Below, in pieces: positions 1-64,000 of a DNA stretch of 64,000 bases (position 1 is the stretch's first letter; every line of letters begins with the position of its first letter). Made by a program: the position numbers and the translations under genes. The notes below the pieces were generated by a model. It was not told the DNA's origin. It ran no database searches and worked only from the letters and a program-made list of their open reading frames with translations. This DNA comes from Streptosporangium sp. NBC_01755 (GTDB lineage: Bacteria; Actinomycetota; Actinomycetes; Streptosporangiales; Streptosporangiaceae), in assembly GCF_035917995.1 (NCBI RefSeq), contig NZ_CP109131.1, forward strand, positions 1,488,001 to 1,552,000, written 5' to 3'.

Positions 1-2560
1 CCAGGGTGGCCCGTACGGCCTGCTCTCGACGCCGCTCGTCAACCGACAACTCGGTCAGCCAGAGGCGCAGCTCGCTCACCTCGTGGTCGGGGAGCATGCC
101 GTCGGTGACCTTGCCCTCGTTGACGACGAACCGGTCGACCTCTCCGAGACCGTACTCGGTGAGCATCCTGACGAAGTGCTTGGTGATCACCTCTCTGGAC
201 TTGGACGGCACCCTGGAGAGCACGATGGCCAGCTTGGCCCCGCGTTCCTTGGCCAGGCGGAGCAGCCGCCAGGCCGGGGCGTCGGCGTAGCGGGCGGCGG
301 TGGTGACGAAGATCCACAGATCGGCCACGTCGAGCATGCGGTGGGCGATCTCGTGGTGCTCCTCGACCACCGAGTCGATGTCGGGGGTGTCGAGCAGTGC
401 CACGCCGGGAGGGAGGCGCTCGGTGGAGACGAGCACGAGGCCGCCGGAGGCCGCCTCGGGGTCGGGCTCGCTCAGCCGCCGGAGACTACCGAGCATGTCG
501 CCCTTGGCGAACCACTCGTGGTCGTCGGGGTGGCAGGCCAGGACAGGCGTTCCGGTCGTCGGACGGCGCACGCCGGTCGCGCTGACCCTGGCGTTGGCCA
601 GTGTGTTGAGGAGCGTGGACTTGCCCGCGCCGGTGGAGCCCGCGACCACGACGAGGGCGGGCGCGGTGCTCGTGTGGACGCGGGGGATCACGTAGTCGTC
701 GAGCTGGGCCAGGATCTCACTCTGGACCCGCCTGGCCTCCTCGGCGCCGGGGATGTCCAGGCCGAAGCCGAGATCGGTGACACCGGCACGTACGGCGGTG
801 AGCGCGCTGCTCAGGGCCTCGGAGACGGCGTCGGGAAGCGGCGTCTCCCGCGTCCGGTCGCCCGGCGACCCCGCGTCCTTCCCGCCTCCGGCCTTCCCGC
901 TCCCGCCGTCCTCGTCGTTCTCGTCGTTCTCGTCCGCGTCGCCGGCCCCGTCCAGGACCTCGGCTCCGGCCTCGCCATCGCCATCGCCATGAGTCTCTTC
1001 ACCGTGAGCCTCGTCGCCATGAGTCTCTTCACCGTGAGCCTCGTCGCCATGAGTCTCTTCACCGTGAGCCTCATCGACATGAGTCTCGTCGCCATGAGTC
1101 TCGTCGCCGGTCTCGGCGGGCTCGCCATCACTTCGGGCCGCGCCACCGGTCCCACCGGTCTCGCTCTCCCGCGGAGTCCGCTCATCGATCTCAGCGGGCT
1201 CGGCGTCGCGCTGAGCCCCGTCGCCGGTCAGGGCCCGCTCTCCGACCTCGCCGCCATCCTCGGCTCCGCCGGCGCCCGGCATCCCGGCGTTGCTCTTCGC
1301 TCCGTTCTCCGACCCGTCGCGATGCCCCTCACGGGGCGCGTCCCCGGTCTCACCGTCATCCGTGAGGAGGACGACGACCTCGTCGGACTCGGCGTCCTTC
1401 TCGGGCTCCTTCTGCTTTTCCTGGGGTCTGCTCACCCGAAGGGGCGGAGCGGTGGCCTCGGCGCGTGGCCGCCCGTCCTCGGACCGGGGGGAAAAGCCGT
1501 CATTCGCCGTACGGGAGGAGATCCCGGCACCTTCCCCGGGGGCGGAACTCGAAGCACCACCCCCGAGATCACCGGCACGGGGAGCGCTCGGGGGAACGGG
1601 GGCACCTGGGCGAAAGAGCGCACCGGGACCGGCCTGGGGAACAGGAGCACCGGGAGAAGGTGCGACGGGGCCACCACCGGCACGGGGAACGCTCTGGAAA
1701 GCGGGGCCCGGACGGAAAATCGCACCGCGAGAACCGATGGCGGGATCGTCCCCGTGAGAAGCGCTCGCAAAACCCCCCTGGAAGGCGGGAGCACCCGGCC
1801 TCGGAGGGACACCGGGAGGAGCGGTGGCAGGGCCACCGCCACGCGAAGCATCGGGGGAAGGATGGGCGCCTTGCCCCGGGGCCGCCCCCGGCGGGGCGGG
1901 AGCGCTTCCACGGGGAGCACCCGGCGGGGCGGGAGCACCGCCACGGGGAGCCTTCTGGGGGGCGGGGGCACCGCCGCGGGAGGCTGCCGGGGAGGCGCTC
2001 GGACCGGGGGCCGCACCGGGCAAGGCCGTACCAGGGCCGGACGAGGCCGTACCAGTGCCCGACGAGGCCGTACCGGGACCGCTGCGGGAGGCACCGGAGG
2101 GACGGCCGCCCGGGGCGCCGGCGGAGGTGGGGTTGACCGTTTCCCGGGAGGTGGTGATGGCGGCGATCGTGGCCTGGGCGGCAGCCGCGGCGGCGTGGAA
2201 GGCCGCCATCGCCTCCGCGGAAGCAGGCGGGGCGGCTGGACCGACCGCCCCACCCGGGGCGGCTGGACCGACCGCCCCACCCGGGGCGGCTGGACCGGCC
2301 TTCCTGCCCGGAGGCGTGGCGGGACCCGCTGTTCCGCCGGAGGGCGCGGCGGGACCGGCCGCACCGGCGGAGGGCCGGGTGCGGGCGCGGATGGAGGCGG
2401 CGTCGTCGTCCGGACGGATGGCGCCGAAGGTCACCGTCTGCTCGCCGGGGGATTCCTGGTCATCCGACGGGGTGTCGTCGAGTGGCTCCGGGGGGGTGCC
2501 GGCGAGGCGAGGGTCACGGCCGCCACCTGAATGGGGGGGCCTGCTGGAAGCCGATTTCAC
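1..2560 (-). CDS. GTPase (dynamin-like/P-loop) with a very long disordered N-terminus, 3' end outside the window
   Basis: The reading frame is open from a GTG at 2560 to the left edge, giving at least 853 residues. A P-loop, GSTGAGKST, has its Lys near residue 647, and a switch motif LLDTPDID follows near residue 724, which together indicate a GTPase of the large dynamin-like/GTP-binding class. Residues about 1-600 are Pro/Ala/Gly-rich and then acidic, probably disordered; residues about 490-525 contain three copies of an acidic His repeat (HGEETHGDEA). The GTG overlaps the stop of the upstream cysG gene in a GTGA arrangement with GGAG just before it, so translation is probably coupled. An alternative start is the GTG near 1438, which would remove the Pro-rich part, but the same codon bias upstream argues for the longer form. 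The link between siroheme synthesis and a GTPase is unexplained. Confidence 0.72.
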   Translation of the reverse strand, partial: MKSASSRPPHSGGGRDPRLAGTPPEPLDDTPSDDQESPGEQTVTFGAIRPDDDAASIRARTRPSAGAAGPAAPSGGTAGPATPPGRKAGPAAPGGAVGPAAPGGAVGPAAPPASAEAMAAFHAAAAAAQATIAAITTSRETVNPTSAGAPGGRPSGASRSGPGTASSGTGTASSGPGTALPGAAPGPSASPAASRGGAPAPQKAPRGGAPAPPGAPRGSAPAPPGAAPGQGAHPSPDASRGGGPATAPPGVPPRPGAPAFQGGFASASHGDDPAIGSRGAIFRPGPAFQSVPRAGGGPVAPSPGAPVPQAGPGALFRPGAPVPPSAPRAGDLGGGASSSAPGEGAGISSRTANDGFSPRSEDGRPRAEATAPPLRVSRPQEKQKEPEKDAESDEVVVLLTDDGETGDAPREGHRDGSENGAKSNAGMPGAGGAEDGGEVGERALTGDGAQRDAEPAEIDERTPRESETGGTGGAARSDGEPAETGDETHGDETHVDEAHGEETHGDEAHGEETHGDEAHGEETHGDGDGEAGAEVLDGAGDADENDENDEDGGSGKAGGGKDAGSPGDRTRETPLPDAVSEALSSALTAVRAGVTDLGFGLDIPGAEEARRVQSEILAQLDDYVIPRVHTSTAPALVVVAGSTGAGKSTLLNTLANARVSATGVRRPTTGTPVLACHPDDHEWFAKGDMLGSLRRLSEPDPEAASGGLVLVSTERLPPGVALLDTPDIDSVVEEHHEIAHRMLDVADLWIFVTTAARYADAPAWRLLRLAKERGAKLAIVLSRVPSKSREVITKHFVRMLTEYGLGEVDRFVVNEGKVTDGMLPDHEVSELRLWLTELSVDERRREQAVRATL

Positions 2561-3789
2561 GGTACTTGCTCCGCTCGAACCATCTCGATCTCCTGGCCGA
2601 CCTTCACGACATCGCCGACGATCACGATCGCAGGTGGCCGAATCTCAGCCGCGCTTACGCGCTCCGCCACGGTGGACAGCGTGGCGTAAAGAGCGCGCTG
2701 GGTCGGAAGGGTACCGTCCTGTACCACCAATACGGGAGTTTCCGGCAAACGTCCATCATGAATCAGCGTTTCGGCGATCACCCCGATCCGCTCGACCGCC
2801 ATCATAAGCACCAGCGTGCCGCCGGATCTGGCCAAATTGGGCCAGTCGACCGTGGATCTCTCGTCGCCCGGCGGGACGTGTACGGAGATCACGTGGAATT
2901 CCTGGCTGACACCGCGATGCGTCACGGGCACGTTGGCGGCGGCCGGGACCGCGACCGGGCTGGTGATGCCGGGGACCACGACCACCGGGATGCCCTCGCG
3001 GGCGCAGGCGAGCAGTTCCTCGCCGCCTCGGCCGAAGACGAACGGGTCGCCTCCCTTGAGCCGGACCACGAACTTGCCCTGCTTGGCGTGCTCGATCAGC
3101 AGCTCGTTGATCCTCTCCTGGGCCATGTAGCGGCCGTAGGGGATCTTCGCGGCGTCGATCAGCTCGACGTCCGGGGAGAGCTCGTCGAGCAGGGCCTGCG
3201 GAGCGAGACGGTCGGCGACGACCACGTCGGCCTGGGCCAGCAACTGCCGCCCACGGACCGTGATCAGGCCGGGGTCGCCGGGTCCGCCGCCGACCAGGGC
3301 GACGCCCACGGGCTTGGTGCGATTGCGCCGGGCGTCGACCGTACCGTCCCTGAGGGCTCCCACGACGGCGTCCCTGATCCCGGCGGCGCGCCGGGGATCG
3401 CCTCCGGCGGTGATGGCCACACTGATCTCGTCCACCTTGCCGCTGGCGGGGGTCCAGGCCGCGGAGGCGTCCTTGTCGTCGGCGCGCACGCACCAGATCC
3501 GCTTCGCCTCGGCCTCCTCGGCCACGGCGGCGTTCACCTCGTGGTCGTCCGTGCAGGCCTGCACCAGCCAGGCCCCGTCGACGTCGCCGGCCTGGTAGCG
3601 CCTGGTCTCCCAGGTCACGCGGCCTGTCGCGATGAGATCGTCGAGGGCGTGCGTGACGCTCGTCGAGACGATGGTGACCAGGGCGCCCGCGTCGAGCAGC
3701 GCCGGCACCCGCCGCTGGGCGACGCGCCCGCCGCCCACGACGAGCACCCGCCGCCCGGAGAGACGCAAGCCGAGCAGGTAGGGCGACAT
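2557..3789 (-). CDS. cysG: Siroheme synthase-type protein: precorrin-2 dehydrogenase fused to uroporphyrinogen-III C-methyltransferase
   Basis: The protein should methylate uroporphyrinogen III to precorrin-2 and oxidise it to sirohydrochlorin, feeding siroheme and cobalamin synthesis in the cytosol. The N-terminal 150 residues are a CysG_N Rossmann domain (RVLVVGGGRVAQRR). The C-terminal part is a SUMT methylase with GGGPGDPGLITVRG and RLKGGDPFVFGRGGEE. Length, about 410 residues, suits the two-domain form without a separate ferrochelatase. I prefer the ATG at 3789, seven codons inside the longest frame, because GGGAG lies 7-11 bases upstream; ATG 3810 is the alternative. It lies downstream of cobT on the same strand and overlaps the following GTPase start by four bases. 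Two TTGACA-like hexamers on the minus strand (near 3897 and 3918) lie in the 155-base leader, but no matching -10 stands out. Confidence 0.9.
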   Translation of the reverse strand: MSPYLLGLRLSGRRVLVVGGGRVAQRRVPALLDAGALVTIVSTSVTHALDDLIATGRVTWETRRYQAGDVDGAWLVQACTDDHEVNAAVAEEAEAKRIWCVRADDKDASAAWTPASGKVDEISVAITAGGDPRRAAGIRDAVVGALRDGTVDARRNRTKPVGVALVGGGPGDPGLITVRGRQLLAQADVVVADRLAPQALLDELSPDVELIDAAKIPYGRYMAQERINELLIEHAKQGKFVVRLKGGDPFVFGRGGEELLACAREGIPVVVVPGITSPVAVPAAANVPVTHRGVSQEFHVISVHVPPGDERSTVDWPNLARSGGTLVLMMAVERIGVIAETLIHDGRLPETPVLVVQDGTLPTQRALYATLSTVAERVSAAEIRPPAIVIVGDVVKVGQEIEMVRAEQVP

Positions 3790-3944
3790 TGCGACCGATC
3801 TCCCGTTCACGAGGAATTGTGAATCATGGCGTGCTTAAGAGGTAAACCTACCGGCTAATGGCGCTCTCTTTGCTGCGCCTGTGTTAACAGGTGTCAAGAG
3901 AGGGCTGACTGTTGTCAACCGGTCGGGTTCAAGCCTTCCGCAGG

Positions 3945-5021
3945 TCAGGCTTCCTTGTCCGTCACACCGGCGGAATCGAAGGTCGCGACCTCGTGCATCA
4001 CCCTGGCTGCGGCACAGACGAGCGGGTGGGCGAGCAGGCCGCCGGTGCCCTCGCCGAGTCGGAGTTCCAGCTCCACCAGGGGGCGCAGGCCCAGGTGTTC
4101 CAGGGCCGCGGCGTGACCGGGCTCGGCCGAGCGGTGCCCGGCCACGCAGTGGTCGACGACATCGGGGGCCAGTGCCGCCGCCGCCAGTGCCGCCGCCCCC
4201 GCGATGACACCGTCCAGGATGACCGGCACCCGCAGAGCGGCCCCGGCGAGGACGAACCCGGCGATCGCCGCGTGCTCCAGGCCGCCGACCGCGGCCAGCG
4301 TCTCCAGGGCGGACACCGGGGAGACGGCACCCGGCTCGCGCTCCAGGCCGTTCACCCGGAGTGCCTCGCGGACCACCTCGATCTTGCGTTCCAGGGTCTC
4401 GCCGTCGATACCGGTGCCCCTGCCGGTCACGGCCGCCGCCTCGTGCCCGGTGAACGCACAGATCAACGCGGCCGAGGCGGTCGTGTTGGCGATGCCCATG
4501 TCTCCGGTGATCAGGCAGCGGGCACCTCCGTCGACGAGGTCGCGAGCGTGCGCGATCCCGGCCTCCAGGGCCGCGACCGTCTGCTCGGGGGTCATCGCCG
4601 GCCCTCGGGACAGATCGGCCGTACCGTACGCGATCTTGCTGATCGTCAGACCGGGCGCTGGGTCGAGGTCGGCGGCCACACCGACGTCGACGACCGTCAC
4701 CGAGACACCGACCTGGGCGGCGAAGGCGTTGGCCACGGCGCCGCCCGCGAGGAAGTTGCCGACCATCTGCAGGGTGACCTCCTGCGGCCACGGGGTCACG
4801 CCCCTGGCGTGGACTCCGTGATCGGCGGCGAAGATCGCCAAAGCCGCGGGGACCGGAAGCGGCGGCGGGCTGACCGCCGCGGCCCCGGCCAGCCGTACCG
4901 CCACGTCCTCCAGGACGCCCAGCGCGCCCCTGGGCTTGGTCAGGCGGTCCTGGTGGGCTCGGGCCTCGGCGACGGCCGCCGGGTCGGCGGGGCGGATCGC
5001 CGCGATGGTCTCCTCAAGCAT
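3945..5021 (-). CDS. cobT: Nicotinate-nucleotide--dimethylbenzimidazole phosphoribosyltransferase
   Basis: CobT makes alpha-ribazole phosphate, the lower ligand of cobalamin, from nicotinate mononucleotide and dimethylbenzimidazole. The 358-residue sequence is colinear with the family: FAADHGVHARGVTPWP near the N-terminus, GDMGIANTTASAAL and GRGTGIDGETL in the middle, and the C-terminal GEGTGG motif. The second of two close ATG codons, at 5021, is preferred because GGAG lies nine bases before it and only three bases before the first. It follows the CbiX-like gene after 75 bases and precedes cysG by about 150 bases on the same strand, forming a small tetrapyrrole cluster. I see no damage. Confidence 0.95.
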   Translation of the reverse strand: MLEETIAAIRPADPAAVAEARAHQDRLTKPRGALGVLEDVAVRLAGAAAVSPPPLPVPAALAIFAADHGVHARGVTPWPQEVTLQMVGNFLAGGAVANAFAAQVGVSVTVVDVGVAADLDPAPGLTISKIAYGTADLSRGPAMTPEQTVAALEAGIAHARDLVDGGARCLITGDMGIANTTASAALICAFTGHEAAAVTGRGTGIDGETLERKIEVVREALRVNGLEREPGAVSPVSALETLAAVGGLEHAAIAGFVLAGAALRVPVILDGVIAGAAALAAAALAPDVVDHCVAGHRSAEPGHAAALEHLGLRPLVELELRLGEGTGGLLAHPLVCAAARVMHEVATFDSAGVTDKEA

Positions 5022-5095
5022 GGTCATGCGCTCCAGTCTCCCCCGAGAACAGCATTTCCGAAAAAACACGAAAGAGCCATCGAGGGGTCACCGGA

Positions 5096-6007
5096 TCACC
5101 AGGCGATGCCGCTGAGCGCCTCCTCGTAGCGCTCGATGACCACGTCGGCCAGGCCCTCGCAGTCGCCGATGACGTCGGCGCAGCGGACGTCCAGGTTCGA
5201 GTGGCCGGCGGCGTAGGCCATGGCCTGAGCCCAGACACGGTCGAGCAGACCGCCGGCGAACAGCAGGTAGGGCACGACGATCACGCGCTTGGCGCCGAGG
5301 CGTCGGCAGCGCTCGATGCCGCCGGGGACGCCGGGCGGGGTGAGGGAGACGAAGGCCGTCTCCACGGTCATGTACTCGTGGGCGTGGGTCTCCCAGAAGA
5401 GCCGGGAGACCCGGTGCACGTCGGCGTTCGTCTCGGGGCTGGTGGAGCCGTCACCGACCAGGACGACGGCGGTCTCGCCGATCTCGATGTGCTCGGGCTC
5501 CTCGTCGAGCGGCCCGGCGGCGGCGGGGACCAGCCGGAGACTGGCGACCTCGGCGGCGGCGTCGGCCAGACGCTCGGCGAGCAGCGCGAGGATGCGGGGG
5601 TCGGAGCCCAGGGGACGGCCGTAGTCGCAGGTGAGCATGGGATGCCGCTCCTGCTCGCGAGCCATCGCGGCAGGGATGTCCGTGCCGAGCCACACGTCGC
5701 CGGTGAGACTCATGGGCTGGGCCACCATCCGGTGGTGCCCACGCGCGACCAGCGAGGCGACGGAGTCGCTGAGGCGTGGCCTGGCCTTGCCGATGTAGCC
5801 ACCGGAGACGTCCGCCGCCGTCTGGTCCAGGCGGCAGCGGAGCCGATGGATGAACCTGCCGAATTCAGCGGATCCGCTGTCGTTGTGCGAGCCCTGTCCG
5901 ATAAGCAGCAGCGGCGGTTTCGTGACTCCTCCGCTCCCCGAGGAGAGCGGCTTCTCGCTTCCCTCGGGGGAGGCAGGCGACGGCCAAGCCCTGACCGCTC
6001 CAGACAT
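5096..6007 (-). CDS. Sirohydrochlorin chelatase-like protein (CbiX family) lacking the usual active-site histidines
   Basis: The 303-residue protein has the duplicated chelatase fold: a first half with LLLIGQGSHNDSG and TDIPAAMAREQERHP, and a second half with VVLVGDGSTSP and RCRRLGAKRVIVVPYLLFAGG. Family members insert cobalt or iron into sirohydrochlorin, and the neighbours cobT and cysG fit that. Odd points: the family His of the GHG motif reads Gln here (GQGSH), and the His expected before the DIPA motif is replaced (TGDVWLGTDIP). The first 30 residues are encoded across a conserved hairpin sequence at 5922-5959 that recurs elsewhere in the window, so the N-terminus may have been rebuilt by a mobile-element end. 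The ATG at 6007 has no good ribosome site. The protein may be a specialised or inactive chelatase. Confidence 0.72.
   Translation of the reverse strand: MSGAVRAWPSPASPEGSEKPLSSGSGGVTKPPLLLIGQGSHNDSGSAEFGRFIHRLRCRLDQTAADVSGGYIGKARPRLSDSVASLVARGHHRMVAQPMSLTGDVWLGTDIPAAMAREQERHPMLTCDYGRPLGSDPRILALLAERLADAAAEVASLRLVPAAAGPLDEEPEHIEIGETAVVLVGDGSTSPETNADVHRVSRLFWETHAHEYMTVETAFVSLTPPGVPGGIERCRRLGAKRVIVVPYLLFAGGLLDRVWAQAMAYAAGHSNLDVRCADVIGDCEGLADVVIERYEEALSGIAW
5922..5959 (-). repeat. Copy A of a conserved hairpin repeat, IS200/IS605-type right-end/guide-RNA-like
   Basis: On the minus strand this reads AGCGAGAAGCC, a stem-loop, then GGAGGAGTCAC. A second copy lies at 61896-61932 in the same orientation. 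The two stems differ by paired changes: CTCC/GGAG here, CCCC/GGGG there. The flanks are nearly identical. From general knowledge this pattern is typical of the 3' transposon end and guide-RNA scaffold of actinobacterial TnpB elements. It lies inside the reading frame of the CbiX-like gene. Confidence 0.6.
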
Positions 6008-6374
6008 CGGAACCGTAGCAGGGAAGCAATTCACCTGCCGGGTAAATCCGGCAGGCCCCTCGCTAAATATCATGGAAACCGGACTCCAATGACCTTGACC
6101 TGGGACTACGCAGTAGCGACTCGCGACGATATCCGATTTTGACACCGCATGAACAGGTAACGGATCGGTAAATTCTGTCTTTTCTTCCGTTGACCCGACA
6201 GATGACGAGGATCGGATCGACCGCGGCGGGCGACGCTCCCCCGCGGGTCGGCCCATGTGGATCACACGCCCTGGCACGTTAGCCGGACACGCGGGAGGCG
6301 TCCAGCACGGCCGTACCGGTGTTTCGGAGCCCGGTGCGCCCTCCCGGCCTCCGACCGGAGGATGTCCTTCCGGG
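6008..6374. other. Intergenic leader between lutC and the CbiX-like gene
   Basis: No gene is supported here. A perfect 8-bp stem (CCTGCCGG, six-base loop, CCGGCAGG) lies at 6034-6055 just upstream of the CbiX-like start; it lacks a U-tract and could be a leader hairpin. The composition around 6060-6190 is markedly more A/T-rich than the genes, as expected for promoter DNA. I looked for a cobalamin riboswitch and did not find its conserved core. Confidence 0.4.
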
Positions 6375-6995
6375 TCAGCGGATGACGACGACCTCCAGCG
6401 TGCGCGGGCCGTGCACGCCCTCCACCCGGTTCAGCTCGATGTCGCTGGTCGCGGAGGGACCGCTGATCCAGGTCAGCGGCCTGGACGGGTCGAGCCTGCC
6501 GACGGCCTCGGGAACACCGGCCACGATCTGCTCCGCGCGCACCACGCACAGGTGGTAGTCCGGCAGGAGGGTCAGCGCCCGGCGTCCCTGCCCGGGGCCG
6601 GTGTCCAGCACGATCGTGCCCGTCTCCGCGATCGCCACGGCGCACCCGGTGACGACCCCGTCCACCCTGTCCAGCTCGGCCGCGCTCAGCGGCGGGTCGT
6701 CGGTGACCGGTTCGCCGGGGGCCCACTCGGGCGGCAGCCCGTCGGGGGCGACCAGCCGGGTGGCGCCCCGGCGGGCCAGCGCCGCCGCGATCGTCGCGGC
6801 CGCCTCGCCCTCGTCCACCACGTGCACGACGGCCCGGTAGTCGGCCACGCGCTCGGCGAGCAACCCCACCAGGCCCGCCGCGGCGGCCGGGTCCGGTGAC
6901 GTGCGGTAGGCGCGGGTGATCTCGACCTCACCGGCCCCGGCCACCGCGGAGCGGATCCGCGACAGGATCCGCTCCCTGCTGCCCGCAGCGTTCAT
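6375..6995 (-). CDS. lutC: Lactate utilization protein C (LUD domain)
   Basis: LutC is the third subunit of the LutABC L-lactate dehydrogenase complex, which oxidises lactate to pyruvate in the cytosol. The 206-residue sequence has the LUD-domain features RVDGVVTGCAVAIAETGTIV and LPDYHLCVV. The start at 6995 overlaps the lutB stop (ATGA), so the two are translationally coupled. It is the last gene of the lutABC operon, whose expression is expected to be controlled by the divergent FadR-type gene at 9336. The next gene on this strand begins about 370 bases downstream, with no obvious terminator between them. Confidence 0.93.
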   Translation of the reverse strand: MNAAGSRERILSRIRSAVAGAGEVEITRAYRTSPDPAAAAGLVGLLAERVADYRAVVHVVDEGEAAATIAAALARRGATRLVAPDGLPPEWAPGEPVTDDPPLSAAELDRVDGVVTGCAVAIAETGTIVLDTGPGQGRRALTLLPDYHLCVVRAEQIVAGVPEAVGRLDPSRPLTWISGPSATSDIELNRVEGVHGPRTLEVVVIR

Positions 6996-8404
6996 TTGAC
7001 GCCTCCGTCTGTACGGTCCCACCAGTCACGGAATGACTCAGAAGGAATGTCGGGAATGTCACGGGTGTCGGTCCAGGCCGACAGCGGGCCCGGCAGGCGC
7101 CCGGGGACGAACCTGCGCAGGCGGCCACCGAGCCGCTGGGTGCGTGCCAGCCGCGCGGGGCGGTTGAACACCCATCCGGCGGCACGCATGCCCAGGCGCT
7201 CGACGCGCGGGTGGCGGACCCTGCCACGCAGATGGACCAGGACCTCTGGAATGTCGATCGCGACCGGGCAGGCGTCGAAACAGGCGCCGCAGAGAGTCGA
7301 GGCGTACGGCAGCGACGCGTCCAGCTCCGAGGCGGTGCCGCGCAGTTGCGGGGTGAGGATCGCGCCGATCGGTCCCGGATAGACCGAGCCGTACGCGTGA
7401 CCTCCGGCCCGCTCGTAGACCGGGCAGACGTTCAGGCAGGCCGAGCAGCGGATGCAGCGCAACGCCTGGCGGCCGATCTCGTCCGCCAGCACGTCCGTAC
7501 GGCCGTTGTCGAGCAGCACCAGGTGGAACTCCTGCCCCTCGGCCGCGCCCGTCCAGGTGGAGGTGTAGGGGTTCATCCGCTCGCCGGTGGAGCTCCTGGG
7601 CAGCAACTGGAGGAAGACCTCCAGGTCCTGCCAGCTCGGCAGCAGCTTCTCGATGCCGACCACGCTGATCAGCGTCTCGGGCAGGGTGAGGCACATCCGC
7701 CCGTTGCCCTCGGACTCCAGCACCACCAGCGTGCCGGTCTCGGCGATCATGAAGTTGGCACCGGAGATCGCGACCCTGGTGGAAAGGAAGCGCTCGCGCA
7801 GGTGGAGCCGGGCGGCCTCGGCGAGGGCGCGGGGCTCGTCTGTCAGGTCCTCCGGCGCGGCACGGCCCCAGTCGGCCATCTTCTCCCGGAAGATCTCGCG
7901 GATCTCCGAGCGGTTGCGGTGGATCGCCGGGACCAGGATGTGCGAGGGCCAGTCGTCACCGAGTTGGACGATCAGCTCGGCCAGGTCGGTCTCGTACGCG
8001 GTGATGCCCTCGAGTTCGAGCGCCTCGTTGAGGCCGATCTCCTGGGTCGCCATCGACTTGACCTTGACCACGCTGGTCTCGCCGGTGGCCTTGACCAGGT
8101 CGGCGACGATCCTGTTGGCCTCCTCGGCGTCGGCCGCCCAGTGGACGTGACCGCCCGCCGCGGTGACCGCCTCCTCCATGCGCACCAGGTAGCGCTCCAG
8201 GTTGCGCAGGGTGTGGTCCTTGATCTCCTTGGCCGCCCGGCGAAGCTCGGTCCAGTCGGGAAGCTCGCCGACCGCCAGGGCCCGTTTGCCGCGGATCGTG
8301 TGGGTGGCCTTGCGAAGGTTGTACCTGAGCTGCGAGTCCTGCACGGCGGCCGCGGCGTTCACCGGGAAGGCCGGCATGCCGAGGAACGTGGCGCCCCCGC
8401 TCAT
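6992..8404 (-). CDS. lutB: Lactate utilization iron-sulfur protein B
   Basis: The 470-residue protein combines an N-terminal LUD domain with a C-terminal ferredoxin-like domain. Cysteines of two 4Fe-4S clusters are visible in CIRCSACLNVCPVY and TLCGACFDACPVAIDIP. It transfers electrons in lactate oxidation together with LutA and LutC. The start at 8404 overlaps the lutA stop (ATGA) and the 3' end overlaps lutC in the same way, so all three should be made in fixed proportion. The longer open frame upstream of 8404 is only the antisense-like extension through lutA and is not used. Confidence 0.95.
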   Translation of the reverse strand: MSGGATFLGMPAFPVNAAAAVQDSQLRYNLRKATHTIRGKRALAVGELPDWTELRRAAKEIKDHTLRNLERYLVRMEEAVTAAGGHVHWAADAEEANRIVADLVKATGETSVVKVKSMATQEIGLNEALELEGITAYETDLAELIVQLGDDWPSHILVPAIHRNRSEIREIFREKMADWGRAAPEDLTDEPRALAEAARLHLRERFLSTRVAISGANFMIAETGTLVVLESEGNGRMCLTLPETLISVVGIEKLLPSWQDLEVFLQLLPRSSTGERMNPYTSTWTGAAEGQEFHLVLLDNGRTDVLADEIGRQALRCIRCSACLNVCPVYERAGGHAYGSVYPGPIGAILTPQLRGTASELDASLPYASTLCGACFDACPVAIDIPEVLVHLRGRVRHPRVERLGMRAAGWVFNRPARLARTQRLGGRLRRFVPGRLPGPLSAWTDTRDIPDIPSESFRDWWDRTDGGVK

Positions 8405-9261
8405 CCGCGCACCACCCCGTGATCGCCGGTCTCCGTGGCGGCGAGGATCTCGGCGAGGTGCATGATCCGTACGCCGGTGCGCTGGCGGCTGAGGGTGCCG
8501 CCGATGTGCATCAGGCAGGAGTTGTCGGCGGCGCACAGCACCTCGGCGCCGGTGGTCGCGACATTGTGCACCTTGTCCGCGCACATGGCGGCGGAGATCG
8601 CCGGGTTCTTCACCGCGAAGGTGCCGCCGAAGCCGCAGCACTCGTCCGCTCCGGGGAGCGGGACCAGCTCCAGGCCCCTGACCTGCTCAAGCAGTCGGGT
8701 GGGCCGATCCCCCAGGCGGAGGGCGCGCAGCGAGTGGCAGGTCGGGTGATAGGTCACCCGGTGCGGGAAGTAGGCGCCGACATCGGTGACGCCGAGGACG
8801 TCGACGAGGAACTCCGAGAGTTCGTGGACCTTCGGCACCGTGGCCGCCACCTCCTCGGCGAAGGAACCCGGCCGGGGCCGCTCCCTCGCTCCGGGAGCCG
8901 CGGTCTCCTCGGCGGAGGGGGGGAGGGTGCCGGTGATCAGATCCGCAGGGGCCCCGGCGGTGATCGAGGCGGGTACGGCCGGGGTGCGGGCGAGGCGCGG
9001 GTACTGCTCGCGGACCATCGCGGCGCACGACCCCGACGGCGCGACGACCGCGTCGTACTCGGCGAAGACGTCCACGAAGTGCCGCGCGAGCCGCCTGCCC
9101 TCCTCGGGGTATCCCGTATTGACGTGCATCTGGCCACAGCAGGTCTGCGCCCGCGGGAAGTCGACGTCACATCCGAGACGGCGCAGCAGCGTGACGACCG
9201 CCCGCCCGGTACCGGGGAAGAGCGTGTCGTTCACGCAGGTGATGAACAGGGCGACGCGCAC
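8401..9261 (-). CDS. lutA: Lactate utilization protein A, Cys-rich (CCG domain) subunit
   Basis: First gene of the lut operon. The 286 residues carry the two Cys-rich CCG domains of the LutA/YkgE/heterodisulfide-reductase family: AQTCCGQMHVNTGYPEEG in the first half, YHPTCHSLR and ADECCGFGGTF in the second. An unusually long linker of about 35 residues (near residues 95-130, Pro/Ala/Glu-rich) separates the halves. The start at 9261 lies 20 bases from a pair of operator palindromes shared with the divergent regulator, so lactate-responsive repression is likely. Confidence 0.94.
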   Translation of the reverse strand: MRVALFITCVNDTLFPGTGRAVVTLLRRLGCDVDFPRAQTCCGQMHVNTGYPEEGRRLARHFVDVFAEYDAVVAPSGSCAAMVREQYPRLARTPAVPASITAGAPADLITGTLPPSAEETAAPGARERPRPGSFAEEVAATVPKVHELSEFLVDVLGVTDVGAYFPHRVTYHPTCHSLRALRLGDRPTRLLEQVRGLELVPLPGADECCGFGGTFAVKNPAISAAMCADKVHNVATTGAEVLCAADNSCLMHIGGTLSRQRTGVRIMHLAEILAATETGDHGVVRG

Positions 9262-9280
9262 GGCACTCCTTTACACTCAA

Positions 9281-9309
9281 TGGTATGACCACAGTATGGT
9301 CTGACCATA
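9281..9309. promoter_or_regulatory. Double FadR-family operator in the lutA-lutR divergent promoter
   Basis: Two near-identical palindromes of the form TGGTnnnACCA lie 16 bases apart, centre to centre: TGGTATGACCA at 9281-9291 and TATGGTCTGACCATA at 9295-9309. TGGTnnnACCA is the typical FadR-subfamily GntR operator shape. The pair sits between lutA (start 9261, minus) and the regulator (start 9336, plus), so it probably mediates both repression of lutABC and autoregulation. Confidence 0.8.
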
Positions 9310-9335
9310 TTCCCCCACAAGAGGAGGAGGCTCTC

Positions 9336-10088
9336 TTGAGCGGTTGGCAGCCGGTCCGGCGCACCCGGGCGTTCGAGGACGTGATCGCCCAGATCGAGCG
9401 GCGCATCGCGGACGACGGGCTCACGGTCGGCGACCGCCTGCCCGGCGAGCGGCAACTCGCCGAGCAGCTGCGGGTGAGCCGGTCGTCCGTACGCGAGGCG
9501 ATGCGGGTACTGGAGACGCTGGGCGTGGTGTCCTCGCAGGTCGGGCGGGGCCCGGACGCGGGAGCCTTCCTCATTTCCAGGCCCGCGGACGCCCTGAGCG
9601 ACCTGCTCAGACTCCACCTCGGGCTCTCGAACCTGTCGCTGGAGGAAATCCTCGACGCCCGGCTGATGATCGAGCAGTGGTCCGCCTCGCACGCCGCCGC
9701 CCGAGGGGCCGACCTGTCGGGGCTGATCGGCGCGCTGGAGCGGATGGACGCCGCGACGACCGCCGAGGAGTTCGTCGAGCACGACACGGCCTTCCACCTG
9801 GCCATCGCCGAGGCGTCGGGCAACAGGCTGACCACCGCGATGATGCTCTCCCTGCGTGACTCGCTCCGCCGCTACTCGATCGAGGCGGTCGAGCGCCTCG
9901 GCGACACGGCGGGACTCATGGCCGATCACCGCGAGATCCACCGGGCCGTCGCCGCCGGGGACGCGGCGGGGGCATCGGCCGCCGTCGAGGCCCATCTGCG
10001 ACGGGCCTACCCCGGCATCTCACGGTCCCCACGGACCGAGGAAGAGGGGCCTGACGGGCAGCACGGGCGGCTTGGCCGAGTCGGCTGA
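9336..10088 (+). CDS. GntR-family (FadR subfamily) regulator of lactate utilization
   Basis: The 250-residue protein has a winged-helix N-terminus (LPGERQLAEQLRVSRSSVREAMRVLE) followed by an all-helical FCD ligand domain (DARLMIEQWSASHAA, HDTAFHLAIAEASGN). It is divergent to lutABC, and known LldR/LutR regulators of this subfamily sense lactate. I choose the TTG at 9336 because GAGGAGGAGG precedes it at the correct distance; the upstream ATG at 9285 lies within the operator and would be a poor start. The last 22 residues overlap the 3' end of the convergent sulfatase gene by 69 bases. Confidence 0.88.
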   Translation: MSGWQPVRRTRAFEDVIAQIERRIADDGLTVGDRLPGERQLAEQLRVSRSSVREAMRVLETLGVVSSQVGRGPDAGAFLISRPADALSDLLRLHLGLSNLSLEEILDARLMIEQWSASHAAARGADLSGLIGALERMDAATTAEEFVEHDTAFHLAIAEASGNRLTTAMMLSLRDSLRRYSIEAVERLGDTAGLMADHREIHRAVAAGDAAGASAAVEAHLRRAYPGISRSPRTEEEGPDGQHGRLGRVG

Positions 10089-11510
10089 CCTGCAGGTGGC
10101 GCCCGAGCAGGAGACCAGCGCGTCGAGCTGCTGGTTGAACTGGGCGATCACGGAGAGCGGGGTCTCGGCGGCGAGGTTTCTGAGCTGGTAGGGATCCGCG
10201 GCGAGATCGTAGAGCTGATACTCGCCGGTGGAGTAGCGGACGAAGGTGTGCCAGGCGGTCCGCATGCCCTGGTAGGCCGGGACCGGAGTCTGACGGGCCG
10301 AACCCGGGTCGGTCGGGCGGTAGAACTCCAGCAGCACGTTCTGGCGCCATGAGGGCGGCGTACGGCCCCGCAGGAGCGGCAGCAGGGAGCGGCCTTCGAC
10401 GAAGTCGGGGAGCGTGGCACCGGCCAGCTGGGCGAACGTCGGGGCCAGATCCACCGTGGAGGCCATGTCGCCGATGACGCCGCCCGCCGGCACACCGGGG
10501 CCGCGGACCAGGAGCGGCACCCTGATCGACTCGTCGAAGGGGGCGGTCTTGCCCTGGGCGAGCCGGTGCTGGCCCTGGTGGAACCCGTTATCGGAGGCGA
10601 AAAAGATATACGTTTCCTCCAGCTTGCCGGAGACCCTGAGGGATTCGACCAGGGCGCCCACCATGTCGTCCACGCCGAGCATCGCCCGGAGCCGGTCGCG
10701 GTAGTGCCGGTCGATCTTCTGGACCTTCCTGGCGTCGAACTGCGGGAGCGACCTGAGCCAGAGTGGCTCGGCACTGACATCCGGCTGGTTGAAGGACGGG
10801 GTGCGCGGGGCCGTCGCTCCGGCGAAGGCGGCCTCGTGCCGGGGGGCGTAGTTGGCCGGGTTGTGCGGGGCGATCGGGGCGAGGTAGAGGAAGAACGGGT
10901 CGTCGCCCGGCTGGGAGACGAACGCCCCCGCCTTCGCGCTGAGCACGTCGGCCAGGTAGTCCTCCGGTGCGAAGCCGTAGGCCCGCAGCGCGCCGTTCTC
11001 GTTGAGCGTGTAGCCGTACTCCTCGTAGAGCCTGCGCACCGGCACGTCCCACTCGTCCCAGCCGGGTGGCACGTAGGTGGCGGCGGTGGCGCCACCGGGG
11101 TAGTGGTTGAGGTACTTGCCCATCAGGCCGGTGCGGTATCCGGCCGCCTTCATCCACGTCCCGAGCGTGGAACGTTCCAGGCCGGTCGTGTAGTACTTGG
11201 TGAAGCCGCCCTCGGGGGCGGTGTTGGTCAGCACGCCGTGGCTGTGCACGTACTGGGAACGCATGATCGACGCGCGCGACGGGCAGCACCAGGAGTTCGG
11301 CACGAAGAACCTGTCGAAGCTGGTGCCGCCCCGGGCAAGGAGGTTTGAGATGTTGGGAAATTTCTGGAGATCCCCCGCATCCAGGTCGTCAACGAGGACC
11401 AGCACGATGTTGGGCCGCCCCGCCGCGTGCGCCACGGCCGGGATCGCTCCCGCGGCGGCGAGGGCAAGGAGGAAGATCAGGGAGAGGAGCTTGCGAGCTG
11501 CATAGAGCAC
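10020..11510 (-). CDS. Secreted sulfatase (formylglycine type)
   Basis: A 496-residue exported hydrolase of sulfate esters. A signal peptide occupies about residues 1-30 (hydrophobic LIFLLALAAAGAIPAVAHA). Metal-binding DD lies at residues 41-42 (LVLVDDLD). The catalytic Cys to be converted to formylglycine is in CCPSR at residues 75-79, and FFASDNGFHQGQHRL supplies further metal and sulfate ligands. The sequence appears complete. Its natural substrate cannot be deduced from context; it stands alone between the lactate regulator and an LLM oxidoreductase. Confidence 0.92.
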   Translation of the reverse strand: MLYAARKLLSLIFLLALAAAGAIPAVAHAAGRPNIVLVLVDDLDAGDLQKFPNISNLLARGGTSFDRFFVPNSWCCPSRASIMRSQYVHSHGVLTNTAPEGGFTKYYTTGLERSTLGTWMKAAGYRTGLMGKYLNHYPGGATAATYVPPGWDEWDVPVRRLYEEYGYTLNENGALRAYGFAPEDYLADVLSAKAGAFVSQPGDDPFFLYLAPIAPHNPANYAPRHEAAFAGATAPRTPSFNQPDVSAEPLWLRSLPQFDARKVQKIDRHYRDRLRAMLGVDDMVGALVESLRVSGKLEETYIFFASDNGFHQGQHRLAQGKTAPFDESIRVPLLVRGPGVPAGGVIGDMASTVDLAPTFAQLAGATLPDFVEGRSLLPLLRGRTPPSWRQNVLLEFYRPTDPGSARQTPVPAYQGMRTAWHTFVRYSTGEYQLYDLAADPYQLRNLAAETPLSVIAQFNQQLDALVSCSGATCRSADSAKPPVLPVRPLFLGPWGP

Positions 11511-11566
11511 AGATTGACGCTTCCCGGGAGACCGAATTTCGACACCTCACACTCGACCGACCAATA

Positions 11567-11580
11567 TAGAACGTGTTCTA
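11567..11580. promoter_or_regulatory. Perfect 14-bp palindrome resembling a KstR box
   Basis: TAGAACGTGTTCTA is a perfect inverted repeat that matches the published KstR form TnnAACnnGTTnnA for the TetR-type regulator of sterol catabolism. It lies 40 bases upstream of the oxidoreductase start at 11620 and 57 bases from the sulfatase start, so it could control either. No sterol-degradation gene is present in the window. Confidence 0.6.
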
Positions 11581-11619
11581 ATCACGGGGCGTGTCCGGCC
11601 AGCGTTGCGAGGAGACCCG

Positions 11620-12342
11620 GTGAGTACCGACCTGAAGCTCGGCCTGAACCTCGGCTACTGGCAGCGCGGCGCCGACGACGCCACCGAACTCGTCCAGGCC
11701 GCGGAACGGCTGGGGTACGAGTCCGTCTGGACCACGGAAGCCTACGGTAGCGACGCCTTCACCCCTCTGGCCTGGTACGGCGCGCGGACGTCCCGCATCA
11801 AACTGGGCACATCCGTGGTGCAGATCTCCGCCAGGACCCCGGCGGCGACCGCGATGACCGCGATGACCCTCGATCACCTCACCGGCGGACGGCTGCCGCT
11901 CTTCGTGTTCCCCGAGAAGATGGAGCGGATGTACGGCCCCTCGCTCGCCGGCGCCGGGCCTGACTTCGACATCGCCGCCATGGTCATGACACTGATCACC
12001 GACGACGTCAGGCCGGCGCTGGACGGGGTGAAGATGATGCTGACCCTCTACATCGGCGGCATGGGCGCCAAGAGCCGTGACTTCCACGCCGACATCATCG
12101 GCAGGATGGGCTACGCCGAGGCCGCCGAGGAGATCCAGGCGCTCTATCCGGCCGGGCGCAGGGACGAGGCGTTCAACGCGATCCCCGACGAGCTGGCCGA
12201 CGGCATCTCCCTGGTCGGCCCGGTGGGCCGCATCCGCGAACGCCTGGAGCCGTGGCGCAGGAGCCCGGTGAGCAACCTTCTGGTGATGGGCCCCCGCGAC
12301 GAGACCTCCCTGCGGACGATCCGGGACCTGGTCCTGGGCTGA
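11620..12342 (+). CDS. LLM-class (F420-dependent type) oxidoreductase with an internal in-frame deletion
   Basis: The N-terminus (LGLNLGYWQRGADDATELVQ, GYESVWTTEAYG) and C-terminus (LYIGGMGAKSRDFHADI, DGISLVGPVGRIRERL) are those of luciferase-like monooxygenases that use reduced F420. Family members are about 330-350 residues; this one is 240. The missing part is the centre: LDHLTGGR runs directly into LPLFVFPEKMERMYGPSLAG, skipping roughly 90 residues that normally carry the FxxGxG strand and part of the barrel. The GTG at 11620 follows GAGGAG at a good distance. The frame is intact, but the TIM barrel should be broken, so the product may be inactive. Confidence 0.8.
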   Translation: MSTDLKLGLNLGYWQRGADDATELVQAAERLGYESVWTTEAYGSDAFTPLAWYGARTSRIKLGTSVVQISARTPAATAMTAMTLDHLTGGRLPLFVFPEKMERMYGPSLAGAGPDFDIAAMVMTLITDDVRPALDGVKMMLTLYIGGMGAKSRDFHADIIGRMGYAEAAEEIQALYPAGRRDEAFNAIPDELADGISLVGPVGRIRERLEPWRRSPVSNLLVMGPRDETSLRTIRDLVLG

Positions 12343-12386
12343 TCCACCCGCCCCCGCTGGAGTGGCGTGCCCGACGGACCCGACGG

Positions 12387-12419
12387 GCGCCCCGCCGCCC
12401 CCTCCTGGGCGGCGGGGCG
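12387..12419. terminator. Bidirectional hairpin terminator
   Basis: A 12-13 bp G/C stem (CGCCCCGCCGCC paired with GGCGGCGGGGCG) lies between two convergent genes, the LLM oxidoreductase and the sigma-factor partner gene. There is no long T-tract, as is common in actinomycetes. Confidence 0.7.
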
Positions 12420-12424
12420 AAAGA

Positions 12425-13543
12425 TCACTTCCTGATGCCGAGTTCCCCGACCCAGCCGGAGCTCTCGTAGGCGACCTTGAAGCCCTTACGGGCGGGGATG
12501 AACACGGAGTTGGCAGTGCCCGCTCGGGGCTTCTCGTCCGGACCGTCGTAGCGGAAGGCCAGCAGGCGCGCGCCCGACTCGTCGATGACCAGGGTGCGGT
12601 GGCCGTTGGCCGTGGTGACCGCGGTGCCCGTGCGGCCGATCGGGTCGAGGACGCCCCGCTTCAGGACGAGTCCCGGCTGGGCGGCCAGGATGCGCAGCAT
12701 CGAGGCGCGCGTGGCCGCGCTCGTCGGCATGGACAGCAGGTGGCGCGCCCCTTCGAAGGCGAAGTCCGCGAACGGTCCCTCGCGGTGCGCCGAACGGAGC
12801 CAGCGCTCAAGCCCCTCGACGTCGCCGGGCAGCTTCTGCTCCTCCCCCAGGTTCAGCGTCTTGGCGCCGATCCCGATTCCCAGGACCATGGAGAAGTCCT
12901 CGGTCTTCGGGCCGGGCCACAGGGACGGGGATCCCTTGGCCTTCCACGCCGCCTCATCGGATGCGGTCTCGAAGGTGACCTGGACGTCCTGGTTGGACGA
13001 GCTGCGCCCACTCCGGCCGTCGTGCCAGAACTCGTCGGTGTGGGCGACGACCGCACCGGACCCGACCGGCTCGAAGGTCCGGGTGCGCTCGAACCAGTAC
13101 CGGCCCTTCGGGGCGGCCTCACGCGCCGCCGTCTCCGCACCGGCCAGCAGGAACGACCGGGCGTCGAGCGTGACCACCGGTGTGCCGGGCGTCGCGGCGG
13201 GAGATCCGGTGGAGGTCCGGTCCGGGTAGACGAGCTCGGCGGTCCGGCCGCCTCCCGGTCCCCGCAACCCGATCGTCCCCGTCACGACGGCCGGCACCGT
13301 CACGACGGCCGGCACCGTCACGGCCGCGGCCAGCCCGACGAGAGCGCCGACCAGTGCGACCCTCGGCGTGAGACGGAACCCCGGACGGAACCCCGGACGG
13401 AACAGGTGGCGGGACGTGGTGCGGGACCGAGGCCCGGCCTCCGCGAAGGCGCGGGCGAGGTCGGCCTCACGGCGGCGCCGGTGGGCGTCCTCGGTGAGGG
13501 CGTCCGGGCGTAGCGCGCGGACGCGCTCGTCAACGTCGTTCAT
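12425..13543 (-). CDS. CU044_5270-family membrane protein, putative sigma-factor partner
   Basis: A 372-residue protein with a charged N-terminal segment of about 60 residues, one predicted membrane segment (about residues 60-85, VALVGALVGLAAAVTVPAVV), and a large C-terminal extracytoplasmic region containing RYWFERTRTFEPVG and VIDESGARLLAFRY. This architecture is the CU044_5270 family, usually encoded directly after an ECF sigma gene, as here, where the start overlaps the sigma stop by 14 bases. It may act as an anti-sigma or sensor component, but no zinc-binding anti-sigma motif is visible, so the role is inferred from context only. Confidence 0.75.
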   Translation of the reverse strand: MNDVDERVRALRPDALTEDAHRRRREADLARAFAEAGPRSRTTSRHLFRPGFRPGFRLTPRVALVGALVGLAAAVTVPAVVTVPAVVTGTIGLRGPGGGRTAELVYPDRTSTGSPAATPGTPVVTLDARSFLLAGAETAAREAAPKGRYWFERTRTFEPVGSGAVVAHTDEFWHDGRSGRSSSNQDVQVTFETASDEAAWKAKGSPSLWPGPKTEDFSMVLGIGIGAKTLNLGEEQKLPGDVEGLERWLRSAHREGPFADFAFEGARHLLSMPTSAATRASMLRILAAQPGLVLKRGVLDPIGRTGTAVTTANGHRTLVIDESGARLLAFRYDGPDEKPRAGTANSVFIPARKGFKVAYESSGWVGELGIRK

Positions 13544-14192
13544 CGGATACCTCCAGTTCGGGGACCCCGGGCCGGGAACCCGGGGTGGGACGCGGCGCGG
13601 TGCCGCACGGGGTCGGTGAGGTGAGGTCGAGCGCCTGGGACAGGCGGCGGCGTGCGCGGTACAGGCGGACCGTGAAGGCGCGGGCCGAGCATCCGGCGAG
13701 CCTGGCGGCATCGGCCGGGGCGAGGCCGTACCAGCTGGCCAGGACCACGGCCTCGACGTCCTGCTCGGACAGACCGGCGAGCGCCGCCAGCGCGGCCTCG
13801 CGCTCGGCGATCTGCTCGGCCACATCGCCCGCCGGGGCCAGTTCGGCCAGCCGGTCGGCCAGTGCCCGCTTCCGCAGCCCGGAACGCCGCTGCGCGCGCA
13901 GCAGGTTACGGGCGATGCCGAGCAACCACGGCAGCGGAGACTCGGGCAGGCGTTCCAGCTGCCGCCAGGCGATCAGGAACGTCTCGCTCGCGATGTCCTC
14001 GGCCGCCTGTCTCTCGGCACGCAGCAGCGCGTAGCCGAGCACGCTGCGATAGTGCCGGTCGTACAACGCGGTGAATCGCGCTTCTGGATCATCCACACCC
14101 AGTAGTGCCTTTCCCCGGCCCCCGATCACCGGCAGGGAGAAAAAACCATCCGACGCGTTCCCCCGACCCGTTCCCTTGACGCGTTCCCCCAT
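13530..14192 (-). CDS. RNA polymerase ECF-type sigma factor
   Basis: The 220-residue protein carries sigma region 2 (FTALYDRHYRSVLGYALLRA, AEDIASETFLIAWRQLERLP) and region 4 (LSEQDVEAVVLASWYGLAPADAARL). It should direct transcription of a small stress or envelope regulon, possibly including itself and the overlapping membrane partner. The ATG at 14192 is the likeliest start; the frame remains open to 14405 into the promoter of the divergent response regulator. A C-terminal tail of about 30 Pro/Arg-rich residues is probably disordered. Confidence 0.85.
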   Translation of the reverse strand: MGERVKGTGRGNASDGFFSLPVIGGRGKALLGVDDPEARFTALYDRHYRSVLGYALLRAERQAAEDIASETFLIAWRQLERLPESPLPWLLGIARNLLRAQRRSGLRKRALADRLAELAPAGDVAEQIAEREAALAALAGLSEQDVEAVVLASWYGLAPADAARLAGCSARAFTVRLYRARRRLSQALDLTSPTPCGTAPRPTPGSRPGVPELEVSDERR

Positions 14193-14330
14193 GGTGCTCA
14201 CGCGGGCTCGTCCACGGACCGTCCCCTTCACCTGGCGCCCTGTTCTGAGATCCGGACCCGTCCGCCACCGGCTGGTTTTGTCAGTGAATGCCCGACCGTG
14301 ACCCGGCGCCGAGCTGGCAGAATCCATCGG

Positions 14331-14981
14331 GTGACGATTCGGGTGCTCATCGCTGACGACCAGGAACTGGTGCGGACCGGGTTCCAGATGATTCTGGACG
14401 CCCAACAGGACATGGAGGTCCTGGCGACGGCCGCCAACGGGGCCGAGGCCGTCGAGCTGGCGCGGAGACTACGGCCCGACGTCTGCCTGCTGGACATCCG
14501 GATGCCCAGGCTGGACGGCCTGGAGGCCACCCGCATCCTGGCGGGACCGGGGGTGCCCAACCCGATGAGGGTGGTCATCGTCACGACCTTCGACCTGGAC
14601 GAGTACGTCTACGGAGCGCTGCGCGCCGGAGCGACCGGTTTCCTGCTCAAGGACAGCGGACCGACCCTGCTCATCGAGGCGATCCGGGCCGCGGCGGCAG
14701 GGGACGCGCTGGTGTCGCCCTCGGTGACCGTGCGCCTGCTCGAACACCTGGCCCACCCGCGGGCCGCCGCCCTCCGGTCGCCCCGCGAGCCCCTCACCGA
14801 GCGCGAGCTGGACGTCGTACGCCTGGTGGCCAGGGGGCGGACCAACCAGGAGGTCGCCGCCGAGCTGTTCGTCTCGCTGTCGACGGTGAAGACGCACCTG
14901 GGGAGCATCCAGACGAAGCTCGGTGTCAGGAACCGGGTGGAGATCGCCGCGTGGGCGTGGGAGTCGGGCATCGTGAGCTGA
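14331..14981 (+). CDS. NarL/LuxR-type two-component response regulator (orphan)
   Basis: The 216 residues comprise a receiver domain with acidic pair DD at residues 9-10, phospho-acceptor Asp55 (CLLDIRMPRLDG) and Lys in LLKDSG, followed by a LuxR helix-turn-helix (LTERELDVVRLVARGRTNQEVAAEL, LSTVKTHLGSI). The GTG at 14331 gives a start directly before strand 1. No histidine kinase is adjacent, so its partner must be elsewhere. It is divergent from the sigma factor, separated by about 140 bases. Confidence 0.9.
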   Translation: MTIRVLIADDQELVRTGFQMILDAQQDMEVLATAANGAEAVELARRLRPDVCLLDIRMPRLDGLEATRILAGPGVPNPMRVVIVTTFDLDEYVYGALRAGATGFLLKDSGPTLLIEAIRAAAAGDALVSPSVTVRLLEHLAHPRAAALRSPREPLTERELDVVRLVARGRTNQEVAAELFVSLSTVKTHLGSIQTKLGVRNRVEIAAWAWESGIVS

Positions 14982-15061
14982 GTGAGCCGAGTTGGCCAGG
15001 GGGACAGGGCGAGCCGAGTGGACAGAGTGGGCTGAGTGAGCCGAGTTGGCCAGGGGGACAG
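14977..15061 (+). repeat. Two direct repeats downstream of the response regulator
   Basis: A segment of about 30 bases containing GAGCCGAGTTGGCCAGGGGG occurs at 14977-15007 and 15031-15061, with a third partial copy (GGGCCGAGTTGG) following. It lies between the response-regulator stop and the DUF4328 gene. No function is evident. Confidence 0.55.
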
Positions 15062-15145
15062 AGTGGGCCGAGTTGGCTGATTAGCGAAAGAGCTGACGGG
15101 ATAGAAAAAGGGCAGGTCCTCAGCGCATGGCGGGGGGAGATATAC

Positions 15146-16150
15146 ATGCGCTCTATCCCATCTCTACAGAAAAGGTCGGCTTCGGCCGTCTACTTCACCC
15201 TCACCACACTGGTGATCGCGACCGCCGCCCTGGCGGTGTTCGAACAGGCCCGTGGCCGGCGCCTCGTCCTGGAGATCTCGAAACTCGGCGGCGACCCCCA
15301 CGCCCCCGGCGCCGACGCGGTCTTCGGCGCGGTGACGGTCTTCGCCATCCTGATCATGTTCTTCGTCGCGGCCGCGATCGCCGCCGTCGTCGCGTACCTG
15401 AACTGGCTGCTTCGCGCCCGGCAGTACGCCGACCGACCCACGGTGGTCCCCGTCCTGGCGAGCTGGTTCGTGCCGGTGGTCAACCTCGTCGCGCCCGCCG
15501 TGCTGGTCGACCGGCTGTGGCGGGCCTCCCGCCCACCGGCCGACCGCCGCCCGCGTTGGAGAGTGCTGCTCGCCGCCTGGTGGCTGAGCTGGCTGGCCGC
15601 GCTCACGCTGGTGCTGGTGCGGCTCTGGCCGGGCGCGTCCCAGGCGAGCACGGGCCTGACCGATTTCGGCCTGACCGAGCTGACCGCCGTCGCGATCGCC
15701 GCACTACTGTGCGCGGCGACGGTCCGGCAGATCACCAGGTTCCAGAGCGCGGGCGCCAGGCACCGGCGCCGGATTCCGGTGAATCGTCCGGAGCGTGCCG
15801 GAGGTCGAGGCGGGGCGTGGCCCTGGGGCATGGCCGAGACCTGGAACTGGAAGTCAGTCCCACGCCCTGATCAGCAGCCAGCCCTCGCCCGCGGTGTCGA
15901 ACCGGAGCTCGTAGGTGCCGACCTGACCGCCGGTGGCGGCCTCGGTCCGCCAGAACCGGCGCTCGCCCGGATCGCTGTCGGAGACCTTCCACCACTCTCG
16001 CGCGACAACCCAGTGATCGAGGACCCGGTGGACCGTGTAGAGGCGGTCGCGCCAGACGAACTGGACGGGGTGTCCATCGCGGGTCCACACCTCGACAGGA
16101 TCACCATAGAGTCGGTTCAAGACGCCTCTTCTCCCCGGGGCTTCGGATGA
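15146..16150 (+). CDS. DUF4328-type multi-pass membrane protein
   Basis: The ATG at 15146 follows GGGGGAG at about seven bases. Four to five hydrophobic segments are visible, including VYFTLTTLVIATAALAVF, VTVFAILIMFFVAAAIAAVV and LTAVAIAALLCAATVRQI, with WLLRARQYADR and VLASWFVPVVNLVAPAVLVDRLWRA between them, the DUF4328 signature. Function is unknown. The frame reaches 334 residues, but the last 100 or so overlap the antisense DUF6504 gene and look non-homologous, so the true C-terminus may be extended by loss of an earlier stop. Confidence 0.72.
   Translation: MRSIPSLQKRSASAVYFTLTTLVIATAALAVFEQARGRRLVLEISKLGGDPHAPGADAVFGAVTVFAILIMFFVAAAIAAVVAYLNWLLRARQYADRPTVVPVLASWFVPVVNLVAPAVLVDRLWRASRPPADRRPRWRVLLAAWWLSWLAALTLVLVRLWPGASQASTGLTDFGLTELTAVAIAALLCAATVRQITRFQSAGARHRRRIPVNRPERAGGRGGAWPWGMAETWNWKSVPRPDQQPALARGVEPELVGADLTAGGGLGPPEPALARIAVGDLPPLSRDNPVIEDPVDRVEAVAPDELDGVSIAGPHLDRITIESVQDASSPRGFG
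15854..16120 (-). CDS. DUF6504-family small protein
   Basis: A short protein with RLYGDPVEVWTRDG, RDRLYTVHRVLDHWVV and a C-terminal TYELRFDTAGEGWLLIRAWD, matching the DUF6504 family of small uncharacterised actinobacterial proteins. A TTG at 16120 starts exactly where the family begins; an ATG at 16186 would add 22 unrelated residues. The gene is fully antisense to the 3' end of the DUF4328 frame. Confidence 0.72.
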   Translation of the reverse strand: MNRLYGDPVEVWTRDGHPVQFVWRDRLYTVHRVLDHWVVAREWWKVSDSDPGERRFWRTEAATGGQVGTYELRFDTAGEGWLLIRAWD

Positions 16151-16192
16151 GTGCCCGGGGGAAGACGGGCCCGCTATATCGAACATACGTTC

Positions 16193-16948
16193 CTATCGAG
16201 TGGGGCGCAAGTCGCCCATCTGCCGTACGAGCGGGTTGGCGTCCACCGAGTTGCGGATACTGAAGGTCACACTGCCCGCACGGTAACGGTCGTCGGACCA
16301 CTCGACGGGCCGGCCCTCGTGGGTGGTGGTGACCCGGCGCTGGCGCAGCAGCGGGCTGCCCCTGCGCACGACCAGCAGCCTGGAGTCCTGCGCACCGGCG
16401 GCCACCGCGTCGATGAGGTGCTCGCCGTAGGCGAAGACAAGACCGACGCTGTCGTAGAGGGCCTGGGTGATCGACTCGCAGTCGGGTTCGATCCGCTCGA
16501 CGGCCGAGGCGATCCAACCGGCGTAGATCGTGCGCTCCAGCATCACCGGCTCCCCCTCCAAAGAGCGCAGCCGCAGCACCGACAGCACCGGCTCGCCCGG
16601 TTGGAGCGCCAGCCGTGCCGCCTCGGTGGCGTCGGCACCCCTGTGACACTGTTGCAGCACCTGCCCGCTGACCCGGTAGCCCAGCGTCCGCGCCCACTGG
16701 GCGAAGCTGTGCAGCTCGGCGAAGCTCTGACTGCGCTCGCGGCCAAGCACGATGCGCCTGGCCCCCTGCCGGGAGCCGACCAGGCCCTCGGTGGCGAGCA
16801 CCGCGACGGCCTGGCGGATCGTGCCCCGGGAGGCCGCGAAGCAGGTGGCCAGCTCGGCCTCGGAGGGCAGCTGGGCACCCACGGCGTACTCGCCTCGCAT
16901 GATCGCGTCGCGCAGCCTCTCCGCGATGCCCAGGTAACGGGGGGTCAC
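16193..16948 (-). CDS. GntR-family regulator with UTRA ligand domain
   Basis: The 251-residue protein has an N-terminal winged helix (RLRDAIMRGEYAVGAQLPSEAEL, SRGTIRQAVAVLATEGLV) and a C-terminal UTRA domain (VLSVLRLRSLEGEPVMLERT, YGEHLIDAVAAGAQ, VEWSDDRYRAGSVTFS). HutC/PhnF-type members bind a small ligand and repress the adjacent operon. It is divergent from the ABC uptake operon at 17414, which it probably controls. The GTG at 16948 begins the conserved domain; the frame upstream runs through repetitive DNA and is not coding. Confidence 0.87.
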   Translation of the reverse strand: MTPRYLGIAERLRDAIMRGEYAVGAQLPSEAELATCFAASRGTIRQAVAVLATEGLVGSRQGARRIVLGRERSQSFAELHSFAQWARTLGYRVSGQVLQQCHRGADATEAARLALQPGEPVLSVLRLRSLEGEPVMLERTIYAGWIASAVERIEPDCESITQALYDSVGLVFAYGEHLIDAVAAGAQDSRLLVVRRGSPLLRQRRVTTTHEGRPVEWSDDRYRAGSVTFSIRNSVDANPLVRQMGDLRPTR

Positions 16949-17087
16949 GCCCGTGCCCTTTCCCGTGCGCCCCCGAACGGCAGGAGCCCTGCCCACACGC
17001 CTTCCAACACTCGCGCTCCTTCCAGGACACCCGCGAACGTCCGGTGACCGCGCAATCTCGCCTCGCTCCTCAAAACCGCCCTCGTGT

Positions 17088-17202
17088 CCAACCCGACATC
17101 CGACCCGGCACCCGGCCCCGTTCCCGGCCCGGCACCCGACCTGGCATCCGGCCTTGCACCCGACCTGGCATCCGGCCCCGTTCCCGGTACCGGGCGCGAT
17201 GG
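17088..17202. repeat. Degenerate tandem repeat in the divergent GntR/ABC promoter region
   Basis: Imperfect copies of a short unit such as CCCGACCTGGCATCCGGCC alternate with CCCCGTTCCCGG over about 115 bases. The repeat lies between the regulator and the ABC operon, within a 465-base gap between genes. Neither strand encodes a recognisable product here. Confidence 0.6.
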
Positions 17203-17351
17203 CGCACTCCTTCGCTGCGCGCACCGACCGACGGGACCAACCTCCACCCTAAACACCCCTGAATCACCCACACAGCTGCGGTTCTCGCATTTCACCCACG
17301 TACTCCGCGCGTTCATCAAACAGCAACTTATTCACGGCATACGAGGTCTAG

Positions 17352-17365
17352 CTTGTTTGTACAAG
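17352..17365. promoter_or_regulatory. Candidate GntR operator upstream of the ABC operon
   Basis: CTTGT and ACAAG form an inverted repeat with a four-base spacer about 50 bases before the lipoprotein start. The surrounding 100 bases are A/T-rich, as expected for a promoter. The assignment to the divergent UTRA regulator is inferred from position. Confidence 0.4.
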
Positions 17366-17413
17366 TTCATCTACTTTCGTGAAATATTGCGCGACACCCC
17401 CTTGGGAGACACA

Positions 17414-18583
17414 GTGATCGCATCCCGAGTTCGCCTTGCAGGCCTGGCCGCTATCCTCCTGGTGGGAGCCACCGCGTGCGGGGCCGCCCCCGGCACGTCC
17501 GCCCCGTCAGGAGCCGCCTCCGACACAGGCTCCGCAGCCGGCGTGGACGCCAGAACCGCCACCTCCGCCGCCGACTTCGGCGGGCTGGACAAGCTCGTCG
17601 AGGCCGCCAAGAAGGAGGGCAAGCTCCACGTCATCGCCCTCCCGCCCGACTGGGCCAACTACGGAAAGATCATCGAGGCGTTCAAGGCGAAGTACGGCAT
17701 CGAGATCGAGAGCGAGACTCCCGACGCCTCCAGCGCCGACGAGATCAACGCGGTGAAGACCCGCAAGGGCCAGGACCGCGCCCCCGACGTTCTCGACATC
17801 GGCCAGTCCTTCGCGATCAGCGGCGCCGCCGAGGGCCTGTTCGCGCCGTACAAGGTCCAGACGTGGGACAAGATCCCCGAGAACCAGAAAGAGCCCTCCG
17901 GCCTCTGGTTCAACGACTACGGCGGCTACATCTCCATCGGCTGCGACGCCAAAAAGATCGCCAAGTGCCCGGAGACCTACGCGGACCTGCTCAAGCCCGA
18001 GTACAAGGGCAAGGTCGCCCTGAACGGCAACCCGACCAAGTCCGGCTCGGCGTTCGCGGGCGTGTACGCGGCGGCCCTCGCCAACGGCGGCTCCTTCGAC
18101 GACATCCAGCCCGGCCTGGACTTCTTCAAGAAGCTCAAGGACGTCGGGAACTTCAACCCGGTGGAGACCACCCCGGCCACCATCGAGAAGGGCGAGACCC
18201 AGATCAGCATCGACTGGGACTACAACAACTCCGCATACGCCCCCAAGATGGCCGAGAAGGGCCTCGACTGGAAGACCGTCATCCCCACCGACGGCAAGTA
18301 CTTCCAGCTGTACGCCCAGGCCATCAACAAGGACGCCCCGCACCCGGCCGCCGCGCGCCTGTGGCAGGAGTTCCTCTACAGCACCGAGGGCCAGAACCTC
18401 TATCTCGGGGGCTTCGCCCGCCCGGTCCTGCTGCCCGCCATGCAGGCCGACGGCTCGGTCGACAAGGCCGCCGAGGCCAACCTGCCGCCGGTCGAGGGTG
18501 AGCCCGCCTTCCCGACGGAGGCACAGGTCAACAAGGCCAAGGAGGTCCTGGCGAACGGCTGGGGCGCCGCGGTCTCGGGATGA
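17414..18583 (+). CDS. ABC transporter substrate-binding lipoprotein (iron/spermidine/2-aminoethylphosphonate superfamily)
   Basis: The GTG at 17414 follows GGAG and encodes a signal peptide (LAGLAAILLVGATAC) with a lipobox Cys near residue 22. The mature protein has a periplasmic-binding fold: LHVIALPPDWANYGKIIEAF, DVLDIGQSFA, GYISIGCDAKKI and QISIDWDYNNSAY. Length is 389 residues. It is the first gene of a four-component uptake operon. The layout (lipoprotein, two permeases, ATPase, HAD phosphatase, GntR/UTRA regulator) resembles putative 2-aminoethylphosphonate transporters, but the ligand is not proven. Confidence 0.88.
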   Translation: MIASRVRLAGLAAILLVGATACGAAPGTSAPSGAASDTGSAAGVDARTATSAADFGGLDKLVEAAKKEGKLHVIALPPDWANYGKIIEAFKAKYGIEIESETPDASSADEINAVKTRKGQDRAPDVLDIGQSFAISGAAEGLFAPYKVQTWDKIPENQKEPSGLWFNDYGGYISIGCDAKKIAKCPETYADLLKPEYKGKVALNGNPTKSGSAFAGVYAAALANGGSFDDIQPGLDFFKKLKDVGNFNPVETTPATIEKGETQISIDWDYNNSAYAPKMAEKGLDWKTVIPTDGKYFQLYAQAINKDAPHPAAARLWQEFLYSTEGQNLYLGGFARPVLLPAMQADGSVDKAAEANLPPVEGEPAFPTEAQVNKAKEVLANGWGAAVSG

Positions 18584-19458
18584 CGGTCCCAACGGTCACG
18601 GCCGCCGCCCCGCGCGGCGGCCGCGACCGATCCAGGAACTGGCTGGGCGCCCTGCCGCTGCTGGTCGTGGTGACCGTGGCGTTCGGCATCCCGGCGGTCA
18701 CGCTGCTCGTCGGGGCGTTCACCGTCAAGGACCCGGCGACCAAGGTGTCGTCCATCGGCACCGCCAACCTGTCCCGGAGCCTGCAGGGCGCCTACCTCAA
18801 CGCCCTGCTCAGCAGCGTGCAACTGTCAGCGGTGGTGGCGGTGGTCGCCGCGGTCCTCGGGACGTTCCTGGCCCAGGCCGTGATCACCTCCCGCTTCACG
18901 GCGCTGCGCGATGCGGTGCTGACCTTCTCCGGCGTGCTGGCCAACTTCGGCGGCGTGCCACTGGCCTTCATCTGGATCGCCACCCTGGGCAACTCGGGAG
19001 TGCTCACCACCGTGCTGGGCATCGCCCCCGGCACGCTGTACAACTTCTGGGGCCTGGCCCTCGTCTACCTGTACTTCTCGGTGCCGCTGATGGTGCTCGT
19101 CGTGACCCCGGCACTGGACGGCCTGCGCCCGCAGTGGCGGGAGGCGGCGCAGAACAACGGCGCCACCACCTGGCAGTTCTGGCGCTACGTCGGCGTTCCG
19201 GTGCTGGCACCCGCGCTGCTCGGCGGTGTCGTCCTGCTGTTCGGCGGCGCGTTCGCCGCCTACGCCACCGCCGCCGCCATGGTCGGCAGCACGGTCCCGC
19301 TGGTCACCCTGCAGATCGCCGACGCGCTCACCGGGGACGTCCTCATCGGCTACGAGAACATCGCGCTCGCCCTGAGCCTCGACATGATCGTCATCGCGCT
19401 GCTGGTGATGGCGGTCTACCTGCCGCTGCAGAAGAGGAGCTCCCGATGGTTGCGGTAG
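18580..19458 (+). CDS. ABC transporter permease, subunit 1
   Basis: The ATG overlaps the lipoprotein stop (ATGA). The 292 residues form six to seven membrane segments with a binding-protein-dependent transport loop (WREAAQNNGATTWQFWRYVGVPVLAPALL) in which the EAA motif contacts the ATPase. It pairs with the next permease. An N-terminal basic stretch of about 20 residues is cytoplasmic. Confidence 0.92.
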   Translation: MTVPTVTAAAPRGGRDRSRNWLGALPLLVVVTVAFGIPAVTLLVGAFTVKDPATKVSSIGTANLSRSLQGAYLNALLSSVQLSAVVAVVAAVLGTFLAQAVITSRFTALRDAVLTFSGVLANFGGVPLAFIWIATLGNSGVLTTVLGIAPGTLYNFWGLALVYLYFSVPLMVLVVTPALDGLRPQWREAAQNNGATTWQFWRYVGVPVLAPALLGGVVLLFGGAFAAYATAAAMVGSTVPLVTLQIADALTGDVLIGYENIALALSLDMIVIALLVMAVYLPLQKRSSRWLR

Positions 19459-20306
19459 CCGCCCTGCCAGACGTCACTCCCGGCACCCCTCGGCCCGCCG
19501 GCGCCCGCCCCGGGCAGCGGCGGGCCTGGCGGGGGATCGTGCTGGTCGTCGCGGCGCTCTACTTCGTCGTGCCGATGGCCGTGTCGTTCTGGTTCACCGT
19601 CCACTCCGAGGGGCAGGGCTTCTCGCTCGCCGCCTACGGGCGGATCCTGTCCGCGCCCGGCTTCCTTCCCAGCCTGCTGCTCTCCCTCGGGCTGGCCGCC
19701 GCCACCATCGTCGCGGTGCTGCTACTGACCCTGCCGGCGATGCTGGCCGTTCGGCTCGGCTCGCCGAGGCTGGGGCCGGTGCTGGAGCTGATCGCCACGC
19801 TCCCGCTGGTCGTGCCGCCGATCACCTACGTGGTCGGCATCAGCACGGCGCTACGCGGCGGCATCGACGCGCTGGCCGCCACCCCGCTCTGGGCGACGCT
19901 GATCACCATCCAGGACGAGAGGTTCCCGATCGTCCTGGTGCTGGCGTACGTGGTGCTGACGCTGCCGTTCGCCTACCGGTCGCTGGACGCCGGGCTGCGC
20001 GCGATCGACGTGCGGACCCTGGTGGAGGCGGCCCGCAACCTGGGTGCCTCGTGGCCGTACGTGCTGTTCCGGGTGATCATCCCGAACATCCGCTCCGCCA
20101 TCGCCAGCGCCTCGTTCCTCACCCTCGCGCTGGTGCTCGGCGAGTACACGGTCGCCGCCCTGCTCGGTTACCAGACCTTCCCGGTCTGGATCGTCACCAT
20201 CTCGGGGAACGACGGGCAGCTCTCCGTGGCACTGTCGATCATCAGCCTGCTCCTCATCTGGCTGCTGCTGCTCACCCTCTCGGGTGCGGGAAGGAAACGC
20301 CGATGA
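19446..20306 (+). CDS. ABC transporter permease, subunit 2
   Basis: The ATG at 19446 lies 13 bases inside the 3' end of the first permease gene. The 286-residue product has about six membrane helices and the EAA loop VEAARNLGASWPYVLFRVIIPNI. The very long open frame upstream is out of phase with the first permease and is not used. Together with the first permease it forms the channel heterodimer. Confidence 0.92.
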   Translation: MVAVAALPDVTPGTPRPAGARPGQRRAWRGIVLVVAALYFVVPMAVSFWFTVHSEGQGFSLAAYGRILSAPGFLPSLLLSLGLAAATIVAVLLLTLPAMLAVRLGSPRLGPVLELIATLPLVVPPITYVVGISTALRGGIDALAATPLWATLITIQDERFPIVLVLAYVVLTLPFAYRSLDAGLRAIDVRTLVEAARNLGASWPYVLFRVIIPNIRSAIASASFLTLALVLGEYTVAALLGYQTFPVWIVTISGNDGQLSVALSIISLLLIWLLLLTLSGAGRKRR

Positions 20307-21460
20307 CCGTCGAGTTCCGGGGACTGCGCCGCGCGTTCGGCCGTACTGTCGCACTGGACGGCCTGGACCTCACCGTGGAGCAGGGCGAGCTGATGGCCCT
20401 GCTCGGCCCCTCCGGCTGCGGGAAGACCACGGCGCTGCGCTGCGTCGCCGGTTTCGAGCACCCCGACGCCGGGGCGGTGCTGGTGGACGGCAAGGACATC
20501 ACCGGGGTCCCCGCCAACCGGCGGGACGCGGGCATGGTCTTCCAGTCCTACAGCCTGTTCCCCAACCTCAACGCCAGGGACAACGTGGCCTTCGGGCTCC
20601 GGGTCCGCAAGGTGCCCACCGCCAGACGGCACGCGCGGGCGGCCGAACTGCTGGAGCTGGTCGGCCTGCCGGCGCACGCCCAGCGCTACCCGCACGAGCT
20701 CTCCGGCGGCCAGCAGCAGCGCGTCGCCCTGGCCAGGGCGCTGGCCCTGGAGCCGCGCGTGCTGCTGCTCGACGAGCCGCTGTCGGCGCTGGACGCCAAG
20801 GTCCGCGTCACGCTCCGCGAGGAGATCCGCCGACTCCAGCTCGAACTGGGCATCACCACCATCTTCGTCACCCACGACCAGGAGGAGGCCCTGTCGGTCG
20901 CCGACCGGGTCGCGGTGCTGCGCGCCGGGCGGCTGGAGCAGTGCGGCCCCCCGTCCGAGGTCTACGACCGGCCCGCCACCCCGTTCGTGGCGGAGTTCGT
21001 CGGCGCGATGAACCACGTGCCCGGCCGGCTCTCCGGCCAGGAGGTCACGGTCCTGGGGCGGCTCATGCCCGTGGACGGCCCGCTGCCCTCCGCCTCCGAC
21101 GTCGATGTGCTGGTCCGCCCCGAGGCGGTGCTGGTCACGCCCTCCCCCGAGGGAAGTGCCACGATCGTGGCCTCCTCCTTCCGCGGCTCGGTCGCGCGGC
21201 TGCGGGTGCGACTGGGCGAGCTGGAGGTGCTCAGCGACGTACCGGGACACGACGCGGTACGGCTGGCGCCGGGCACCCGGGTGGACGTCACCCTCGTGCA
21301 GCGGCCCGTCCTCGTCGCGGCGCGCACCGCCCCCGCTCCCACTCTCCCGGATTCCTCAGAGCCGTCGGAGCTCCCGAAGTCGTCGGAGTCCCCGAAGTCG
21401 TCGGAGCCGTCGGAGCCGGAGGCATCCGAGGGGTCGGAGGATCCCGCGGGTGTCGGATAA
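20303..21460 (+). CDS. ABC transporter ATP-binding protein
   Basis: The start overlaps the permease stop (ATGA). Walker A is GPSGCGKTT, the signature is LSGGQQQRVALARALA, Walker B is VLLLDEPLSALDAK and the switch His is in VTHDQEEA. A C-terminal TOBE-like domain follows (VDVLVRPEAVLV). The last 35 residues are a low-complexity Ser/Glu/Pro/Lys repeat (SEPSELPKSSESPKSSEP), unlike ordinary family members. The protein energises uptake by the two preceding permeases. Confidence 0.93.
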   Translation: MTVEFRGLRRAFGRTVALDGLDLTVEQGELMALLGPSGCGKTTALRCVAGFEHPDAGAVLVDGKDITGVPANRRDAGMVFQSYSLFPNLNARDNVAFGLRVRKVPTARRHARAAELLELVGLPAHAQRYPHELSGGQQQRVALARALALEPRVLLLDEPLSALDAKVRVTLREEIRRLQLELGITTIFVTHDQEEALSVADRVAVLRAGRLEQCGPPSEVYDRPATPFVAEFVGAMNHVPGRLSGQEVTVLGRLMPVDGPLPSASDVDVLVRPEAVLVTPSPEGSATIVASSFRGSVARLRVRLGELEVLSDVPGHDAVRLAPGTRVDVTLVQRPVLVAARTAPAPTLPDSSEPSELPKSSESPKSSEPSEPEASEGSEDPAGVG

Positions 21461-22355
21461 GCTCCGCGCCGTCCTGTTCGACATGGACGGCACCCTCGTG
21501 GACACCGAGGGAATGTGGTGGCAGGCGTGCGCGGCGGTCGCCGCGGAGTTGGGTCTGGAACTGGCCGAGACCGACGTCGGCCACCTGCTCGGCCGCCCGG
21601 TCGAGTACGTGGCCGCCCACCTCGTACGACGCGCTTCGTCCACCGCACCCGACGCGTCCACACTCCCCGACGGCCCGCCCATCGCACCCGATCCGTCCAC
21701 ACTCCCCGGCGGCCCGCCCACCGGGGGCGACGCGTCCGCGCTCCCCGGCGGCCCGCCCACCGGGGGCGACGGCACGTATCCGGGCGGAGCGGACACCGCC
21801 GAAGCGGACACCGTCGAACGGGTAGGGGCACGGCTCACCGACGCCTTCGCCGAGCGGATCGCGGGCGGGGTGACGCCGCTGCCCGGCGCGATCCGGCTAC
21901 TGGACGACCTGGGTGCGGGCGGCGTACCCACGGCGCTGGTCAGCGCCTCCCCCCGGCGCATCGTGGACATGGTGCTCCAGACCGTCGGGGCCGAGCGGTT
22001 CGCCCTGGTCGTGGCCGCCGAGGACACCGCGCGCGGCAAACCGCTGCCGGACCCCTACCTGCGGGCGGCCGCCGGGCTGGGCGTCGACCCCGGCGAGTGC
22101 GTGGCGGTGGAGGACAGTCCGACCGGGCTCGCGGCGGCCCGCGCGGCCGGATGCCAGGTGGTGTCGGTCGCGGGCGGCGTGGCGCGGGAAGGCGTACTGG
22201 CCGTGGACGGCCGGGAGGGCGTACTGGCCGTGGACGGCCTGGAGGGCGTACTGGCCGTGGACGGCCGGGAGGGCGTACTGGCCGTGGACGGCCTGGAAAA
22301 AGTGGACCTGCCGCTGTTGCGACTGCTGGCGAGTGGCAAGAGATCGATAGGCTGA
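21450..22355 (+). CDS. HAD-family phosphatase (subfamily IA) with two internal tandem-repeat insertions
   Basis: The GTG at 21450 lies 11 bases inside the ATPase gene. Catalytic motifs are DMDGTLVDTEG (nucleophile and acid Asp), VSASP, RGKPLPDPYL and VAVEDSPTGL. Family members of this type hydrolyse small phosphate esters; in this operon a phosphonate-derived product is possible. Two expansions are striking: three copies of a 13-residue unit (DASTLPDGPPIAP type) in the cap region, and four copies of a 9-residue unit (EGVLAVDGR/L) near the C-terminus. Both should be surface loops. The catalytic core is intact. Confidence 0.85.
   Translation: MSDKLRAVLFDMDGTLVDTEGMWWQACAAVAAELGLELAETDVGHLLGRPVEYVAAHLVRRASSTAPDASTLPDGPPIAPDPSTLPGGPPTGGDASALPGGPPTGGDGTYPGGADTAEADTVERVGARLTDAFAERIAGGVTPLPGAIRLLDDLGAGGVPTALVSASPRRIVDMVLQTVGAERFALVVAAEDTARGKPLPDPYLRAAAGLGVDPGECVAVEDSPTGLAAARAAGCQVVSVAGGVAREGVLAVDGREGVLAVDGLEGVLAVDGREGVLAVDGLEKVDLPLLRLLASGKRSIG
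21651..21767 (+). repeat. Three 39-bp tandem repeats inside the HAD gene
   Basis: Each unit encodes 13 residues of the form DxSxLPxGPPxxx. The repeats keep the reading frame and lie in the cap domain of the phosphatase. Confidence 0.75.
22188..22295 (+). repeat. Four 27-bp tandem repeats inside the HAD gene
   Basis: Units alternate perfectly between the forms ending VDGR and VDGL, as if a 54-bp dimer had duplicated once. They encode EGVLAVDG repeats near the C-terminus, and are nearly identical at DNA level, so they are recent or prone to slippage. Confidence 0.85.
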
Positions 22356-22392
22356 ATCACTCCTGTGATGGCTTATGCGGTTAGGTACAAAG

Positions 22393-24237
22393 GTGAGCGA
22401 CCTCAGTCCCGACGAACCCCTGCAGATAGGCCGGTACCGCTTGCTCAGCAGGCTGGGCCGAGGCGGGATGGGCACGGTCTATCTCGGCGAGTCCCCCGAC
22501 GGGCAACAGGTCGCCATCAAGGTCATCAACTCGGAGTACAGCCAGCACGAGCGGTTCCGAATGCGCTTCCGCCGGGAGGCCGACTCGGCACAGCGGGTCC
22601 GCAGGTTCTGCACGGCCGCGGTCATCGAGGCTGCGCTCGACGGTGACCAGCTCTACGTCGTCACCGAGTACGTCACCGGCCCCAACCTGGAGGAGGCCGT
22701 GGAGTCCGGCGGGCCGCTCCGCGGCTCCAGCCTCGACGCGCTGGCCGTCGGTGTGGCGACCGCGCTGACCGCCATTCACGCCGCCGGGGTGGTGCACCGC
22801 GACCTCAAGCCCTCCAACGTGCTGCTCTCCCCCGTCGGCCCCCGCGTGATCGACTTCGGCATCGCCCGCGCGCTGGACACGCTCAGCGGGATGACCGGGA
22901 CCGGTGAGATCCTCGGCACCCCCCGCTACATGGCGCCCGAGGTGTTGCGCGGCGAGCCGGTCTCGGCCGCCTGCGACGTGTTCTCGTGGGGCTGCCTGAT
23001 GGCCTTCGCCGCGAGTGGGCGAGCGCCGTTCGGCGGCGAGGCACTGCCCGCGGTGCTGTACCAGGTGCTCAACACCGAGCCCACTCTGGAGGGCATGGAG
23101 CCCACGCTGCACGAGCTGGTCACCTACGCCCTGGCCAAGGACCCGCGGAACCGGCCCACCTCCCAGCAGCTCCTCGACCATCTGGTGGGCCGCTCCGCCG
23201 CACCCGAGCAGGCCGCCCACTCGGTTCAGACCTCCTGGCAGGGAACGCCGGGAACGTACGAGAGCGCCCCCTGGGCCGGACCCGCGGGCGTACCCGGCGG
23301 GCCCTCCCCCGACCCCGGCCGGGACCACCCCGCGATATCCGCCCAGGACGGCCGCACGATCTCCGGCGCCCCGCAGGCAGGTCCCGGCCACACCGCGCCC
23401 GGCGCCTTCCACTACGGTCCCGGCCACACCCTCCTGGAGCCGCAGGGCGACCTCGGGGCCGCTTCGCGCGAACGCTCGGCCAGGCGGCGCAAGCTGGTCA
23501 TCGGGGCGGCCGCGGCGGCCCTGCTGGTGGGCGGCGCGCTCGGCCTGAGTCTCCTGCTCTCCCCGAGCGGCCCCCCGGAGAACCTCGCCCTGCTCTACCA
23601 GGACGACTTCACCCAGAGCGGAACCGGCTGGAGCGGCGGCGCCTACAACCCGCTCACCGGCACCTACGGCTACGCCCCCGACGGCTACTACGCCATCGAC
23701 GTCAGCGGTTACTCCCCCGTCAAGCGGGAGCAGGCCCCGATCCCCTTCGTGCCCGCACCTCCCGCCACCCCCGACCCGACAGCCAGCCCCACCCCGGTCA
23801 CGCCGGGCCGGATCCTGCTCGGCACCGACATCACGATCCGCTCCGGCAGCATCGGCATGGGCGAGTACGGACTGTTCTGCCGGGGCGAGGACGACAACAA
23901 GGCGACCCGGTACGAGTTCCTGCTCGACACCGCTGGGAACGCCCGCATCCGCAAGACCGTCAAGAGCTCCGGGGGCGAGCTCACCAAACCCGTCAAGGTC
24001 GACCTGCCCAAGGGGAAGGCCGCCAGGGTCGAGGCCGAGTGCACCGGGGCCGACGGGGGCGTGCAGCTCATCATGTGGGTCAACGGCGAGCGGACGCAGT
24101 CCTTCCTCGACCCCGATCCGCTGCCCAACGGGCTGGTCGGCGTGATCGTCCGGGTGGGCGAGAACAGCGACGCCGTGCTCAGGACCGCGTTCGACAACTT
24201 CACACTGCGCGGCCCCGCCGCCACCGGGCAACCCTGA
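22393..24237 (+). CDS. Membrane-anchored Ser/Thr protein kinase
   Basis: The cytoplasmic kinase domain occupies about residues 10-265, with LGRGGMGTVYLG, the ATP-binding Lys in VAIKVI, HRDLKPSNVLL, DFGIAR and GTPRYMAPEV. A Pro/Gly-rich linker of about 100 residues leads to a single membrane segment (about residues 368-390, LVIGAAAAALLVGGALGLSLLL) and an extracellular domain with DDFTQSGTGWSGGAYN and DNFTL, reminiscent of laminin-G-like beta-sandwich domains. There are no PASTA repeats. The GTG at 22393 starts seven codons after an ATG at 22375; both are possible. It stands alone, so its targets are unknown. Confidence 0.9.
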   Translation: MSDLSPDEPLQIGRYRLLSRLGRGGMGTVYLGESPDGQQVAIKVINSEYSQHERFRMRFRREADSAQRVRRFCTAAVIEAALDGDQLYVVTEYVTGPNLEEAVESGGPLRGSSLDALAVGVATALTAIHAAGVVHRDLKPSNVLLSPVGPRVIDFGIARALDTLSGMTGTGEILGTPRYMAPEVLRGEPVSAACDVFSWGCLMAFAASGRAPFGGEALPAVLYQVLNTEPTLEGMEPTLHELVTYALAKDPRNRPTSQQLLDHLVGRSAAPEQAAHSVQTSWQGTPGTYESAPWAGPAGVPGGPSPDPGRDHPAISAQDGRTISGAPQAGPGHTAPGAFHYGPGHTLLEPQGDLGAASRERSARRRKLVIGAAAAALLVGGALGLSLLLSPSGPPENLALLYQDDFTQSGTGWSGGAYNPLTGTYGYAPDGYYAIDVSGYSPVKREQAPIPFVPAPPATPDPTASPTPVTPGRILLGTDITIRSGSIGMGEYGLFCRGEDDNKATRYEFLLDTAGNARIRKTVKSSGGELTKPVKVDLPKGKAARVEAECTGADGGVQLIMWVNGERTQSFLDPDPLPNGLVGVIVRVGENSDAVLRTAFDNFTLRGPAATGQP

Positions 24238-24241
24238 GTGA

Positions 24242-24257
24242 CCCGCCCAAGGGCGGG
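24242..24257 (+). terminator. Short hairpin after the kinase gene
   Basis: CCCGCCC, two bases, GGGCGGG directly after the kinase stop could form a small terminator. It has no T-tract and may only attenuate read-through into the next gene 40 bases on. Confidence 0.4.
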
Positions 24258-24296
24258 GACGATCAGGACACCGACCGATCAAAGGAGTTCAGCACG

Positions 24297-25259
24297 ATGC
24301 GCGCCATAGTCGTCTCCGCCACCGGCGGCCCCGAGGTTCTCGCCTACGTCGACGACTACCCGGACCCCGAGGTGAACCCCGGGGACGTCCTGATCGACGT
24401 CGCCGCCTCCGGCGTGAACTTCATAGACGTCTACCACCGGATGGGCCGTTACCCGCTCTCCCTGCCCTTCGTTCCCGGTGAGGAGGGCGCGGGCACCGTC
24501 GCCGCGGTCGGCGAGGACGTGCACGACGTCGCCGTCGGCGACACCGTCGCCTGGGCGTCCGTACCGCGCAGCTATGCCTCCAGGGTCACGGTGCCCGCTT
24601 CCAAACTGCTCTCCGTACCCGAGGGGGTCACGCCCGAGGCCGCGGCGGCCGTCACGCTCCAGGGGCTGACGGCGCACTACCTGACCCACTCCGCCTACGA
24701 GGTGAAGGCCGGTGACGATGTGCTGGTGCACGCCGCCGCCGGAGGCATGGGCCTGCTGCTCACCCAGATCGCCAAGCTGCGCGGCGCCCGGGTGATCGGC
24801 ACGGTCTCCACGGAGGAGAAGGAGGTCCTGGCCCGCCAGGCGGGCGCCGACGAGGTGCTCCGCTACCGGGGCTTCGCCGACGCGGTCCGCGAGCTGACCG
24901 GCTCCGGCGTGCACGTCGTCTACGACGGCGTGGGCGCGGCCACCTTCGACGAGAGCATCGCCTCGCTGCGCCCACGCGGCATGATGGCGCTGTACGGCCA
25001 GGCCAGCGGCCCTGTCCCACCCGTCGACCCGCAGATCCTCGCCCGGCACGGCTCCCTCTTCCTGACCCGCCCCACCCTGAACGCCTACATCGCCACCCGC
25101 GACGAGCTCGTCTGGCGGGCCTCCGACATCTACGGCTGGGTGGCCGACGGGCGGCTCCGGGTGCACGTCTCCCACCGCTACCCGCTGGCGGAGGCCGCCC
25201 GCGCCCATGAGGACCTCGAATCCCGCCGTACGACCGGCAAGGTGCTGCTGATCCCCTGA
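24297..25259 (+). CDS. Quinone oxidoreductase-like protein (zeta-crystallin/QorA family)
   Basis: A 320-residue medium-chain reductase without zinc ligands. It shows the GroES-like N-domain (VAASGVNFIDVYHRMG, PFVPGEEGAGTVAAVG) and a Rossmann domain with the NADPH motif HAAAGGMGLLLTQIAK. It reduces quinones or enones with NADPH in the cytosol. AAAGGAG nine bases before the ATG is a strong ribosome site. It faces the convergent PucR-type gene. Confidence 0.9.
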   Translation: MRAIVVSATGGPEVLAYVDDYPDPEVNPGDVLIDVAASGVNFIDVYHRMGRYPLSLPFVPGEEGAGTVAAVGEDVHDVAVGDTVAWASVPRSYASRVTVPASKLLSVPEGVTPEAAAAVTLQGLTAHYLTHSAYEVKAGDDVLVHAAAGGMGLLLTQIAKLRGARVIGTVSTEEKEVLARQAGADEVLRYRGFADAVRELTGSGVHVVYDGVGAATFDESIASLRPRGMMALYGQASGPVPPVDPQILARHGSLFLTRPTLNAYIATRDELVWRASDIYGWVADGRLRVHVSHRYPLAEAARAHEDLESRRTTGKVLLIP

Positions 25260-25392
25260 GCGCCCTCGGCATCCGGCCGGTGGCCCCGCATCCGGCCGGT
25301 GGCCCTGGCCGCTGGCCCCGCATCCGGCGTCGACCGGGATCGCCGCCCTCCTCGGTGAAGGGCCGCCGGGGCTCCGCGTACGGCGGGAGCGG
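25260..25392. repeat. Short GC-rich repeat between convergent genes
   Basis: Two to three copies of a unit such as GCATCCGGCCGGTGGCCC follow the oxidoreductase stop. The units are self-complementary in part and may serve as a terminator for both converging genes. No coding potential is seen. Confidence 0.45.
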
Positions 25393-26418
25393 TCAGCGCA
25401 GCGGCTGGGCGGGCCAGTCCAGCAGCCGGGCGCCCAATACCGCCGTCTCCAGGGTGAAGCGCTGGGTGGGGTCGTCGGGTGAGAACCCGGTGAGGCGGCG
25501 GATCCGCTCCAGCCGGTAGGTCACCGCCCGGGTACTGACGCCGAGCCTGCGCGCGGCTGCGGTCTGGTTGCCCTGGGCGGCGAAGACCGCCTCCAGCGTG
25601 CCGAGCAGCGGCTCGGGACCGCCCCGCGCCTCAAGCAGCGGGCTGAGCACCGTCGTCACCAGGTCCTCGATGGCCGCCCGGTCCCGCAGCAGCACCGGGA
25701 AGACCAGCAGGTCGGCGGCTTTCAGCACGGGGGCGCGCAGCCCCAGCCGGTCGCCGAGCTCGATGGCGTTGGCTCCCTCGCGGTAGGAGGCGACCACCCC
25801 GCCTGGACCTCGGTGCGCCCTGCCAAGGCCGACCCGCCAGCCGGGCGCGAACGTCTGGCGGACGTGGTGGGTGAACTCGCCGGTCGCGGCGGCCAGGCCG
25901 CCCGGCGCCACGCAGACGAGCGTCCCGTCCCGGACCGCGACCAGCACGTTGTGCGAGCCGAACCGGGCGACCAGCGCGTCCTCGATCCGCCGGGCCGTCC
26001 CCTCGCCCAACCCGCCACCCGCGTCGGCGGCGGGACGGGCGACGGCGACCAGGTAGGTCTCGGCCAGGCGGAGGCCGAAGTGCTCGGCCCGCTCGGCGAG
26101 CCGGTGGACACGCCCCTGGAGCAGGTCGTCGACGAACTCCCGGCGCGCGGCCTCCTCCTGGCGCAACGCGGACCGCTGAGCGCTCTCGTACCCCTCCATC
26201 AGGGCGGAGACCGTACGCCGCAGGGCCGGGAGCGGGGCGGGACTCACGGACTCGGCCATGGCCAGCGCGGCCTCGACCAGGGCCCGGACGGACACGCCCC
26301 GCTCGGCGGCCAGCGCACCGGCGGCACGGCAGTCGTCCAGCTCGGCCCGGCCGGGCGGCCTGCCGGTGGCGGCCGCCTCCCTCAACATCCGGAGATGGCC
26401 GCCGAGCAGATCGTCCAT
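25393..26418 (-). CDS. PucR/CdaR-type helix-turn-helix regulator
   Basis: The 341-residue protein ends in the PucR C-terminal HTH (LEAVFAAQGNQTAAARRLGVSTRAVTYRLERIRRLTG), preceded by a GGDEF-like fold (NVLVAVRDGTLVCVAPGG). The N-terminal third is helical. Its ATG overlaps the stop of the upstream ABC permease (TGATG), so it is probably the third gene of the ABC operon. The inducing signal is unknown. Confidence 0.88.
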   Translation of the reverse strand: MDDLLGGHLRMLREAAATGRPPGRAELDDCRAAGALAAERGVSVRALVEAALAMAESVSPAPLPALRRTVSALMEGYESAQRSALRQEEAARREFVDDLLQGRVHRLAERAEHFGLRLAETYLVAVARPAADAGGGLGEGTARRIEDALVARFGSHNVLVAVRDGTLVCVAPGGLAAATGEFTHHVRQTFAPGWRVGLGRAHRGPGGVVASYREGANAIELGDRLGLRAPVLKAADLLVFPVLLRDRAAIEDLVTTVLSPLLEARGGPEPLLGTLEAVFAAQGNQTAAARRLGVSTRAVTYRLERIRRLTGFSPDDPTQRFTLETAVLGARLLDWPAQPLR

Positions 26419-27221
26419 CAGACTCCCACGTCACGCCTGTCGAAGGCCGGTATCGCGGTCAGGACCAGCGCGACGATCGCGCCTACCAGCACGAGATACT
26501 CCCACGCGGGAAATCCCTGCTGGATCGGCCGTCCGTCGAGGTAGTAGTGGAACGGCGAGATCCAGCGCAGCCAGGACACCCCGCCCACGTCCCTGCCCAT
26601 GGTCTCGACCACGTAGCCGGCCACCGCGACCACCCCGACCACCGCCAGGGCGATCCCCCTGCGGCCCGTCACCGCGCCGACCGTCAGACAGAGCGTGCCG
26701 AAGAAGAGGGCGAGCAGGAAGACGCCGGTGTGACCGGCCAGGATCCGGTCGGCCGGAACGTCCATGCCGACGGCCGTGGCCAGGCCGAGCACGACGAGGA
26801 AGGTGACCGCCGCCACGCCGAACAGGGCGAGGGCGAGGGCGGCGAAGCGCTCCAGGACCAGCCGCCTGCGGGTGATCGGGAGGGTGAGGGTCAGCTCCAG
26901 CGTGCCCGACTCCTCGGGCTGGGCGATCGCCCGGTTGCCGATCACCGCGGCGCACATGATGAACAGCAGCGGCCCGAACAGCTGGTAGACCAGCGTCTGC
27001 AGGTAACCGGGGCCACTGGTGAAGCCGTCCTCCAGACCGCCCATGAGGTCGCGCATCGCCCCGGGAAACTTGGTCAGCGCCACCTGCCCGTAGAGCTCGG
27101 GGCTGCTCACGATGGTCGGGTAGTACGCCAGATAGAGCCCGAAGAACGCGCTGATCCCGATCGTCCAGCCGAGCAACGGACGACGGTAGTCACGCAGGCT
27201 CTTCGACACCAGCGCGGGCAT
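26418..27221 (-). CDS. ABC-2 type transporter permease
   Basis: A 267-residue membrane protein with about six hydrophobic segments and PEESGTLELTLTLPITRRRLVLER, typical of ABC-2 export permeases. It overlaps the ATPase gene by 32 bases upstream and the PucR-type gene by one base downstream. Together these form a probable exporter of unknown substrate. Confidence 0.9.
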   Translation of the reverse strand: MPALVSKSLRDYRRPLLGWTIGISAFFGLYLAYYPTIVSSPELYGQVALTKFPGAMRDLMGGLEDGFTSGPGYLQTLVYQLFGPLLFIMCAAVIGNRAIAQPEESGTLELTLTLPITRRRLVLERFAALALALFGVAAVTFLVVLGLATAVGMDVPADRILAGHTGVFLLALFFGTLCLTVGAVTGRRGIALAVVGVVAVAGYVVETMGRDVGGVSWLRWISPFHYYLDGRPIQQGFPAWEYLVLVGAIVALVLTAIPAFDRRDVGV

Positions 27222-28110
27222 GAGGCGCCTCCTCTTCGCTGTAGTAGGTCAGGAAGATCTCTTCGAGGTCGGGCTCGGCGCTGACCATGTGCACCACGGT
27301 GAATTTCGCCGCCGCCTTGACCAGCGCGTCCGGGCGGCCGTCGATGGTGCAGCGCACCCCGGCCCCCTCCACCCGCAGGTCCCGCACGCCGGGCAGGTTC
27401 TCGAACGCCTCCCGGGGCACCGGCGCGTCGAAGTGGAACTCCACCCGGCGCACCGCCTTCTCCCGGAGCGCGGAGATGTCCTCCACCGTGACCAGCCTGC
27501 CGGCCCGCACGATGCCGACCCGGTCGGAGACGTGCTCGACCTCGGCCAGCACGTGGGAGGACATCAGCACGGTACGGCCCGAGGCGCGGACCTCGCGGAC
27601 CATCGCCAGGAACTCCTGCTGCACCAGCGGGTCCAGCCCGCTGGTCGGCTCGTCGAGGATCAGGAACTCCGGCTCGTGCATGAACGCCTGAATGAGCCCG
27701 ACCTTCTGTTTGTTGCCCTTGGAGAGCTTGCCCATGGGCACCGCCAGGTCGGCCTCCAGCCGCTCGGCCAACTCCTCGATCCGTCCCCTGGGCAGGCCGC
27801 CACGGACCGTGCCGAGGAAGGCGAGGTAGTCTCTCGCCTTCTCCCTGCCCTCCAGGGCCAGCTCGCCGGGCAGGTAGCCGATCCGGCTCCGCACGCCCGC
27901 GTCTCGGGGATCGTGGCCGAGGACCGTCATCCGGCCCCTGGTGGGGCGGATGACATCCAGGAGCAGCCTGATCGTGGTCGTCTTTCCCGCGCCGTTCGGG
28001 CCGAGGTACCCGAACACCTCCCCGGGCCGGATCTCCAGGTCGAGATCCTCAAGCCCCCGGCGCACGCCGTAGAACTTGGTGAGCCCCTCGGTCTCCACCA
28101 CCGCTGTCAT
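27190..28110 (-). CDS. ABC exporter ATP-binding protein
   Basis: The 306 residues carry Walker A (GPNGAGKTT), signature LSKGNKQKVGLIQAF, Walker B (FLILDEPTSGLDP) and the switch His in SSHVLAEVE. The C-terminal 80 residues form the accessory domain common in drug or antibiotic exporters (DrrA-type). It is the first gene of a three-gene operon. The substrate cannot be deduced. Confidence 0.92.
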   Translation of the reverse strand: MTAVVETEGLTKFYGVRRGLEDLDLEIRPGEVFGYLGPNGAGKTTTIRLLLDVIRPTRGRMTVLGHDPRDAGVRSRIGYLPGELALEGREKARDYLAFLGTVRGGLPRGRIEELAERLEADLAVPMGKLSKGNKQKVGLIQAFMHEPEFLILDEPTSGLDPLVQQEFLAMVREVRASGRTVLMSSHVLAEVEHVSDRVGIVRAGRLVTVEDISALREKAVRRVEFHFDAPVPREAFENLPGVRDLRVEGAGVRCTIDGRPDALVKAAAKFTVVHMVSAEPDLEEIFLTYYSEEEAPHARAGVEEPA

Positions 28111-28457
28111 GCACTCGATCGTGCCCGCCCGCCGGTGCGGAGGCCATGGCCGGATCCCGACAGTTGGCCGCCCTTTCCTTGCCCGGATCCGGAACCCGCT
28201 CCGCCGATCCGTCGTGACACCGTTGACGACTCACCCGGCACCGGACCGCGTCCTCTCCCCACCGTCGTACGGATCCGGACCCCGGGAGCACCCCACTCCC
28301 CCATCGTGACCGGGCCGCGCGCCCTCCCCTTCCGGTACGCGAGCCCGGAACTCGCGCCGCGCGGGCCGTACCGGTCCCCGGCGCGGTCTATCGTGAGGTC
28401 GTTGATGACGAATCGCGCGGCACCGTGCCGCGTTCCCTGCCCGTCCAAGGAGAGTCG
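28111..28457. other. Intergenic region between the ABC exporter and the patatin gene
   Basis: About 350 bases between divergent genes. No gene, strong hairpin or palindrome was found; long open frames through it in both directions have no family resemblance. It should hold the two divergent promoters, but I cannot place -10/-35 boxes with confidence. Confidence 0.3.
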
Positions 28458-29291
28458 ATGAGCGTGGACACCGCCTTCGTCCTCGGTGGCGGGGGCGTCC
28501 TCGGCGCTCACGAGGTGGGCATGCTGCGGGCGCTCGACGAGGCGGGTATCAAGCCCGACGTGATCGTCGGCACGTCCGTGGGCGCGCTGAACGGTGTCGT
28601 GCTCGCCGCCTCCTCCGGTGACGCGGTCGCGCGCCTGACCACGCTGTGGGGCTCGAACGTGGTCCGTACCGCGTTCGCGGGGTCGTGGATGACCCGGCTG
28701 TCCACCCTTGCCAGGACCGGCACCCACCTGCACTCCGGCCAGCCGCTGCGCGACCTGCTGACCAGGACGCTCCCCGTCTCCCGGATCGAGGAGCTGGAGG
28801 TGCCGTTCCAGTGCGTGGCCGCCTCGGTCGAGCGCGCCACCGCGCACTGGTTCACCGAGGGGCCCCTGGTCGAGGCGGTGCTCGCCTCCTGCGCCGTCCC
28901 CGGACTGCTGCCTCCGGTCCGCATCGGCAATGAACACTTCCTCGACGGCGGGCTGGTGCACAGCATCCCCGTCGGCCGCGCGGTCGCGCTGGGCGCCCGC
29001 CGGGTCTACGTCCTGCACGTGGGCAGGATCGAGCGTCCACTGGTGGCGCCGAGACGCCCCTGGGAGGTTGGGATGACCGCCTTCGAGATCGCCAGGCGGC
29101 ACCGCTTCGCCGAGGAGATGGCCACCCTGCCGGGTGACATCGAGGTCCACGTCATGCCGTCGGGTGGCGAGGCCCGCCCGGGAATGGATCTCGCCCAGCT
29201 GCGTTATCGGGATATATCGCATATATCTGGATACATAGAACGGGCGTACCGGGCCTCGTCCGACTATCTGGCCCGGCACGCGTCCACCTGA
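28458..29291 (+). CDS. Patatin-like phospholipase
   Basis: The 277-residue hydrolase has the oxyanion-hole motif GGGGVLGAHEVG near the N-terminus, the nucleophile Ser in GTSVG and the catalytic Asp in DGGLVHS. AGGAGAG precedes the ATG at 28458. It should cleave acyl esters of lipids. The acyltransferase gene follows after 21 bases, so the pair could remodel phospholipids. Confidence 0.9.
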   Translation: MSVDTAFVLGGGGVLGAHEVGMLRALDEAGIKPDVIVGTSVGALNGVVLAASSGDAVARLTTLWGSNVVRTAFAGSWMTRLSTLARTGTHLHSGQPLRDLLTRTLPVSRIEELEVPFQCVAASVERATAHWFTEGPLVEAVLASCAVPGLLPPVRIGNEHFLDGGLVHSIPVGRAVALGARRVYVLHVGRIERPLVAPRRPWEVGMTAFEIARRHRFAEEMATLPGDIEVHVMPSGGEARPGMDLAQLRYRDISHISGYIERAYRASSDYLARHAST

Positions 29292-29312
29292 GCCACACAG
29301 CAGGAGCCGCTC

Positions 29313-30347
29313 GTGCTGCCTCCTCGCATCATCCGCCGTCTGATCCTGGCCCCGCTCGTCATCGTGCTCACCGTGGTCGCGGTGATCACGCTTCCGATCT
29401 GGCTGCTGGTGGTGGCCGCGGCCTCGCTGCGCCTGCCGCCCCCGCAGCGGCGCGGCACCCGGCTGGTCTGGTTCGCGGTGGCGTGGCTGGCGCTGGAGTC
29501 GATGGCCCTGGTCGCCTGCCTGGGCCTCTGGGTGGCGAGCGGGTTCGGTGGATGGCTCCACCGCGACGAGCACCAGGAGCGGCACTACGCGCTGATCCGG
29601 TGGCTCCTGTCCAAGGTGTACGGGGCAGCCGTGCGGATCTTCCGCCTGAGCGTCGAGATCGACGAGCCGGCACCGACCTCCGACGAGCTCTCCCGGCGCC
29701 TCACCCGCCCCGTCGTCGTGCTCTCGCGCCACGCGGGCCCCGGCGACTCGTTCCTGCTCGTCCACCACCTTCTCACCCGATACGGCAGGCGCCCGAGGAT
29801 CGTGATGAAGGCCGCCCTGCAACTCGACCCCTCACTGGACGTGGTGATCAACCGCCTCCCCAACGCCTTCGTCCCCCGCAAGGCGACCGAGAGCGGCGTT
29901 CTCGGCGAGATCCGCCGCCTGGCCTCCGGCATGGACGCCGACGACGCCCTGGTGATCTTCCCGGAGGGCGGCAACTTCACCCCCAGGCGCCGCTGGCGGG
30001 CCATTCTCCGGCTGGAGCGCAAGGGCCTGTCCGAGGAGGCCGCGCGGGCCCGCCGGCTGGAGCACCTGATGGCGCCCCGGCCCAACGGGGCCATCGCCGC
30101 CATCGAGGCCTGCCCCGAGGCGGACGTGGTCTTCGTCGCGCACACCGGCCTCGACGACCTGGTCACCCTCAAGGACGTCTGGCGCCGCCTCCCGGTCAGC
30201 GCCAAGGTCAAGGCCAAGTGGTGGCGGATCCAGGCCGCCGACGTACCGCGCGACCGCGAGAGCCAGATCCGGTGGCTCTTCGACCAGTGGGAGGAGATCG
30301 ACACCTGGATCACCGCAAACCAGCCAACCCCCACGCCCACGGCCTGA
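29313..30347 (+). CDS. PlsC-like 1-acyl-sn-glycerol-3-phosphate acyltransferase family protein
   Basis: Two N-terminal membrane segments (LILAPLVIVLTVVAVITLPIWL and WFAVAWLALESMALVACLGLWV) precede an acyltransferase domain with the H-x4-D motif in SRHAGPGDSF and the substrate motif FPEGGNFT. A GTG at 29313 follows CAGGAG. The enzyme would acylate lysophosphatidate or a related lipid at the membrane. Located directly after the patatin gene on the same strand. Confidence 0.86.
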   Translation: MLPPRIIRRLILAPLVIVLTVVAVITLPIWLLVVAAASLRLPPPQRRGTRLVWFAVAWLALESMALVACLGLWVASGFGGWLHRDEHQERHYALIRWLLSKVYGAAVRIFRLSVEIDEPAPTSDELSRRLTRPVVVLSRHAGPGDSFLLVHHLLTRYGRRPRIVMKAALQLDPSLDVVINRLPNAFVPRKATESGVLGEIRRLASGMDADDALVIFPEGGNFTPRRRWRAILRLERKGLSEEAARARRLEHLMAPRPNGAIAAIEACPEADVVFVAHTGLDDLVTLKDVWRRLPVSAKVKAKWWRIQAADVPRDRESQIRWLFDQWEEIDTWITANQPTPTPTA

Positions 30348-30386
30348 CCCATGTCGGTCTGAGTCCGGAACCCCTAGGAAACGGGC

Positions 30387-30590
30387 CTACCACTCCTGGG
30401 AGAGACCCGACATCCGGCGGAGGTACTCGTCCTCGTCGATCTCACCGGCCGCGTAACGACGCCTGAGAATCTCGCGGGGGTTCTCAGGCGCAGGCTTGGA
30501 AGCCTTGGAAGCCGAGGAGGCGCGGACCATCGCGAGCACGCAGAGCACCACCACGGCGATGACGAAGAACAGCACGATGATGCGGACCAT
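30387..30590 (-). CDS. Small membrane protein with SHOCT domain
   Basis: A 67-residue protein with one N-terminal membrane helix (IIVLFFVIAVVVLCVLAMV) and a C-terminal SHOCT motif (ILRRRYAAGEIDEDEYLRRM). SHOCT proteins are small oligomerising tails of unknown role. It is convergent with the acyltransferase gene. Confidence 0.85.
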   Translation of the reverse strand: MVRIIVLFFVIAVVVLCVLAMVRASSASKASKPAPENPREILRRRYAAGEIDEDEYLRRMSGLSQEW

Positions 30591-30824
30591 CGTCGACCTC
30601 TCAGACCTCCCCCATCGGATCTTGCGGGGGAAATGTCAATTTTACCCGGCGAGGGAGGCATCTCCCCTTCCCCGCTGGATTCCCCGCTGGATTCCCCGCG
30701 GGAAAAGGGCGGGAACATCACCGCCTCGCCGGGCCGCCGCCCGCGATCGCCTCGCATGGGAAGGCGAGAAGCCCCCTCCGCCACCGGCTGACGATCCCGG
30801 TGAAGGCCGACCACCACACGAAGA

Positions 30825-32354
30825 TCATCTGTAGCCGATGGCGGATCCGCCCCGTGAGAGGTACGGGGTCTCGTGCCGGGTGGCGCCCGGCGGCAGCGAA
30901 GGCAGGCCCGAAGGTGCCCCGTCCTCCATCAGCCGGAGCAGGGCGCCGGTGTCGACGTTCCGCTCGATCAGGTCGCCGAGCGCGTCCAGCCGCTCCTCAC
31001 GCAGGGCGGCGAACGACACTTCAGGGGCCGGGATGAAGTCGCGACCGGAGACGGCGGCCACGTCGGCGAGGAACGCCCGGCGGAAGTCGTCGTTCTCCAG
31101 GGCGCCGTGCCAGGTGGTGCCCCACACCGAGCCGTCCCGGCAGCCGTCCAGGAAGGGCTCGCCGCCGTCGGCCGTCACGACGCCGTGGTGGATCTCGTAC
31201 GCCTCGACCCGGCAACCGTAGGCGGAACCCACCGGGCGGCCCAGCGTCTTGTCCTCGGCGAACTCCACGGAGGCGGGCAGCAGTCCCAGCCCCTCGACCA
31301 GGCCCGCCCCCGACTCGACGTCGTCGCGGATGGTCCTGGCGAGCATCTGGTAGCCGCCGCAGACGCCCAGCACGGCCCGTCCCGGCAGGGCCTCGGCCAG
31401 GCCGGTGGCGCGGAGCCAGGCGAGGTCGGAGACCGTGGCCCGGGAGCCGGGCAGCACCACCAGATCGGCATCGTCCAGCTCGCCCGGCGAGGTCACGTAG
31501 CGGACCGTCACCCCGGGCTCGGAGGCCAGCGCGTCCACGTCCGTGAAGTTGGAGATCCTCGGCAGCCGTACCACCGCCACCCGCAGGGTCTGCCTGCCAT
31601 AGGGGGCGCGCGCGCCGAGCGCGGGCCGGTTGTCCAGGGCCAGGGAGTCCTCGACGTCCAGCCAGAGGCCGTCCAGCCAGGGCAGCACCCCGTACACCTC
31701 GCGGCCGGTCAGCTCCCTGATCATGTCCAGACCCGGTTCGAGGAGCTCGGGCGCCCCCCGGAACTTGTTGATCACGAACCCGGCGATCAACGCCTGGTCG
31801 GCGGGCTCCAGCAGCGCCACGGTCCCGTACAGCGAGGCGAAGACCCCGCCCCTGTCGATGTCGCCGACCACGACGACCGGCAGGTTCGCGGCACGGGCCA
31901 GGCCCATGTTGGCGATGTCGCCCGCGCGCAGGTTGATCTCCGCCGGGCTGCCCGCGCCCTCGCAGACCACCACGTCGTAGGAGGCCCGCAGCCGCTCCAG
32001 CGCGTCCACCGCGACCTGGCGGAGCCGCTCCTTGACGTCCCAGTACTCCATGGCGTCGACCTCGGCCATCGGCCTGCCCATCACCACGACCTGGCTGCGC
32101 CGGTCACTGCCCGGCTTGAGGAGGATCGGGTTCATGTCCGCACTGGGTTCCAGCCCGCATGCGGCGGCCTGCATCGCCTGTGCCCGGCCGATCTCGGCGC
32201 CGTCGGCGGTGACGAAGGAGTTCAGCGACATGTTCTGCGCCTTGTACGGCGCGACCCGTACCCCCTGGCGGGCCAGCCAGCGGCAGATCCCGGCGGTGAC
32301 GACGCTCTTGCCCGCGTCGGAGGTGGTCCCGGCGACCAGCAGCGCCCCCTTCAC
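30825..32354 (-). CDS. cobQ: Cobyric acid synthase
   Basis: CobQ amidates adenosylcobyrinic acid diamide at four carboxylates using glutamine and ATP. The 509 residues contain the P-loop-like [27 protein letters not shown], and a C-terminal glutaminase domain with the nucleophile Cys in GVCGGYQML and His in EIHHG. The GTG at 32354 follows GGGAGGAAAGG and overlaps the cobD stop (GTGA). Downstream of it about 235 bases hold no gene. Confidence 0.95.
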
Positions 32355-33268
32355 CCTTTCCTCCCGCACGATCCGCGCACGGCGGCCAGCACGGCGAGCC
32401 CCGCCGCGGCCAGGCCGACCGCCCGCGCCAGCCGTACGGCCCTGCGGATGTCGGCGACCGAGGGCTCGGGCCCGTCGCCCATCTCGGGCCGGTGCTCCAC
32501 CCTGGTGCCGTACAGGTTCACCCCGCCGAGCGTACGGTCCAGCGCGCCCGCGAAGGCCGCCTCGCAGCGGCCCGCGTTGGGGCTGGGGTGGCGGTGGCCG
32601 TCCCTGCGCAGCACCCTCGCCGCCCGCCGCGTCGAACCACCCGCCACAGGGGCGCCGAGCACGGCGAGCAGCCCGGTGATCCTGGCCGGTACGAAGTTGG
32701 CGACGTCGTCGAGCCGGGCCGCGGCCCAGCCGAAGCGCTCGTAACGCGCGTTGCGGTGGCCGACCATTGCGTCCAGCGTGTTGACCGCCCGGTAGGCGAG
32801 CAGGCCTGGTACCCCGGCCACCGCCCCCCAGAACAGCGGTGCCACGACCGCGTCGGAGGTGTTCTCCGCGATCGACTCGACGGTGGCCCTCGCGAGCCCG
32901 GGTGCCTCCAGCACGGCAGGATCCCGCCCGCACAGATGAGACAGCCTCTCCCGGGCCCCGTCCAGGTCGCCGTCCTCCAGGAGTGCGGCCATCGCCGCAC
33001 CCTCGCGGCCCAGCGTGGTGCCGCCGAGGACCGCCCAGGTCGCCGCCGCGGTCAGCGCGGCCCGCACCATCGGGTCGCGCGGCCTGGTCGCGGCATGGCC
33101 GAGCAACGCCACCGGGACGACGCACAGGGCGACGTGCAGAACGCCCCTGGCCCGGCCGTCGCCGTACACCCGTCTCTCCACCTCGGCGGCGGCGGTGCCG
33201 AACAGCGCGACCGGGTGCCCGCGCCGGGGATCGGCGAGCACGGCGTCGATCAGGACCCCGGCGAGCAT
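32351..33268 (-). CDS. cobD: Adenosylcobinamide-phosphate synthase
   Basis: This membrane protein (CbiB/CobD) joins cobyric acid and aminopropanol phosphate. The 305 residues show the family pattern [17 protein letters not shown] near the N-terminus, [41 protein letters not shown] centrally in several overlapping blocks, and [14 protein letters not shown]. The ATG at 33268 gives the usual N-terminus; the open frame continues upstream to the APH-like gene. Translationally coupled to cobQ. Confidence 0.92.
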
Positions 33269-33323
33269 CCCCACCCCTTCGGCTACCCCAGGTCCCCTTA
33301 GTCCCACTTTGGCAATTAGTCGA

Positions 33324-34124
33324 CTAAATGAGATGTTCATGGAGTTCATCTTGGTGGGTCTCCAGCCACACCCGGGCCCGCCGGATGCGCACCCCCACCC
33401 CACCGGCCCACATCCGGACCCACCCACCGCTCCCGCCCTCGGCCCTGGCACGCATCACCTGGTACGAGCGGTCGAAGCGGAGCCGGGCCAGATCCAGCAG
33501 CCGGCGCCGATCGCGAGGCGCCAGCCCGTACGCGTCGCAGAACAGGCGGAGCCGGGGCCCGACCTCAAGGCGACGCTGGAGCGGCTCCAGATCGATGGGG
33601 TCGGCGATCGGCGCCCAGTGCCGCAGCGTGGTCACCACGTCGAAGAGCCGGGTCGTCGGCCGGGCCATGTCGAAGTCGATCAGCGCGACCGGCAGCCCGT
33701 CACGGAAGATCACGTTGTCCAGATTGACGTCGCAGTGCCCGATCAGCCTCGGGGCCTCGTCGTCGTTGGACCCGGTCTCCCAGACGGCTTCCCTCGGCGG
33801 GACGAACCCCTCGGCGGCGTCGTGGAAACCGCGCAGCAGCCGCGCCAGCGCGGCCAGCGACTCCCCACTGAGCGCGTACCCGGGCAGCGGCCTGGCCGCG
33901 GAGCCGCCCTCGACATAGCTCAGCACCTCCCGGCCCCGCTCGTCCACGCCCAGCGCCCGGGGCGCACCCTCGAACCCGTAACGCTCCAGGTGCCGCAGGA
34001 GCGCGTGCACCGAAGCCGTGGAGGCCCGGCTGGGCCGGCGGACGGTGTCCCCGACCCGCACCACCCCGTCGGTGACATCACCGCCCAGAAGGGGAATCTC
34101 CTGTTGGGTCGTGACGGCGAACAT
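33324..34124 (-). CDS. Aminoglycoside phosphotransferase (APH)-family kinase-like protein
   Basis: The 266-residue sequence has the APH catalytic loop GHCDVNLDNVIFRDG and the metal-binding motif ALIDFDMA, with a short N-lobe. Substrate is unknown; many members phosphorylate small molecules rather than drugs. It precedes cobD by 55 bases on the same strand and may be co-transcribed, although it has no recognised role in cobalamin synthesis. Confidence 0.85.
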   Translation of the reverse strand: MFAVTTQQEIPLLGGDVTDGVVRVGDTVRRPSRASTASVHALLRHLERYGFEGAPRALGVDERGREVLSYVEGGSAARPLPGYALSGESLAALARLLRGFHDAAEGFVPPREAVWETGSNDDEAPRLIGHCDVNLDNVIFRDGLPVALIDFDMARPTTRLFDVVTTLRHWAPIADPIDLEPLQRRLEVGPRLRLFCDAYGLAPRDRRRLLDLARLRFDRSYQVMRARAEGGSGGWVRMWAGGVGVRIRRARVWLETHQDELHEHLI

Positions 34125-34473
34125 GCCACCCGAGCGTAGACCGCTCCGCCCTCTCGCGGGGACGATTCGGGCAGACCGTTCCCCATCAGATGGAACACCC
34201 GGAAGCCTTCCACCTACCGGACACCCGCTGCCACGCCCGGCAGGAGAGCAGCAGGAGAGCGGCAGGAGAGCGGCAGGTCATCGGGGAGAAGGCCCCCTCG
34301 TCCAGCGCGGTTCCCCCACCCCGAACAGCCGGAATCCCGCTTCGGCCGCCCGAGCCGAGGCGGCCCGGAGGCCGTTCTCTCCGGGGAGGGCGAGACGCCA
34401 CAGAGTGATCCTCGCGACACAGCCCCAAAACCGATACATGGGCACTCCCAGGATCATGCACAATTAAGCGGGA
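34125..34473. other. Intergenic region upstream of tRNA-Arg with a short tandem repeat
   Basis: No gene is supported. A microsatellite of about four copies of GGCAGGAGAGC-like units lies at 34240-34275. The A/T-rich stretch just before 34474 is the likely tRNA promoter. Confidence 0.4.
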
Positions 34474-34547
34474 GCACCCTTAGCTCAGCTGGATAGAGCA
34501 CCGGACTTCTAATCCGACGGTCGCAGGTTCGAATCCTGCAGGGTGCG
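34474..34547 (+). tRNA. tRNA-Arg (anticodon TCT)
   Basis: The 74-base gene folds as a cloverleaf: acceptor arm GCACCCT pairs with AGGGTGC, the D-arm reads GCTCAGCTGGATAGAGC, the anticodon loop is ACTTCTAAT with anticodon TCT, and the T-arm is GCAGGTTCGAATCCTGC. CCA is not encoded. An integrase stump lies immediately downstream, so the 3' end of this tRNA was probably an attachment site. Confidence 0.96.
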
Positions 34548-34602
34548 CTAGGTACGACAATGATCCACAAGTGGCCTGGCAGACCATTGCCAGACCATCG
34601 AG

Positions 34603-34856
34603 TCAACTGCCGGTCTGCCGGGGACGGCGCGGAATCATGGCCACCGTCGCCGCCGCCGCCTCCGCGACCTCCGGGATCACCGACGTGTAGACATCCGCGG
34701 TGAACGAGAACTTGCTGTGACCGAGCGTCTCCGACACGACCTTCATCGCCACGCCCGCCGCCAGCATCAGCGACGCCGCCGAGTGCCGAAGGTCGTGGAA
34801 CCGGATCGGCGGCAGACCGGATCGGCGCACGAGGTTCTCGAACCGGTTCTCATAGC
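34603..34856 (-). pseudogene. C-terminal fragment of a phage-type tyrosine recombinase (integrase)
   Basis: The minus strand encodes YENRFENLVRRSGLPP, then IRFHDLRHSAASLML, LGHSKFSFTADVY and a short tail. HxLRH and the catalytic Tyr of tyrosine recombinases are present, but everything N-terminal, including the first catalytic Arg, is lost at about 34857. It points toward the tRNA-Arg gene, as integrases of tRNA-targeted elements do. It marks a decayed integrative element. Confidence 0.85.
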
Positions 34857-34860
34857 CCTC

Positions 34861-34936
34861 CTACGAGGGGTCGCAACGTGAGCTTTTCCTCGCCTTGCTT
34901 GAGCCGGTATGGCGTCCTCATCGCCCCTACGAGGGG
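34861..34936 (+). CRISPR. CRISPR relic: one spacer between two incomplete repeats
   Basis: CTACGAGGGGTCGCAAC (34861-34877) is the 3' part of one repeat. After a 36-base spacer (34878-34913) comes GTCCTCATCGCCCC plus TACGAGGGG (34914-34936), the 5' part of the next copy. Together they give a 30-base repeat with a CCCCTACGAGGGG palindrome, which from memory matches a repeat type common in actinomycetes. The left copy is cut where the integrase stump begins and the right copy degenerates after GAGGGG. No cas gene is in the window. Confidence 0.65.
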
Positions 34937-34967
34937 AAGCGAGAGCCCCGGCACCAGAAGGTACGGG

Positions 34968-35594
34968 TCAGCCCCAGTCCCACTGGACGCCGACCAGGCC
35001 GGCCTGGAGGGGGCCGGCGACGAGATGGACGGCGTGCTGGGCGTTGAGGGTGAGTTCGCCGCGATCGTGCTCGTCGGCGCCCAGGCCGCGGCGGGCGAAG
35101 CGGTGGATGCGGACCGGTAGCGCCGCGGGGTCGAAGCCGACCCGCAGCATGTACTGGCCGGTGGGAAAGCGGAAACCCCGCTCGTACTCCCCGGCCTCCG
35201 CGCCGCTGGGATCGGCCATCTCGTAGCGGATCATCTGGGTCTCCCCGGCATCTCGTAGCGGATCATCTGGGTCTCCCCGGTCCGCAGCGCCCGGTCGAAC
35301 AGCAGCTCGGCCACCACCAGGGCGGCCGGCCCGTCGCGGCGGACCCGGCCGACGCGGCGGCAGGATGAGGATCTCCTCCAGCGCGCGTACGGCACGCAGC
35401 GACTCGGGCCGCTCGGGCCGGCGCAGGCCCTGCTGCCAGTAGCTCAGGCTCGTCGTCCCGACCCGCAGGCCGCGCTCTCCCAGGCGGTGCCGGAGCCGGT
35501 TCAGGGTCAGGCCGCGCGCCTGGACCGCGACGCGCAGCGCGACGTGAAAAGGTCCGTCACGTAGCGCGGCCCGGAGTTCACGATCATCTGACAT
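34968..35594 (-). pseudogene. Helix-turn-helix protein gene, frameshifted and partly duplicated
   Basis: The N-terminal part (VAVQARGLTLNRLRHRLGER, SLSYWQQGLRRPERPESLRAV) is an XRE-like DNA-binding domain, and the C-terminal part (QMIRYEMADPSGAEAGEYER, RIHRFARRGLGADEHDRGEL) belongs to the same actinobacterial family. Between them the frame is wrong: reading in another phase gives RRDGPAALVVAELLFDRALR, clearly the missing middle. A 32-bp tandem duplication at 35218-35281 brings the frame back. Thus the open frame survives by accident with about 35 nonsense residues. Start ATG at 35594. Confidence 0.7.
35218..35281 (-). repeat. 32-bp tandem duplication within the HTH gene
   Basis: Two copies, 35218-35249 and 35250-35281, differ only at the last base. 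The unit length is not a multiple of three, so the duplication shifts the frame and compensates an upstream indel. Confidence 0.9.
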
Positions 35595-35770
35595 GTGTGA
35601 ATGTTCACAGATTTTCACCATGCTGTCACCGCGGGGCGGCGCTCTTGTGGCGTGCTTCACGTCCACGTTCACACCACCCCTGCCGGGTGATCGGCCGTGT
35701 CTTGCCCGGCCGCTGTATCGGGCCGACCATCCCTTCAACAGCATCGGCTTCTCCCCCTCAGGAGCTCGAC

Positions 35771-36352
35771 ATGCCCTACCTCTCGCCCGGCAGGTTCCGG
35801 CGCACGGCCCTCGCGCTCGTGCTGACGACCGTGGCCTGGCTGGCGCCGCCCACCCTCGGCGCCCATGCCGCGGCCGCCTACCGCCTCAACATCACCATGC
35901 AGGCCCAGCAGTACACCAACTGGTGCTGGGCGGCCGCCGGCAACACCGTGGCCGCCTACTACGGCTACAACTACAGCCAGAACCAGTTCTGCAACCTGGC
36001 CTTCAACCGCTCGATGAACTCCAGCTGCCCCAACAACCAGGCCACCCTGGCCAACGACCAGAACGCCTTCCGCCAGATCGGCATCTCGCCCGGCAACTAT
36101 GTCTACGACTACCTGACCTACAGCGCGGTGATCAGGGAGATGAACGCCAACCGGCCGGTGCTGACCCGGATCCAGTGGTCCTCCGGCGGCGGGCACATGC
36201 ACACCATCTACGGCTACGACCAGAGCGGATCATGGGTCTACTGGGGTGATCCCTGGCAGTCGAGTTCCCGCTACAACTGGGCGAGCTACAACTACTACGT
36301 CGGCAACGGGTCCTTCTCCTGGACCCACTCCCTCAACTACATCGGCGCGTGA
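35771..36352 (+). CDS. Secreted papain-like cysteine peptidase
   Basis: AGGAG precedes the ATG at 35771. A signal peptide (about residues 1-35, ALALVLTTVAWLAPPTLGAHA) is followed by a compact domain of about 160 residues. The catalytic Cys is in QQYTNWCWAAAG and the catalytic His in GGGHMHTIYGYD, as in papain-like C39/C70-type enzymes. The downstream gene, now broken, encoded another secreted protein, perhaps an inhibitor or chaperone. Confidence 0.85.
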   Translation: MPYLSPGRFRRTALALVLTTVAWLAPPTLGAHAAAAYRLNITMQAQQYTNWCWAAAGNTVAAYYGYNYSQNQFCNLAFNRSMNSSCPNNQATLANDQNAFRQIGISPGNYVYDYLTYSAVIREMNANRPVLTRIQWSSGGGHMHTIYGYDQSGSWVYWGDPWQSSSRYNWASYNYYVGNGSFSWTHSLNYIGA

Positions 36353-36362
36353 GGAGGCTCCT

Positions 36363-36830
36363 ATGAAGCGCATCACAACGGTTCGCCCTGGCCGGATCCC
36401 TCCTGCTCGCCCCCGCCGTCGCCCACGCGGCCGCCGGCGACCCCACCCCCCAGAGCCCGGCCGAGGCCGCGGCCGTGCAGGCCGCACCACCCGGGGCCGG
36501 CGACGGGGCGGCCGCCCGCGCCGCCGCCTCGGCCCCGGACGTCCAGCGAACGCTCGGCAGGTTCTTCGCCACCAAGGGAGCCCCGCCCGGGGCCGACACC
36601 AGAGCGGTGGCGCCGATCACCGCGAAGGTGACCGAGCAGACCGTGGCCGTCAACCACCTCAATCCCGCCTTCGTCGCCGGCCAGTCGGCGGAGGTCTCCC
36701 GGTTCGCGTTCTTCGCCACCCAGGCCGACGCGGCCGACGGCCAGACCGCCTCGATCTGGACGACCCGCTCGCGGACCGGCGGCTGGCAGGTCAGCAACAT
36801 CGCCAGCGGCAACGACGAGCGCGGGAGTGC
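36363..36830 (+). pseudogene. Secreted protein gene broken by a frameshift in its signal peptide and by loss of its 3' end
   Basis: Eleven bases after the peptidase stop, ATGAAGCGCATCAC starts a signal peptide, but the hydrophobic core (FALAGSLLLAPAVAHAA) is in another frame, one base out. That frame continues with GRFFATKGAPPGADTRAV, SRFAFFATQADAADGQTA and GGWQVSNIASGND up to about 36820, and then changes to unrelated sequence. I do not recognise the family. It was probably co-expressed with the peptidase. Confidence 0.6.
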
Positions 36831-36964
36831 TGCTCGCCGGAGGGTTCGCCGCCTGGGTCACGGGCCGGTTGGCAGGCCGGTTGGGCGGACACCCGCTCCG
36901 CCGCCGCACCTCCCGGATCTGAGCGGCACGCTCGTCACCGGACGCCCGGCCCGCGAGGCTGGGC

Positions 36965-37055
36965 GTTCCGTGCCGTTCCAGCGGTTGACCAGCGGGCCCG
37001 AGCCCGTGGAGCGGCGTACGACCAGCTCGGGCTGGAACATCAGCTCGATGTGCCC
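36965..37055 (-). pseudogene. C-terminal tail of a LacI-family regulator
   Basis: The minus strand encodes HIELMFQPELVVRRSTG, the characteristic C-terminus of LacI/GalR regulators, with nothing of the rest of the gene nearby. Confidence 0.5.
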
Positions 37056-37093
37056 GCTGTGACCGTGGCCTCGCTGACCCCTGACTGCGCGGC

Positions 37094-37198
37094 GATGACC
37101 GCTACCTGGCGCTCATGCTCGACGGCCTGCGCGCCCACCCGGACATCCAGCAACTACCCGACAGCGACATCGGCCTGGCCGACCTCGGCGGCGATTGA
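37094..37198 (+). pseudogene. C-terminal tail of a TetR-family regulator
   Basis: The plus strand encodes DRYLALMLDGLRAHPDIQQL followed by a short tail and a stop. This resembles the last helix of TetR regulators; the 5' part is absent. Confidence 0.45.
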
Positions 37199-37288
37199 TG
37201 GCCGCCTTCGCCAATGGTCAGCCCTGATCCATCCGGGAGGGAAAGGGGAGTACCCACTCCTTTCCACTCTCAACGTATAGCGCACCGG

Positions 37289-37307
37289 GGGGCTTGCCAC
37301 AAGACCC
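37289..37307. promoter_or_regulatory. 19-bp imperfect palindrome resembling the rifamycin-associated element
   Basis: GGGGCTTGCCACAAGACCC consists of two 8-base arms, with one mismatched pair, around a 3-base centre. Length, symmetry and the CTTG/CAAG core agree with the rifamycin-associated element (RAE) described upstream of rifamycin-inactivating genes in actinomycetes, as far as I remember its consensus. It lies 59 bases before the glycosyltransferase start, which heads the helR locus. Confidence 0.65.
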
Positions 37308-37365
37308 GGGTCGTGCCGCAGAATCGTCGGCCGAGGCCAGAATCTACGGAAACGGGGGACGCGAA

Positions 37366-38601
37366 ATGCGTGTGTTGTTGTCGACGTACGGGTCGCGCGG
37401 GGACGTCGAACCGCTGGTGGGACTCGCGGTGCGGTTGCGGGAACTCGGCGCGGAGGTGCGGGTGTGCGCGCCGCCGGACGAGGACTTCGCGCAGCGGTTG
37501 GCCGGTGTCGGCGTGCCGCTGGTGCCGGTCGGCCAGTCGGCGCGCGCGCTGACGACCGGGGCGTCGCCGCCGTCATCCCTGCCCCAGCGCGCGGCCGAGT
37601 TGATCGCCGGCCAGTTCGACGCGGTCCCCGCGGCGGCCGAGGGATGCGATGCGTTGGTGGCGACCGGCGTGATGCCGGCCGCGGCCGGCGCGCGGTCGGT
37701 GGCCGAGAAACTGGGCATCCACTCCGTGTCCGTGACCTTCCAGCAGCTCACCCTGCCGTCGCCGCACCACCCGCCGCTGGCGTATCCGGGCCGGCCGTTC
37801 CCACCGGAGGTGACCGACAACCGGGTGCTGTGGGACCTGGACGCCCAGAGCATCAACGCGCTGTTCGGTGCGGCGCTCAACACGAACCGGGCGTCGATCG
37901 GCCTGCCACCGGTGGACAACGTCCGCGACTACGTCATCGGCGACCGGCCGTGGCTGGCGACGGACCCGATCCTGGACCCGTGGCAGGAGACGCCGGACCT
38001 CGACGTCGTCCAGACCGGCGCGTGGATCCTGCCCGACGTTCACCCACTCCCTGCCGAGTTGGTGGCGTTCCTGGACGCCGGCACACCACCGGTGTACGTG
38101 GGCTTCGGCAGCATGCCCATGCGCACATCGACGGATGTCGCCCGGGTGGCCATCGAGGCGATCCGAGCGCAGGGCCGCCGCACGGTCGTGGCCCGCGGCT
38201 GGGCCGACCTGGCCCTGATCGACGACCGGGACGACTGCTTCGTCGTCGGCGAGGTCAACCAGCAGGCACTGTTCGGCCGGGTGGCCGCCGTCGTGCACCA
38301 CGGCGGCGCGGGCACCACGACGACGGCCACCCGGGCCGGCGCGCCTCAGGTGGTGGTACCCCAGGCGGTGGACCAGCCGTACTGGGCCGGCCGGGTGGCC
38401 GACCTGGGCATCGGCGCGGCACACGACGGTCCGACTCCGACCGCCGAGTCCCTGTCGGCCGCGCTCAGAACGGCCCTGACCCCCGAGACCCGCGCACGAG
38501 CAAGGGCAGTGGCCGGCACGATCCGCACCGACGGGGCGACGGTGGCCGCGAAGCTGCTGCTCGACGCGGTCAGCCGGGAAAGGCCGCCGGTGCCCGCGTG
38601 A
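37366..38601 (+). CDS. MGT/GT1-family glycosyltransferase, candidate rifamycin glycosyltransferase
   Basis: The 411-residue enzyme begins with the acceptor-domain motif MRVLLSTYGSRGDVEPLVGL and ends with the nucleotide-sugar domain (PPVYVGFGSMP, FVVGEVNQQALFGRVAAVVHHGGAGTTT in adjacent blocks, PQAVDQPYWAGRV). It belongs to the family of vancomycin-type and macrolide glycosyltransferases. With an RAE-like site upstream and helR downstream, inactivation of rifamycins by glucosylation, as known for Rgt enzymes, is the best hypothesis; another acceptor remains possible. The ATG at 37366 is clear. Confidence 0.82.
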   Translation: MRVLLSTYGSRGDVEPLVGLAVRLRELGAEVRVCAPPDEDFAQRLAGVGVPLVPVGQSARALTTGASPPSSLPQRAAELIAGQFDAVPAAAEGCDALVATGVMPAAAGARSVAEKLGIHSVSVTFQQLTLPSPHHPPLAYPGRPFPPEVTDNRVLWDLDAQSINALFGAALNTNRASIGLPPVDNVRDYVIGDRPWLATDPILDPWQETPDLDVVQTGAWILPDVHPLPAELVAFLDAGTPPVYVGFGSMPMRTSTDVARVAIEAIRAQGRRTVVARGWADLALIDDRDDCFVVGEVNQQALFGRVAAVVHHGGAGTTTTATRAGAPQVVVPQAVDQPYWAGRVADLGIGAAHDGPTPTAESLSAALRTALTPETRARARAVAGTIRTDGATVAAKLLLDAVSRERPPVPA

Positions 38602-38790
38602 ACCACGCGGGATCGTCGAGCCAGGACCCAGAAGACGAGACCCTGCAAACCCTGGCGACCTGGACCGACAACGGCCACGGGGTCCACGTCAGACGGAGCG
38701 TTGCCCGTCATGGCCGCCAGGTTCGTCACGCCGGTCCAGACGCCTTGCTGCGCGCAATGTCGCAAGCGACCTCAGATCGGAGCCAATGAC

Positions 38791-40959
38791 ATGAATCCCC
38801 TGACCACCAGCGCGTTTGACCTTCCCGACCACCTCGCGCCCAAGGCCGACCCGACGCTGATCGCCGGCGATGAGCAGCACTTCGCGGCCATCGCGGAGAG
38901 CCTCGAGCAGTCGATCGCCGACCTGTCCGACCGCCTCGCTGCCGAGCGTAAGGCGCCCGGCGGCAAAGGCCGGCAGGCGATGGACCGGGACCTGGAGGTC
39001 CACCGGCTGACCGCTCGCCTGCGCGCCCTGCGTCGCTTCGGTTTGGACCTGTGCCTCGGACACATGGTCAGCGCAGACGACCCCGAGCCCGTGTACGTCG
39101 GACGACTTGGCCTTACCGACAGCGCGGGTCGTCGGCTGCTGCTCGACTGGCGCTCCCCCGCGGCTGAGCCGTTCTTCGGAGCCACCCACGCCAACCCGAT
39201 GGGGCTGGCAATCCGCCGCAGGTATCGCTGGACCCGTGGCCGGATCAGCGACTACTGGGACGAGGTGTTCGCCTTGGATGGGTTTGTCGGGCACGCCGCA
39301 CTCGACGACCAGTCCGCCTTCATCGCCAGCCTGGGCAGCAACCGGTCGGCCCGGATGCGAGACGTACTCGGCACCATCCAGGCCGACCAGGACGCCATCA
39401 TCCGCGCGGGATCCCGCGGCGCTCTCGTCGTCGACGGCGGTCCGGGCACGGGGAAGACCGTCGTCGCTCTGCACCGCTCCGCCTACCTCCTCTACTCCGA
39501 CCCTCGCCTCGGTCACCGCCGGGGTGGCGTGCTGTTCGTCGGTCCGCACCAGCCCTACCTGGCCTACGTCGCCGACGTCCTCCCCAGCCTCGGAGAGGAG
39601 GGCGTGCAGACCTGCACCCTGCGGGACCTCGTCGCCGAGGGAGCCGCAGCAGCGATCGAGGCCGACCCGGACGTGGCCCTCCTGAAGTCGTCCGCGAACC
39701 TGGTGAAGGCGATCGAGCCGGCCGTCAGGTTCTACGAGAACCCGCCCACCAAGGGGATGACGGTCACGACCCACTGGTCCGACATCTGGCTGAGCGCCGA
39801 CGATTGGGCCGAGGCGTTCGAAGCACCGGAACCCGGCACTCCGCACAACGAGGCGCGCGACCAGATCTGGGAGGAACTGCTCACGATCCTGATGGACAAG
39901 CACGACGACGACGCCTCGGCTGACGACGGCGACGCCTCGGCCGGCCTGCTCCGCAAGTCGCTGCTGCAGAACAGGGAGCTGCTCACGACCTTCAACCGCG
40001 CGTGGCCGCTGCTCGAAGCGGCCGACCTCGTCGGAGACCTGTGGTCGGTACCCGCCTACCTGCGGATGTGCGCTCCCTGGCTCAGCCCCGATGACATTCG
40101 GACGCTGCAGCGCGGGGACGCCCAGGCCTGGACGGTGTCCGACCTGCCGCTCCTGGACGCGGCACGGCAGCGGCTCGGCGACCCGGAGGCGTCACGACGC
40201 AAGCGCCGGCAGGAAGCCGCTCTCGCCGCCCAACGCGAGCGTATGGCCCAGGTCGTCGACGCCCTGATCGAGGCCGATGACGACGGCGAAGGCCTCGTGA
40301 CGCAACTGCGCCGAGAGGACCTCCAGCGAAATCTGGTTGACGAGTCCGAGCTGCCCACCCTCGACCCGGACCTGCTCGCCGGCCCGTTCGCGCACATCGT
40401 CGTGGACGAGGCTCAGGAACTGACCGACGCGGAGTGGCAGATGTTGCTGCTGCGGTGCCCGTCCCGGAGCTTCACCATCGTCGGCGATCGTGCCCAGGCC
40501 AGGCACGGGTTCACGGAGTCGTGGCAGGAACGGCTCGAGCGGATCGGGCTCGACCGGATCAACCTGGCCTCCCTGAGCATCAACTACCGGACGCCGGAGG
40601 AAATCATGGCGGAAGCCGAGCCGGTCATCCGGGCCGTGCTCCCGGACGCCAACGTGCCGACCTCCATCCGCAGCGGCGACGTCCCCGTCGTACACGGATC
40701 TGCTTCGGATCTGAGCTCGATCCTCGACACCTGGCTCGCCGCGCATACCGACGGGATCGCCTGCGTCATCGGTGATCCCACGTTCCGGGCGACGCCCCGC
40801 GTCCGGTCGCTGACCCCGGAGCTGTCGAAGGGGCTCGAGTTCGACCTGGTCGTCCTCGTCGACCCCGAGGCGTTCGGCAAGGGCATCGAAGGAGCGGTCG
40901 ACCGCTATGTCGCGATGAGCCGAGCGACCCGGCAACTCGTCATTCTCACGAGCTCCTGA
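38791..40959 (+). CDS. helR: RNA polymerase recycling motor HelR/HelD-type ATPase
   Basis: The 722-residue protein is a UvrD/Rep-like SF1 ATPase of the HelD class. Features: an N-terminal coiled region (about residues 25-95), the Q-type motif, Walker A GGPGTGKTV near residue 217, an acidic loop DKHDDDASADDGDASAG near residue 370 that corresponds to the primary-channel loop, Walker B VVDEAQELTD near residue 538 and SINYRTPEEIM. HelR proteins are known to displace rifamycins from RNA polymerase and give tolerance. Position after an Rgt-like gene and an RAE-like site supports HelR over housekeeping HelD. GGAG precedes the ATG at 38791. Confidence 0.85.
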   Translation: MNPLTTSAFDLPDHLAPKADPTLIAGDEQHFAAIAESLEQSIADLSDRLAAERKAPGGKGRQAMDRDLEVHRLTARLRALRRFGLDLCLGHMVSADDPEPVYVGRLGLTDSAGRRLLLDWRSPAAEPFFGATHANPMGLAIRRRYRWTRGRISDYWDEVFALDGFVGHAALDDQSAFIASLGSNRSARMRDVLGTIQADQDAIIRAGSRGALVVDGGPGTGKTVVALHRSAYLLYSDPRLGHRRGGVLFVGPHQPYLAYVADVLPSLGEEGVQTCTLRDLVAEGAAAAIEADPDVALLKSSANLVKAIEPAVRFYENPPTKGMTVTTHWSDIWLSADDWAEAFEAPEPGTPHNEARDQIWEELLTILMDKHDDDASADDGDASAGLLRKSLLQNRELLTTFNRAWPLLEAADLVGDLWSVPAYLRMCAPWLSPDDIRTLQRGDAQAWTVSDLPLLDAARQRLGDPEASRRKRRQEAALAAQRERMAQVVDALIEADDDGEGLVTQLRREDLQRNLVDESELPTLDPDLLAGPFAHIVVDEAQELTDAEWQMLLLRCPSRSFTIVGDRAQARHGFTESWQERLERIGLDRINLASLSINYRTPEEIMAEAEPVIRAVLPDANVPTSIRSGDVPVVHGSASDLSSILDTWLAAHTDGIACVIGDPTFRATPRVRSLTPELSKGLEFDLVVLVDPEAFGKGIEGAVDRYVAMSRATRQLVILTSS

Positions 40960-40978
40960 CGTCGGCCGGACGAACGCC

Positions 40979-41070
40979 TCCTCCCGGCCGAGTCGGAGGT
41001 GTTCCTGGACGCCGGCACACCACCGGTGTACTTGGAGGCGTTCCTGGACGCCGGCACACCACCGGTGTAC
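40979..41070 (+). pseudogene. Duplicated fragment of a glycosyltransferase gene
   Basis: A 31-base block starting GTTCCTGGACGCCGGC occurs twice, 39 bases apart, and is identical to bases within the glycosyltransferase gene near 38068-38098 (coding FLDAGTPPVY). The first copy has about 20 further upstream bases homologous to the gene (LPAELVAFLDAG there, LPAESEVFLDAG here). It is the scrap of a second glycosyltransferase or a gene-conversion trace. The following 380 bases up to 41452 contain no recognisable gene. Confidence 0.7.
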
Positions 41071-41452
41071 AAAGTTGGGCCTCCAGGTCTTCTGACCGGT
41101 GGGACGAGATGGGCGGCTAACGGCACCGCCGGCCGGACCACCCGCACCCTCCCCTGTCGGGCCGGTTTCTCCCCGGAGAGGTGACACGAACGGGGACGCG
41201 TGTTCGATACATAGAGGAAGCCCCTTCCCTTCGCGGATCAGGCCGGACAGCTGCGGGAGTGTCCCGAACTCCAACGGCTGTCCGGATGTCGCCCAGAGTT
41301 GAGCCGGCAGCGCCGATCAGGTGGACAGCGGACAGTCGCCGCGACCGCACCGGCGAAGGAGAACCAGACATACTGCTCGAAGCTGCTCAGATCGAACCAA
41401 GCCACACCGACGGAGACCGCGAAGGCGGCCCCGCCCAACAGATGGAGACACG

Positions 41453-43843
<2,391 letters not shown>

Positions 43844-44047
43844 CCGAGGCCCTCGCGGACACCGTGAGATGAGTTCTCTCATCTGTTGCGACTCGTCCCA
43901 CTCACTGCTCGGTATCTGGGTTCATGTCAATCCGCTGCCCCTTCGAGCCGTACTTGGGCTGCGGGCCCCCGCAGGCGGACGATCGGAAGTCGTAATGCCG
44001 GTGATCGACCGCGAAAAGCAGTTGCGGCCCGAAGTAGCGTGGCCGGT

Positions 44048-44815
44048 ATGGAGATCTTCACCGAGGAGCAGGTCGAGTCGTTCGTGCGCGACGGCTTCGT
44101 GAAGCTGACGATCGGCTCGCGCGAACAGGGTGAGGCGGCGCAGGCGTTGCTGTGGAAGCAGATCGGCCTGTCACCGAATGAGCCCGAGGGCTGGCGCGAG
44201 CCGGTGGTGTGGGCCGCGGACCTGACCGGGCAGGGGCCGTTCGGCGAGCTGGTCAGGTCGCCCGCGCTGGCGGCCGGGCTGGACGCGGTGTGCGGGAAGG
44301 GTGGCTGGCAGCCGCGCGGGGCGGCGGGCAACATCCCGATCCGGTTCCCGCGGCGGCCACCGGCCAACGACCGCGGCTGGCACTTGGACGCCAATGTGCC
44401 GCGCCCCGACGGCAGCTGGGGGGTGACCGCCCGCTCGCATACCTTCCTGGTGCTGATGCTGTTCTCGGAGGTCGGCGAGCTGGACGCACCGACCCGAGTC
44501 AGGGCGGGGTCACAGCGCGACAGCCTCGCAGCGCTGAGCGAGCAGGTGCACGGCCACGTGAGCGCGGGCGCGCCGGGCGAGCAGGTGTACGACTACGTGA
44601 GCGCGGGCGCGCTGGTGGATGCGGCCAGCCAGGACCGGCCGGTGGCGCCGGCGACCGGCCTGCCGGGGGACGCCTACCTGGTGCATCCGCTGACCGTGCA
44701 CGCCGCGCAGGAGCACCTGGGCGAGAGGCCCAGGTTCATGGCGCAGATGCCGTTCATGCTGACGGCGCCGCTGGACCCGACGGCGGACACACCGCTGGCC
44801 AGAGCGCTCCGCTAG
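44048..44815 (+). CDS. Phytanoyl-CoA dioxygenase (PhyH)-family protein
   Basis: The 255-residue sequence has the Fe(II) ligands of 2-oxoglutarate dioxygenases: HxD in GWHLDANVP and a distal His in LVHPLTVHAAQ, with the Arg of ERPRF for 2-oxoglutarate. An insertion of about 40 residues with a short internal repeat (VSAGA twice) precedes the distal His. Substrate is unknown. The ATG at 44048 lies 205 bases after the uvrA-like gene; that gap has no gene. Confidence 0.82.
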   Translation: MEIFTEEQVESFVRDGFVKLTIGSREQGEAAQALLWKQIGLSPNEPEGWREPVVWAADLTGQGPFGELVRSPALAAGLDAVCGKGGWQPRGAAGNIPIRFPRRPPANDRGWHLDANVPRPDGSWGVTARSHTFLVLMLFSEVGELDAPTRVRAGSQRDSLAALSEQVHGHVSAGAPGEQVYDYVSAGALVDAASQDRPVAPATGLPGDAYLVHPLTVHAAQEHLGERPRFMAQMPFMLTAPLDPTADTPLARALR

Positions 44816-44895
44816 GGGCGGGTTCCAGCAGATCACTTGCCTTCCACCTAGCCTGTTTCCGCGACCAGTAAGAGACCGGTAAGACCTGTAGCGGG

Positions 44896-45570
44896 TCAGC
44901 GGGCACGCGCCGGTGAGGTACGCCAGGTGTAGAGGGCGGTTATCAGGGCCATCAGGACGGTCAGCACCACCAGTGTGGCGTTGAACCCGAAGTGTCGCAG
45001 CAGCAGGACCCCCACCCAGGCGCCGAGGACGAGCGCGACGATCTCCCCCGCGCGCCGGCGGGCCCGCGTGCGCTTTCCGGTGCCGAGCACCGAATCGGCC
45101 GCCAGGTTGGTCAACGTGCCGGTCACCACCGTCGTACTGATGTCGGGGATCTTGAGGCGGCGCACGACGGTGTTCCGTCCTCCCATGGCGAGTCCCAGGG
45201 CGACGATCAGCGGGTAGCGGCCTGCCTGGGTGGTGGGCAGGAGGAACGAGCCCACCGTGGTGACGGCGAACAGGCTGGTCTCTATGACCATGGCGAGGAC
45301 CATCCTGCGGCGGACGTTCGACACCCTGTCGGTGAGCCGCCCGGCCAGCCCTGCCCCGAGGAAGAAGCCCACCACGGCGATGGCCGTCGCGACGAGCGGG
45401 AACTGGGACGGGTCGCCCGCGGCGAAGCCGAGGATGAGCAGGTTCCCTGTCATGTTCGCCATGAACACCTGGCCGATGCCCACGTAGCTGATCGCGTCCA
45501 CGAGCCCGCTGATGACGGTCAGACCGGCCAGCGACGCGTCGGACGGCCGGTCGTCCTTCACCTCCGGCAT
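44896..45570 (-). CDS. DUF1275 (YoaK)-family membrane protein
   Basis: About six hydrophobic segments and the motifs GLVDAISYVGIGQVFMANMTGN and TVVTGTLTNLAADSVL identify the DUF1275 family of putative transporters. The family start corresponds to the ATG at 45570; an ATG at 45705 would add 45 Arg-rich residues. It is convergent with the PhyH gene. Function is unknown. Confidence 0.87.
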   Translation of the reverse strand: MPEVKDDRPSDASLAGLTVISGLVDAISYVGIGQVFMANMTGNLLILGFAAGDPSQFPLVATAIAVVGFFLGAGLAGRLTDRVSNVRRRMVLAMVIETSLFAVTTVGSFLLPTTQAGRYPLIVALGLAMGGRNTVVRRLKIPDISTTVVTGTLTNLAADSVLGTGKRTRARRRAGEIVALVLGAWVGVLLLRHFGFNATLVVLTVLMALITALYTWRTSPARAR

Positions 45571-45888
45571 CGCGACCGGGGGAATCCGTGGGCGCCGGCG
45601 CCCCCTGTCACGGCGCTCCCCCGCGGCCGGGCGTGAACTCCCCTGGACGGCATAGTCGAACCTCTCGTTGCCCGGTACCCACGTCGGCTGCCTCTGAGCG
45701 GACACTCTCCACCAGAGGTGGAAGGAGAAGGCCGTACCAAAACCCGGGCTCGTCGGATTTTGGCCAGCATTTTCGGATGCCCCTGAACAGCGCTATCCGG
45801 CTGTATGGATTTTTTTCATGAAATCTTTAATACCGACGGCGAGAGGAGCCTGTGCGATTAGCCGATCGGATCCATCACGGCCACGGAC

Positions 45889-46278
45889 GTGGGCGACTTC
45901 GCCACGCGCGTCCTCGACGCCGTCTCCACCTCCGTCCCCGCCTCTACCGCCGCACGCGACGCGGTCGCGTCCGTAGCGGCCGCTCCTGCCGAGCTCGATG
46001 CGGTGGTGGCCCAGGAATGGCAGCGGATCACCGGCAGGTCACCGGCCCCGGACAGCGACTTCTACGCGGAGAGAGGATCCTCGCTGGGCAGCGTGCGCCT
46101 GACGTCCCGCGTCGGGGCCCGCCTCGGCCGCGCGTTGAGCGTGACCGACCTGCTGCGCGCCCCGAGGTACCACGATCTCCTCGCGCACCTGTGTGAACCC
46201 GGCGAACCCGCCGAATCAGACCCAGCCGCATCAGACCCGGCCGGATCCGACCGGGCCGGATCCGACCCGGCCAGGTAG
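45889..46278 (+). CDS. Orphan acyl/peptidyl carrier protein
   Basis: A 129-residue protein with a carrier domain at about residues 38-105. DSDFYAERGSSLGSVRLTSRV corresponds to the canonical DFFELGGDSLLAVRL, split here as DSDFYAERGSSL and GSVRLTSRV, so the phosphopantetheine Ser is retained in SSL. The C-terminal tail is a short repeat of SDPAGSD units. No synthetase or synthase gene is near, so its partner is elsewhere or lost. The start is the GTG at 45889. Confidence 0.7.
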   Translation: MGDFATRVLDAVSTSVPASTAARDAVASVAAAPAELDAVVAQEWQRITGRSPAPDSDFYAERGSSLGSVRLTSRVGARLGRALSVTDLLRAPRYHDLLAHLCEPGEPAESDPAASDPAGSDRAGSDPAR

Positions 46279-46404
46279 GCCGCTGCCCCGCTCGCCAGGC
46301 CGCCGGTCGAGCCCGGTATCGCAACCGCCGTGCTGGACGTCGGGCCGCACGGCGGGTTCTCTCACCACCGCGCTGCCCGGTGTGCCTGAGGTCGTGGCTC
46401 TTCG

Positions 46405-46977
46405 TCAGGCCGGCGGCCGGTCAGGCTCGGTCGCGCGCAGCTGCCAGCGGCCGTGGTGCGCGGTGAGCTGAACCCGGGCCAGCGGCGGGACGTCGATGCG
46501 CCAGAACGAGGCGGGAGGTGCGGCGAGTACGTTCACCAGCGCGGCCCGGATGACCGCGGCGTGCGTCACCGCGACCGCGCGACCGTGGAAGGAATCCCGC
46601 CACAGGCCCGCCAGCCAGTCGCCGGTCCGCTCGATCAGATCCACGATCGACTCCCCGCCGTGCGGCCTGGCGGCGGGATCGGTGAGCCAGTCCTGGATCG
46701 CCTCGGGTTCGGCGGCCTGGACCTCGGCGAGCCCGCGGCCGCGCCAGCGCCCGTAGTCGCAGTCGCGCAACGCGGGCTCGATCGACGGGTCCAGTCCGAG
46801 CGCCGCCGCGGTCTCCCTGGCCGCGGCGGCGGGGCTGCACCAGGCCGTCGCCGCGGACTCCCACCCGTTCCCGGCCGCGTGTCCGCCTCGTTCGGTGAGC
46901 GGTTCGTCGGCCGAGAAGGACGCCCGGGAGAGCGCGACGGTGGGACCATGACAGACCAAGATCAAACGGATCGTCAC
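46405..46977 (-). CDS. Histidine phosphatase-superfamily protein with altered RHG motif
   Basis: The 190-residue protein resembles histidine phosphatases (TIRLILVCHGPT, ETAAALGLDP, DYGRWRGR, HGGESIVDLIERTGDWL, VAVTHAAVIRA). The canonical RHG reads CHG: the catalytic His is present but the preceding Arg is Cys. Related proteins with decayed motifs are found beside cbtAB cobalt-transport genes, and the cbtB/cbtA remains lie 1 kb away across the tnpB fragment. The GTG at 46977 is the start; no riboswitch is evident upstream. Confidence 0.75.
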   Translation of the reverse strand: MTIRLILVCHGPTVALSRASFSADEPLTERGGHAAGNGWESAATAWCSPAAAARETAAALGLDPSIEPALRDCDYGRWRGRGLAEVQAAEPEAIQDWLTDPAARPHGGESIVDLIERTGDWLAGLWRDSFHGRAVAVTHAAVIRAALVNVLAAPPASFWRIDVPPLARVQLTAHHGRWQLRATEPDRPPA

Positions 46978-47119
46978 GCGGCGGCTCCGAATGGTGAGCA
47001 GGGGATGGCGTCTGCAGATGCCTTTGGTTTTCTTATGGCCCATAGGCGGAACCGGACTCGAACCGTACATTGTCATTAACCTGACTGCGACGGCGAGCGG
47101 AATCGGTCGGATCTGAGCC

Positions 47120-47946
47120 GGCATGCCACTGTCAACTTGTCGAGGTGGCCGCACCCGGGGCAGGTGCGGGAGGTGTTGCGCGGATCCACCAGCCGTACGG
47201 CCACCCCGGCCAGGGCGGCCTTGTACGCCACGAACGTCCGTAGCTGATGGAAACCCCACGAGTGCAGGTCGGCACGCTGAGCCTTGCGAACCGTGACCCG
47301 CTCCCGGATGCCTTCGAGGTCTTCGAGGGCGATCCCGGCGCGGGTGTCCTTGGCCTTGCCGACCAGTTTCTTGGAGATGACATGGTTGACGTCACGGGCG
47401 AACCGCGACTCCTTACTGCGGCGCCTCTTCAGCAGCCGCTTGGCGGACTTGGTGCCCTTGGCCTGGAGCCGGGCCCGCAGCCGGGCGTTGCGCCGCCGCA
47501 CCGCCCGTACCCCCTTGCCGCTGTAGGGCTCACCGGTGGAGTCGGTGGCGAGGTTGACGATGCCCAGATCCACCCCCAACCACTCCTTCGGCTCCTCCCC
47601 TGGGGGTGGTGCGGGGACGTCGACGACCACGGCGAGGAAGAACACCCCGTCGCGGTAGACGAGATCCGCCTGACCCCGCAGGGTCGCTCCCTCGCTGTTC
47701 AGCCACCGGCCCCGGTAGAGAAGGGGCACGACGACCCGGCCGCTCAGGGTGAGGAGACTGACCGCCTCAGGACCCTTCCACGTCAGGATGCGCTGGTCGT
47801 AGGCGACCGCCCCCAGCTCCCGAAAGGCCGGCTTGATGGTCTTGTCGCGTTTGTAGGCCTCGCATGCCTTGGCGATGGAGCGGACGGCCATCTGCGCTGA
47901 CAACTCCCCCGGCCCCTCCAGATCCCCCTCCGCGAAATCCTCCCTT
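47120..47946 (-). pseudogene. TnpB-type RNA-guided nuclease fragment, both ends missing
   Basis: The frame encodes the middle of an IS200/IS605-family TnpB: AQMAVRSIAKACEAYK, the RuvC-I Asp in WLGVDLGIVNLATDS, the RuvC-II Glu in IALEDLEGIRE and the first zinc Cys pair RTCPGCGHLDK. After that the sequence changes, so the second Cys pair and the RuvC-III Asp are lost. The N-terminal 60 or so residues are replaced by the reverse complement of cbtB. The nuclease must be inactive. Confidence 0.85.
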
Positions 47947-47948
47947 GG

Positions 47949-48089
47949 GCGATCTTCGGTGCGGTGCTGTCGCTCCTTCTCCTCTACTTCGTCGGAGCCG
48001 AGCAGGGTGTGTTCTCCGTGTTCGGCGGTCAGTTCGTCCATGAGTTCGTCCACGACGGCCGGCATCTCCTCGGCTTCCCCTGTCACTGA
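47949..48089 (+). pseudogene. cbtB: Cobalt transporter subunit CbtB, 5' truncated
   Basis: The plus strand encodes AIFGAVLSLLLLYFVGAEQG and then FVHEFVHDGRHLLGFPCH before a stop, the membrane helix and His-rich tail typical of the 60-residue CbtB. The first codons are replaced by the tnpB fragment on the opposite strand. Promoter and any B12 riboswitch are therefore gone. Confidence 0.8.
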
Positions 48090-48108
48090 CCAGCAGACGG
48101 GACGTGCT

Positions 48109-48555
48109 ATGACGATGCGCGCACTGCTGCTGCGCGGAATGCTCGTCGGGCTCGTATCGGCCGCGCTTGCCCTGGTGTTCGCCTGGATCTTCGGCGAGCC
48201 CCAGGTGAGCCTGGCCATCGCGTTCAAGGGGCAGCACGCGCACGAGGCAGCGGCCGCCGAGCCGGAAATAGTCTCACGTATCGTTCAGCAGACCTCAGGT
48301 CTGGCCGTCGCGATCGGCCTGTTCGGAGTGGCGATCGGCAGGTTGTTCGCCGTGGCGTTCGCCCTCGCCTATGGACGGATCGGCGGGTTCGGCATCCGCG
48401 CCGCCTCGGCGTTGGTGGCCGGCGGCGGGTTCGTCACCGTCGTGCTGGTGCCGTTCCTGTTCTACCCCGCCAATCCGCCCGCGGTGGGCGTGGGTGACAC
48501 CATCGGCGCCCGCACCGGCCTGTACTTCGCGGTGATCGCCATCTCGGCGGCGATT
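48109..48555 (+). pseudogene. cbtA: Cobalt transporter subunit CbtA, 3' truncated
   Basis: From the ATG at 48109 the frame gives MRALLLRGMLVGLVSAALAL, FGEPQVSLAIAF, VQQTSGLAVAIGLFGVAIGR and further membrane segments of the CbtA family. The similarity stops near residue 149 (YFAVIAISA) and continues into DPYPCPCPASD, which derives from a hairpin. CbtA normally has about 230 residues or more, so the last helices are missing. Confidence 0.78.
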
Positions 48556-48566
48556 GATCCGTACCC

Positions 48567-48596
48567 ATGCCCGTGTCCGGCCTCGGACACGGGCAT
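48567..48596. terminator. Perfect 13-bp hairpin downstream of geosmin synthase
   Basis: ATGCCCGTGTCCG, loop GCCT, CGGACACGGGCAT. It lies 110 bases after the geosmin synthase stop and at the broken end of cbtA, facing both. Probably a bidirectional terminator. Confidence 0.7.
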
Positions 48597-48707
48597 ACTC
48601 GTGCCGCGTGTTCTCACCGGGATCCACCGGCAGCGGAAGGAAGGTTCGAAGGCGGCCAGGCGGGAGACCAGGGCACGCTCTCGGCCGCGTCGGGGTTCAA
48701 TCGGGGT

Positions 48708-51065
<2,358 letters not shown>

Positions 51066-51095
51066 TTACGCAATGACCACGTAGAGTGAAAGGGA

Positions 51096-51317
51096 TTATC
51101 GTGAATACGCCATGGCACGGTCAGGACATCCGGTGTCCGCCGGCCGGGGTTCCCGGCGGCCGGAGCGCGACGCGCCGGCCGCGAGGTCACGGAGTTGGTC
51201 GGCGAACGCGAGTGCCTGCTCCGGTGTCATCCGGGGCTCGGTGCCGACGTAGAAGATCACGATGTCGCCGCTCGGGGACGTCGTGGCGGTGAACGGGAGA
51301 GACTGGTGGATAACCAT
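51096..51317 (-). CDS. Small hypothetical protein
   Basis: A 73-residue frame whose first 50 residues (FTATTSPSGDIVIFYVGTEP, TPEQALAFADQLRDLAAGAS) read like a real small domain. The tail is Arg/Pro-rich. It is divergent from the DNA methylase gene, 176 bases away. I do not recognise the family. Confidence 0.5.
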   Translation of the reverse strand: MVIHQSLPFTATTSPSGDIVIFYVGTEPRMTPEQALAFADQLRDLAAGASRSGRREPRPADTGCPDRAMAYSR

Positions 51318-51493
51318 GATGGGGTCATCTTTGCCTGCCCCACCGACAATTCGCAGGTCCTTTTACGCCCGGCACCCCCGTCACGTGAACCAAATACACG
51401 TACTCGATGCCGCCGATCGACGCCCGTCAACGCTGTGAGATAAGTTGTCGTCCACATGTCAAATGAGCTGACGTGGGAAAACGGAGGCTGGCG

Positions 51494-53437
51494 ATGGCAG
51501 GGGACGAGGCGAGCGTCACCGCCGCCGACATCGCGCGGATGGCCGGCGTCGGCCGCGCGGCCGTGAGCAACTGGCGGCGACGGCACGAGGACTTCCCCGA
51601 GCCCGTGGGCGGGACGGCGACCAGCCCGACCTTCTCACTCGGTGCCGTCGAGGCGTGGCTGCTCCAGCAGGGCAAGGTGGCCGAGCTCCCGCTACGCGAG
51701 CGCGTCTGGCAGCAGGTCCGCGCCGCCGGCGACGACCTCAGGCTCGGCGAGGTCGTCGCCGAGGCCACCGAGCTCCTGCGCGGCCAGGGCAGGCCCCGCA
51801 CCGTCCCGGCCCCCGCGTGGGAGCTCATCAGGCGATATGCCGAGGAGGAGGGGAGCCCCCAGGCCATCCGCTTCCTGCTGGACCGCTACGCCGACGTCCA
51901 CTCACGCCGTCTGGCCGAGACACCCGCCGAGATCGCGGGCTTCATGGCCCACCTGTCGGGGCCCGAGGCCCGGTCCGTCCTCGACCCCGCCTGCGGTCTC
52001 GGCGTCCTCCTCGCCGCGGCGGCCTCGGGGCGGCGCGCGTACGGGCAGGAGTACGACGACTCCCTGGCCCGGCTGGCGCAGTCACGCCTGGCACTGGCCG
52101 GAGCGGGCGCCGAGGCTCCGGCGGGCGTCGGGAAGCGGACGGGCGGCAAGGCGAAGGCGGGCGGCAAGGCGAAGGCGGGCGGTGCACCGGAGGCCGCCGG
52201 CGAGGTCAGGGCGGGCGACTCGCTGCGCCAGGACGCCTGGCCTGACCTGACCGTCGACGCCGTCGTGTGCCATCCCCCGTTCAACGAGCGCCACTGGGGA
52301 TACGACGAGCTGACGAGCGACCCGCGCTGGGAGTACGGGCTGCCGCCCAAGATGGAGTCCGAGCTGGCCTGGGTCCAGCACGCGCTCGCCCACCTGGCGC
52401 CGGGCGGCGTCGCGGTGCTGCTGATGCCCGCGATCGCCGCCAACCGCCGCTCGGGCCGCCGCATTCGCAGCAACCTGCTGCGGCGCGGGACCCTGCGGGC
52501 CGTCATCGGCCTCCCCCCGAAGGTCGCATCGGGTGGCACCGCGCTGCCCGTGCACATCTGGGTGCTGCGCAAGCCCACCGCCGACGACCGCACCCCCTCC
52601 CGTGTCCTGATGGCCGAGGCCGACCTGGGAAGCCTCGACGCGGTGGCCGAGCGGTGGCGCGAGTTCCGCGCGGATCCCGACCTCGACATCGACAGGCCGG
52701 GCGAGAGCCGGACGGTCCCGATCATCGAGCTGGTCGACGAGGACGTCGACGTCACCCCCTCCCGGTATCTCGGCACCGAGGAGCAGGTCTCGGCGGAGGG
52801 TTACCTCCTGCTCCGCGAGCGCCTGGCCGAGCGGCTCGGGCGGCTCGCCACCCTTGTCCCCGAGGCCGTCCCCGGCACCGGCCAGGAGTTGCCCTCCGTC
52901 ACACTGGCGGAGTTGGAGCGGATCGGGGCGCTGGCCGTCTGGCAGGCGGGGCGCTTCGAGATCGACGGCTCGGGCGATCCGGTGCTGATCGACCAGCACG
53001 TCCTGGACGGGGGCACGGTGGAGACGCGCACACACCCCGAGGGCCGGATCAGGATCGAGCCGGGAGACGTGGTCGCCGCCATCGGAAGCGGCGGCCTGGC
53101 CACCCGGGTGATCGAGGAGCCCGGCCTGCTGCTCGGCCCCCGGCTCGTCCTGCTGCGCCCCGACCCCGACCGGCTGGACCCGTTCTTCCTCGCGGGCTTC
53201 GTCCGGGCTCTCTCCCCGGGCGCGACGACCGGCACCCAGTCCGGCTCCACCCGCTTCGACCCGCGCCGCGCCCAGGTGCCGCGCCTCTCGGTCGAGGAGC
53301 AGCGAAGGTACGGCGACACCTTCCGCGAGATCTTCACCTTCGAGGCCGAACTCCGGGAGCTGACCACCTCGGGCCAGACCGCCGCCACCGCCCTGACCCA
53401 CGCCCTCGCCACCGGAACGCTCGCGCCGCCGGCCTGA
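51494..53437 (+). CDS. N6-adenine DNA methylase with HTH N-terminus and HsdS-like C-terminus
   Basis: GGAGG precedes the ATG at 51494. Residues 1-50 form a small DNA-binding helix-turn-helix (VTAADIARMAGVGRAAVSNW). The methylase core has motif I LDPACGLGVLL near residue 160 and the region of motif IV at about residue 257 reading CHPPFNERHWGYDEL. Active N6 methylases have N/D/S-PP-F/Y; here the first position is His. The C-terminal 200 residues resemble a specificity domain (LAELERIGALAVWQAGRFEI). An Ala/Gly/Lys repeat (GGKAKA) interrupts the core. No restriction subunit is nearby, so it would be a solitary methylase or a catalytically weak regulator. Confidence 0.82.
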   Translation: MAGDEASVTAADIARMAGVGRAAVSNWRRRHEDFPEPVGGTATSPTFSLGAVEAWLLQQGKVAELPLRERVWQQVRAAGDDLRLGEVVAEATELLRGQGRPRTVPAPAWELIRRYAEEEGSPQAIRFLLDRYADVHSRRLAETPAEIAGFMAHLSGPEARSVLDPACGLGVLLAAAASGRRAYGQEYDDSLARLAQSRLALAGAGAEAPAGVGKRTGGKAKAGGKAKAGGAPEAAGEVRAGDSLRQDAWPDLTVDAVVCHPPFNERHWGYDELTSDPRWEYGLPPKMESELAWVQHALAHLAPGGVAVLLMPAIAANRRSGRRIRSNLLRRGTLRAVIGLPPKVASGGTALPVHIWVLRKPTADDRTPSRVLMAEADLGSLDAVAERWREFRADPDLDIDRPGESRTVPIIELVDEDVDVTPSRYLGTEEQVSAEGYLLLRERLAERLGRLATLVPEAVPGTGQELPSVTLAELERIGALAVWQAGRFEIDGSGDPVLIDQHVLDGGTVETRTHPEGRIRIEPGDVVAAIGSGGLATRVIEEPGLLLGPRLVLLRPDPDRLDPFFLAGFVRALSPGATTGTQSGSTRFDPRRAQVPRLSVEEQRRYGDTFREIFTFEAELRELTTSGQTAATALTHALATGTLAPPA

Positions 53438-53456
53438 GGTGTTCTCCCACCCCGCC

Positions 53457-53995
53457 TCAGGAGGGGGCAGGGACCGTGAGCATCCCAGAGGCCATGACAC
53501 GCAGCGACGCGGCCAGCCGCATCGTCTCTCCGCGCTCCAGCAGTCGCAGGACCGGTTCGCTCTGGAGGCTGCCCAGCAGGATGTGCGCCAGTAGCTCTCC
53601 GTCCAGGTCGGGGCGCCGCGCGGCGATCAGTGCGCTGGTGTGGCCGTGCCAGAACCGGTAGACGGGGTGGTCGCCGGCTTCGTCCCGGTGCTCGCCGTGC
53701 TCCTTCCACTCCGGCCTGGGCGCCGCCGTGGCGGCGTGGCCGAGCGCCGCGAGGAGCCCCTTGTTGCGGCCGACGACGTCGACGATCGCGTCCAGAAAGG
53801 CCATCAGCCGCTCCTCGGGCGGGGCGCCGGGCCCCAGCGGCGGAGGTCCACTCGCCACGGCCTCCTCCAGGGCGTACGCCCGCTCCTGCATCAGCGCGAC
53901 CATCAGCCCCATCCGGCTGCCGAAACGGTGGAACACCGTTACCGACTCCGGCCGCGGCGGCGACCTGTTCCATGGAGATCTGCCCGCCGTGCTCA
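53457..53995 (-). pseudogene. TetR-family regulator, N-terminus deleted and frameshifted in the HTH
   Basis: The C-terminal ligand domain is intact (RMGLMVALMQERAYALEEAV, HILLGSLQSEPVLRLLERG). The HTH reads GGQISMEQVAAAAGVG in one frame and continues TVFHRFGSRMGL in another, so a few bases are lost between them. Helix 1 and the start codon are missing where the gene abuts a truncated oxidoreductase on the other strand near 53970-53995. Confidence 0.8.
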
Positions 53996-54777
53996 CCGGC
54001 GACGTGGTCGGCACGGTCGACGCGGTGGGGCCGGGCGTCGACCCCGCCCTTACCGGCCGGCGGGTCGCCACGCTGGCCGAGGACGCCTTCGCCGACCACG
54101 TCCTCGCCGACGCCGGGTGGCTCGCGCCCGTACCGGAGGGAGTCGGCGACGCCACCGCGAGCATGCTGCCGATGGGCGCCCCCGTGGCGCTGGGCACGTT
54201 GCGCGCCGCCCGGCTGTCGCCCGGCGAGACCGTGCTCGTCCACGCCGCCGCTGGAGGTATCGGCCATCTGGCCGTGCAACTCGCCAAGATCGCTGGCGCC
54301 GGCACCGTGATCGCCACGGCCGGCTCCCCCGCCAAGCTGAACTTCACCCGCACGCTCGGCGCCGACGTGGCCGTCGACTACTCCGCGGAGGACTGGCCCG
54401 AGCGGGTGCGCGAGGCCGCACCAGGAGGAGTCGACGTCGTCCTGGACTCCGTCGGCGGCCGCATCCTGCTACGCAGCCTCGACCTTCTGACACCGTTCGG
54501 CCGAGCCATCGTCTACGGAGCGGCCGGCGGCGAGGCAACCGATATCCCGCTGACCAGCCTTTTCGCAATGAGATCGGCAGCCGCGTTCTCGCTGCTCGCC
54601 TGGCGCGCCGCCGCGCCGAAACAAGCGCGCGAGGACATGGACCAGGTCACCCGGCACGCGGTCGAGGGGAGACTACGTGCCAGGCTGCACGCCCGGCTGC
54701 CACTCGACGAGGCGGCCGAAGCGCATCGGATCATGGAAAGCCGCTCCCAGCTCGGCCGCGTCCTGCTCATACCCTGA
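53970..54777 (+). pseudogene. Zinc-free alcohol dehydrogenase/quinone reductase, 5' truncated
   Basis: From LPAVLTGDVVGTVDAVG onward the sequence is a normal medium-chain reductase (VLVHAAAGGIGHLAVQLAKI for NADPH, VDVVLDSVGGRILLRSLDLL, ESRSQLGRVLLIP at the C-terminus). About 60 N-terminal residues are missing. The break coincides with the break of the divergent tetR gene, so one deletion removed the shared promoter and both 5' ends. Confidence 0.8.
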
Positions 54778-55086
54778 ACTCCTGGCTCAATCATCGACGC
54801 GTACCAGGCCCGGAGCCGTGCGGGGTGCGCCGACGGGGCCGTTCGCTTACGGTCCGGGGGCGGCACTGCCGCCCCACTTTCGGCAGCAGCCGCTCGATCC
54901 GCTCCCGCGACTCGTCCAGCACGATCCACTTAAAGGCTTCCCAAGACGCCCACCCCACCCACGCGAACTACACGCTCCGCGACGAGACATCACCGAGAAG
55001 GGGTCAACGAGTCATACACACCAAGCATGAACTCGGCTCCTGGAGGCGGTCACTTCGAAAAGTGACCGCCTCCAATCTCCATAGCC
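54778..55086. other. Gene-poor stretch with a strong terminator at its right end
   Basis: About 310 bases between convergent genes. The minus strand encodes FKWIVLDESRERIERLLPKV around 54870-54950, possibly the tail of a lost gene that I cannot name. The rest shows no coding signal. Confidence 0.35.
55041..55074. terminator. Perfect 15-bp hairpin terminator after the HATPase gene
   Basis: TGGAGGCGGTCACTT, loop CGAA, AAGTGACCGCCTCCA. It begins 12 bases beyond the HATPase stop and is the strongest simple hairpin in the region. Confidence 0.85.
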
Positions 55087-55575
55087 TCAGGGCCATGCCA
55101 CCAACTGGAACCAGACGGACTTTCCGTAGGGGTTGAGGGTCCAGCCCCAGTTGTGGGAGAGGTCTTCGACGATGGTGAGGCCCCTGCCGGAGGTCGCCAG
55201 GTGGTCGGCCTGCCTCATTCGGGGGACGGCTATGCAGGAGTCGTAGACGTCCACGGTCATCAATTCTTTCTCCCTGGTGGTTCTGATGCGGATGACGGTC
55301 GGGTCCGGAACGTCCGACGAGCCGTATGCGATCGCTTTGGTGACGAGTTCGGAGACCAGAAGTTCGGCGATTTCCGGGGTGTCTTCCGACGCGTTCCAGT
55401 CGGTGGCGATGTCCCGGACGAATCGGCGGGCGGAGGCCACGTTTCGCGTTTCGCACGGCATCCATCTCTCCCCCAGCACGGCCAGGGAAGGGTCCAGCGT
55501 GTAGCGATATTCGATCAGCGCCGCGTACGCCTTGAGAGCCTCTTTTCCGGTCTCCCCTTCTTCTTTGGAATCCAT
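55087..55575 (-). CDS. HATPase_c ATP-binding protein (RsbW/anti-sigma-like)
   Basis: The 162-residue protein has a GHKL-type ATPase fold: ELLVSELVTKAIAYGSSDVPDPT (N-box with the usual Asn replaced by Lys in VTKA), VDVYDSCIAVP and SGRGLTIVEDLSHNWGW (G-boxes). Such proteins in actinomycetes are anti-sigma-type kinases or partners of DUF397/XRE modules. It is divergent from the XRE gene by about 105 bases, a common pairing. Start ATG 55575. Confidence 0.85.
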   Translation of the reverse strand: MDSKEEGETGKEALKAYAALIEYRYTLDPSLAVLGERWMPCETRNVASARRFVRDIATDWNASEDTPEIAELLVSELVTKAIAYGSSDVPDPTVIRIRTTREKELMTVDVYDSCIAVPRMRQADHLATSGRGLTIVEDLSHNWGWTLNPYGKSVWFQLVAWP

Positions 55576-55681
55576 ATGGCCAGCGTGCCGCGATATGGCT
55601 ACGCTTGGTAGTCGAACGGTTACCATCGACGAGCGTTGGGGATTCGCACGGCCGTTGTTGAATTCCGGCAAGGAGGGCATC

Positions 55682-56713
55682 GTGATCGACCTCTACACAC
55701 CTCAGGCAATATGGGGCCGAGAGCTGAAGCACTACCGGAAAGCGGCGGGGCTCACCCAGAGTCAGCTGGCCGAGAAGATCCACTTCAGCGAGTCCCTGAT
55801 CAGCGGGGTGGAGACCGGCCAGCTTCCGGCCAGCCCCGAGTTCGCCGACGCCTGCGACAAGGTCCTCAACACGGGCGGCGCCCTCCGCCGCCTTCTCGAC
55901 TGGCGAAAAGCACAACAGTTCCCGTCGTGGTTCGGTAAGTGGAGGGCAAGGGAACCAGAGGCAACCGAACTGCGCGCCTACGAACCTCTTCTGGTTCCAG
56001 GGCTGCTTCAGACCGAGGCTTACGCCCGCGTGGTAATGCATGGCGACGAGGTAGCCCTACGAGCCCGCCTGGAACGTCAGGCTATCCTCACCCGGGAGGA
56101 CCCACAGCCTCCGATCTTCCGGTGCGTCATCGATGAGGCCGTTCTCTATCGACCAATAGGCGAACCCAAGGACATGCGAGGGCAACTGGAGTATCTGTGT
56201 TCCATAATCAGTCCCGCGCTTAGCATCCAGGTGATTCCCCACGGGATGCATCCGGGTCTGCTCAGCGGGTTCACCATCGCGACCTTTGATGGTGGAATCG
56301 ATGTAGCGTACGTGGACACGGCTCTACATGGACTCACCGTCAATGATCACGAAGAAGTCCGCTACGCCATCCGGAAGTTTGAGTCCATCAGGACCGAGGC
56401 GTTGCCGCTACGCATGTCGATAGACCTCATCAAAAGGACGGCAGAGGAAAGATGGACCTGTAGGGTCGGGGGCTGGCGCGGTGGCTTCTCCTGGCGGGAG
56501 GGCCTGGGGCCTTCCTTCCGTCGGTTTCCCGGACGGGTGTGCCACCCCAGTGGCCGTGACCAGGTTCTTCGCTCCGTTTCCAACCCCCGCCACCTCGATC
56601 CGTGCATGCGGTTCTCCCGCACACGGCTCACCGACGTCGTTCACCGCCGGCATTCGGCCTTTCCCGCCAGGGCTTGCCCGCCCTGGGCGCGACGACGATT
56701 CCATACAGGCTGA
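55682..56713 (+). CDS. XRE-family regulator with DUF5753 domain, stop codon destroyed by an intron
   Basis: AAGGAGG precedes the GTG at 55682. Residues 15-70 are the HTH (WGRELKHYRKAAGLTQSQLA, HFSESLISGVETGQ), then a DUF5753 domain (YEPLLVPGLLQTEAYARVV, VLYRPIGEPKDMRGQLEYL, RTEALPLRMSIDLIKRTAEERW). The original gene ended in ACC-TGA, 259 residues. A group II intron inserted after the T at 56459 removed the stop, so translation now runs 84 codons into intron sequence. The domain core is complete, so the protein may still function with a foreign tail. Confidence 0.85.
   Translation: MIDLYTPQAIWGRELKHYRKAAGLTQSQLAEKIHFSESLISGVETGQLPASPEFADACDKVLNTGGALRRLLDWRKAQQFPSWFGKWRAREPEATELRAYEPLLVPGLLQTEAYARVVMHGDEVALRARLERQAILTREDPQPPIFRCVIDEAVLYRPIGEPKDMRGQLEYLCSIISPALSIQVIPHGMHPGLLSGFTIATFDGGIDVAYVDTALHGLTVNDHEEVRYAIRKFESIRTEALPLRMSIDLIKRTAEERWTCRVGGWRGGFSWREGLGPSFRRFPGRVCHPSGRDQVLRSVSNPRHLDPCMRFSRTRLTDVVHRRHSAFPARACPPWARRRFHTG
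56600..56629 (-). ncRNA. Group II intron domain V
   Basis: GAGCCGTGTGCGG, GAGAA loop region, CCGCATGCACGG form the conserved catalytic hairpin with the AGC triad on its 5' side. It overlaps the extreme 3' end of the reverse transcriptase frame. The further 140 bases to 56460 would hold domain VI, unusually long for this part. Confidence 0.8.
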
Positions 56714-58007
56714 TCAAGCCGAGATCGCTGAGCGAGCGTTTCAGCACGCCCCGGCCGTAGCTCCGGCTGCGCCGGTGTTTTCGGCTGAGGAACAGCGCCA
56801 GGCGCATCCAGGCGAACTCTCTGATCTTGCTAAAGCGCCGGGCAGAATGCCCGTACCGGAAATAGCCAGCCCATCCCCGCAGGAACAGGTTGACCTCCTT
56901 GGTGATCGCTTCGGTGCGAAGCAGCAGCCTGCGGCCGTCCGTGAGGTCACGGATCCGGTCGCGGGCGTGTTGCATCGCCCTGTCTGAGGGCCAGCGAGCG
57001 AGGAAAACGAACGGCCGTTTCCCGTTGAACCCGCGTGAGCGCACCAGCCGGTGGTGAAAGCCCAGGAAGTCCAGGCCTTCCCCACCGACCTCCAGGTGCA
57101 CGATGCGGGTCTTGGCGGCCTTCGGCTCCAAACCGAGTGCCGCCAGCAGCTCCGTCAGGCGGGCCAGGGCCCGCTCGGCTTGACCGCGGGACCAGCACAT
57201 CACGATCGCGTCGTCGGCATAGCGGGCCAGCACGCCGTCCGCCTCGTCCCACGCCCGATCCAATCGGTGCAGGTAGACGTTACAGAGGACGGGTGAAACC
57301 ACGCCGCCTTGTGGCGTGCCGGTGACCTCTCGCCGGATCTGTCCGTCCTCCATCACCCCGGCGCGCAGAATCACCCGCAGGAGCTTCAGGAGCGACTGAT
57401 CGCAGACGCGTTCCTCGATCGCACGCATCAACTCATCGTGCGGAATCGCCGAAAAGCAGTTGGCGATGTCCGTCTCGACCACCCACCGGCGGCCCCGCGC
57501 CTGCTCCTCAATGAGCACTTGCAGAGCATCGTGTGCTGAGCGCTTCGGGCGAAACCCGAATGAGCAATCAGCCATGTCCGCCTCGAAGACCGGTTCGAAC
57601 ACGATCTTCACAGCGGCCTGCACGATCCGATCCCGAACAGCGGGAATCGACAACGGCCGGTACTCGTCCTTCAGCCCAGGCTTGGGGATCATCACCCGGC
57701 GCGCGGGCAATGGCCGATACCGGCCCTGCCGAAGTTCCGCGGCCAACTCCTCAAGAAGCCGGACGATCCCGTACTCCTCGATGTCGGCCAGCGTGGTCGC
57801 GTCGATGCCCGGTGCGCCGTTGTTGCTGCGCACCATGACCCACCCGCGCTCCAGAACGTCTCTGCGATAGACCTTGTCCATGAGCGCGTGGAACCGACGT
57901 CCGGGATCGGCCTTGGCCGCCCGGTAGAGCACATGCTGCAAGGCGCGGACCGGATCACGCGGAACACGCGGCCCCACGGCGGCGGGAATAGCCAAAACGG
58001 CACTCAC
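56628..58007 (-). CDS. ltrA: Group II intron-encoded reverse transcriptase/maturase
   Basis: The 459-residue protein has all RT blocks: SIPAVRDRIVQAAVKIVFEP, GFRPKRSAHDAL, TDIANCFSAIPHDEL, TGTPQGGVVSPVLCNVYLH and the active-site YADD in LARYADDAIVM. The maturase (X) domain follows (FLRGWAGYFRYGHSARRFSK, SRKHRRSRSYGRG). There is no HNH endonuclease domain, so mobility would use nicks in replicating DNA. The GTG at 58007 follows GGAGGAGGGG. The frame is intact, so the intron may be active. Confidence 0.92.
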   Translation of the reverse strand: MSAVLAIPAAVGPRVPRDPVRALQHVLYRAAKADPGRRFHALMDKVYRRDVLERGWVMVRSNNGAPGIDATTLADIEEYGIVRLLEELAAELRQGRYRPLPARRVMIPKPGLKDEYRPLSIPAVRDRIVQAAVKIVFEPVFEADMADCSFGFRPKRSAHDALQVLIEEQARGRRWVVETDIANCFSAIPHDELMRAIEERVCDQSLLKLLRVILRAGVMEDGQIRREVTGTPQGGVVSPVLCNVYLHRLDRAWDEADGVLARYADDAIVMCWSRGQAERALARLTELLAALGLEPKAAKTRIVHLEVGGEGLDFLGFHHRLVRSRGFNGKRPFVFLARWPSDRAMQHARDRIRDLTDGRRLLLRTEAITKEVNLFLRGWAGYFRYGHSARRFSKIREFAWMRLALFLSRKHRRSRSYGRGVLKRSLSDLGLISLYGIVVAPRAGKPWRERPNAGGERRR

Positions 58008-58915
58008 CGAGCCCCTCCTCCACCTCAATATGCATCGACGAAGTAGCGGCCCTTCCCTCACCGCCGGTTATGTTGTCCGGTCGGCTCAAGCAGTACTACG
58101 GCCGCCTCCGACGCCCACCCGGCCAGCAATCCACTTCCCGGCGTTGACCGGTTATAGGACGCCACGCTCCGGTAACACCTTCCGCAGGTCACCGGGCCGG
58201 GGAGGGCCTCCCCAGTTCCCGCCGTCACTATCGATACGTTCCGCGCCCCATACGCCGGGGAGTTCTTCGCGGCTGCAATTTCCAGGCTCTTCGCCGCTTC
58301 CATGGCCTTCACCCCGATCACGAGGGGCTCGGCTCTCCCTTGTCCCGTCCGAAGACGGCTGAGTAACGACGCCGCAGGCTTCGCGTCATGCTACGGACCG
58401 CATCGTCGCTCCCCCTTAAGGGCTTTTGACGCTGGGCTTCGACCCCGCCCGTTTCCAGACGAAGCCGCCAGCCTGCTACCGGGCCTCCTGGCAGCTACCC
58501 GGACCGGACTTTCACCGGCAAGCGACGACGAGCTTACGAACATGCAGATCAGCCGCTATGTCACGGCTTCACCTCCAGTTCTACTGGGCGCACGAGAAGA
58601 GCTCAATGGCGTAAGTCAACTTGGACCGGCGACAACGGCGGAAACTGCGTTGAGGTCGCGGAACTCAAGGATGTCGTCGACGCTCCCGGCCACAAGGCCG
58701 AGCACCCCGAGTTGATCGCCGTACGCGATTCCAAGGACCCCGAAGGCCCCAAGCTCTTCTTCACCCCCGCCGAGTGGGATGCCTTCATCAACGGCGTGAA
58801 GGCCAACGAGTTCGACCGCGGCCACCAAGGCTGACACCCTACTTCCTCTGTCACGATCCCGGCTCGTGTGAGATCACGACAGAGGAAGCAGGCTCGTTGT
58901 GCTCCGCGTCCTCTC

Positions 58916-60047
58916 TACTGGAGCATGCCAAGGACGGTGTGCAGGGCGTCATCGACCTCTTCGATCTCGGCTGGGTCCAGACGTCCCGCGAAGTCACCCA
59001 GGCGGTGTGGGGCGACAGCCATGGTCTGCTCGACCATGATCCACGTCTGCTTGCCGAGGGGTCGCGTCCGCGCAGGTGGTGTACGAGTGTTTGAGATCGG
59101 TACCCGCGTCGCGCCTGGCTGATCGCCATTGAAAAGCGCGGCGTAGCACGTGGGGAAAAGCGCGGCGAGGGTGGTGGAGTGGTGTGGGGCCGTTCACCGG
59201 TGTCGCATCGTGCGGGGTGGGAGGTCAAAAGCGCGGCGAGGGCCGTGGAGTGGTTGGGGGCCGCTCACCGGTAACGCATCGTGCGGGGTGGTGGCGGGCA
59301 TTGGCCGGGTGTGGGTGACAGGGGGGGCGGGCCGGTGGAGCTCCGGGAGGGGGCAAAGCGGGTCATGGCGGGCGTGGAGGCGGGGCCGTGGTGGTGACGA
59401 TCGGGGATTTTCCATGATCTGGATGAGTTGGCACGCTGGGGGCGTGCGGATTCACCCCGATCAAGGAAGGCGCCACTCCCACCCCCTCGGGTGGGCCGCT
59501 TTTCGTGGTGGAAGGCCCGATTCGTCCCCGCGCCCAGCCGAGGGCGACCCGTGACCGGACGCCCCGCGGACCTTCGTACCCCGCACGGCGAGAGCCCCGC
59601 ACGAGGCGGCGGCGAGCAGCGGCGAGGAGCGGCCCCGAACCCTTCCGCACCGCGGCGGACCCGTACCGATGGGCGGTCTGGGGCCACTCCACGGTCCTCG
59701 GCGCGCTTTTGACCTTCGACCCCGCACGACGCGACACCGACGAGCGGCCCTGAACCACTCCGCCACCCTCGCCGCGCTTTTCCCCACGGACGACGCCGCG
59801 CTTTTCCACCGTGACCGGCTTACCGGATTCGGATGCTCGTACACCACGTCCATGGACGCGACCTGCCGAGGAGTTCGACCTCGGGGCGGAAAAGGGCGGG
59901 AGGCGCACTCGCCGAGGTCGGAGCGATGAGCACGGTGGAGAGATGAGCCAAGAAGTCCGACTGGAGGATTACCGGGAAACGCTCACCTCGTTACTCATGG
60001 GCCATCGCGTCACGAGGAGCACGCAGCCGATACACGTCACCACGCAC
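58916..60047 (-). pseudogene. mazF: MazF/PemK-family toxin gene, interrupted by an 804-bp element and a nonsense codon
   Basis: The GTG at 60047 overlaps the antitoxin gene by 11 bases. It encodes VRGDVYRLRAPRDAMAHE, then TAA at 59993 where the family has Gln (HEQRG), and continues RGERFPVILQSDFLAHLSTV, LIAPTSASAPPALFRPEVELLG to 59864. After the inserted element, the frame resumes at 59051 with KQTWIMVEQTMAVAPHRLG, DFAGRLDPAEIEEVDDALHT and a stop at 58916-58918. Removing the element and one target copy restores the frame exactly. The toxin, an mRNA endonuclease, is inactive. Confidence 0.88.
59060..59863. mobile_element. 804-bp palindromic non-coding element with 8-bp target duplication (MITE-like)
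   Basis: Both ends begin GGTCGCGTCC and, after six bases, GTGGTGTACGAG. The inverted similarity continues for about 190 bases on each side, with three subterminal copies of AAAAGCGCGGCG-type motifs per arm. TGCCGAGG stands directly outside at 59052-59059 and 59864-59871, an exact 8-bp duplication. Inside I find no frame that resembles a transposase; the open frames merely reflect the GC content. It must have been moved by an enzyme encoded elsewhere. Confidence 0.88.
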
Positions 60048-60267
60048 GCAGGTGCTCCGTGTCTCTCATGATCGCTTCCGCTTCGGCCCTGTCTGCGGGG
60101 TCGTTGGCCAGCCTCTTGGCTGCGACTCGGGCCCACTCCATACGGTGGAGACGCTGAGCGATGACGAGCGCTTCGCGAACGGCTTCGGTCGCCGAACGGC
60201 CATCGGAAGTCAGCTCGTTCAGAGCCTTCTCCGCCTTGGCATCGAGATCAACAGTCAACACGCCCAT
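60037..60267 (-). CDS. mazE: MazE-like antitoxin
   Basis: The 76-residue protein begins with a ribbon-helix-helix-type DNA-binding segment (VLTVDLDAKAEKALNELTSD, GRSATEAVREALVIAQ) and has a charged C-terminal tail suited to bind a toxin (DRAEAEAIMRDTEHLRAW). It precedes and overlaps the broken mazF gene. With the toxin dead, the antitoxin is an orphan and may persist as a DNA-binding repressor. Confidence 0.85.
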   Translation of the reverse strand: MGVLTVDLDAKAEKALNELTSDGRSATEAVREALVIAQRLHRMEWARVAAKRLANDPADRAEAEAIMRDTEHLRAW

Positions 60268-60374
60268 ATCTTCACTGTACGACCAGGCGTCTCGCAGGTC
60301 TTCGACCGAATTTCGTAACCCTCCAGATGCTCACAGTGATCAAAACTCGGAGAAGGGCAAGTGATCGTGCCCTC

Positions 60375-60554
60375 GTGCATCAAGAGAAGGTCTTCGAGGA
60401 CGCCGTCGAGTCGGCGCTTCTCGCGAAGGGCTGGATGAAGGGTTCGAACGAGCCCTACGACCATGCCCTGATGAAGACCCCGCAGATTGGAGGGCGCGTC
60501 GCTGTTCGCCGGAAAGTGGCCCGCAAGGGGGCGGACATACCGTCACGTTCATGA
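60375..60554 (+). pseudogene. N-terminal stump of a type I restriction endonuclease subunit R
   Basis: A short frame reads HQEKVFEDAVESALLAKGWM and GSNEPYDHALMK, similar to the first 40 residues of HsdR proteins. It then changes to an unrelated Arg-rich tail and stops. No other hsd gene is present, so this is the remainder of a lost system. The similarity is judged by eye. Confidence 0.5.
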
Positions 60555-60949
60555 CTTCTGGTAGGCACTTGATCCTGGTGGCCGCAGCCGCTCTCCTACT
60601 GTCCGGGTGTGGCGGCGGGGAGGACGACGCGCCCGTCGCGGACAGTCCGAGCGGGAACGCTCAGACGACGGCGCCGCCCGCCGAGGCGTCCTGCGGGGAG
60701 GTCGCCGACAAGGTCGAGCAGCACGTACGACAGGAGAGGGTCCGGTCGGTCACCGTGGCGGGGCAGTGTACCTCGGTGTCGATCGAGACCTCCCTGACCG
60801 ACGACGAGTCGGCCACGGCCAAGGAGATCTGCGACGCCGCAGCCGAGGTCGCCTACTTCGGCGACACCAACTCCATCCGCGTGCTGGGCGCCTCAGGCAA
60901 GGAACTCTCGGTGGGCATCTCCGATGCTCCCTGCCTGGAACAGCCGTAG
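60551..60949 (+). CDS. Small lipoprotein of unknown function
   Basis: The 132-residue product has a signal peptide with lipobox LLLSGC (Cys at about residue 20), a Ser/Pro/Ala-rich linker, and a compact domain with three further cysteines (SCGEVADKVEQHV, GQCTSVSIETSL, APCLEQP). It should be anchored outside the membrane. I do not recognise the domain. Confidence 0.75.
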   Translation: MTSGRHLILVAAAALLLSGCGGGEDDAPVADSPSGNAQTTAPPAEASCGEVADKVEQHVRQERVRSVTVAGQCTSVSIETSLTDDESATAKEICDAAAEVAYFGDTNSIRVLGASGKELSVGISDAPCLEQP

Positions 60950-61155
60950 AACCCGCACCGGGACCGGCCAGGGTTTCACGCCCGGTGGCGGCTGCCTCCT
61001 GATCTCCCCCGCCACCCGGACGCCCCAGCCGTCGTCCAGCCGCCCGGGGACGGCATCGCGGGAGACGAACGGCGGGTAAGGCAGGCAACGCCTGCCGGGA
61101 GTGTCCCGCCCGCCGGAGCCGCCGGACTTGAGATGTCAGCTTCCCGGCCCTGGGG

Positions 61156-61269
61156 GCCGAGATCGAGCCGACGATCTTCAAGGGCAGCAACGACATGCGC
61201 GTCTTCCAGGAGGAGATCTTCGGGCCGGTCGTCTCGGTGACGACCTTCGACTCGGAGGACGAGGCCCGC
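61156..61269 (+). pseudogene. Aldehyde dehydrogenase fragment
   Basis: The plus strand encodes [20 protein letters not shown] then [17 protein letters not shown], the highly conserved C-terminal block of aldehyde dehydrogenases. The regions before and after are absent. It ends where the DUF779 fragment begins. Confidence 0.8.
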
Positions 61270-61283
61270 TCCGAGTGGAGCGG

Positions 61284-61510
61284 GTGCGGCTCAGCCCCAC
61301 CGCCGAGGAACTGCTGACCGTGCTCCACGAACGACACGGCCCGTTGATGTTCCACCAGTCCGGCGGCTGCTGCGACGGCAGCTCGCCCATGTGCTACCCC
61401 CGGGGCGAGTTCCGGGTCGGCGGCGCGGACCTGCTACTGGGCGTGCTGGCCCTGGACACCCCGTTCTGGATCAGCGCCTCCTCCACCTCCCAGCTGCCGC
61501 GCCCGATCGT
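61284..61510 (+). pseudogene. DUF779 protein, 3' truncated
   Basis: [20 protein letters not shown] then CCDGSSPMCYPRGEFRVGG match DUF779 proteins, which are usually encoded directly after an aldehyde dehydrogenase, as the adjacent fragment suggests. The normal C-terminal strand is missing; similarity stops at about 61505. Confidence 0.75.
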
Positions 61511-61529
61511 GCCTGACCTCTGGCTTGTC

Positions 61530-61754
61530 TTATTCGTTCTCGACGCGCTCCCTGATCCATTCCATGCCGTCCTGCCAGGAGGCGAACGCCTGGAGATAGC
61601 GGCCGTCGCGGGCGTGGAAGGCGTGATACCGGAAGTCCCCGTCGCTGCCCGTACGGATCAGGTCGAAGACGTCACCCTTGGAGCGGTACCACACGCACTC
61701 GCCGTCAGCGGGACGCGAGGACGAGGCATAGGCGAACTCACGCGTGATGGACAT
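61530..61754 (-). CDS. Small hypothetical protein
   Basis: A 74-residue frame starting at ATG 61754 (ITREFAYASSSRPADGECVW, YHAFHARDGRYLQAFASWQD, GMEWIRERVENE). Its aromatic, mixed composition differs from shadow frames and suggests a real protein of unknown function. It is convergent with the DUF779 remnant. Confidence 0.55.
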   Translation of the reverse strand: MSITREFAYASSSRPADGECVWYRSKGDVFDLIRTGSDGDFRYHAFHARDGRYLQAFASWQDGMEWIRERVENE

Positions 61755-61895
61755 GTGACGGATGCTACGGACCGGCGAATCCACAGGCAATGCCGCATCC
61801 ATTTCATTCAGGGATAAAGTTCGCCCTCCGTCTCGACCGGTTCGCGGGCAACCGTGACGATCAGCCGATGTCGTCGCGCTCACGACGCTCCCTTT

Positions 61896-61932
61896 GTGAC
61901 TCCTCCGCCCCTGAGGGGAGCGGCTTCTCGCT
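61896..61932 (-). repeat. Copy B of the IS200/IS605-type hairpin repeat
   Basis: Minus strand AGCGAGAAGCC, stem CCCC/GGGG, then GGAGGAGTCAC. It matches the copy at 5922-5959 apart from compensated stem changes and one base of length. No tnpB is adjacent; the next 280 bases to 62220 contain no gene. Confidence 0.6.
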
Positions 61933-62220
61933 AGGCCGCTTATGGACATCCCGCCGACTCTAGTAGTGCTAGATAAAAAATCTCTGACAGAAATACCGTG
62001 GCTCGCACATCTACTGAACATGAAAGCTCGACGTGACACGCGATCATGCCTCTAATGGGGGTGAACCGAGAGTGGTTTGCCTGATCAGGCAGACTCCCTG
62101 ACGGGACTTCACGGTCCACGACTCCCCGACGGAGATGGGGGGTGTACTCCGGTGCCTGGTCCATCCACTGGACCTTGCCGTGCCGGGTGGCAAAGGTTCG
62201 GAATGTGGGTGGGTCACCGG

Positions 62221-63033
62221 TCAGGGAACCCGGCCGACGGCGCCCACCGTGACGGCACCGGCTCCCGGCGCGATGACGACGTCACTCGGGTCGGGCCGCC
62301 AGTCGTAGACGGGCACCAGACCGGGTTCGAGCACCTCCAGCCCGTCGAACAGTTCGCGGATCTGGGTGAGGGTGCGGGGGAAGACGCCGCCCGCGGTGGT
62401 CGTGCCGTAGACAGCACGCCCCTGACGGACCTGCTCCTCGCTGAGGTCGCCGGAGGTGACGTGGGAGATCACCACGTGGCTGCCCGAGGCCAGCCGCCGC
62501 CCGAAGGAGGTGGCGATGTCGGCGGCCTCCTTGTCATCCGCGACGAAGTGCAGGATGGAGACCATGAGGACGGCGACCGGCTGGTCGAAGTCGATGCGCT
62601 CGCGGACGTCCGGGTGATCCAGGATCACATCCGGCTCCCGCAGGTCCCCGGGGATCACGGTGGTCTGCGGGTTGTCGGCGAGCAGCGCGCGGGCGTGCGC
62701 GAGCACGATGGGATCGTTGTCGACATAGATGATCTGGGAGTCGGGCGCCTCGCGGAGGACGACCTGGTGCACGTTCTCCTGCGTCGGCAGGCCCGTGCCG
62801 ATGTCGATGAACTGGCGGATCCCCGCGGCGGCGAGATGCCGCACGGTGCGCCCGAGGAAGGCGCGGTTGGAACGCGCCACGTCCTTCACGTTGGGGACAA
62901 GCTCAATGATCCTGTCGCCGGCAGCCCGGTCGGAGGTGAAGTTGTCCTTGCCTCCCAGGTAGTAGTCGTACATACGGGCCACACTCGGGATCGTGGGGTC
63001 GATTCCCGGTGAAGCCTGCTCGCGCTCAGTCAT
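62221..63033 (-). CDS. DUF574 S-adenosylmethionine-dependent methyltransferase-like protein
   Basis: The 270-residue protein has the DUF574 pattern: PSVARMYDYYLGGKDNF, QFIDIGTGLPTQENVHQV (SAM-binding), VYVDNDP-type acidic motif in IIYVDNDPIVLAHARALL and VAVLMVSILHFVAD. The family is abundant in Streptomyces and Streptosporangiaceae, often next to XRE-DUF5753/DUF397 modules, as here. The substrate is unknown. GAGG precedes the ATG at 63033. Confidence 0.9.
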   Translation of the reverse strand: MTEREQASPGIDPTIPSVARMYDYYLGGKDNFTSDRAAGDRIIELVPNVKDVARSNRAFLGRTVRHLAAAGIRQFIDIGTGLPTQENVHQVVLREAPDSQIIYVDNDPIVLAHARALLADNPQTTVIPGDLREPDVILDHPDVRERIDFDQPVAVLMVSILHFVADDKEAADIATSFGRRLASGSHVVISHVTSGDLSEEQVRQGRAVYGTTTAGGVFPRTLTQIRELFDGLEVLEPGLVPVYDWRPDPSDVVIAPGAGAVTVGAVGRVP

Positions 63034-63211
63034 ATCCTCGCCTTCACCACTCTTTCCCGAATGGTAGACGAGCAGCCAGCAGTTCAGATCATGAAACGAC
63101 ATATCATCTGATCGACAATTAAGGCGGACTCAAGCCGTCAAGCGTCACAATCCTTCTCAAAACCCATCAAATCGGGCCGACGCCGGCGGGCAGTGACCCA
63201 CGTGCCGGGCA

Positions 63212-64000
63212 TCAGCCCGAGAGCTCCTCACGCAGGTCCCCGAGGAACCTCTTGCTCTCGGCGAGGGAGTAGGCCTGAATGCACAGGCGGTCCATGACCT
63301 GTATGTAGTGGTCGATCTCGTCGAGCTTGTCCAGGTAGAGGGCGCTCGTGAGCTGTTCCAGGTAGACCACGTCGGGCAGGTCCCGCCCGGGGAAGCGCAG
63401 GATGGAGAACGGTCCACCCGCCGCGGCGTGGCCGCCCCGGTCGAACGGCATGATCTGCAGTTTGACGTTGGGCAGCTCGATGATTTCGAGCAGGTGGTCT
63501 ATCTGGGCGCGCAGCACCTGCGGCCCACCGATGGGTCGCCGTAGCACGGCCTCGTCCATCACGGCCCAGAGTGTCGGAGCATCCGGCCTGGTCAGGCGCT
63601 TCTGACGGGCCATACGGAGCGAGACTCGGCGGTCGACCTCACCCGCCGAGGCGCCACCGTGCACGAGCATGATGACGGCCCGCGCGTATTCGGGGCTCTG
63701 CAGGAGGCCGGGGATGAACTGCACCTCATAGGTCCGGACCGTCGAGGCCGCCTCTTCGAGCCCGACGTAGACCTCGAACCAGCTGGGGAGCAGGTCGCCA
63801 TACTTGTGCCACCAGCCGGGGGCGTTGGCCTGACGGGCCAAGGTCAGCAGCGAGGCCCTTTCCTCGGTATCGGTCACCCCGTACATCGTCAGCAGATCCG
63901 CGACATCGCGCTCCTTGAAACCGACCCGCCCGAGCTCCAGCCGACTGATCTTGGCATGAGAGGCGCGGATGGCGTAACCGGCCTGCTCTCGGGTGATCTC
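63212..64000 (-). CDS. XRE-family regulator with DUF5753 domain, 5' end outside the window
   Basis: The frame is open to the right edge. At the edge the HTH is visible (EITREQAGYAIRASHAKISR, LELGRVGFKERDVADLLTMY), followed by the DUF5753 domain (YEVQFIPGLLQSPEYARAVI, VLRRPIGGPQVLRAQIDHLL, PDVVYLEQLTSALYLDKLDE). At least 262 residues are present. No DUF397 gene follows; instead about 180 gene-free bases and the DUF574 methyltransferase. Confidence 0.9.
   Translation of the reverse strand, partial: EITREQAGYAIRASHAKISRLELGRVGFKERDVADLLTMYGVTDTEERASLLTLARQANAPGWWHKYGDLLPSWFEVYVGLEEAASTVRTYEVQFIPGLLQSPEYARAVIMLVHGGASAGEVDRRVSLRMARQKRLTRPDAPTLWAVMDEAVLRRPIGGPQVLRAQIDHLLEIIELPNVKLQIMPFDRGGHAAAGGPFSILRFPGRDLPDVVYLEQLTSALYLDKLDEIDHYIQVMDRLCIQAYSLAESKRFLGDLREELSG

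What the first reader, a model, noticed from the sequence alone, without database searches (positions are those of the whole stretch)
59060..59863. An 804-bp non-coding palindromic element inserted in a mazF toxin gene with an exact 8-bp target duplication
Ends are GGTCGCGTCC with a second identical 12-base block, inverted similarity extends about 190 bases per arm, and TGCCGAGG is duplicated outside. Removing the element plus one copy rejoins VELLG with KQTWIMVEQTMA in frame. No transposase is inside. I know of no named element with this structure; the repeated AAAAGCGCGGCG subterminal motifs look like transposase binding sites.
Basis: seen in the sequence. Interest (0 to 1): 0.8.

Follow-up and report, generated by a model that had tools for sequence, protein, structure and literature searches.

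The report
Bacterial foldback-like mobile element with hairpin
An 804-base non-coding mobile element, present at about two dozen places in one actinomycete chromosome, carries the end sequences of a common bacterial insertion sequence (IS256 type), long folded arms of repeated motifs and a little-varying central hairpin, and one copy has split a toxin-antitoxin gene that is also broken in other ways.

Summary
Window 59060-59863 is one of 24 places in its own 8.15-Mb genome with this element: 20 two-ended copies, 2 one-ended, 2 fragments. Exact 8-bp target duplications flank 6 of the 20, against 0 of 380 mismatched flank pairs; three same-genus relatives have the uninterrupted mazF-like site. 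The ends are those of an IS256-family insertion sequence found in the genus: 1,422 bp, Transposase_mut (PF00872), exact 8-bp duplications. In the window's genome only a remnant of that IS was found. So this is a non-autonomous IS256-group MITE, unusually built: long inverted arms of a 12-base motif at 24- and 71-bp spacing in variable number, like eukaryotic Mutator/Foldback elements, around a central hairpin. The hairpin region varies least and the hairpin recurs, with compensatory stem changes, at older loci where no pair of these ends was found. Core variants are shuffled between copies. Why the core is kept, by selection or by exchange between copies, is not shown; some stem changes are uncompensated.

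The parts
59052..59059 (.). left copy of the 8-bp target-site duplication TGCCGAGG
59060..59087 (+). left terminal inverted repeat, IS256-type (25 of 28 bases as the related IS left end)
59132..59291 (+). left arm iterons: AAAAGCGCGGCG at 59132, 59156 and 59227 (24- and 71-bp spacing; number varies between copies)
59361..59450 (+). central block of lowest variation among copies (element positions 302-391)
59409..59468 (+). central hairpin (60 nt in the family model, 24 stem pairs in the model), occurring also at older loci with compensatory changes
59689..59805 (-). right arm iterons, inverted, motif at 59699, 59770 and 59794
59836..59863 (-). right terminal inverted repeat, IS256-type
59864..59871 (.). 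right copy of the 8-bp target-site duplication
58918..59058 (-). C-terminal piece of the interrupted PemK/MazF-like gene
59865..59990 (-). N-terminal-side piece of the interrupted PemK/MazF-like gene (further in-frame stops upstream)

Best explanation
The element is a non-autonomous transposable element (MITE) of the IS256/Mutator group, built like a eukaryotic Foldback element. An IS256-family transposase from a 1.42-kb IS with nearly the same 28-bp ends recognised these ends in trans, cut or copied the element and inserted it with 8-bp target duplications. The family spread to at least 24 places; in this genome only a remnant of the helper IS was found. The arms are tandem iterons whose number changes, probably by unequal exchange, and copies trade sequence by recombination. 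Shown: multi-copy dispersal, ends, duplications, empty sites, a matching IS with transposase in the genus, iteron-number variation, shuffled variants, low-variation core, covarying hairpin. Inferred: mobilisation in trans by that transposase, and present inactivity. Open: whether the hairpin core is kept because it matters to the element or the host, or because exchange between copies centres on it.
For: 24 places in one genome; 19 alignable copies at 92.6% mean pairwise identity. Of 20 two-ended copies, 6 have exact 8-bp duplications, 1 has 7 of 8, 1 has 6 of 8 and 1 has 8 of 9; among 380 mismatched flank pairs none reaches 7 of 8 and one reaches 6. Ends match the IS left end at 25 and 24 of 28 bases and its right end at 20 and 21 of 28. 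Of 9 IS stretches with both flanks held, 5 have exact 8-bp duplications; the two same-genus copies in G003 are 1,422 bp with a 427-codon open frame. The transposases of L107, L108 and L270 match PF00872 at E below 1e-137. The end pattern, 2 mismatches allowed, was found in 184 of 297 family genomes, own included; the reversed control also scores in some genomes. Three relatives have the uninterrupted site. Motif numbers vary from 2 to 8 per arm. Of 171 pairs of informative core sites, 68 show all four combinations, against 84 under free shuffling.
Against: No intact helper IS was found in the window's own genome; the other IS256-type gene there is 30% identical over the matched part, and no terminal repeat like the element's was seen in the 2.2 kb examined around it. 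Beyond the outer 28-60 bp the element shares nothing detectable with the IS, so it is not a simple internal deletion of it. Of 20 two-ended copies, 6 show no duplication and 5 match only if an end is shifted by up to 4 bases, which 39 of 380 mismatched pairs also do. No copy's left flank matched another's right flank at 7 or more of 8; two left-left or right-right inverted matches of 7 of 8 were seen and taken as chance. Of 9 IS stretches, 4 lack an exact duplication. No transposition was observed.
Confidence: 0.85

Rival explanations
1. The central hairpin has a function of its own (terminator or insulator, structured RNA, or DNA hairpin bound by a protein), so that resident copies are under purifying selection; the IS256 ends merely spread it.
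For: The lowest-variation 90 columns hold 9 minority bases against a mean minimum of 45 in permutations, 0 of 2000 as low. On 22 copies and 300 core columns, private variants are 2 in the block's 90 columns and 38 in the other 210; all minority bases 14 and 179. Seven stem pairs change on both sides across 12 sequences, reached by 0 of 500 shuffles. The hairpin occurs at older loci where no pair of IS256-type ends was found.
Against: The block was chosen on the same data, and uncertain alignment through the iterons raises the background. Within the element's own copies three stem positions vary without compensation: 9, 3 and 4 of 22 copies (read from the alignment). The 12 sequences were picked by likeness to both stem arms and 4 of them are element copies; related sequences can exceed shuffles. 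Shuffled variants fit exchange between copies, which could erase private variants; these are also few at 400-459, just outside. The hairpin model matched 3 of 16 genus genomes, 150 candidates scored in each. No terminator-like or promoter-like site was called.
Confidence: 0.3
2. Low variation at the core is caused by gene conversion or recombination centred on the hairpin, with no function of its own.
For: Core variants are shuffled almost as freely as random columns: 68 against 84 of 171 pairs, though recurrent mutation could add to this. Shared but few private variants flank the hairpin at 400-459. Uncompensated stem variants occur in many copies.
Against: Conversion alone does not explain compensatory stem changes between old, separate loci. 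The low-variation block is lopsided: it begins about 50 bp 5' of the hairpin and ends inside the hairpin's 3' part, beyond which variation is high.
Confidence: 0.4
3. It is a degenerate IS256 insertion sequence that has lost its transposase gene by deletion and decay.
For: Ends and duplication length are those of the IS.
Against: The interior is unrelated to the IS beyond the outer 28-60 bp; 19 copies share the same interior; iterons and hairpin occur at loci where no pair of IS ends was found.
Confidence: 0.05

Closest known systems
IS256 family insertion sequences (Mutator-type transposase, PF00872)
   Same: Terminal repeat sequence (24-25 of 28 bases to the left end) and 8-bp target duplications.
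   Different: No transposase; 0.68-1.18 kb among the 19 aligned copies; interior unrelated.
Eukaryotic Mutator/Foldback elements: Tm1 of root-knot nematodes (PMC3169594, passages seen) and Muta1 of Aedes (PMC5225508, passages seen)
   Same: Tm1: composite inverted repeats with varying numbers of a short motif, MITE-like members, 9-bp duplications, some copies without duplications ascribed to crossing over, transposase placed with IS256/MULE. Muta1: nine copies of a 12-bp subterminal tandem repeat, called type 2 Foldback, 8- or 9-bp duplications.
   Different: Bacterial; no autonomous member with the same arms found; common descent with these elements is not claimed.
Bacterial MITEs, e.g. MITEPsy1 and MITEPsy2 (PMC3189936, passages seen)
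   Same: Short non-coding elements with terminal inverted repeats like those of an IS or transposon; MITEPsy1 duplicates its target, and its mobilisation by the IS with similar ends is thought likely there.
   Different: Those are 100 and 228 nt with 18- and 26-nt repeats; MITEPsy1 gives 4-nt duplications and MITEPsy2's is unknown. Here about 800 bp, iteron arms and a low-variation hairpin core.

Membership tests
MITE (non-autonomous DNA transposon) | multi-copy, non-coding, terminal inverted repeats | tested here: met
   the short ORFs across it were judged not to be genes, no formal coding test was made
MITE (non-autonomous DNA transposon) | target-site duplications at insertion | tested here: met
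   6 of 20 two-ended copies exact 8 bp, 3 more near; 0 of 380 mismatched pairs reach 7 of 8
MITE (non-autonomous DNA transposon) | ends shared with an autonomous element | tested here: met
   IS256-type IS in the genus and family; none intact found in the own genome
MITE (non-autonomous DNA transposon) | mobilisation in trans by that element's transposase | not testable with these tools
   needs a transposition assay
IS256 family insertion sequence | Transposase_mut transposase encoded | tested here: not met
   no transposase gene inside, no similarity to the IS interior; the element is only end-compatible
IS256 family insertion sequence | 8-9 bp duplications and related terminal repeats (duplication size from passages of PMC3169594 and PMC5225508) | tested here: met
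Foldback-type architecture | long inverted arms of tandem repeats in variable number | tested here: met
Foldback-type architecture | common descent with eukaryotic Foldback/MULE elements | not tested
   only architecture compared; kinship of the transposases is taken from passages
Intrinsic terminator (core hairpin) | GC-rich hairpin followed by a T tract | tested here: not met
   one search found none in 58900-60050; terminators without a T tract are not covered by that scan

The most novel reading that the evidence does not exclude
A bacterial Foldback-like element whose central hairpin is under selection at resident copies: a structured RNA or DNA module older than the present IS256 ends, picked up and spread across the chromosome, so that the copies serve as dispersed cis-acting sites rather than as dead insertions.
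Probability: 0.2. Interest if true: 0.7.

Novelty: new variant of a known kind. Interest (0 to 1): 0.45.

Why it matters
It suggests that the Foldback architecture known for eukaryotic Mutator relatives also arises with the bacterial IS256 family, and it offers 20-odd natural replicates in one chromosome for asking whether a non-autonomous element's interior is kept by selection or by exchange between copies.

Tried and rejected
Autonomous long copy: the 2,070-bp copy at 674598 is the same element split by an insertion with rve and HTH transposase genes (IS3-type, name recalled), not a helper. Isolated end-like sites: of the eight listed with 0-2 mismatches outside the copies, seven were fetched (1676564, 1946129, 4391024, 4617222, 3063645, 6292266, 7431711), 4250906 was not; the list is capped. 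None showed a facing partner better than the background of weak matches; 7431711 is the end of the IS256 remnant. Exchange partners for copies without duplications: none found. The element elsewhere: no match in plasmids or phages; an arm-specific 26-mer, of which the first base was not checked but the other 25 stand in 16 of 19 copies, had 0 exact hits in genome contigs, where the window's own genome may be left out; an end pattern had 0 in viral contigs. Among 148 other genomes no near-full copy was listed, with only 3 candidates scored per genome; likewise in 5 same-genus genomes with 40 scored. Attachment-site, integron or dif readings of the hairpin were considered from memory and not pursued. 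A viral-contig search with an unrelated window methyltransferase found no relative. A host-wide hairpin: 3 of 16 genus genomes match the model; its 16-base arm is in 6 of 296 genomes of a class sample that, as listed, holds no other member of the genus: own genome 10 times on each strand, five others once each. Gene context by a rough GC3 scan gave no clear pattern and is not used.

What was left out of counts: the 19 aligned copies leave out L012 and L018 (one end missing), L031 (split) and L032 and L033 (fragments) of the 24. Of the IS stretches, L272 and L273 are left out of the duplication count because their contigs end at the IS (the 8 of 8 printed there is empty on one side); L275 is counted once, by its outer pair of ends; L110 showed one end only; L111 was fetched and not examined. 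Two of the five G008 hairpin sites (C34, C4) were not examined for ends. L140 has one weak end-like match, 8 of 28 bases off, 80 bp from its hairpin, against 0.35 per 6 kb at up to 9 mismatches in shuffled L137, so a decayed single end there is not excluded.

Papers: PMC3169594, PMC5225508, PMC3189936 and PMC9769881 were seen as passages only, others as search listings. That I know of no bacterial Foldback element of this kind in print rests only on the searches in the held library; two searches returned nothing.

Full report
What is there. The 804-bp element at 59060-59863 has the ends, arms and 8-bp duplication described. The window lies in a single 8.15-Mb contig. A DNA search of that genome and follow-up found the element at 24 places: 20 with both ends, 2 with one end lost (5384957, 5502340) and 2 fragments (320002, 2587419). 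One two-ended copy (674598-676667) is split by an insertion with rve and HTH transposase genes. Nineteen copies aligned at 84.9-96.3% identity, mean 92.6%; L017 is the most divergent, the rest are about equally distant from one another.

Target duplications. Of the 20 two-ended copies, 6 have exact 8-bp duplications, one 7 of 8, one 6 of 8 and one 8 of 9. Five more match only when an end is shifted by up to 4 bases, and six show none. Control: of 380 left-right flank pairs from different copies none reaches 7 of 8, one reaches 6, and 39 match when shifts are allowed, so the shifted matches are weak. The duplicated sequences differ between copies, so this is insertion into many targets. For the window copy, the two pieces of the PemK/MazF-like gene were searched apart. 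In three same-genus relatives (G010, G012, G005) the two pieces overlap by 6 bases, with nothing of the element there; the open frame is 112 codons in G010 and G012 and 80 in G005. The window gene also has two in-frame stops in the 68 codons upstream of the insertion.

Whose ends. A pattern of the ends is frequent in the family (184 of 297 genomes, own included, up to 2 mismatches, some background). Several hits face each other 1.29-1.42 kb apart, and these stretches hold transposase-like frames; the three proteins scanned (L107, L108, L270) match Transposase_mut, PF00872. In the same genus, two copies in G003 are 1,422 bp with a 427-codon open frame and exact 8-bp duplications; over the 9 stretches with both flanks held, 5 duplications are exact, the others 7, 6, 2 and 1 of 8. 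The element's ends agree with the IS left end at 24-25 of 28 bases; similarity stops at 28-60 bp from the end. In the window's genome a search found only a decayed piece of this IS (match 7432091-7432348, end at 7431711) and one distant IS256-type gene. L108 comes from a contig of the same length as, and encodes the same protein as, a record of Microbispora catharanthi; other close relatives named are Sphaerisporangium, Streptosporangium and Nonomuraea. The host, placed in the same family by the genome search, is thus probably one of the Streptosporangiaceae (inferred).

Arms. Each arm holds AAAAGCGCGGCG at 24-bp and 71-bp spacing, inverted between the arms; the number runs from 2 to 8 per arm among 19 copies. 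Other species of the genus hold diverged iteron stretches, in one case (G008, 189 bp) between IS256-type ends without a visible duplication (sequence printed). In the IS stretches the motif is absent in 10 of 11; L109 has one hit.

Core. Variation falls to 9 minority bases in the 90 columns 302-391, against 47 per thousand cells overall; none of 2000 permutations had so low a window. The alignment through the iterons is uncertain and raises that background. In a separate alignment of the core alone (22 copies, 300 columns) the block has 14 minority bases and 2 private variants, the other 210 columns 179 and 38. The block was chosen on the same data. It overlaps a hairpin (z -9 in copy L002). 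The hairpin stands at four further sites in this genome, five in G008 and one in G010, and the model matched none of the 13 other genus genomes, 150 candidates scored in each. No pair of IS256-type ends was found at the seven further loci examined; L140 has one weak end-like match. Across 12 aligned sequences, 7 of 24 stem pairs change on both sides and 89% of cells pair, beyond all 500 shuffles; the slid controls reach at most 43%. Against this: 4 pairs never vary, 9 depart only by unpaired cells, the sequences were chosen by likeness to both arms, and within the element's own copies three stem positions vary uncompensated in 9, 3 and 4 of 22 copies (alignment). Two of the older sites lie at the inner ends of inverted arms of about 370 bp (77% alike) that flank a 2.8-kb stretch with a DDE_Tnp_1_4 transposase.

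Exchange between copies. Of 171 pairs of informative core sites, 68 show all four combinations; free shuffling of the columns gives 84. Copies therefore seem to trade sequence, though recurrent mutation can add to this; it also offers a reason why some lack duplications, but no matching partner flank was found.

Reading. Best read as an IS256-group MITE of Foldback architecture. The parallel with Tm1 and Muta1, where transposases of the IS256/MULE group go with tandem-repeat arms and 8-9 bp duplications, is close (passages). Whether the hairpin core is kept by selection or by conversion remains open.

Noticed in passing
window 56628-58061 (-) with 58386-58521 (-): Group II intron: reverse transcriptase with maturase domain and Rfam RF02003; an identical 477-residue protein lies in L034 at 4452-5885, near one of the older hairpin sites.
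   Followed up: partly
L137 1200-4830 (genome 1782699-1786329): Inverted arms of about 370 bp, each ending inward in the full hairpin, flank 2.8 kb with a DDE_Tnp_1_4 transposase (IS1380-like, name recalled); looks like a larger foldback structure.
   Followed up: partly
L031 2599-4668 (genome 674598-676667): A copy of the element split by an insertion with rve and HTH transposase genes.
   Followed up: yes
L017 (genome 2426935-2428112): Longest unsplit copy, 1,178 bp, with eight iterons in the left arm.
   Followed up: partly
L047 and L049 (G011, G009): Iteron stretches with a different central inverted repeat (GGTGTTCCGGCCGGC type) shared by two species.
   Followed up: no
L109 1950-5547 (G236): IS256-type IS with 8-bp duplication carrying a foreign insert with a 701-residue open frame.
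   Followed up: no
L039 7215-7260 (genome about 4391214): Perfect 21-bp inverted repeat with 4-base loop, about 190 bp from an isolated IS-like end.
   Followed up: no
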